Positions 1 through 25,446 of a stretch of DNA of 25,446 nucleotides are shown piece after piece. Where the stretch lies: positions 1 through 25,446 of the IMG/VR virus record IMGVR_UViG_3300034061_004700, one strand, 5' to 3'. The notes below the pieces were generated by a model. The model made no database searches, was not told the origin of the DNA, and saw only the letters and a program-made list of their open reading frames with translations. The stretch is from a virus. Position numbers and translations under genes: made by a program. Every line of letters starts with the position of its first letter. Position 1 is the first letter of the stretch.

Positions 1-248
1 CTAATCCGGAATCATCGCAACGGGCTTTACCGACAAGCACCACTGATTATTACATAACGGCTGGCACAAAAAATCTAATGAAAGAGATTGACGCAATCGA
101 GGTTGAGGAAGACTTGTCTGACACTAGACATCTAACACACCCATCCAAAAAAGTAGAGGTCATGGTTGAACGCGGAATTTCAAACGCGGTAATGCAGGAA
201 GAGGATGATAATGATGACTTCTTAGATGATGTTAACTCATTAATATGA
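1..248 (+). CDS. C-terminal fragment of an unidentified protein upstream of the terminase
   Basis: The frame with codons starting at position 3 is open from the window edge to TGA at 246-248 and gives about 81 residues, so the gene begins outside the window. The tail is acidic (EEDDNDDF, then LDDVNSLI) and has no motif I recognise. The stop overlaps the ATG at 245 of the terminase (ATGA), which suggests translational coupling. In T4 the gene just before the large terminase is the small terminase gp16, so that role is possible by position only; nothing in the visible residues confirms it. The frame itself is well supported by being open and by the junction. Confidence 0.7.
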   Translation, partial: NPESSQRALPTSTTDYYITAGTKNLMKEIDAIEVEEDLSDTRHLTHPSKKVEVMVERGISNAVMQEEDDNDDFLDDVNSLI

Positions 249-2197
249 GAGACTTTATAGCAAACAGCGGAGGTCGAACCCAAATGAAACTCTCCAATCT
301 AGATCAGGAGAATAGTGCAATTTGGACGACTGAGAAGGTTCAAAAACTTCTTGACGATTTTGAGAATGGTATGATTGACATCAAGACCATTAAAAATTCG
401 CCGTTTAAAGATAATGATCCGGTCTGGAAAAAAGCGAATATCGTTTTTGAATACACACCGGAAGAGCTTGAAGAAATCAAGAGATGTAAACACGATCCAG
501 TTTACTTCGCATCAAAGTATGCGCAAGTAATGACAGAAGATGGGATTCAACAAATCACACTAAGGGATTACCAAGAAGAGATCATTAGATCCTTTAAGAA
601 TAGTCGTTTCAATTGTTTGATGGCATCCCGACAAATCGGTAAGACTGTTATGTCGGGAGTATTCATTGCATGGTACCTAATATTCCACACCGATAAAAAC
701 GTATTAGCTGTTGCTAACGTTGCCTCTACTACCAAGGAAGTATTGGACAAGATTAAATCAGTACTTGAGAACTTACCGTTCTTTCTTAAACCTGGCTGCA
801 TTTCAAATAACGTAATGTCGCTTAAGTTTGATAACGGCTGTCGTTTGATTGGTCGTACCACCACTAAAAATACAGGTATTGGTTTTACGATTCACGTACT
901 GTACATCGATGAGTTCGCTCACATCAATCCGTCTTACCTAGACTTCTTTTATCGAGCGATCTATCCTACTATTTCAGCATCAACCAATTCAAAGGTTATT
1001 ATAACGTCCACTCCGAATGGCATGAATCGATTCTATGAGATCTACATGGATGCGATGAATGGCTTAAATACTTACGTACCTCTACGAGTTGACTGGTGGC
1101 AGGTGCCAGGTAGGGATGAGGAATGGAAGAAAATGACGATTGCAAACTTAGGTTCTGAGGAAGACTTTAATCAGGAATACGGGCTACAGTTCTTTTCCTC
1201 TGACAAATTGCTGTTACCGTCAAAAGACTTAAAAAAGATCTTTTCGTTCCGCACTACATACGAGGTCCCAGAATGGGCCCAAACCCCGGAGAATTTAGAC
1301 CTATTAGACGGCTTCTCGGTTCATCCAAACTTTAACAAATTCACACCCGATGACATTAGAAACGATGGCAACACGTATGTGTTCTCAATCGATACTGCGT
1401 CAGGCGTCGGTCGCGACTATTCAGTAATTAATATTTTTAAATTCACAGCATTACCAATCAAAATGCTAGAGCAAGTGAAAGATTTTATCAAGAATGAGGG
1501 AGACTTTTTTGGACTTGTGCAAGTTGCCTCATTTAGAAGTAATAAAAAGGACATCAACGAGTTCAGCAATGTCCTTGAGTACTTGACATATAAAGTCTTT
1601 AATCCAGAAAAGGCGAGACTGTTGATAGAGCTTGATCATAAGGGAGATTACGTAATGGATAAAATCCAACAGAACGAGTTATTTTGGCCAGGACAATTGG
1701 TACATTCGAAACACATGACGTCTTCGACTAATTGGAAACCTGGACTAAAGATGACCGAGTCCAATAAGACTAAATACTGTGAACGTTTTAAGTACCTAGC
1801 TGCCGTAAATAAAATTCTACCTAATGAATTTAAAACAGTGCATGAGCTTGGATCGTTCGGTAAAGCTGGCAATGGTACATATCGTAGTCAAAACGGTAAT
1901 GATGATTTGGCAATGACATGTGTATCAACTGCTGCATTTTTTGAATCGCCTAACTTTTGGGAGATAGTGAATGATGAATTGGACAGATTGCCTAAGGAAT
2001 ATCTTGAAAAAGTATACGCTCAATTCTTGGGTGAGGCTTATTTGGGCCATGATTCAGGATACAATCACGAAACACTAAGAGACTTGAATCGTACTCCTGA
2101 AATAAAAAGACCTGGAGCAACTAAAAAGTTTGACGAAAATACTGTGGATGAGTATAAGAGATTACTTAGCCATTTTTACGGAAACAATACCCAATAA
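245..2197 (+). CDS. Terminase large subunit, T4 gp17-like (ATPase and nuclease)
   Basis: This is the DNA-packaging motor: an N-terminal ATPase that translocates DNA into the prohead and a C-terminal RNase H-like nuclease that cuts concatemers. Visible motifs are Walker A SRQIGKT (residues 128-134), Walker B VLYIDE (218-223) and the coupling motif TSTPNG (254-259). Candidate nuclease acids are D383 in FSIDTASG, E462 in LIELDHKG and D553/D554 in GNDDLAMT, matching the order of T4 gp17 D401, E458 and D542. At 650 aa it is close to T4 gp17 (610 aa). The start is uncertain: ATG 245 overlaps the previous stop, while ATG 284 has GGAGG at 269-273 ten bases upstream. No intein or frameshift is seen. 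Confidence 0.97.
   Translation: MRDFIANSGGRTQMKLSNLDQENSAIWTTEKVQKLLDDFENGMIDIKTIKNSPFKDNDPVWKKANIVFEYTPEELEEIKRCKHDPVYFASKYAQVMTEDGIQQITLRDYQEEIIRSFKNSRFNCLMASRQIGKTVMSGVFIAWYLIFHTDKNVLAVANVASTTKEVLDKIKSVLENLPFFLKPGCISNNVMSLKFDNGCRLIGRTTTKNTGIGFTIHVLYIDEFAHINPSYLDFFYRAIYPTISASTNSKVIITSTPNGMNRFYEIYMDAMNGLNTYVPLRVDWWQVPGRDEEWKKMTIANLGSEEDFNQEYGLQFFSSDKLLLPSKDLKKIFSFRTTYEVPEWAQTPENLDLLDGFSVHPNFNKFTPDDIRNDGNTYVFSIDTASGVGRDYSVINIFKFTALPIKMLEQVKDFIKNEGDFFGLVQVASFRSNKKDINEFSNVLEYLTYKVFNPEKARLLIELDHKGDYVMDKIQQNELFWPGQLVHSKHMTSSTNWKPGLKMTESNKTKYCERFKYLAAVNKILPNEFKTVHELGSFGKAGNGTYRSQNGNDDLAMTCVSTAAFFESPNFWEIVNDELDRLPKEYLEKVYAQFLGEAYLGHDSGYNHETLRDLNRTPEIKRPGATKKFDENTVDEYKRLLSHFYGNNTQ
269..273 (+). promoter_or_regulatory. 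Shine-Dalgarno-like GGAGG before the alternative terminase start
   Basis: GGAGG lies ten bases upstream of the in-frame ATG at 284. It stands out because nearly all other genes here have A-rich leaders with no SD, as is usual in Bacteroidota. It could support initiation at 284 instead of 245, or be chance, since it lies inside coding sequence if 245 is used. Confidence 0.35.
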
Positions 2198-2202
2198 AAT
2201 TT

Positions 2203-2514
2203 ATGAAACCGGACGAACTATTGGACTTCGATTACGAAAATAATAAAAAGGAAATCTTTGATAAGATCGTGAAATCCATTGATTCTGCGATGAAAAAGAA
2301 ATCTCAGCAAATTTACATAAAGAAGCTGATGATAGTTGATGAAGAGATTGACGTAGTTGCCAGTCGAGAAGATTGGCCAGACTGTTTGGATAAAGCAATT
2401 AACTTTTACAAACAGATTGAAGACTACGAGTCTTGTGCAAACTGTCAAAGTATATTATCAAAAATCAATCAACCAATTAAAAAAACAAAATCAAATGCCA
2501 GAAAAACAAATTAA
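2203..2514 (+). CDS. Small protein of unknown function between terminase and PhoH
   Basis: A 103-aa charged protein that I do not recognise. It begins MKPDELLDFDY, is acidic and probably helical in the N-terminal half, holds a CANC (C-x2-C) pair near residue 80, and ends in a very basic tail (KKTKSNARKTN). One CxxC pair is not enough to call a zinc site. It starts 5 nt after the terminase stop behind an A-rich leader, and its last 20 nt overlap the PhoH-like gene, so the three are very likely co-transcribed and co-translated. A small DNA-binding or packaging accessory is possible from position alone. Confidence 0.8.
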   Translation: MKPDELLDFDYENNKKEIFDKIVKSIDSAMKKKSQQIYIKKLMIVDEEIDVVASREDWPDCLDKAINFYKQIEDYESCANCQSILSKINQPIKKTKSNARKTN

Positions 2515-3211
2515 GAGAAAAGCCCAAACTCCAAAATTGGAAGTTACAGAAAAGGACCTACGTACGGTCAATCTTAAACCTTCTCAGGAGATTTACTGCC
2601 AAAAGATTATGACCAATGAAATAACATTTTGTTATGGACCGGCTGGAACCAGTAAAACTTTCACAGCCTGTTTAGCAGCCCTAAAGCTCTATATGTCAGG
2701 CAAGATTAAAAAGATAATCTTATCAAAGCCGATTCAAGAGTCTGGCGAAAAACTTGGGTTTTTACCTGGTGAAATTAAGGATAAAATTGATCCATTCATG
2801 GAAAGTTATCGTTCAAATTTGGTAAAATTACTACACGATCCAAATTGTGTGGGCTGGCTTGAAGCAACCGGTGTTATCGAGTTTAGACCGCTTGCCTACA
2901 TGAGAGGAGCGACTTTTGATAATTGTTTAATGATTCTAGATGAAGCTCAAAATGCTGATTTTAAACAACTTATGCTGTTCATAACTCGTATGGGAAAGGA
3001 CTCTAAGGTGTTAATTTGTGGAGATGTCAGCCAGTATGACATTGCAAAGAGTAAGGTAGCTTTACCTGACTTCATTAAATTATTGGAAGGCATTAATAAC
3101 TTGGGCATTCACAAATTTAAAGATGAGGATATTGTGAGAAACAAAATCTTGATCCAAATTACTGAACGCTACGAGAAATGGAAATCAGAGAACCCGAAAC
3201 ACTTTAACTAA
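2495..3211 (+). CDS. PhoH-like P-loop ATPase
   Basis: A 238-aa PhoH-family protein, an ATPase related to the N-terminal half of superfamily 1 helicases and very common in large phages; its phage role is not settled. Motifs are Walker A GPAGTSKT (48-55), Walker B LMILDEAQN (145-153) and GDVSQ (176-180), with SKPIQ after the first strand as usual in the family. I chose ATG 2495: the frame stays open upstream to 2357, but that stretch lies wholly inside the preceding gene in another frame and does not resemble PhoH. The start overlaps the previous gene by 20 nt. Length fits stand-alone phage PhoH proteins. Confidence 0.93.
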   Translation: MPEKQIKRKAQTPKLEVTEKDLRTVNLKPSQEIYCQKIMTNEITFCYGPAGTSKTFTACLAALKLYMSGKIKKIILSKPIQESGEKLGFLPGEIKDKIDPFMESYRSNLVKLLHDPNCVGWLEATGVIEFRPLAYMRGATFDNCLMILDEAQNADFKQLMLFITRMGKDSKVLICGDVSQYDIAKSKVALPDFIKLLEGINNLGIHKFKDEDIVRNKILIQITERYEKWKSENPKHFN

Positions 3212-3221
3212 AAATAGATTA

Positions 3222-3848
3222 ATGAGCGCTTACGACCTAATTAACAAACAACTAAACGACGAAATGCAGAGCCTTGCCGAACTAATTAAGAGCGGCAATT
3301 ACACAGAGAAAGACAGAAATAGGTTAGCCTCAATCATGTATCCGAAATTAAAGTTCTTCATTTGGAAGTTCTTTAATGATCCTGACGAAACTGATGAAGT
3401 TCTCCATAATACTCTATTTAAGATATTCAAAGGACTTACCTCATACAGCGATTCGTATCGCTTCACGACCTGGATCTATACGATAGCTAAGAATGAGGCA
3501 CTACTTCACCAGCATAAATTAAAGGTTCAGTTCGCGCAGAGTCTTGATAATTTAACAAAACCTTTGAATCTACCGGACGATTCTCTACATACTTTCGAAA
3601 GGGAAATTTACATGGACGATCTCTATGTTATGACTCAGACCGAACTCACCGGCTTACCTGATTGCATTGAGAAATCAATACTAATTGATAAAGAGATGAA
3701 TCATCTAAGAGGTAATGAAATTGCAGAAAAGTACGACATGAATCTAAACACGGTTAAAACTAAAATTAGAAAGGCTCGTAAAATGTTAAGGGAAGCGGTG
3801 CTGGAAAAGAATCCAGGAATGATTGACCGACTAAATGAATACTTTTAA
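3222..3848 (+). CDS. ECF-type RNA polymerase sigma factor
   Basis: A 208-aa sigma-70-family protein with region 2 at about residues 35-105 (including DPDETDEVLHNTLFKIFKG, then FTTWIYTIAKNEAL) and region 4 at about 137-193 with a helix-turn-helix (GNEIAEKYDMNLNTVKTKIR). Regions 1.1 and 3 are absent, as in ECF sigmas. It would redirect host RNA polymerase to phage promoters. T4 gp55, the late sigma factor, is a shortened sigma relative, so this gene is a good candidate for the equivalent role. The RATAAATAA motifs ahead of several downstream genes are its obvious candidate targets, but that link is inference. It starts 10 nt after the PhoH stop. Confidence 0.9.
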   Translation: MSAYDLINKQLNDEMQSLAELIKSGNYTEKDRNRLASIMYPKLKFFIWKFFNDPDETDEVLHNTLFKIFKGLTSYSDSYRFTTWIYTIAKNEALLHQHKLKVQFAQSLDNLTKPLNLPDDSLHTFEREIYMDDLYVMTQTELTGLPDCIEKSILIDKEMNHLRGNEIAEKYDMNLNTVKTKIRKARKMLREAVLEKNPGMIDRLNEYF

Positions 3849-3850
3849 AC

Positions 3851-4357
3851 ATGGGACTATTAAACTTACTTAATCCAATTGAAGCAATTGATGCAGTGCG
3901 AACTATCGTAAAAGATCTTACTAATTATCGGTTCTATCGAAAACAGATCAAATCAATTGAAGATGCCGGTATTTTCAGGACAAAAAAAATGCGAGTAGAC
4001 TGGCTATGCCGAGTCTATTATGTTGTTAACTTAGAGCCTGAACTTCAGCTAGCAACTGGTGATCTAATCGATCTTGAAAAGAGTCGAGTGTTTGAGTCAG
4101 TTTCTAGAATTCAAGGAATCTTTGCAGATCGTAACTTGACTGAGATTGTTGACGTTTCATCAAAACGAATAAAGGACGATAATTATTACGCGTACCTTGT
4201 CACAATTAAATATCGAGTTGACACCGTTTTATCCGATATTGCTAAAGCTGTAATACTTGGAATTCTTGTGTATTACACAGTTCACCTGGGATTTTGGGTA
4301 GGTGAAAATTGGGCGGTTTTAAGAGACTCTACTCTTAATAAACTCAACAGTAAGTAA
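3851..4357 (+). CDS. Unknown protein with a C-terminal membrane segment
   Basis: A 168-aa protein of unrecognised family. The N-terminal two thirds are soluble and mixed alpha/beta in appearance (RKQIKSIEDAGIFRTKKMRV and following). A hydrophobic stretch near residues 134-153 (AVILGILVYYTVHLGFWV) is probably one membrane segment close to the C-terminus, leaving a short tail. It begins 2 nt after the sigma-factor stop, so it belongs to the same transcription unit, and it heads a run of three membrane-associated genes. Position does not show whether it is a virion or a host-takeover protein. Confidence 0.8.
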   Translation: MGLLNLLNPIEAIDAVRTIVKDLTNYRFYRKQIKSIEDAGIFRTKKMRVDWLCRVYYVVNLEPELQLATGDLIDLEKSRVFESVSRIQGIFADRNLTEIVDVSSKRIKDDNYYAYLVTIKYRVDTVLSDIAKAVILGILVYYTVHLGFWVGENWAVLRDSTLNKLNSK

Positions 4358-4365
4358 ATAAATAA
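4357..4365 (+). promoter_or_regulatory. Late-promoter-like motif AATAAATAA
   Basis: AATAAATAA followed by CTAAAAAT lies 20 nt upstream of the ATG at 4386. It matches the RATAAATAA element seen before four other genes here and resembles the T4 late promoter core TATAAATA. Confidence 0.6.
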
Positions 4366-4385
4366 CTAAAAATATTTCGTAATTT

Positions 4386-4685
4386 ATGAAATTGATTAAA
4401 CTTCATTTTGAAAAAATTGTATTGGGTTTACTATTCGTAATCTTCATTCAACAGTGCAGCACCTCAAGCCGAGTTAGCAAGATTGAAAAGCAGTCGAAAA
4501 TAATGAACCAGCGAATTGATTCAGTATACACGTCTGACTTAAAGAAAATGATTGAGATCGAAGGTTTAAAAGCCTCTAAGCGAACTCTTTATGACTGGAA
4601 TGCAGTGGTTAGAACCGCAGTTAGACCGGATGATCGTATGAATGAATACGATGCACAAATTGAAAAAATACAGAAGTCTAAATAA
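4386..4685 (+). CDS. Small N-terminally membrane-anchored protein with predicted coiled coil
   Basis: A 99-aa protein with a basic N-terminus, a hydrophobic segment at about 10-22 (KIVLGLLFVIFIQQC), then a charged helical region (SRVSKIEKQSKIMNQRIDSV) suggesting a short coiled coil. The cysteine at 24 after IQQ is not a proper lipobox because -1 is Gln rather than Gly/Ala/Ser, so I treat it as a signal anchor. Its stop overlaps the next ATG by one base (TAATG, 4683-4687), so the two are probably made together. A late-promoter-like motif lies 20 nt upstream. A small phage membrane protein of spanin or antiholin type is possible but unsupported. Confidence 0.75.
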   Translation: MKLIKLHFEKIVLGLLFVIFIQQCSTSSRVSKIEKQSKIMNQRIDSVYTSDLKKMIEIEGLKASKRTLYDWNAVVRTAVRPDDRMNEYDAQIEKIQKSK

Positions 4686-5476
4686 TGACAAAGAAAGCGA
4701 CTCACGTATTCATAATAACTACGTTTGTTACTCTATATTTACTTGTTTCGATCATTTCGACGATTCACGTTATTGACTTTTTCCTAATGTCGAATCCTAA
4801 ATGGTTAGCGATTAGCTTAGCTATTGCATTCGAAGTCGGAGCAGCCGCATCATTAGCCTCAATCATTACCCTAGATAAAATGAATAAGGGTATTGTTTGG
4901 GGACTTTTCATTTTATTAACCTTGATGCAGGCCATGGGTAACACATACTACACATACGTTCACTTAAACAATTTTCAAGGTTGGGTTGAACTATTTGGAT
5001 TAGTTGAAGAAGAACTAATTTATCAAAAAAGAGTTCTATCAATTGTAAGTGGAGCAATCTTACCGATAGTTGCACTAGGTTTCATTAAGTCATTGGTTGA
5101 TTACATTAAGCCAGCAAATGATACAGTAAATGATACAGCAAATGATACAGTAAATGATACAGTAAATGACACTGTAATTGATACAATATCAGATACAGAA
5201 ATTGAACCGGCTGAACCTGAGAAGGAAGTTCCTTACGTAAGCGATGACTTTCAAATAGGCCCAGACGGTGCTTATGAACATGATGACGAACTTGTTCTAG
5301 ATGCGCCATTCATGATTGAAGACGATCATTTTTCTGAAAGTCAACCGGCGATTGAACCTTCTCCAGAAATTACAACTGAACCTGAGGTAGATAATAATAA
5401 CACAATAAGCCAATCTCGATCGTCGGATGATGCAATAGCTAGAGGAGCTAGAATATCATTTAGTGATAAGATTTAA
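4685..5476 (+). CDS. Multi-pass membrane protein with acidic repeat-bearing tail
   Basis: A 263-aa protein with about four membrane helices in the first half (near residues 9-35, 41-63, 70-92 and 115-138). A cytoplasmic or periplasmic tail follows, rich in Asp, Glu and Thr. The tail opens with tandem tetrapeptides NDTV/NDTA (about 145-172) encoded by a 12-bp repeat, followed by an acidic, Pro-rich stretch. I do not recognise the family. It overlaps the upstream small anchored protein by 1 nt, suggesting the pair act together at the host membrane. The low-complexity tail may vary in length between related phages. Confidence 0.8.
   Translation: MTKKATHVFIITTFVTLYLLVSIISTIHVIDFFLMSNPKWLAISLAIAFEVGAAASLASIITLDKMNKGIVWGLFILLTLMQAMGNTYYTYVHLNNFQGWVELFGLVEEELIYQKRVLSIVSGAILPIVALGFIKSLVDYIKPANDTVNDTANDTVNDTVNDTVIDTISDTEIEPAEPEKEVPYVSDDFQIGPDGAYEHDDELVLDAPFMIEDDHFSESQPAIEPSPEITTEPEVDNNNTISQSRSSDDAIARGARISFSDKI
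5117..5200 (+). repeat. Coding 12-bp tandem repeat (NDTV units)
   Basis: Seven 12-bp units run in phase with the codons. The first five are near identical (AATGATACAGTA, with CA or C changes) and the last two are degenerate (ATTGATACAATA, TCAGATACAGAA). They encode NDTV, NDTA, NDTV, NDTV, NDTV, IDTI and SDTE. Whole-codon phasing means changes in copy number would keep the frame. The pattern of fresh 5' copies and decayed 3' copies suggests expansion by slippage. Confidence 0.9.
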
Positions 5477-5492
5477 AAATAGTCTACCGTGA

Positions 5493-6200
5493 ATGCCATA
5501 CATTAATTTCCAAGATGATCCAATTCCACAAAGAGTAAACAACTCATTTGCGAATCTATGTTCATCTGATCCAAGCAAAAAGGTTTTAAAGATCCTAGAT
5601 AAGTGCTTTATCATCGTAAATAAGGGAAAAACTGAAGCTAAATTTTGCGATCTTGAAAAACTTTTATATCCAGTAGACGGACATCTGCTTATTGATTTCG
5701 AAGTTTGCGCTGAAGAGCGATTGTCAGTTTATGATAATTCACTAGAGGATATTTTATCAAGCAGTCCATCAAGTGAAGCTGTATATTATCCATTGGGTGC
5801 AGGAACAGAGTACATGATCCCAGCTGGATATTCAGGACCTTCTTCAAGCCCATCATCTAGCCCTTCGTCTTTGCCGTACTATTTTATCATACCTGCTGAT
5901 CGCAATTATGTCAGAGGTTGTATTTTATACATTGACTATCCAGTATTAGATAAAAACGGGTCAGACGTTTTACCAGCAGATCAATCATGCGAAATCAAAT
6001 TGATTGATCAGGACCTAAACGAATCAACTCACCCAATAAGTAACTTCTTTTCTCACTTAGGTAATCCAATGACGCGTAATGCGACTAAGCTAATAAATAA
6101 GATAGAGATATACAACCCAAACCCTAATTTTAGCGTTAAGGTGAGAGGTATGGTAATCTATGTAAAGGGCAATCCAGATCCAAACAACTGTGCTTGCTAA
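5493..6200 (+). CDS. Probable virion-associated protein with Ser/Pro-rich linker, unknown
   Basis: A 235-aa protein. Residues 1-85 form one likely beta-rich domain, residues about 87-127 are a Ser/Pro-rich low-complexity linker (runs such as SSSPSSSPSSLP), and residues about 128-230 form a second beta-rich domain ending near a CAC C-terminus. Six or more cysteines are present. The domain-linker-domain layout and the location before other likely structural genes suggest a virion or decoration protein, but I recognise no family. The start at ATG 5493 follows a 16-nt gap with no SD; no close late-promoter motif is visible. Confidence 0.75.
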   Translation: MPYINFQDDPIPQRVNNSFANLCSSDPSKKVLKILDKCFIIVNKGKTEAKFCDLEKLLYPVDGHLLIDFEVCAEERLSVYDNSLEDILSSSPSSEAVYYPLGAGTEYMIPAGYSGPSSSPSSSPSSLPYYFIIPADRNYVRGCILYIDYPVLDKNGSDVLPADQSCEIKLIDQDLNESTHPISNFFSHLGNPMTRNATKLINKIEIYNPNPNFSVKVRGMVIYVKGNPDPNNCAC

Positions 6201-6215
6201 AAAATTTAAAAAGAA

Positions 6216-6557
6216 ATGAATCATTCAACAGTTGCAAAACTTTTAAAAACTCACACCGACGCAAATAATTCAACGGACTACACGCCAACTTTCGTGAATG
6301 GGTCTAACCGTGGACTAAACAGTGCCAACGATACCGGTGTAGGTTACTACACTGACACTTGGTACGGTATTCATAACCCAAGCGGATCAGCTATTACAGT
6401 TACGGCGGTTAAGACTGCTGATCAGGGGACCTCTGGCTCTGGCGTAAGCATTAGAATTAATGCAGGTGAAACGTTCTATGCAGTTATTTCAAAGATCACA
6501 GTCGGTGCTGGAGTAACCGTCGTTCTATTAGGAATTCCAACAACATTTAGTAGATAA
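6216..6557 (+). CDS. Small beta-rich protein, probable structural, unknown
   Basis: A 113-aa protein rich in Gly, Ser, Thr and Val with alternating beta-strand patterns (SAITVTAVKTADQ, GVSIRINAGETFYAVISK, GVTVVLLGIP), as in compact beta-sandwich virion proteins. It has no charged tail, no signal and no known motif. The leader is A-rich (AAAAAATTTAAAAAGAA). Its stop overlaps the next ATG by one base at 6557, so the two are coupled. A structural role is inferred from composition and neighbours. Confidence 0.75.
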   Translation: MNHSTVAKLLKTHTDANNSTDYTPTFVNGSNRGLNSANDTGVGYYTDTWYGIHNPSGSAITVTAVKTADQGTSGSGVSIRINAGETFYAVISKITVGAGVTVVLLGIPTTFSR

Positions 6558-7009
6558 TGGGACCAGTACTTACATTTGGACAAAGACAGCAAGCTCTAAG
6601 AGGATTGCCTTTCTATGGAAAGAGCGATTTTAACTTTGTTGCGTCCAGAAGTAATTTTTCAGGAGGTATCTCAATTAAGGTACTACCGTTATCTGATCTT
6701 TCTAGACCACAATCTGTAAACATTAACGATTTCGATAGAGAAATCAAACATCTCAATCAAACATTTAAAGCCGGTTCCAGAATAAGTGGAATCAAAGTTA
6801 ATTCTCCGTTCGAAGGTAAAAAGGGAGAAGGTGAATCAATCATAGGAAAGTTTGAAAGTTTCAAAATCGATAAACCTAATCAAGTAATTAGAGCTTTCAT
6901 TAGAGATCCAAAAACAATGAAACTTGTTGAGGTTTACCCTGAAACATTGACTCGTCTTAATGAGTCTAAGTCTCATCTAGCGAAAACCTTCCTGGAATTC
7001 GTGATATAA
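6557..7009 (+). CDS. Unknown protein upstream of the gp26-like gene
   Basis: A 150-aa basic protein (MGPVLTFGQRQQALRGLPFY at the start) with mixed alpha/beta character and no motif I recognise. The ATG shares one base with the preceding stop. No signal peptide or membrane segment is present. It sits among probable tail or baseplate genes, so a tail-assembly role is possible but rests on position alone. Confidence 0.75.
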   Translation: MGPVLTFGQRQQALRGLPFYGKSDFNFVASRSNFSGGISIKVLPLSDLSRPQSVNINDFDREIKHLNQTFKAGSRISGIKVNSPFEGKKGEGESIIGKFESFKIDKPNQVIRAFIRDPKTMKLVEVYPETLTRLNESKSHLAKTFLEFVI

Positions 7010-7030
7010 TCTTAAAAAGAACAAACATTT

Positions 7031-8071
7031 ATGTCAATAGAACAAGAGAAGGCTCTTGGCGGAGGAGATGAAGAAATATCTTCATTTCTTGAACAAGAAG
7101 ACTCAAAGTACGGCAAAAATTCAAACGAAGCGCCTAAGCCGATTGAACCGGAGATGCCATCACCAAAAACTAATTTAGGAACAGCCAGATCAGTTCAAAT
7201 TGCAGAAGAATCCTCAATTTCTGGAGCAAACGATGGGTACTGGAAAAACGTACCTCTTGAAAATTTACCGTCAGGCGGAATGTTCTACGCTGAAGGTTCA
7301 GAATTAACGATTAGAGCAGCAACTGTTTCTGAAATCCGACATTGGTCAACAATTGACGAGGACGATGTTCTTGACATAGACGATAAATTAAATTTCATAA
7401 TTGAAAAGTGTACAAGGTTCAAAATCAAAGGAGGTCAATCCTGGTTAACTTGGAGAGACATTCTAGAAATTGACAGACTATACGTGATCTTTTTAATTCA
7501 TGAAATAAGTTTCCCAGACGGACAGAATGAACTTTTTGTCAAATTACAATGTGCTGAAACCTGTTCAGAAGATGGTAAATTCAACGATGATGTTAAAGTT
7601 AGAAGTAACATGCTTCAATTTTTTGAATTTCCTGCTGAGCTTGAGCCGTGGTATTCGTCTGAATATAGATGCTTTGAAGTTGTTTCTCAAAAACTAAATG
7701 AAACTTTCTATCTTTATATGCCGACTATCGGAGTGATTGAAAGACTTCGCAAGAGAATAGCTGAAGCCAAGAATCTAAATCGACAAATCGATAAATCTTT
7801 CATAAAAATTGCACCTTACATCATTCAGGATTGGACGAAGTTCGGCCAGCAAGAATACGCAGCCCTACAGTCAGAAACTCTAGGTTGGCATATTAACAAA
7901 TTCACATTCATTACCAAGTTCGTCGATCAGGTTCAAGCCTCAAGAGATAACTCAGTAACAGCACAATGCCCTAAGTGTGGAGCAAAATTGACGTCATCAA
8001 TTTTTTCGTCAAACAGCTTCACTGTCAAAGATCTTTTCCTTATTTCAGGTAGACTTGACCAACTTATTTGA
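7031..8071 (+). CDS. Putative T4 gp26-like baseplate hub/assembly protein
   Basis: A 346-aa protein. After a disordered acidic N-terminus (1-70) comes a folded region starting LPSGGMFYAEGSELTIRAAT, then EIRHWSTIDEDDVLDIDDKL, WRDILEIDRLYVIFLIHEIS and YMPTIGVIERL. From memory this pattern resembles T4-like phage proteins annotated as gp26-type baseplate assembly proteins. Two Cys pairs, C174/C178 and C313/C316 (CPKCG), could bind zinc. The C-terminus DLFLISGRLDQLI looks like a natural end, and a small ORF overlaps it in the +1 frame. T4 gp26 is shorter (about 208 aa), so the call is tentative. The start at ATG 7031 follows an A-rich 21-nt gap. Confidence 0.5.
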   Translation: MSIEQEKALGGGDEEISSFLEQEDSKYGKNSNEAPKPIEPEMPSPKTNLGTARSVQIAEESSISGANDGYWKNVPLENLPSGGMFYAEGSELTIRAATVSEIRHWSTIDEDDVLDIDDKLNFIIEKCTRFKIKGGQSWLTWRDILEIDRLYVIFLIHEISFPDGQNELFVKLQCAETCSEDGKFNDDVKVRSNMLQFFEFPAELEPWYSSEYRCFEVVSQKLNETFYLYMPTIGVIERLRKRIAEAKNLNRQIDKSFIKIAPYIIQDWTKFGQQEYAALQSETLGWHINKFTFITKFVDQVQASRDNSVTAQCPKCGAKLTSSIFSSNSFTVKDLFLISGRLDQLI

Positions 8072-8228
8072 GACTAACCGTCTCCTGGCAGTGAAGCTGC
8101 ACCAATCGATCACCGAACTTTACGGATTACCGTTCTATGAGTACCTAAGCTATGTCAAATTCTTAATAGATGAGTCTGGCTCAAATACTCAAGAAGTATT
8201 CGAAATTCAAACTGGACTTGACGCATAA
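8055..8228 (+). CDS. Small overlapping gene with TTG start, or +1 extension of the gp26-like protein
   Basis: The frame with codons at multiples of three is open from 7992 to TAA 8226-8228 and has no ATG. From TTG 8055 it gives 57 aa, reading TNLFETNRLLAVKLHQSITE then LYGLPFYEYLSYVKFL. This is convincing coding sequence: amphipathic helices and no stops through a region that would otherwise be a 208-nt gap. The next start option is GTG 8091 (46 aa). It overlaps the upstream gene by 17 nt, so it could be translated by reinitiation or fused to it by a +1 shift. The position after a gp26-like gene recalls T4 gp51, but the product is far shorter and I see no firm match. Confidence 0.65.
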   Translation: MTNLFETNRLLAVKLHQSITELYGLPFYEYLSYVKFLIDESGSNTQEVFEIQTGLDA

Positions 8229-8251
8229 TTTGCTCAGGTCCTTTATTTTTT

Positions 8252-8260
8252 AATAAATAA
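8252..8260 (+). promoter_or_regulatory. Late-promoter-like motif AATAAATAA
   Basis: AATAAATAACCAAAAG lies in the intergenic gap, 19 nt upstream of the GTG at 8280. It is the same element and spacing as at 4357, 12782, 16946 and 19347. Confidence 0.65.
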
Positions 8261-8279
8261 CCAAAAGAACATTACCTAA

Positions 8280-9746
8280 GTGGAATTTAACCTAAGATAC
8301 ACGACGTCGGCTAGTTTATTTACAATGCTTGGATCAACTCAACTCGATATTAGAGTTATTGATATAGAAACCGGTGCTATCGTTGTAACTGCTGGTCTTG
8401 GTGGATCTGAGTTGACTTTAGAAAGCATACATAAAACGGTCTTAGACCAAATAAAAGTTAAGTTGACTGATTTAAAAATAAATGGAGTAATTTTACCAAG
8501 TGTTGACCAATTAAAAGAAGGCGAGACTATAATACTATCACCTGATAAACCTTTACCCGGTAGTAATATATCGTCTGATCTAGGCTCATTAACGCCTGGA
8601 AGTATTTTAGAAACTGAGATCAATAAGCCGGTATCCACCAGCAATATTCCAACTGGTGAAACTGTTTTATCAAGAGAAGCTGTTAAACCTGCGGCTGGTG
8701 AATCTATTGCGAATTTAAAATCTTTGCCGATTGAAAATTCAATTGAAGTTCCAAAAACGCTAGAACCTAAATCAGCAGAGGCAGAAGTTAAGTCAACTCC
8801 AATTCCAACAGTTAAGCCTGAACCGGTCGAACCCGTTAAGATTATAACTGTTCCGATTGAGGTCGAAAGGCCTGCACCGCTTGCCGCAACCGTTGCAACT
8901 TCAGGTAATGTTGCACAAGCGGCAGTTTCTCCGATTTCAACTACTAATATTAGTTCAACTACTATTAATCAAATAGGGCAAGCCCTCGCTACTGCTACGG
9001 AAAAGGAGATTACTAATGCCATATCGAATAATACAAGCTCTACTAGTAAAAATACGGAAACCTCTAATTCTTCTAGTAAAAATACTGAAGTCTCTAAAAA
9101 TTCTGCATCTTCAATCATAACGCAAGGATCAACTCTATTAAAAGAGCTGATTTCAAATAAAGAAACTTCTCAAAAATCGACCATTGAAAAAGCGACATCT
9201 CCTGAAGATTTAATTCTTTCAAGTTTTGGATCAGCTGATTTTAAAGAAGGTCTCATTAAGGAGGGTGTAAAGTTCAATAGCGCTGATAAAATATTGAGTG
9301 CCGCAAACGAAAAAAAGGACGCTGTCTCTGATGCAGTTAACTCAGTTAAGTCAAATGTTGCGTCTGAGGTAGCTAGCGTAAAATCTTCAAAACTAGCAGA
9401 TTCAAATTCGGTAAAACAATTACTAACACCAGATAAAACTTTAGAGAAGAGTGTTAGTAAATTAACTAGAGAGTTGCCTGAATCGATAAACAACTTAAGT
9501 TCATCATTTAGCACCTTCTCTCCGCAGAGTTCAAGCACAACTAACGTTACAAATGAAGGTGCAAAAATCGATCAGAGTAGTACAGTTAATTCAATGCAGT
9601 CTGCCAATAGACAAGCTGCCCAAGCTGACGCATCCGCTCAACCGGCAACTGCTCAATCTGGAATGAATCAAAGTGAATTCTATATGCAAGCAATATACGC
9701 AGCATTGATGTCAGGTAAAATAAGAGTTAAAATCGAACAGGTATAA
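8280..9746 (+). CDS. Large low-complexity protein with conserved-looking ends, GTG start
   Basis: A 488-aa protein starting at GTG 8280; no ATG is available near the N-terminus. Residues 1-85 look folded (LRYTTSASLFTMLGST, LDIRVIDIETGAIVVTAG). The middle, about 90-450, is Ser/Thr/Asn/Pro/Ala/Lys-rich and probably disordered, with a 30-bp duplication near 9041-9100. The C-terminus (SEFYMQAIYAALMSGKIRVK) is again ordered. Such a head-linker-tail design fits a scaffolding, tape-measure-like or virion linker protein, but no family is recognised. A late-promoter-like motif lies 19 nt upstream, so it probably opens a transcription unit running through 12699. Confidence 0.8.
   Translation: MEFNLRYTTSASLFTMLGSTQLDIRVIDIETGAIVVTAGLGGSELTLESIHKTVLDQIKVKLTDLKINGVILPSVDQLKEGETIILSPDKPLPGSNISSDLGSLTPGSILETEINKPVSTSNIPTGETVLSREAVKPAAGESIANLKSLPIENSIEVPKTLEPKSAEAEVKSTPIPTVKPEPVEPVKIITVPIEVERPAPLAATVATSGNVAQAAVSPISTTNISSTTINQIGQALATATEKEITNAISNNTSSTSKNTETSNSSSKNTEVSKNSASSIITQGSTLLKELISNKETSQKSTIEKATSPEDLILSSFGSADFKEGLIKEGVKFNSADKILSAANEKKDAVSDAVNSVKSNVASEVASVKSSKLADSNSVKQLLTPDKTLEKSVSKLTRELPESINNLSSSFSTFSPQSSSTTNVTNEGAKIDQSSTVNSMQSANRQAAQADASAQPATAQSGMNQSEFYMQAIYAALMSGKIRVKIEQV
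9041..9100 (+). repeat. Imperfect 30-bp tandem duplication within coding sequence
   Basis: Two 30-bp copies share CTAGTAAAAATAC (9043 and 9073) and the following GGAAACCTCTAA / TGAAGTCTCTAA segments. They encode SKNTETSN and SKNTEVSK. The duplication is in frame and lies in the Ser/Thr/Asn-rich linker of the 488-aa protein. Confidence 0.75.
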
Positions 9747-9747
9747 T

Positions 9748-9975
9748 ATGGAACACATAAATGAAATTCGAGAAATCGTAAACGAGTACAGCAAGATAAC
9801 TGCTGGAATTAATGAGCTTGAAAGAATGACTCAGCTACTTAATTTTAGAAAAACTGAATTAGAGACAGCACTGGACAACAATAAGAACCGTGAGAAATCT
9901 CTAATAGATAAAATAATAGAAGAGACTGGTCAAGCTCCAGACTTCTACAAAATTATGTCAGAATTGAATGTTTAA
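9748..9975 (+). CDS. Short coiled-coil protein, unknown
   Basis: A 75-aa, highly charged, almost entirely helical protein. Heptad-like spacing of Ile/Leu runs through about residues 4-60 (including NEIREIVNEYSKITAGINEL), so a dimeric coiled coil is likely. It starts one base after the previous stop (TAATATG) and overlaps the next gene by 8 nt, indicating tight translational coupling. A tail-assembly chaperone or scaffold is possible but only inferred. Confidence 0.75.
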   Translation: MEHINEIREIVNEYSKITAGINELERMTQLLNFRKTELETALDNNKNREKSLIDKIIEETGQAPDFYKIMSELNV

Positions 9976-10597
9976 ACCCTTATTGAAATTAGATTTAAAA
10001 TCGATGTTGCTAATCGTGTTAGTACTGATCATTGTACTAATGAGAACGTGTGACAGCGGAGAAACTAAACCTGGAAACACGGTTAAGATTGATGGTAAAA
10101 AATACGAAGTCTTAAAGCACGATATTGATACCTTTATTCAAAAGCAAGAAACCATCGTTTATAAAAAGGGTAAAGACGTTTATCATGATACTACAATCTA
10201 TGTGCCGACGCCAATGAGCTTCGATACTCTACAGGTCGTAAAAGATTATTACGCTAAGAGAGTTTACATAGATACTTTAAAATTAGCGGATTCTCTAGGC
10301 TACATCGTCGTTAACGATACAGTTTCTCAAAATAGCCTATTAGGCAGATTATGGAATGCTCAAGTAAATAAAACCACAATAAAAGAGACATTAATCGTTA
10401 AAGAACTTCCAAAGAACCAAGTTTACATTGGGCTAGTTGGAGGATTTGATAGGGCAAATGTGGTTAATTTTGCAGGCCCATCATTACTACTAAAAACTAA
10501 AACTGATAAAGTGTACAGTGTCGGAGTTGGATACTCAGCAGATAAAGTGATTTCTATTCAAGGTGGACTGTACTGGAAAATTAAATTAAAGAAATAA
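9968..10597 (+). CDS. Membrane-anchored protein with beta-rich C-terminus, unknown
   Basis: A 209-aa protein with one N-terminal membrane segment (residues about 11-26, KSMLLIVLVLIIVLM), an extracytoplasmic middle of helical and strand character, and a C-terminal 55 residues of alternating strands (VYIGLVGGFDRANV, VYSVGVGYSADK, GGLYWKIKLKK). The end looks like outer-membrane-style beta hairpins. The cysteine after LMRT is not in a lipobox. Overlaps are 8 nt with the upstream gene and 1 nt with the downstream gene. It could be an envelope-spanning lysis or infection protein; that is speculation. Confidence 0.75.
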   Translation: MFKPLLKLDLKSMLLIVLVLIIVLMRTCDSGETKPGNTVKIDGKKYEVLKHDIDTFIQKQETIVYKKGKDVYHDTTIYVPTPMSFDTLQVVKDYYAKRVYIDTLKLADSLGYIVVNDTVSQNSLLGRLWNAQVNKTTIKETLIVKELPKNQVYIGLVGGFDRANVVNFAGPSLLLKTKTDKVYSVGVGYSADKVISIQGGLYWKIKLKK

Positions 10598-12699
10598 TGA
10601 TTTCTAAATTTGTAACGTTAACTGACTATTGTGTATTGGAGTACATGATGACTCCATTAGGAGACCCTTCTCCGGACATTGTCAACTCTCAATATTATTT
10701 TGTCGATAATAAGCACGTTGATGGATATCAGCTGTATAATACTGATGCCTATACTAGCATTACCAAAAACACAAGAGGACTAAGCGTTGTTGCAATCGGC
10801 GGCTCTCGATTAGTTAGGGTCGATCTTACCGATTTACCGATTTATACACAATACGATCCAAACATTACTGAGACCGCAGTTTCTGCAAGCTTAAGCAGTT
10901 TCACAATAATGGACACGATGAGGTTTCACTTTGCCTCAGGTTTCAATTTCACAGAGGTTGAAAATATTATTTTAGGAGCACGTCAAAAACTAAATGACTT
11001 AAAACAATTGCAGTTAGCAAACGTATTGGTTGATGCACAAACTGCTCAAACTCTGTTAACGTTTAATCCAAAACCTCTATATTTAACGAATACTATCTAT
11101 GACCGATACGTTGATGTTAAAATTCCGACATTAGCCTACTTAAACGAAGATTTCAATCAATTTGGATCAGCGTCATTCGAGTACGCAATAACCAATGGAA
11201 CCGGCTTTATCAAAGAGGCCCCAATAACAGTTTCATTAATTGAGGCAACCTATGAAGACTACTATCCAGACAACGGAGAGAAGTATGAACTGTACAGAGT
11301 TGCTAACTATTTCGAAGGCTCAGTTCCTCAAATAAATGAGTTTGATAGCCTCGGTGCAGTAATTCAAGAGGCAACCGACGGAGACTATATTGAATTCTTT
11401 GCAACATGGAATGGAACCTTCGCTGAAGACTTAATTTCAACACTAAATGCAAAGGGCCCAGATAATGATTGGATATTCATTCACCAGCTTCAAGTATACG
11501 AACAGGTTGGAACAGCACTAGTGCCTTCTGGAAATTTCATGGTTTACCAAGAGGATAACTTTGATACGGCTCTAAGCTATCGCCCTATTTTAAAAGAAGC
11601 AGGTTTCGCTGTGTCAATGTCAATTGATTATACGCTTAGGCTGTTAAATAAAAAGACTGGTGACCAAATTATTAGAACTGGATCAATGTCATTGTTCAAT
11701 CCAAACAAGTATGGAAAGTACTTGGCTAAAATTGAACTCGCAGATCGTCCTCAATCAATGAAGGTTTACAATAAAATCGTTCAAAAGAACCTTGAGATCT
11801 CTAATCTATTCACCGGCGGCAAAGCTCCACAGGCTGCAACTGCCCAGATGACGACCGCCCCAACTGTAATTGAAAAAGAGGTCAAGGTTGGAGTTCCAGT
11901 ATTTTATAAGCAGTCAAATATTCAAATAAGCCAAAAGAACGCTCTACTTAAATACGGAGACGGTTCTATGGAGGTCATTTATGGACAAGGTGAAATGATC
12001 TTGCCAATTGACCCGACCGATAACTTCTTTAAAATAAACGTATACGAAAAGAATCCAGTTAATCCAAAGGTTCATACTCCAGCTAACTTGAATAATAATT
12101 CAACATTCACTCTGACTTTCGGGTCAGATTCAAAATTTGTCTATAATGGACTTACTGATCCAGCTTATGTTGATCCAAGTAAAGGTCAACTTTCATTTAG
12201 AATACCAAAGGACCAAGCAAAGAAAATATTAGAGTCGACTGATACAAATCTTTTCATTTCGCTAGTCGGCGCGGACGGTACTGAAACTCTACTATACACC
12301 GGCAGATGGCTACCGTCTTCTCAATATTCTGCGATATTAAGAGCTAATGAAGCTGCTCAAAATGCACTTCTAAATGACCCGCAAGAAATTATTTCTGAAT
12401 TAAGAGAAAAGATCACAAATCTTGAGTCAACTAATACTGCTCTACTCAGACGTTTATCAACAGGCCAATCTATTTTCGAAGCACCACGCCCTGGAGGTAT
12501 TAGATTCGACAGAATCCAATCAATAAATCCAATCGCTAGCGTACTTCCTCCATCTAGTGAATTGTCTATAGTAAATGTTGACACTGAGGTTACCAATCTT
12601 ACTACTTTCGTTCAAGATACTCCTCTTCCTACTACCACTCGTAAATCGCAAGATTGGAAAAATCGAAACCCTAATGCAGGTGGAGGACCTAGAAGATAA
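10597..12699 (+). CDS. Large probable virion structural protein, unknown family
   Basis: A 700-aa protein, mostly beta-rich and hydrophilic, without a signal peptide. Visible regions are an N-terminal part (1-400) with SFEYAITNGTGFIKEAPITV and a two-domain feel; an Ala/Thr-rich linker near 405-425; a beta domain at 430-580 (YGDGSMEVIYGQGEMILP and following); a coiled coil near 600-620 (ISELREKITNLESTNTALL); and a basic, disordered tail ending in NPNAGGGPRR. Length, composition and the late position suggest a baseplate, neck or tail component. The ATG shares one base with the previous stop. No enzymatic motif is seen. Confidence 0.8.
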   Translation: MISKFVTLTDYCVLEYMMTPLGDPSPDIVNSQYYFVDNKHVDGYQLYNTDAYTSITKNTRGLSVVAIGGSRLVRVDLTDLPIYTQYDPNITETAVSASLSSFTIMDTMRFHFASGFNFTEVENIILGARQKLNDLKQLQLANVLVDAQTAQTLLTFNPKPLYLTNTIYDRYVDVKIPTLAYLNEDFNQFGSASFEYAITNGTGFIKEAPITVSLIEATYEDYYPDNGEKYELYRVANYFEGSVPQINEFDSLGAVIQEATDGDYIEFFATWNGTFAEDLISTLNAKGPDNDWIFIHQLQVYEQVGTALVPSGNFMVYQEDNFDTALSYRPILKEAGFAVSMSIDYTLRLLNKKTGDQIIRTGSMSLFNPNKYGKYLAKIELADRPQSMKVYNKIVQKNLEISNLFTGGKAPQAATAQMTTAPTVIEKEVKVGVPVFYKQSNIQISQKNALLKYGDGSMEVIYGQGEMILPIDPTDNFFKINVYEKNPVNPKVHTPANLNNNSTFTLTFGSDSKFVYNGLTDPAYVDPSKGQLSFRIPKDQAKKILESTDTNLFISLVGADGTETLLYTGRWLPSSQYSAILRANEAAQNALLNDPQEIISELREKITNLESTNTALLRRLSTGQSIFEAPRPGGIRFDRIQSINPIASVLPPSSELSIVNVDTEVTNLTTFVQDTPLPTTTRKSQDWKNRNPNAGGGPRR

Positions 12700-12732
12700 T
12701 ATGGAACCAAGTCATTCGGAGCAGTTCGAATG

Positions 12733-12741
12733 AATAAATAA
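12733..12741 (+). promoter_or_regulatory. Late-promoter-like motif, first of three (AATAAATAA)
   Basis: AATAAATAACTCC is the most upstream of three near-identical elements in the 111-nt gap before the gene at 12811. Spacing between successive copies is about 24 and 26 bp. Confidence 0.5.
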
Positions 12742-12755
12742 CTCCAGTATCTACA

Positions 12756-12764
12756 GATAAATAA
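12756..12764 (+). promoter_or_regulatory. Late-promoter-like motif, second of three (GATAAATAA)
   Basis: GATAAATAAACTT is the middle copy of the tandem set upstream of 12811. Confidence 0.5.
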
Positions 12765-12781
12765 ACTTAGCGATACAAGCT

Positions 12782-12790
12782 GATAAATAA
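12782..12790 (+). promoter_or_regulatory. Late-promoter-like motif, third of three (GATAAATAA)
   Basis: GATAAATAATAAAAAA lies 20 nt upstream of the ATG at 12811, the same spacing as at the other single motifs. It is the copy most likely to act as the -10 element for this gene. Confidence 0.65.
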
Positions 12791-12810
12791 TAAAAAAGAC
12801 AAGCGTTTCA

Positions 12811-14349
12811 ATGAACGGTCTCATACACGAACTAACAACTGAGCTCAAATCTAATTCGAGCATAAATTCTAGCATTGCCGCAAAGGTTGTGCTTGAATCA
12901 ATCAACAACTCACTTATGTTGGGAGTTGCACCTGATCAAATCTTAGAAAATTCTCTAGAAACCCTAGAACAATTTGCTATTGAGATGGTAAACGAAAACC
13001 TAAAGGAAGTAGTTGCGAAATTTAAGAAAATGGCTGAGAAGCCAACTGCAAGTCTTCAGAACATGGCAAAAGAAGCAGGTCTAAAGATTAAACTTCAAGC
13101 CGTTAAAGAATCTGAAACTTACGGAGATCCAATTTTCAAGCACACTGTTGCTAGATTGGAAGAAGCAGTTAATTCAATGCCAGAATACAGAGCGTTAGGT
13201 TTTGTGTACGAAGGACTTTCTAAGTTCGCTTACGATAAAATGGTTGCTGGAATTTTGGAAGAAATTTCAACTTACGTTAATAACAACCGTGTAAAATTAG
13301 AAGTACTGAACGCTGTTTTTGAAATGAGATTAGCCGGTCCAGTTCTTTACAAAGATGCTTGCGCTCTTCTTGAACAAGCAGTATTGGAAGGAATTGAAAC
13401 CTCTGACGGTATCAAAATGAAATTACGTTCTTTTGCTAATCTTCCAGTAGTTAGTAGACTTATTAATACTGTTAGCATGTTGGAAGCTAAGACAGACGGT
13501 ACTTTCAATTTAGGAATCGGAAATGGAGACGCTCAAGTAAAACCTATTGTTGCTCCTTTTTACAAAGTTACCGAAAGCGATGCACTAATTTTTATCGATA
13601 ATAAATTCATTAAAGTTTCAGAAAATACTGATCCAACTCAAGTAACAGTTGAGGACGCTCAAGAATTTCCAGAATTCTTTGAAATTTGCGAAGCTTTCAG
13701 ATTCTTAAACTTTAAAGAATCTGGTTCAGATATTGTTGCAAAATGTAGTAACCTATCAGTTGCATTCGGAATTAATGAGAACGGTACGCTAAACCTTAAG
13801 TTAAATGGTGCAGTTGTTGAAAATCTAGATAACGTTAGATTGACTGAGCTTTTAGTAATGGAGTCTCTTGATACACGCAGAGCCCTTACTAAAATCTTTG
13901 ATAACTTAGATCTTATCGTTAATATTGAATTCGGAAAAACTATCGTTAACGAACGTCTTGGAAGAAATTCAATCGTTTTAAATCTTGGTGAAAACATTTT
14001 CGTTTTTGAAAAATTAGGAGACACTCGTATTCTTAAGAAAATGAAGGACCTAACTTTCCACAATTACGTAATGGAAAACTTTAAGTATGACGTTAGTGAG
14101 CTCTATTCAATTCAACTAGAAGAAAGAGACGCTAAAATCAAGGAACTTAATTCAGAAAAATCAGTAATCGAGGCTAACTTAGAGAAATTGGAAAAAACAA
14201 TTTCACAAATCAATGAAGCTTTATCTGATGTAACAATTTCCGCTGATAATAAAGAGAAACTAAACGAACTTAGAATGTCAATTGAAAAGAACGTTAATGC
14301 TCTAAAGAATCAGTACATCTTAGTCGATCAGTCCAAAAAAAAAGCTTAA
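12811..14349 (+). CDS. 512-aa protein, probably highly expressed virion component, unknown
   Basis: The N-terminal half is helical and acidic (MNGLIHELTTELKSNSSINS, EQFAIEMVNENLKEVVAKFK). The middle, about 225-420, is mixed alpha/beta (PFYKVTESDALIFIDNKFIK and following). A coiled coil fills about 430-500 (ERDAKIKELNSEKSVIEANL). The C-terminus is KKKA, encoded by A9 then GCT TAA. I recognise no family. Three tandem late-promoter-like motifs precede it, and its codon choice looks more uniform than its neighbours', which suggests abundant expression. The -1 frame is open from 14298 through the next gene, so a longer product made by frameshifting at A9 is possible. Confidence 0.8.
   Translation: MNGLIHELTTELKSNSSINSSIAAKVVLESINNSLMLGVAPDQILENSLETLEQFAIEMVNENLKEVVAKFKKMAEKPTASLQNMAKEAGLKIKLQAVKESETYGDPIFKHTVARLEEAVNSMPEYRALGFVYEGLSKFAYDKMVAGILEEISTYVNNNRVKLEVLNAVFEMRLAGPVLYKDACALLEQAVLEGIETSDGIKMKLRSFANLPVVSRLINTVSMLEAKTDGTFNLGIGNGDAQVKPIVAPFYKVTESDALIFIDNKFIKVSENTDPTQVTVEDAQEFPEFFEICEAFRFLNFKESGSDIVAKCSNLSVAFGINENGTLNLKLNGAVVENLDNVRLTELLVMESLDTRRALTKIFDNLDLIVNIEFGKTIVNERLGRNSIVLNLGENIFVFEKLGDTRILKKMKDLTFHNYVMENFKYDVSELYSIQLEERDAKIKELNSEKSVIEANLEKLEKTISQINEALSDVTISADNKEKLNELRMSIEKNVNALKNQYILVDQSKKKA
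14335..14344 (+). other. Candidate -1 frameshift site (A9 then G)
   Basis: Nine A residues occupy three AAA codons just before GCT TAA. A -1 slip here enters a frame open to 14639 that has no ATG upstream of its domain. Runs of this kind (A AAA AAA/G) are strongly slippery in bacteria. An undercounted homopolymer in the assembly would look the same. Confidence 0.45.
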
Positions 14350-14372
14350 GTGAGTCCGAGGACATTACTTTA

Positions 14373-14639
14373 GTGTCCCCAACCGCAGCTAAATACGCAA
14401 CTGGCCAACGTGTCATGTTGAAGTCTGGGCAATCTGCAACAATCGTTGGAATTGATTCGGTCGGTAAAACCTATAAGGTTATGGGCTCTGATAATAAGTA
14501 CAAGTCAGTTAAGCCTGAAGAAATCGAAAAGGTCGAGTCTTCTAAGTACAAGGACTATCAACAATCTGGCCCAAATCCACAAAATCCAGAAGAGCTTTCA
14601 ATTAAAGAAAAGGACGTTACTCTAGACCAAAGCGCATAA
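14373..14639 (+). CDS. Small SH3-like protein, GTG start, or frameshift extension of the 512-aa protein
   Basis: From GTG 14373 this gives 88 aa. Residues about 9-50 (YATGQRVMLKSGQSATIVGI, then KTYKVMGSDNKYKSVKP) have the strand pattern of a small SH3-like barrel, followed by a polar, Pro/Gln-rich tail. No ATG precedes the domain; the first is 14415, inside it. The same frame is open upstream to 14298, reading KKSLSESEDITL from the A9 run across the stop of the preceding gene. The SH3-like part may therefore be a separate GTG-started gene or a -1 extension of the 512-aa protein. Confidence 0.7.
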   Translation: MSPTAAKYATGQRVMLKSGQSATIVGIDSVGKTYKVMGSDNKYKSVKPEEIEKVESSKYKDYQQSGPNPQNPEELSIKEKDVTLDQSA

Positions 14640-14641
14640 TC

Positions 14642-14653
14642 TTTAGTATAATA
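14642..14653 (+). promoter_or_regulatory. Promoter-like motif TTTAGTATAATA
   Basis: The 12-mer is identical to one at 22502-22513, contains a perfect TATAAT, and starts 2 nt after the preceding stop, 20 nt before the ATG at 14674. It differs from the RATAAATAA class. No good -35 box is visible. Confidence 0.5.
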
Positions 14654-14673
14654 TCATCTAAAGACAATGTAAA

Positions 14674-15489
14674 ATGGCTGACGTACTATGCTCAATCGAA
14701 GAGGCTCGCAATAGTGGAACCCTTCAGGTTTTTGAAAAGAAGACTAAATATCACGATTATCAATTTCTAGTTAGATCTGAGGAAGAGATAAAATTCAATG
14801 TTTCTCAAAATATCTCTACGAAACCTACTGGTGGAGAGTATTTTAAACCCCTATTCATACCGCACTATGCACAAAACCCAGGAGGTCCATTGACCCTTGA
14901 GGATTTGAATGAAGAGGATGTGTGGTTGGATGCAGGCGGCCATATTGGCATATTTGCAACCAGACTACTTACTCAATTTCCAAGAATTCAAAAAGTTTAT
15001 TCTTACGAGCCGTTTCATAATAACGTTGAGTTTGCTCAACAAAATATCGAAATGAATCATGTACAAGATCGCTGTGAAATAATTGAAAAGGCTATTGTTG
15101 CAGATGAGTCCGAATCAGTAGAATTCTTTTTATCACAGGACTCAGGTAAACACAGTGTTCACCCAATTAGAGGTCGTCAGGTCACAACCGTTCCTGCTGA
15201 AAATATTAACACAATCATCAAGGAAAAGGGCATCACCTGTATCAAGATGGATATTGAAGGCCTTGAATACGATATGATTAAGGCAATCAATCAAGAAAGC
15301 TTTGATCAATTGAAATTATTCATTGTTGAATATCATTTTCATTACAGTTGGTTACTTGAAAACCGCGCCTCTAAATTCAATGAGATCATGGAAATTTTCG
15401 GAAATAACTTTGACCGAATTTTCGTTAACCCAAGAACAGCAAACGGTAAGCATTTCATTACTCACTTTGCTGGATTCAAAAAGATTTAA
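14674..15489 (+). CDS. FkbM-family SAM-dependent methyltransferase
   Basis: A 271-aa class I methyltransferase of the FkbM type. Motif I is WLDAGGHIGIF (84-94), the SAM-ribose acidic region is YSYEPFHNN (109-117), and the hallmark KMDIEGLEYDM lies at 191-201, followed by LFIVEYH. FkbM-type enzymes usually O-methylate sugars or small molecules. The N-terminal 80 residues may form a substrate-recognition cap. It is preceded by the TTTAGTATAATA motif and overlaps the glycosylase gene by one base. With the glycosyltransferase-like gene two positions downstream it could methylate a glycan or a modified base; the substrate cannot be read from sequence. Confidence 0.87.
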   Translation: MADVLCSIEEARNSGTLQVFEKKTKYHDYQFLVRSEEEIKFNVSQNISTKPTGGEYFKPLFIPHYAQNPGGPLTLEDLNEEDVWLDAGGHIGIFATRLLTQFPRIQKVYSYEPFHNNVEFAQQNIEMNHVQDRCEIIEKAIVADESESVEFFLSQDSGKHSVHPIRGRQVTTVPAENINTIIKEKGITCIKMDIEGLEYDMIKAINQESFDQLKLFIVEYHFHYSWLLENRASKFNEIMEIFGNNFDRIFVNPRTANGKHFITHFAGFKKI

Positions 15490-15914
15490 TGAGCCCTTAC
15501 GAGTTATTGCAGGAAATTTATCACGACAGTCCTTGGAAATCCCAAGTATGTTGTATTCTGCTTAACTGTACCAGAAGAGTTCAAGTCGATAGAGTTCGTG
15601 ATGAGCTCTTTCGTCGTTATCCGGATGCGGTTGAAATGTCAGTCGCTGATCCCGAAGAACTTTCTCTATTACTTAAACCCCTAGGCTTCTATAACAGACG
15701 CGCAAGGACCCTAATAAAATTCAGCTTTGACTGGGTTGATAAAGATTGGAAACATCCCAAGGAACTGTACGGTATAGGACAATATGCGGCAGATTCTTGG
15801 GATATTTTTTATGAAAACCGATTAGACTTAGAACCCAATGATGGAGTTCTAGTAAAATACTTAGAATGGAAAAGAAATCAAGTAAATCACTCTATGCCTA
15901 TTTTGGCGAATTAG
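15489..15914 (+). CDS. MBD4-like HhH-GPD DNA glycosylase
   Basis: A 141-aa protein that closely follows the glycosylase domain of eukaryotic MBD4 from residue 13: SPWKSQVCCILLNCTRR (MBD4: PWKLLIATIFLNRTSG), LLKPLGFYNRRARTLIKFS, then the helix-hairpin-helix ELYGIGQYAADSW (92-104). The catalytic Asp is expected at D102. MBD4 removes T or U opposite G after deamination of 5-methylcytosine or cytosine. No iron-sulfur Cys cluster follows, unlike endonuclease III. The ATG shares a base with the methyltransferase stop, and the C-terminus overlaps the next gene by 49 nt. A role in mismatch or uracil repair of phage DNA, or attack on host DNA, is inferred. Confidence 0.85.
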   Translation: MSPYELLQEIYHDSPWKSQVCCILLNCTRRVQVDRVRDELFRRYPDAVEMSVADPEELSLLLKPLGFYNRRARTLIKFSFDWVDKDWKHPKELYGIGQYAADSWDIFYENRLDLEPNDGVLVKYLEWKRNQVNHSMPILAN

Positions 15915-16933
15915 GAATATTCGATACGAATATCCCAGGTCATACATTTTATCAAATTGGATTAATTGACTCCCTGTCTGAAAAATTCAAAGTTGATCAA
16001 TTTGATTTCTTGAACTACATTAGCGATAAGTACACAAGCGGCTCAATCGATCCAGTTTTTCCAAACGATAATCTGGGAGTGCTCATGACTGAATACACAA
16101 GAAAGCTAATCAATAACTATCAGATTGCCTGGCCTGAGGTTATGGAAAAGATAACAAACCGTGAATATGATAAGATATTCTTGAAAGCCAGATTCAGGAA
16201 TCTTTCAACTCTACAGAAAAAGTTGAAAGATGCTAAGATTTTTGAAGACATTATCACAACTGCTTTAGAAGTAGGATATGATCCGGCTGACATTGTAATC
16301 ATTGACACAGATCTTTCACTAAGCGAATCTTTCTTATCTACAATCAAAGAGCTTGGACTTAGTCGAGAAATTCCATCAATTACAATGCCTGGAATGAGCA
16401 AAGCCTTTATTGATGATTGCTTAAGAATTCATGAAAATTCAACAGCGTCAAAGCCTACAAATTTGATGTACTATGGAAACCTTTCATTTGATAATTACAA
16501 AGAAGGTCATTCTAAAAATCCAATCATAAACGATATTATTCAGTCCGTTGACCAGGCTCAAATGTTTGATGGTACTCCATTCACGATGTCAGTTGCTGCA
16601 AAAAGTGATCTATCTCTTGAGAACTGGATAGGCAAACTGGATAAAGTATCTCTAATTCCTAGAGAGGACCGTGAATTTATTTGGGAGCATTTCTCATATT
16701 CAATGGTATCGGTAAACGTAAGTAAGGATCTTTATTTAAAGGAAAAATTCATTCCTGCCAGAGTTTACGAATCCATCATATTCGGGACAATTCCAGTTTC
16801 ATATAAATGGGGTCAACATCCAGCAATGACGTTCGAAACGGTTGAAGACTTTTGGGAAATCTGTAAGTTTCTAGCCGAGTGCTCCAGAAAGGACTATTTG
16901 AAAATACTTAGACACTGTGCCGACCAACTTTAA
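15866..16933 (+). CDS. Glycosyltransferase-like protein
   Basis: A 355-aa protein that appears to be a two-domain GT-B-type glycosyltransferase. The N-terminus SLYAYFGELGIFDTNIPGHT reads like the first strand and glycine-rich loop. VIIDTDLSL (144-152) and LMYYGNLSFDN (200-210) resemble the domain junction. RVYESIIFGTIPVSYKWG (299-316) matches the donor-binding E-x4-GTIPV pattern found in many GT-B enzymes, including T4 DNA alpha-glucosyltransferase (GTIPVFWK). The domain starts right after the ATG, so the 49-nt overlap with the glycosylase gene looks real. The acceptor could be modified DNA bases, virion protein or cell-surface glycan. Family assignment is tentative. Confidence 0.55.
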   Translation: MEKKSSKSLYAYFGELGIFDTNIPGHTFYQIGLIDSLSEKFKVDQFDFLNYISDKYTSGSIDPVFPNDNLGVLMTEYTRKLINNYQIAWPEVMEKITNREYDKIFLKARFRNLSTLQKKLKDAKIFEDIITTALEVGYDPADIVIIDTDLSLSESFLSTIKELGLSREIPSITMPGMSKAFIDDCLRIHENSTASKPTNLMYYGNLSFDNYKEGHSKNPIINDIIQSVDQAQMFDGTPFTMSVAAKSDLSLENWIGKLDKVSLIPREDREFIWEHFSYSMVSVNVSKDLYLKEKFIPARVYESIIFGTIPVSYKWGQHPAMTFETVEDFWEICKFLAECSRKDYLKILRHCADQL

Positions 16934-16945
16934 CCCAGGTTAGAG

Positions 16946-16954
16946 AATAAATAA
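16946..16954 (+). promoter_or_regulatory. Late-promoter-like motif AATAAATAA
   Basis: AATAAATAATAAGAAA lies 23 nt upstream of the ATG at 16978, in the gap after the glycosyltransferase-like gene. A second weaker TATAAAT overlaps the start codon region (16973-16979). Confidence 0.65.
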
Positions 16955-16977
16955 TAAGAAATTACGCAAACTTATAA

Positions 16978-19359
16978 ATGCAATATGTAGTTTCAGCAGA
17001 GGAGTACTTTAATTCCATAAACGAAAATAATCAGAATCTTGACAGACTCGTTAAGTATTTTGAAAATATCCCAGAGGCATTCTTTGAGGCACTTGAAAGA
17101 ACCGACTGGTCAAAAATGGACGATTTCTTTAATCTTCCAGTAGATGAGGCCGTTTCTCAAGCCAAATTAGATCACCAACTTTTTTTACTAGAACACATTG
17201 AAGATATTAACGATATCATTCAAAAAGAAGACTTTTTAGTTAGAGCGGGTTACGATACCGTTGCTCTACGTGAAAGTGGAGAATACTTAGCAACTCTTCA
17301 AACAATTGACGAGAGTTTACTTGGAACGGTTTGGAGTTTCATTAAAGGCATGGTAGCCGATCCTGATCCAACTGAAATGACCTTAAATATCATTCGTCTT
17401 GTCCTAGACGTTATTGGTATTGTTCCATTCACTTGGGCAGGTTTTCCAATCGACCCTGTGGCAAACGTTCTTTCTGCGATAATTTCATTGTACAAGAAAG
17501 ATTGGTTCTCAATGATACTGAGTTTGCTATCAGCTATTGATATATCTAAAGTAAACGCAATAGCTACTAAATTTCTTAAACCTGCTGCACCGATCATAAA
17601 CAAAATAGCTCCTATTTTATTTAGATCAGGCTCAAGTGCAGTTGCCCTTGAGAAAGTGTTAATCAATGCAAAAGAAGAGCTCATTAAAATAGGCGGAAAG
17701 AGCTTACTTGAAAACGTTATAAGCATGTTTAAAAATATTGCAAGTTTTCTAGTTGGTTCAGGGGTAAGCATTATCAAATTAATCGCAGGTTTCGTAGAGA
17801 AAGCGATTAATCTCGCAACATTTGGCTCAGCTAAGAAATACACAGCTAAGATTCCACAGTTCGTTGATAAGCTTGCAGCTAACATGAACTTGTGGGGCAA
17901 GAATTTCGATTCTGCTTCTAAAATTCTTTCAGGTACTGAAGGTGACTCAATTGCTAAAGCAACTAGCGATATTAAAGCAACTGCCAAAAAAGAAGTTATC
18001 AGTCAAGCTCAAAAGGACGCAATTGCTGCTGGCAAAAAAGGAAACGAAATAGGAGTTGAGATTCAAAAGAAGTTAACTGACTTTGATAAGGCCGCGATTG
18101 ACAAATATTTGGATGCAACCGGTTACCTCGGAGATCTTCGTGGAGTCGTTAAAGAAACTGGTATTTTTAAGAATAAAATCTCAAAACTTTCGGACGCCGA
18201 ACAGGAAATCTGGATCGCAGCTAAAATGGAGAATGAAATAATTGGACAAGCGAAACTAAGTGCGGACAAGATATTGAAGGACAAAGACCTAGCGAAGAGA
18301 CTTGCGGAATTAGGTTGGAGACCAGGCAGTGCTGATCTAATCGCAATGGCAAGAAAAGGAGATGAGGCAGGCGTTAAGAAATTCTTTGAGGCATTCCTAA
18401 CCGATCCGCAATTATCTAAAAATTTAAGTAAAGCTGAAATCAAGGCGTTCACTCCATTTGTTGCTAGACCGAAAGCCTTTGTAGAAGGAGTCAAGCACAT
18501 GGACGATACAATAAAGGTTGCAAAAACAATGGAAGGTCTTGGTCGTACAATGGCAATGCGAGCAATTCCATTTAGACGAGTTGTCAGCTTCTTATCTCGA
18601 TTAGTATGGCAGCAAATGGGAAATATTGAGTGTCTGGTAGAAGTTGGTGCAAATAAACTAAGCACCTCAGTTGCGACTGCAACTACCAAACTTGCAGCAA
18701 AGGGCATGGAAGCAGCAATGACTCCTGCCGTAAATGAAGAAGAGTCGACTCAGGTTGCTGAACCTACTCAAGATGCATCTCAACTTGATGCACTAGTTGC
18801 ACAAGAAGTTGAAACGAATAAAAAATTAAAAGAAGGACTAAAGAGTAAAAAAGGTAAAGCTGATTGTGGAATGTTGGCCGCTGCAAACTCAGCGACCGTA
18901 GCTGCGCACGTCGCCGATTATCCAGGCTCAACTGCTAATCTTGGAGGAACTTCTACAATGGGTGATGATCCAAAGAAGAGAGCAGAATTTGAAAAGAATA
19001 GTGCAGAATACACAAAGAAAATACTCAAATCAATGGGCCTTGATACAAGTATTGACGCTCAACATGCGATTGACGGACTTGAGCCAGTTACTCAACTTGC
19101 TATATCTGATGTATGGGATGCTGAACACGGGGTGGTTAGCGTAAATACCTCAGATGTTTCTAACATGAAGGAGGTTGCAGACCAATACGTTAAGAGCGGA
19201 AAATGGACTCAAGAAGAGGCTGATGCTGCTCTTAAAAAGGCACAGGAAATGCTTGAGACTGGTGACATGCCGGAAATTCCATTGCCTAAATCAAGTAATA
19301 AAACAAACGAGGGCCTTTTTAAAACAAAAGGCTTTGGATTTACTACGATAAATAACTAA
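16978..19359 (+). CDS. Large protein with hydrophobic helices, possible internal or ejected virion protein
   Basis: A 793-aa protein. The N-terminus (VSAEEYFNSINENNQ) resembles a T4 capsid-targeting peptide with a possible I-x-E cleavage point after residue 16. Residues about 136-190 hold hydrophobic helices in the pattern LDVIGIVPFTWAGFPIDPVA / DWFSMILSLLSAIDI, similar to the hydrophobic hairpin ahead of toxin domains in polymorphic toxins and in some large phage proteins. A second hydrophobic block is at 245-281. The rest is Lys/Ala-rich helical (290-640), then an acidic Ala-rich end closing with GFGFTTINN. No enzymatic motif is evident. A late-promoter-like motif precedes it. A DNA-ejection or membrane-inserting virion protein is the favoured inference. 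Confidence 0.75.
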   Translation: MQYVVSAEEYFNSINENNQNLDRLVKYFENIPEAFFEALERTDWSKMDDFFNLPVDEAVSQAKLDHQLFLLEHIEDINDIIQKEDFLVRAGYDTVALRESGEYLATLQTIDESLLGTVWSFIKGMVADPDPTEMTLNIIRLVLDVIGIVPFTWAGFPIDPVANVLSAIISLYKKDWFSMILSLLSAIDISKVNAIATKFLKPAAPIINKIAPILFRSGSSAVALEKVLINAKEELIKIGGKSLLENVISMFKNIASFLVGSGVSIIKLIAGFVEKAINLATFGSAKKYTAKIPQFVDKLAANMNLWGKNFDSASKILSGTEGDSIAKATSDIKATAKKEVISQAQKDAIAAGKKGNEIGVEIQKKLTDFDKAAIDKYLDATGYLGDLRGVVKETGIFKNKISKLSDAEQEIWIAAKMENEIIGQAKLSADKILKDKDLAKRLAELGWRPGSADLIAMARKGDEAGVKKFFEAFLTDPQLSKNLSKAEIKAFTPFVARPKAFVEGVKHMDDTIKVAKTMEGLGRTMAMRAIPFRRVVSFLSRLVWQQMGNIECLVEVGANKLSTSVATATTKLAAKGMEAAMTPAVNEEESTQVAEPTQDASQLDALVAQEVETNKKLKEGLKSKKGKADCGMLAAANSATVAAHVADYPGSTANLGGTSTMGDDPKKRAEFEKNSAEYTKKILKSMGLDTSIDAQHAIDGLEPVTQLAISDVWDAEHGVVSVNTSDVSNMKEVADQYVKSGKWTQEEADAALKKAQEMLETGDMPEIPLPKSSNKTNEGLFKTKGFGFTTINN
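19347..19355 (+). promoter_or_regulatory. Late-promoter-like motif GATAAATAA
   Basis: GATAAATAACTAAAAT overlaps the last codons and stop of the 793-aa gene and sits 21 nt upstream of the ATG at 19377. The 14-mer ATAAATAACTAAAA also occurs at 4358. Confidence 0.6.
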
Positions 19360-19376
19360 AATTACTATAACTCTGA

Positions 19377-20438
19377 ATGAAAATCGTTAAAACATTTGAA
19401 GATTTTAAAAATAACCTCTCACAAGTTTCGGAAAAAGCTATCTCAGGAGGCGCCGTAACTAAAGAGACTGCCAAGGAAGGCGAACTTGCCAGATTCACAG
19501 TAGTACTTAAAGCGACTAGCGATAATGATGCTACAATCAGTGATGCTAATCCAGCACAAAGCGCACTTGAACTTCTTGTAAACAATCAAGAGTTTAAAAG
19601 CTGGTATTCAGCAAGTACCACATACTCAATATCAGGAAATACTTTCACTACTCCTAATGCTGCATCAATCGCATTCATTGAAACTGGTAAACACAGACAA
19701 GCCGGTTTTCTAAAAAGAGAAAAAGCGACAGAGACATTTGTTTTCAAAAAAATCGGATTGCCTTCTTCATCTTATAGAGACAAATCTGAATTGTCATACG
19801 ATGTTAAAAAATTTCCTGCACAGGCTAAAGCAACAAGTTCGTCAGGGGCTACCATCTATGCATGGAACGTCGAACAAGAAAAGGACATGACTCTTAGCCC
19901 AGCTACAAAAGTGGAAGTGGCATTAAGTGAATTAACAGTTGATGCTGCAATGAAAATTGCAGCAAAGCCAAGCCAGCCTACTGCAACCTCAGCAACCTCA
20001 ACCGCGTCAAGTTCAGCCGGTTCTGCTGGATCAGCTGGATCAGCTGGTTCTACTGGAAACATCTCAACTCAAACTCCGAAATACGCAGGATTAAAGCTTA
20101 CTCAAACATTTGACCAAAAGATTCAAGATTTGCAAAAATTAATCGTTGCTAAGGGTGGCGATGCCGCTGCTGCAATCACAGCTAAAGGCGGAGCAATTGG
20201 AAAATACGGATCAGGTACAGCAAAGGCAATCGGAATTTTAGCTGGAACAAATAAAGAAGAGAATGAAATTACTGCCGATATCGATGCTAAGTTACAAGCT
20301 GCTCTTGCTGGAGTAACTGCTGACCAGATTGCAAAAGTTCAAACTCCTGCTGCAAAAACTGGAGGCGCTTCACAAGCTGCAGCTAAGCCAGCAGTCGCTA
20401 AACCAAAAGCTGTCGCTAAAGCTGACCCAGGATTCTAA
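19377..20438 (+). CDS. Ala-rich protein with capsid-targeting-like N-terminus and PG-binding-like segment
   Basis: A 353-aa protein. Residues 1-19 (MKIVKTFEDFKNNLSQVSE) resemble the T4 internal-protein signal MKTYQEFIAE, with V-S-E as a possible cleavage point. Residues about 36-185 form a mixed domain. A Ser/Ala/Gly linker (about 198-227) includes five SAG/STG triplets encoded by a 9-bp repeat. Residues about 240-290 carry DLQKLIVAKGG, then GAIGKYGSGTAKAIGILAG, which matches the LQ-x-L, G-x-YG-x-x-T-x-AI layout of PG_binding_1-type domains. The C-terminus is Ala/Lys/Pro-rich. A packaged or cell-wall-contacting virion protein is possible. Confidence 0.7.
   Translation: MKIVKTFEDFKNNLSQVSEKAISGGAVTKETAKEGELARFTVVLKATSDNDATISDANPAQSALELLVNNQEFKSWYSASTTYSISGNTFTTPNAASIAFIETGKHRQAGFLKREKATETFVFKKIGLPSSSYRDKSELSYDVKKFPAQAKATSSSGATIYAWNVEQEKDMTLSPATKVEVALSELTVDAAMKIAAKPSQPTATSATSTASSSAGSAGSAGSAGSTGNISTQTPKYAGLKLTQTFDQKIQDLQKLIVAKGGDAAAAITAKGGAIGKYGSGTAKAIGILAGTNKEENEITADIDAKLQAALAGVTADQIAKVQTPAAKTGGASQAAAKPAVAKPKAVAKADPGF
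20013..20057 (+). repeat. Coding 9-bp tandem repeat (SAG units)
   Basis: Five in-frame 9-bp units (TCAGCTGGA and close variants) encode SAG SAG SAG SAG STG in the linker of the preceding protein. The variation is mostly silent (GCC/GCT, GGT/GGA, TCA/TCT). Confidence 0.85.
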
Positions 20439-20459
20439 TAAAAATTAATAAAGTATACA

Positions 20460-21119
20460 ATGATTAACTTAAACAATTACGCAATATTAGCTGAACAGAA
20501 AAAATACGGATACCTTGTAACCGAAAGTATCGATTCAGTAAATGAAGCTGCTCCGGACATGCAAACTGAGGATGGCGTTAAAAAGGTGTTGGGCGGAAAA
20601 ACTGACCCAAATTACGTAAACCAATGGAATCAATTAGTCGATGATGTGGCTACTCGTAAAGCGGCAGGTACGTACACTGTGACAATCAATCACGATGACA
20701 ATAGGCCAATGGTAACTTTGCAATATCAAATCGGTTCTGATCTTAAGCCTGTAAAAGGTAGTGTTAAACTGGCAGCAGCGACTGCAGCGCCAGCAACAGC
20801 GGCTAAAACCTATACGGATGAAGAACTAAAACCGACAGTTGACATCTTAGTTGATGACCTGGACGGAATTGTTACAATTGCGAACTTGAACAGCATCAAG
20901 ACCAATTTAACAAAGTATGTAGGTCAATTTGGATTAGCGGATGATGACACTACGAAAGTTACAGCGATCGGTCGTATTTTAACTCTGTATAAGAGAGATG
21001 AAAGTGGAGATACCTTAACTGGTGATATAGCTAGTGTTGGAACTGCAACATTGGGAGTTGACGCTGAGAAGTTAAAGACTCAACTCGCAACTTTACTTAA
21101 ACCCTATAAAGAGCAATAA
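20460..21119 (+). CDS. Unknown protein, possible packaged protein
   Basis: A 219-aa protein. The N-terminus (MINLNNYAILAEQKKYGYLV) has an L-A-E at residues 10-12 that could be a prohead-protease site as in T4 internal proteins. A domain at 32-107 is followed by an Ala/Thr linker (about 109-120, AAATAAPATAAK) and a C-terminal domain rich in Asp, Thr and Leu (121-219). No recognised family, signal or membrane segment. A weak TAATAAA stretch lies upstream but without the full RATAAATAA element. It is one of three successive unknown genes with similar linker architecture. Confidence 0.7.
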   Translation: MINLNNYAILAEQKKYGYLVTESIDSVNEAAPDMQTEDGVKKVLGGKTDPNYVNQWNQLVDDVATRKAAGTYTVTINHDDNRPMVTLQYQIGSDLKPVKGSVKLAAATAAPATAAKTYTDEELKPTVDILVDDLDGIVTIANLNSIKTNLTKYVGQFGLADDDTTKVTAIGRILTLYKRDESGDTLTGDIASVGTATLGVDAEKLKTQLATLLKPYKEQ

Positions 21120-21120
21120 T

Positions 21121-21309
21121 ATGCTAATAATAAACGTAAAAGATCACGGATCTTTAGACAGAGCTCTTAAGACCCTAAAAAGAAAATTCGAACAGGTCGG
21201 AACAGTTAGAGAACTTCGCTCGCGTAAGGAGTTCACAAAACCTAGTGTGAAGCGTCGAGCTGAAGTACTTGATGCTAAGTACCGACAAACATTTGTCAAG
21301 AATGATTAA
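21121..21309 (+). CDS. rpsU: Ribosomal protein bS21, phage-encoded
   Basis: A 62-aa basic protein that fits bS21 end to end: IINVKDHGSLDRALKTLKRK, then FEQVGTVRELRSRKEF and KPSVKRR. It looks closest to the short Bacteroidota form (KxFKRKFEKxGxVKELRSRxxFxKPS). bS21 sits on the 30S platform near the 3' end of 16S rRNA; in Flavobacterium ribosomes it helps hide the anti-Shine-Dalgarno sequence. Phage bS21 genes are known from large phage genomes and are thought to join or replace host bS21. The gene starts one base after the previous stop, has no strong SD, and its end overlaps the Nudix gene by 8 nt. Confidence 0.93.
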   Translation: MLIINVKDHGSLDRALKTLKRKFEQVGTVRELRSRKEFTKPSVKRRAEVLDAKYRQTFVKND

Positions 21310-21769
21310 AACATTTTCAGACTTTTTGAACGAGAAAAAAAAGAATTGGGCCGGTGCTGGAGTTGCGATCGTGTATGACGCAAAAATCCTGTTGGTCCAT
21401 CCAGCAAACGGAAGTTGGGTCAAACCCATCATGGGAATTCCAAAGGGCGGAATTGAAGAGGGCGAAGATCTTTTACATGCCGCACTTAGGGAACTTAAAG
21501 AAGAAACCGGTATTGATCTATCAGCGGATAAGCTTGAACCTAATGTTGAGACCGTTGAAATTTTTAATAAGGACGGCAAATATCAACACTCATTACACTA
21601 TTTCGTCTGCAGAATAAATGATCTTTCAGAAATTGGGCTAGACTCTCTTTCGGTTCCGAAAACTCAATTACAAAAAGAAGAGGTTGATTGGGCAGGGTTC
21701 ATCAACATCAAGGAAGCCTATGGAAAGGTTTCACGAGCTCAATTAATAATATTAGACAGACTTTCCTAA
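21302..21769 (+). CDS. Nudix hydrolase with extra N-terminal capsid-targeting-like peptide
   Basis: A 155-aa Nudix protein that would hydrolyse a nucleoside diphosphate linked to another group. The Nudix box is complete at residues 49-71 (G49, E55, R63, E64, E67, E68, G70; RELKEETGI). The fold begins at AGVAIVYDAKILLVHP (18-33), leaving MIKTFSDFLNE at 1-11 as an extra piece resembling the T4 internal-protein signal MKTYQEFIAE, including L-x-E at its end. I chose ATG 21302; an earlier in-frame TTG would add residues that lie inside bS21. The substrate is unknown: mutated nucleotides, NAD-type compounds, (p)ppGpp or 5'-capped RNA are all options. Confidence 0.93.
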   Translation: MIKTFSDFLNEKKKNWAGAGVAIVYDAKILLVHPANGSWVKPIMGIPKGGIEEGEDLLHAALRELKEETGIDLSADKLEPNVETVEIFNKDGKYQHSLHYFVCRINDLSEIGLDSLSVPKTQLQKEEVDWAGFINIKEAYGKVSRAQLIILDRLS

Positions 21770-21823
21770 AACTTATTCATCCAGTTGAGTAAAATTATCT
21801 ATTAAAATCAAAATTTTATTCAA

Positions 21824-22456
21824 ATGGAAAACACTCAAGAATTATTAACCGATGCATTAGTTGCCGAAGAAACAGCAGTTGATGTTGTTGAAAATGTGGT
21901 TGAAGAAACTCAACCTGAATCAGAATTTAGCCTAGACGAAGAGTTCATGAAGGAAATCGGAAACGGCTCTCCTGAAGATGCTAGCGGTTCTCAAGCTGAA
22001 CAATCTGCACTAGACATGTTAATTGCACGTAGAACTGGATTCTATCCAATCAAGTTAGACATTGCTGACTTAAAATGGATCAAGAATTCATGTAACTCAG
22101 GCAAGTTCACATTCACTGGACCAAACGAGGCCTTCATGTTAATGAATTGCTTTATGGGAGTTTCAGCAGCAATTGCTAGGCTTGAACAGGAAAAAGCTGA
22201 AAAAATGGAATCTACTGGATCAGTAGAGATGCAAGCTGCCGCAATCGAAGCTGCTGCAATCCTACTTAACAAGTATGAAGGTTCTGGCCTTGAATCAGCT
22301 CAACGCGTTTTCAGAATTGCAATCGCATTAAATGGTCCAGTAATGGAAATGAAGCAACTTGATCAGATCATTAATCAATTAAAAATCGAAGAGGCTAAAA
22401 AGGATGAGCTTGCAAATCAAGCAGACTTGGAAAACACTCCAGTAAATCCTAGCTAA
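21824..22456 (+). CDS. Acidic protein of unknown function
   Basis: A 210-aa protein. Residues 1-65 are strongly acidic and probably disordered (NVVEETQPESEFSLDEEF). Residues about 67-185 look like a compact helical domain (GFYPIKLDIADLKWIKNSCN, FMLMNCFMGVSAAIARLEQE), and a charged helix plus a short tail end it. I recognise no family. A 54-nt AT-rich gap precedes it without an RATAAATAA motif, and a strong terminator follows 19 nt after the stop, so it ends a transcription unit. Codons are simple and regular, which may point to good expression. Confidence 0.8.
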   Translation: MENTQELLTDALVAEETAVDVVENVVEETQPESEFSLDEEFMKEIGNGSPEDASGSQAEQSALDMLIARRTGFYPIKLDIADLKWIKNSCNSGKFTFTGPNEAFMLMNCFMGVSAAIARLEQEKAEKMESTGSVEMQAAAIEAAAILLNKYEGSGLESAQRVFRIAIALNGPVMEMKQLDQIINQLKIEEAKKDELANQADLENTPVNPS

Positions 22457-22475
22457 TTAAATACAATTATTCTTT

Positions 22476-22500
22476 AAAAGCCGCGACAGCGGCTTTTTTT
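22476..22500 (+). terminator. Intrinsic (rho-independent) terminator
   Basis: AAAAGCCGC (22476-22484), tetraloop GACA, then GCGGCTTTT (22489-22497) form a perfect 9-bp stem continuing into a T run to 22500. It separates the acidic-protein gene from the DNA ligase unit and is the only clear terminator in the window. Confidence 0.92.
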
Positions 22501-22501
22501 G

Positions 22502-22513
22502 TTTAGTATAATA
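22502..22513 (+). promoter_or_regulatory. Promoter-like motif TTTAGTATAATA
   Basis: Identical to the 12-mer at 14642-14653 and placed directly after the terminator, as expected for a new transcription unit. TATAAT (22507-22512) is 7 nt from the ligase ATG, so initiation at the usual distance would give a leaderless or almost leaderless mRNA. Confidence 0.6.
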
Positions 22514-22519
22514 ACCAAT

Positions 22520-23818
22520 ATGACAAAGCACGATTTTCAAACAGTTGTAAATTTCATTGAGGAAATGAAAGCAACTTCATCAACCAACGATAAAAAGTCA
22601 ATTCTGCAAAAGTATGACTCGCCCGTGCTCAGAAAGTTATTTGAATATGTGTATTCTCCTTTCAAACAATACTACGTCACGTCCGATAATCTAAAGAAGC
22701 GTCAAGATCTTAGTTTTGATAACTATGATGACCTGTTCAGCCTACTCGATGATCTGAACGAACGTCGTGTGACTGGTCACTCTGCAATTCAATCCGTGAA
22801 TGGATTTATTGAAAAGAATAAGGAGTTCGCAGATGTGATCTATGATGTGATAGACCGTAACTTAAAGACCAGAGCAACCACCACACTAATCAATTCTGTT
22901 ATGCCAGGAACGGTTCCAACATTCGATGTTGCCCTAGCTGAAAAGTTCGAAGGCAATGAGAAAAAGGTTAATTTTGACTCAGGCGAATGGTGGGCCAGTC
23001 GTAAGCTTGATGGAGTCCGATGCATTGCCGTAATTGATGAAAACGGAGACATTAAGTTTTATTCTAGAGCAGGAAACGAGTTTTTAACCCTTGACGTTCT
23101 AGCAGAAGAGCTGAAGAGTCTAAATCTTAGATCAGTCGTATTGGACGGAGAAGTTTGCATCATGAAGGATGGTGGACTTGAAGATTTTCAAGGAATCATC
23201 AAGGAGATTGGTCGTAAGGAACATACTATCCAGAACCCAATGTATTATGTGTTCGACATGCTTCAAACCGATGAGTTCAATAACCAGTCTGGAGAAATTC
23301 CTCTCTCTACTAGACTACTTCAGCTTGGAGTCTTTTTCAGCCTTCATTCTGATCTCAAGTGTGTAGCTCCTCTTGTGCAAATTCAAGTCTCAAGCAGAGA
23401 GCACTTTGAAGAAATGGTTGCAGATGCAACCAACTTAGGTTATGAGGGCATAATGATTCGTAAGGATGTTGGTTATGAGGGCAAGCGCTCAAAGAATCTA
23501 CTTAAGGTTAAAAAAATGCACGATGCAGAATACGTAGTAGTCGATGTGGAGAACGGAATTCATCGAGTGATCGAAGCGGGTCGTGAGGTTGAGGAGGAAA
23601 TGCTAAGAGCTGTAATGGTTGAGCATAAGGGTAATCGAGTTAGAGTTGGATCAGGTTTTTCAATCGATCAACGTCGTTTCTATTATCAAAACCCCGATGA
23701 AATTTTAGGTAAAACAATAACCGTTCAGTATTTTGAAGAAACTACAGACCAGCACGGAGATCACTCATTAAGATTTCCAGTCATAAAAGTAGTTCACGGA
23801 CAGAAAAGAGAATTTTAA
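22520..23818 (+). CDS. ATP-dependent DNA ligase, T4 gp30-like
   Basis: A 432-aa ligase that seals nicks in DNA using ATP. The adenylation motif KLDGVR is at 162-167 with the lysine nucleophile K162. SRAGNEF, DGEV (209-212), YYVFDML, EGIMIRK (309-315) and LLKVKK (327-332) follow in the standard order, and a C-terminal OB-fold region includes VRVGSGFS. The N-terminal 150 residues resemble the helical DNA-binding domain of T4 gp30 (487 aa). I chose ATG 22520: the frame is open to a TTG at 22499, but that lies in the terminator T-tract. It heads a replication and nucleotide module and is preceded by the TTTAGTATAATA motif. Confidence 0.95.
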   Translation: MTKHDFQTVVNFIEEMKATSSTNDKKSILQKYDSPVLRKLFEYVYSPFKQYYVTSDNLKKRQDLSFDNYDDLFSLLDDLNERRVTGHSAIQSVNGFIEKNKEFADVIYDVIDRNLKTRATTTLINSVMPGTVPTFDVALAEKFEGNEKKVNFDSGEWWASRKLDGVRCIAVIDENGDIKFYSRAGNEFLTLDVLAEELKSLNLRSVVLDGEVCIMKDGGLEDFQGIIKEIGRKEHTIQNPMYYVFDMLQTDEFNNQSGEIPLSTRLLQLGVFFSLHSDLKCVAPLVQIQVSSREHFEEMVADATNLGYEGIMIRKDVGYEGKRSKNLLKVKKMHDAEYVVVDVENGIHRVIEAGREVEEEMLRAVMVEHKGNRVRVGSGFSIDQRRFYYQNPDEILGKTITVQYFEETTDQHGDHSLRFPVIKVVHGQKREF

Positions 23819-23824
23819 TTATAC

Positions 23825-24304
23825 ATGCATAAAAGAATAATCCTAGTCGGCCGTGCCGCAAGCGGTAAAGACTACATCCGCAAAAAATTTGAAGCTAGAG
23901 GCTTTAGATACGCAATTAGTTACACAACTCGTCCTCCTAGGGAAGGCGAAATTGATAACGTTGATTACATCTTCATTTCTCAGGAAGAGGCTCAAGAAAT
24001 GATTAAGAATGATGACTTCTATGAGTACGTTGAATTCAATGGTTGGATCTACGGAACTTCAAGAGATCAGTTCGATTACGATGATGTGTTCATCATGACT
24101 CCTTCGGGTCTAGCTCATTTGGACGAGGACTCACGTAAAAAATCATTCGTCATCTTCATTGATATTGAAGAAGAGATCAGACGTGAGAGAATGGCGACTC
24201 GTAACATGCCAGGAGATTCGGTGGATCGCAGAATTGAGGCTGATCGCAAGGATTTTGAGAATTTTACAAATTACGATATAAGAATAACTAACCCAGACTT
24301 TTAA
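23825..24304 (+). CDS. Guanylate-kinase-like nucleoside monophosphate kinase
   Basis: A 159-aa protein of the guanylate kinase fold, which phosphorylates (d)GMP or another dNMP to feed DNA synthesis. The P-loop is GRAASGKD (9-16). ISYTTRPPREGE (31-42) and VDYIFIS (46-52) form the GMP-binding lobe, and EYVEFNGWIYGTS (67-79) is the typical Gmk block. The P-loop ends in GKD rather than GKS/T, a variant I associate with phage members. It is shorter than cellular Gmk (about 205 aa), mainly at the C-terminus. It starts 6 nt after the ligase stop and ends 1 nt before the DUF3127 gene. Confidence 0.88.
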   Translation: MHKRIILVGRAASGKDYIRKKFEARGFRYAISYTTRPPREGEIDNVDYIFISQEEAQEMIKNDDFYEYVEFNGWIYGTSRDQFDYDDVFIMTPSGLAHLDEDSRKKSFVIFIDIEEEIRRERMATRNMPGDSVDRRIEADRKDFENFTNYDIRITNPDF

Positions 24305-24305
24305 T

Positions 24306-24731
24306 ATGGCATTTGAATTAACCGGAATAATCATTGAAATATTCCCAGCACAGACTTTTAACAAGGGCTTTCGCAAACGAGAGTTCGTTATTGAAACGGG
24401 AGATAAGTACCCACAAAAAGTAGTTTTCGGACTTGTTCAAGACAAGTGTGACATGATTGACTCCTATGGAGTCGGCGATACAGTTGCAGTTGCATTTGAC
24501 GTTAAAGGCCGAGACTGGACAGACAAATCAGGTCAAACCAAGTACTTCAATACTTTGGAAGCCTATCGAATCAGCGGTCAGCAACGTGCCGCGGTTAAGG
24601 GCAAACAGGTAGAAGAGGACGATGATGACGATGAAATCTTCCGTAGCCTAGGTATTGATACTGGCCCAAAGAAATCAACCGCAAAGGTTGATAAGGATTG
24701 GAGCGATGATGACTTACCTTTTGATCTATAA
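24306..24731 (+). CDS. DUF3127-type OB-fold protein with SSB-like acidic tail
   Basis: A 141-aa protein. Residues 1-90 (FELTGIIIEIFPAQTF, KREFVIETGDKYPQKVVFGL, YGVGDTVAVAFDVKGRDW) match the DUF3127 family, an OB-fold group found mainly in Bacteroidota and their phages. A linker with a DDDDDE run follows, and the C-terminus WSDDDLPFDL copies the DDDIPF tip by which SSB proteins recruit partners. It probably binds ssDNA and takes the gp32 role in replication; that is inference. The two extra residues after DDDLPF differ from cellular SSBs, where F is normally last. Confidence 0.85.
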   Translation: MAFELTGIIIEIFPAQTFNKGFRKREFVIETGDKYPQKVVFGLVQDKCDMIDSYGVGDTVAVAFDVKGRDWTDKSGQTKYFNTLEAYRISGQQRAAVKGKQVEEDDDDDEIFRSLGIDTGPKKSTAKVDKDWSDDDLPFDL

Positions 24732-24752
24732 AAATTAAAAAATAAAATACAC

Positions 24753-25446
24753 ATGACAAAATCTATTAAACTGACAATTGCTATTGTAATCATGGCTATC
24801 TTAGCAGCCGCTTACGTATGGCACTCAAATTCAACTCACCGTTACGTGAGACATGAAGTTCACTCGCCTGAGGCAAAACGCGATCTTGAAGCTCTTGACA
24901 AAGCTCTAAAAATCATGAGAGCAAAGGACTGTTCAGATCCATTGAGCTGGTATTATCAAGGGGCAATTCACTGGATTCCAGATACAATTGCTGACAATAA
25001 ATTGTGCGATTCATATCATACTGTTGCTGACATAAAAGAGGCATGGGATAATTGCACTCACTCACCGAGCGGCAAGGAAAAATTGCATTTCCTAGTTTGG
25101 CACAGACTGTACATTTGGCACTTTGAGAAAATCGTTCGTAAACTATCAGGTTACAATGAGTTCACATTACCTTACTGGGATTATTCTGGACCCAACTCAA
25201 ATAATAAAGTTCTACAAGAAGTATTCAGAACCCCAGGTAGCGGAGTCTATGAAGCTTGCAGATATGATGCCCTAAATGCAGGACAGCCGATTAGCGGAGA
25301 AATCGAAAGAGCTCTTGACCTAACCAACTTAATGAAAAAGACCGACTACCGAGCATTCTGTTATCAAATCAATGCAGCTCCACATGGTGCAATGCACGAC
25401 TACATTGGAGCAGGTAATGATACTACTGGAAATCTAAAGTTCAATA
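24753..25446 (+). CDS. Tyrosinase-family type-3 copper enzyme, N-terminal part (cut at window edge)
   Basis: Open from ATG 24753 to the window end (231 residues), so the gene is incomplete here. A hydrophobic segment at 7-22 (LTIAIVIMAILAAAYV) is a signal peptide or membrane anchor. The tyrosinase core follows. CuA ligand candidates are H73 (WYYQGAIHW), H103 (NCTHS) or H112, and H117 in FLVWHRLYIWHFEKI. FTLPYWDYSG (137-146) is the classic LPYWD block. CuB begins PHGAMHDYIG with H211 and H215; the third CuB His should lie downstream. Cys 60, 85, 101, 169 and 203 may form disulfides. Tyrosinases hydroxylate monophenols and oxidise diphenols to quinones using O2. It starts 21 nt after the SSB-like gene. 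Location suggests export to the envelope or periplasm. Confidence 0.9.
   Translation, partial: MTKSIKLTIAIVIMAILAAAYVWHSNSTHRYVRHEVHSPEAKRDLEALDKALKIMRAKDCSDPLSWYYQGAIHWIPDTIADNKLCDSYHTVADIKEAWDNCTHSPSGKEKLHFLVWHRLYIWHFEKIVRKLSGYNEFTLPYWDYSGPNSNNKVLQEVFRTPGSGVYEACRYDALNAGQPISGEIERALDLTNLMKKTDYRAFCYQINAAPHGAMHDYIGAGNDTTGNLKFN

Follow-up and report, generated by a model that had tools for sequence, protein, structure and literature searches.

A conserved slippery run that probably directs programmed -1 ribosomal frameshifting and adds an SH3-like domain to a predicted coiled-coil protein of a T4-like phage

The stretch of DNA analysed here, referred to as the window, comprises 25,446 nucleotides of the IMG/VR virus record IMGVR_UViG_3300034061_004700. 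On the plus strand it contains an open reading frame for a protein of 512 amino acids with no predicted function (12811 to 14349), the 3' end of which reads AAA AAA AAA GCT TAA in the 0 frame. The run of 9 adenines (A9; 14335 to 14343) is in phase with this frame, where it makes up codons 509 to 511 and ends in the heptamer A_AAA_AAA (14337 to 14343), and it is followed by a GCT codon (14344 to 14346) and the TAA stop codon (14347 to 14349). The last preceding stop codon in the -1 frame is located at 14295 to 14297, and this frame is open from 14298 to a TAA at 14637 to 14639, reading KKSLSESEDITLVSPTAAKY... across the 0-frame stop. After a slip, the protein sequence would continue as SLSESEDITLVSP... 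over 98 residues and a stop codon (14343 to 14639), giving a fusion of 511 + 98 = 609 amino acids. The only canonical start codon upstream of the domain encoded in this tail is a GTG at 14373, and there is no ATG. The run, the stop, the open frame and the lack of an ATG had all been described in the initial annotation, with which the sequence agrees.

Several genes in the window overlap the next gene in the -1 frame, but those next genes begin with ATG. Because many genes overlap the ATG of the next gene in this manner, the -1 frame often stays open beyond the end of a gene in the window, and this is by itself not unusual. The locus stands out in that it combines an in-phase A9 run with an immediate stop codon and no start codon, above all because this arrangement is conserved, and also because A9 runs are rare in coding sequences. 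Directly past the tail are genes for an FkbM-type methyltransferase and then a HhH-GPD DNA repair protein (14674 to 15914), the latter of which is absent from some relatives.

The AlphaFold2 model of the 512-aa protein (mean pLDDT 77.5, pTM 0.42) contains a helical N-terminus, a β-rich middle part at residues ~241 to 411 and a C-terminal coiled coil at ~429 to 511. Searches against the PDB by sequence and by fold returned nothing usable, and searches against Pfam and PHROGs gave weak coiled-coil matches only, with no known capsid or tail family. Its fold relatives were all uncharacterised phage proteins, one of them from Tenacibaculum phage PTm1. Profiles A1 and A5 identified no member of the family in either PTm1 or Flavobacterium phage MaF61, and the protein matched by fold could therefore not be placed in the PTm1 genome. 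We refer to the base protein as a predicted coiled-coil protein.

For the tail, AlphaFold2 predicted a 5-stranded barrel at about residues 20 to 65 (14400 to 14537), with pLDDT values of ~88 to 90 for residues 21 to 60. Foldseek matched the barrel to Tudor and KOW domains with a probability of 1.00, a target TM-score of up to 0.79 and a best E-value of 1.4e-3, and the predicted fold is of the SH3/Tudor-like and not of the Ig-like type. The remainder of the tail was partly conserved and modelled with low confidence. The SH3-like domain proposed in the initial annotation is strongly supported by these predictions.

The window encodes a T4-type terminase, and a 271-kb relative, G005, contains genes for a T4-type capsid protein (gp23) and portal located far from the frameshift locus; on this gene content the phage is classified as T4-like. 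The tail sheath family PF04984 was searched for but not found. The gene for the 512-aa protein is positioned between the genes for terminase/PhoH and ribosomal protein bS21, and in Flavobacterium phage MaF61 the family to which its 700-aa upstream neighbour belongs is found among genes putatively assigned to the baseplate. There is thus a hint of a tail or baseplate neighbourhood, which does not assign the 512-aa protein itself.

The host is probably a freshwater member of the Bacteroidetes. This assignment is based on a Bacteroidetes MAG that contained one of the relatives and on similar freshwater phages with a bS21 gene, for which Bacteroidetes hosts have been predicted (PMC9723584). The bS21 gene of the window (21121 to 21309; PF01165, E-value 1.1e-14) lies ~6.8 kb past the frameshift gene; G009, G010 and G012 likewise encode bS21 close to the locus, whereas G005 does not. 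In Bacteroidia, bS21 helps to hide the anti-Shine-Dalgarno sequence (PMC9976891). Other genes in the window code for a sigma-70-like factor (3222 to 3848; PF04542, E-value 9.8e-8) and for a protein that contains hydrophobic segments as well as a tandem repeat of the NDTVNDTANDTV type (4685 to 5476). A gene for a protein with a tyrosinase common central domain (24753 to 25445; PF00264, E-value 2.3e-15), preceded by a predicted N-terminal membrane segment, runs off the end of the window and represents unusual phage cargo.

A scan of viral contigs identified 31 relatives of the 512-aa protein, and further scans added more. The slippery site, a stop after one further codon and an open -1 frame were all retained in 23 distinct relatives, with 49% to 96% sequence identity, on contigs from many metagenomes, one of which (L072) derives from the Bacteroidetes MAG. 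In all close relatives, the protein was 512 amino acids long and ended with AAA AAA AAR and a stop one codon on, while the -1 frame passed through the stop into a tail of 78 to 102 codons, that of L013 being cut off by the end of the contig. L026, L027, L029 and L111 contained AAA AAA AAG GCC TAA, which preserves a slippery heptamer as A_AAA_AAG, and in L001 and L100 the TAA was replaced by TGA so that the 0-frame stop is still present. The more distant L112, only 26% identical to the protein in the window, contained CTT AAA AAA AAA GTA GGT TAA, with the A9 run in the same phase and the barrel encoded in the -1 frame. Thus, the run was in codon phase in every lineage, and all frameshift-type relatives as well as L112 contained an in-phase heptamer of the X_XXY_YYZ type, either A_AAA_AAA or A_AAA_AAG. 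The run (A9, or A8 followed by G in one subclade) also falls within the length range of ~8 to 9 or more associated with transcriptional slippage. The comparison of run length and frame in related phages that had been suggested at the outset thus gave conservation of both in the 23 relatives and L112, and the conserved run, stop and open frame strongly support the original proposal of -1 recoding.

The codons were compared in 24 distinct sequences, including the window. Only 4 of the 104 invariant amino acid columns for which synonymous codons exist were also invariant at the codon level, and 2 of these 4 were the first 2 slippery lysines (AAA AAA). Both AAA and AAG were used in the remaining 9 invariant lysine columns, among them the third slippery lysine. 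The dN/dS values of the tail, where computable, ranged from 0.045 to 0.22, and substitutions in the -1 frame were distributed as 257, 134 and 544 over the first, second and third codon positions. Judging from these patterns, the tail evolves as a protein in the -1 frame and represents a genuine overlapping reading frame. In G005, A or T runs of at least 8 nucleotides were depleted, with 17 observed compared to ~96 expected under a first-order model. Of the 5 runs of at least 9 nucleotides, only the slippery run was located inside a coding sequence, the other 4 being called intergenic from their context. Such runs were likewise few in 6 other records, with the exception of the MAG.

The barrel was found in 3 arrangements. 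In L144 (760 amino acids, E-value 1e-12 for the barrel domain) and L122 (949 amino acids, E-value 2.5e-11), it was fused in frame to the 512-like protein, which indicates that the fusion is a natural state of the protein. The frameshift arrangement was found in the clade of the window and in L112. A separate barrel gene was present in L116, L118, L119, L121, L133 and L115, with a TTG or ATG start that overlapped or was located just past a small lipoprotein-like gene. In L116, L118, L119, L121 and L133, this small gene is situated between the 512-like gene and the barrel gene, and in most of them it overlaps the stop codon of the 512-like gene. The separate-gene clade also included L113, for which the sequence was cut off, and L114, which had no recognisable barrel. 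The initial annotation had reasoned that a separate SH3-like gene with a start of its own in related genomes would speak against frameshifting; such a gene does exist, but only in the sister clade of L112, which contains neither the slippery run nor the overlap. Elsewhere in the family, the Lak megaphage proteins had long acidic C-terminal extensions in frame, while those of LR756502, LR756504 and LR745206 were shorter (428 to 441 amino acids) and ended after the coiled coil without a barrel.

In the tree, L112 was placed as the sister of the separate-gene clade (100/100 support), and the frameshift label required 2 changes. On this basis, we tentatively suggest, as the simplest reading, that the frameshift predates the split between L112 and the separate-gene clade, in a tree with an unfixed root and long deep branches. 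At about even confidence, we propose that the same SH3-like domain has switched between 3 modes of delivery, namely as a permanent fusion, as a fusion metered by frameshifting and from a gene of its own. In this scenario, the frameshift state would be old, since it flanks the separate-gene state in the tree, and the separate gene would probably be derived from it. The shift would operate with neither a Shine-Dalgarno stimulator nor any conserved RNA structure, in a group of hosts whose ribosomes do not use Shine-Dalgarno pairing.

A downstream RNA structure is usual but not obligatory at -1 frameshift sites. A stem-loop or pseudoknot past 14349 had been suggested, but none was conserved: the local consensus fold of 21 sequences contained no pairs, and an Rfam search at the site gave no matches. 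A possible 8-bp hairpin 16 nucleotides past the run (GGACAUUA-CUU-UAGUGUCC; 14360 to 14378) was restricted to a subclade and showed no covariation. Many bacterial -1 sites also have a Shine-Dalgarno-like stimulator upstream, as is usual in the E. coli examples. No AGGA, GGAG or GAGG was found within 30 nucleotides upstream of the run in 15 of 16 sequences. Shine-Dalgarno sequences are not recognised by Bacteroidia ribosomes (PMC9976891). G005 contained a single tRNA-Lys gene, with anticodon UUU, among ~26 tRNA genes, and also a tmRNA gene (L164:14686-15052 and L156/L157).

Taken together, the comparative data indicate that programmed recoding almost certainly appends the SH3-like domain. The initial annotation had raised the alternative that a true A10 run was read as A9, in which case the locus would be one single-frame gene, or else a broken gene. 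Homopolymers are prone to such errors, and, as is seen from L144 and L122, a fusion in a single frame is viable. However, an error is excluded by the 23 distinct relatives, with the same run length, stop and frame, because their contigs come from many metagenomes and a Bacteroidetes MAG; L001 and L100 retain the stop as TGA, purifying selection acts on the tail, and the chance of an error is negligible. It is also very improbable that the barrel is made as a separate small protein from GTG 14373 or another internal codon, for which the presence of this GTG in the window and the separate barrel genes of L116, L118, L119, L121 and L133, which begin at a TTG or ATG that overlaps the stop codon of the preceding gene, could be taken as precedents. 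We rejected GTG 14373 as a start since it is not conserved, being GTT or GTC in relatives, and there is no start codon common to all tails. The first canonical start in the tail is at codon 46 in L019 and L024 and at codon 69 in L026, whereas the tail of L111 contains no ATG, GTG or TTG at all. Furthermore, the conserved tail starts ahead of any start codon, and independent initiation leaves the conserved slippery codons unexplained.

A somewhat unlikely but more serious alternative is transcriptional slippage, whereby RNA polymerase adds one A, or drops 2, on the A8 to A9 run and ordinary translation then yields the 609-aa fusion. Tandem slippage by the ribosome and slippage by the polymerase would yield the same protein. 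An A9 run alone may suffice for the polymerase, no ribosomal stimulator was found, and long A runs are avoided elsewhere in the coding sequences of G005. Bacterial genes that make use of transcriptional slippage at runs of this kind include Thermus dnaX (PMC5009743) and Citrobacter tssM (PMC4256274). On the other hand, in one lineage the run comprises only 8 adenines before a G (A_AAA_AAG), and slippage by the polymerase has no need of the codon phase, which has nevertheless been kept in every lineage including L112, although both points are only suggestive. Slippage by the ribosome is the reading that we favour, for which the UUU anticodon of the single tRNA-Lys of G005 also speaks.

We consider it probable that this gene of a large T4-like phage, whose host probably belongs to the Bacteroidetes, contains a programmed -1 ribosomal frameshift site. 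Most ribosomes would end the 512-aa protein at the stop codon just past the A run. The others would undergo a tandem slip of one nucleotide backwards on A_AAA_AAA, or on A_AAA_AAG in one subclade, so that the 98-aa tail with the SH3/Tudor-like barrel would be added and the 609-aa form would result. The purpose may be to let a restricted number of subunits with a barrel enter a coiled-coil assembly of this protein. The series of fused, frameshifted and separate arrangements suggests that the coiled-coil protein and the barrel function together and that the amount of barrel is important. The site provides a well-conserved case of recoding in a phage protein family without known function, at a locus where ordinary annotation would give the 512-aa gene and either overlook the small second ORF or assign it a wrong start, and it is a good natural test of -1 shifting in Bacteroidetes, in which ribosomes ignore Shine-Dalgarno signals.

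Domains appended by frameshifting are known from other phages, but in the family of the 512-aa protein this appears to be new; no prior report was found in the literature searched, which mostly consisted of sources other than subscription journals. Members of the same family in the Lak megaphages (MK250015-29) and the huge phages LR756500, LR756502, LR756504 and LR745206 are each encoded in a single frame; the Lak proteins have long C-terminal extensions, and those of LR756502, LR756504 and LR745206 have no barrel. C-terminal domains are added to capsid or tail proteins by frameshifting in T7, T3, Lactobacillus phage A2 and Listeria phages PSA, A118 and A500 (PMC5009743). As in those systems, a short and a long form would be produced from one phage gene by a shift near the 3' end, with an extra C-terminal domain in the long form. 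There, however, the extension is Ig-like (of another type in T7) and is attached to coat or tail proteins, whereas here it is a predicted SH3/Tudor-like barrel on a coiled-coil protein. The gene for the tail assembly chaperone G/GT of lambda likewise contains a programmed -1 shift close to its end, and chaperones of this type act on the tape measure protein (PMC5009743). Unlike G/GT, the 512-aa protein had no homology to tail assembly chaperones in Pfam or PHROGs. No tape measure gene could be identified in the window. The same kind of A-rich slip site is found in dnaX, where E. coli uses a ribosomal -1 shift on A_AAA_AAG and Thermus thermophilus uses transcriptional slippage, and the L026/L111 subclade carries the dnaX heptamer A_AAA_AAG itself. 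In E. coli dnaX, the shift is aided by stimulatory signals and gives a shorter product, whereas no conserved stimulator was found at the site described here and the shift would give a longer product.
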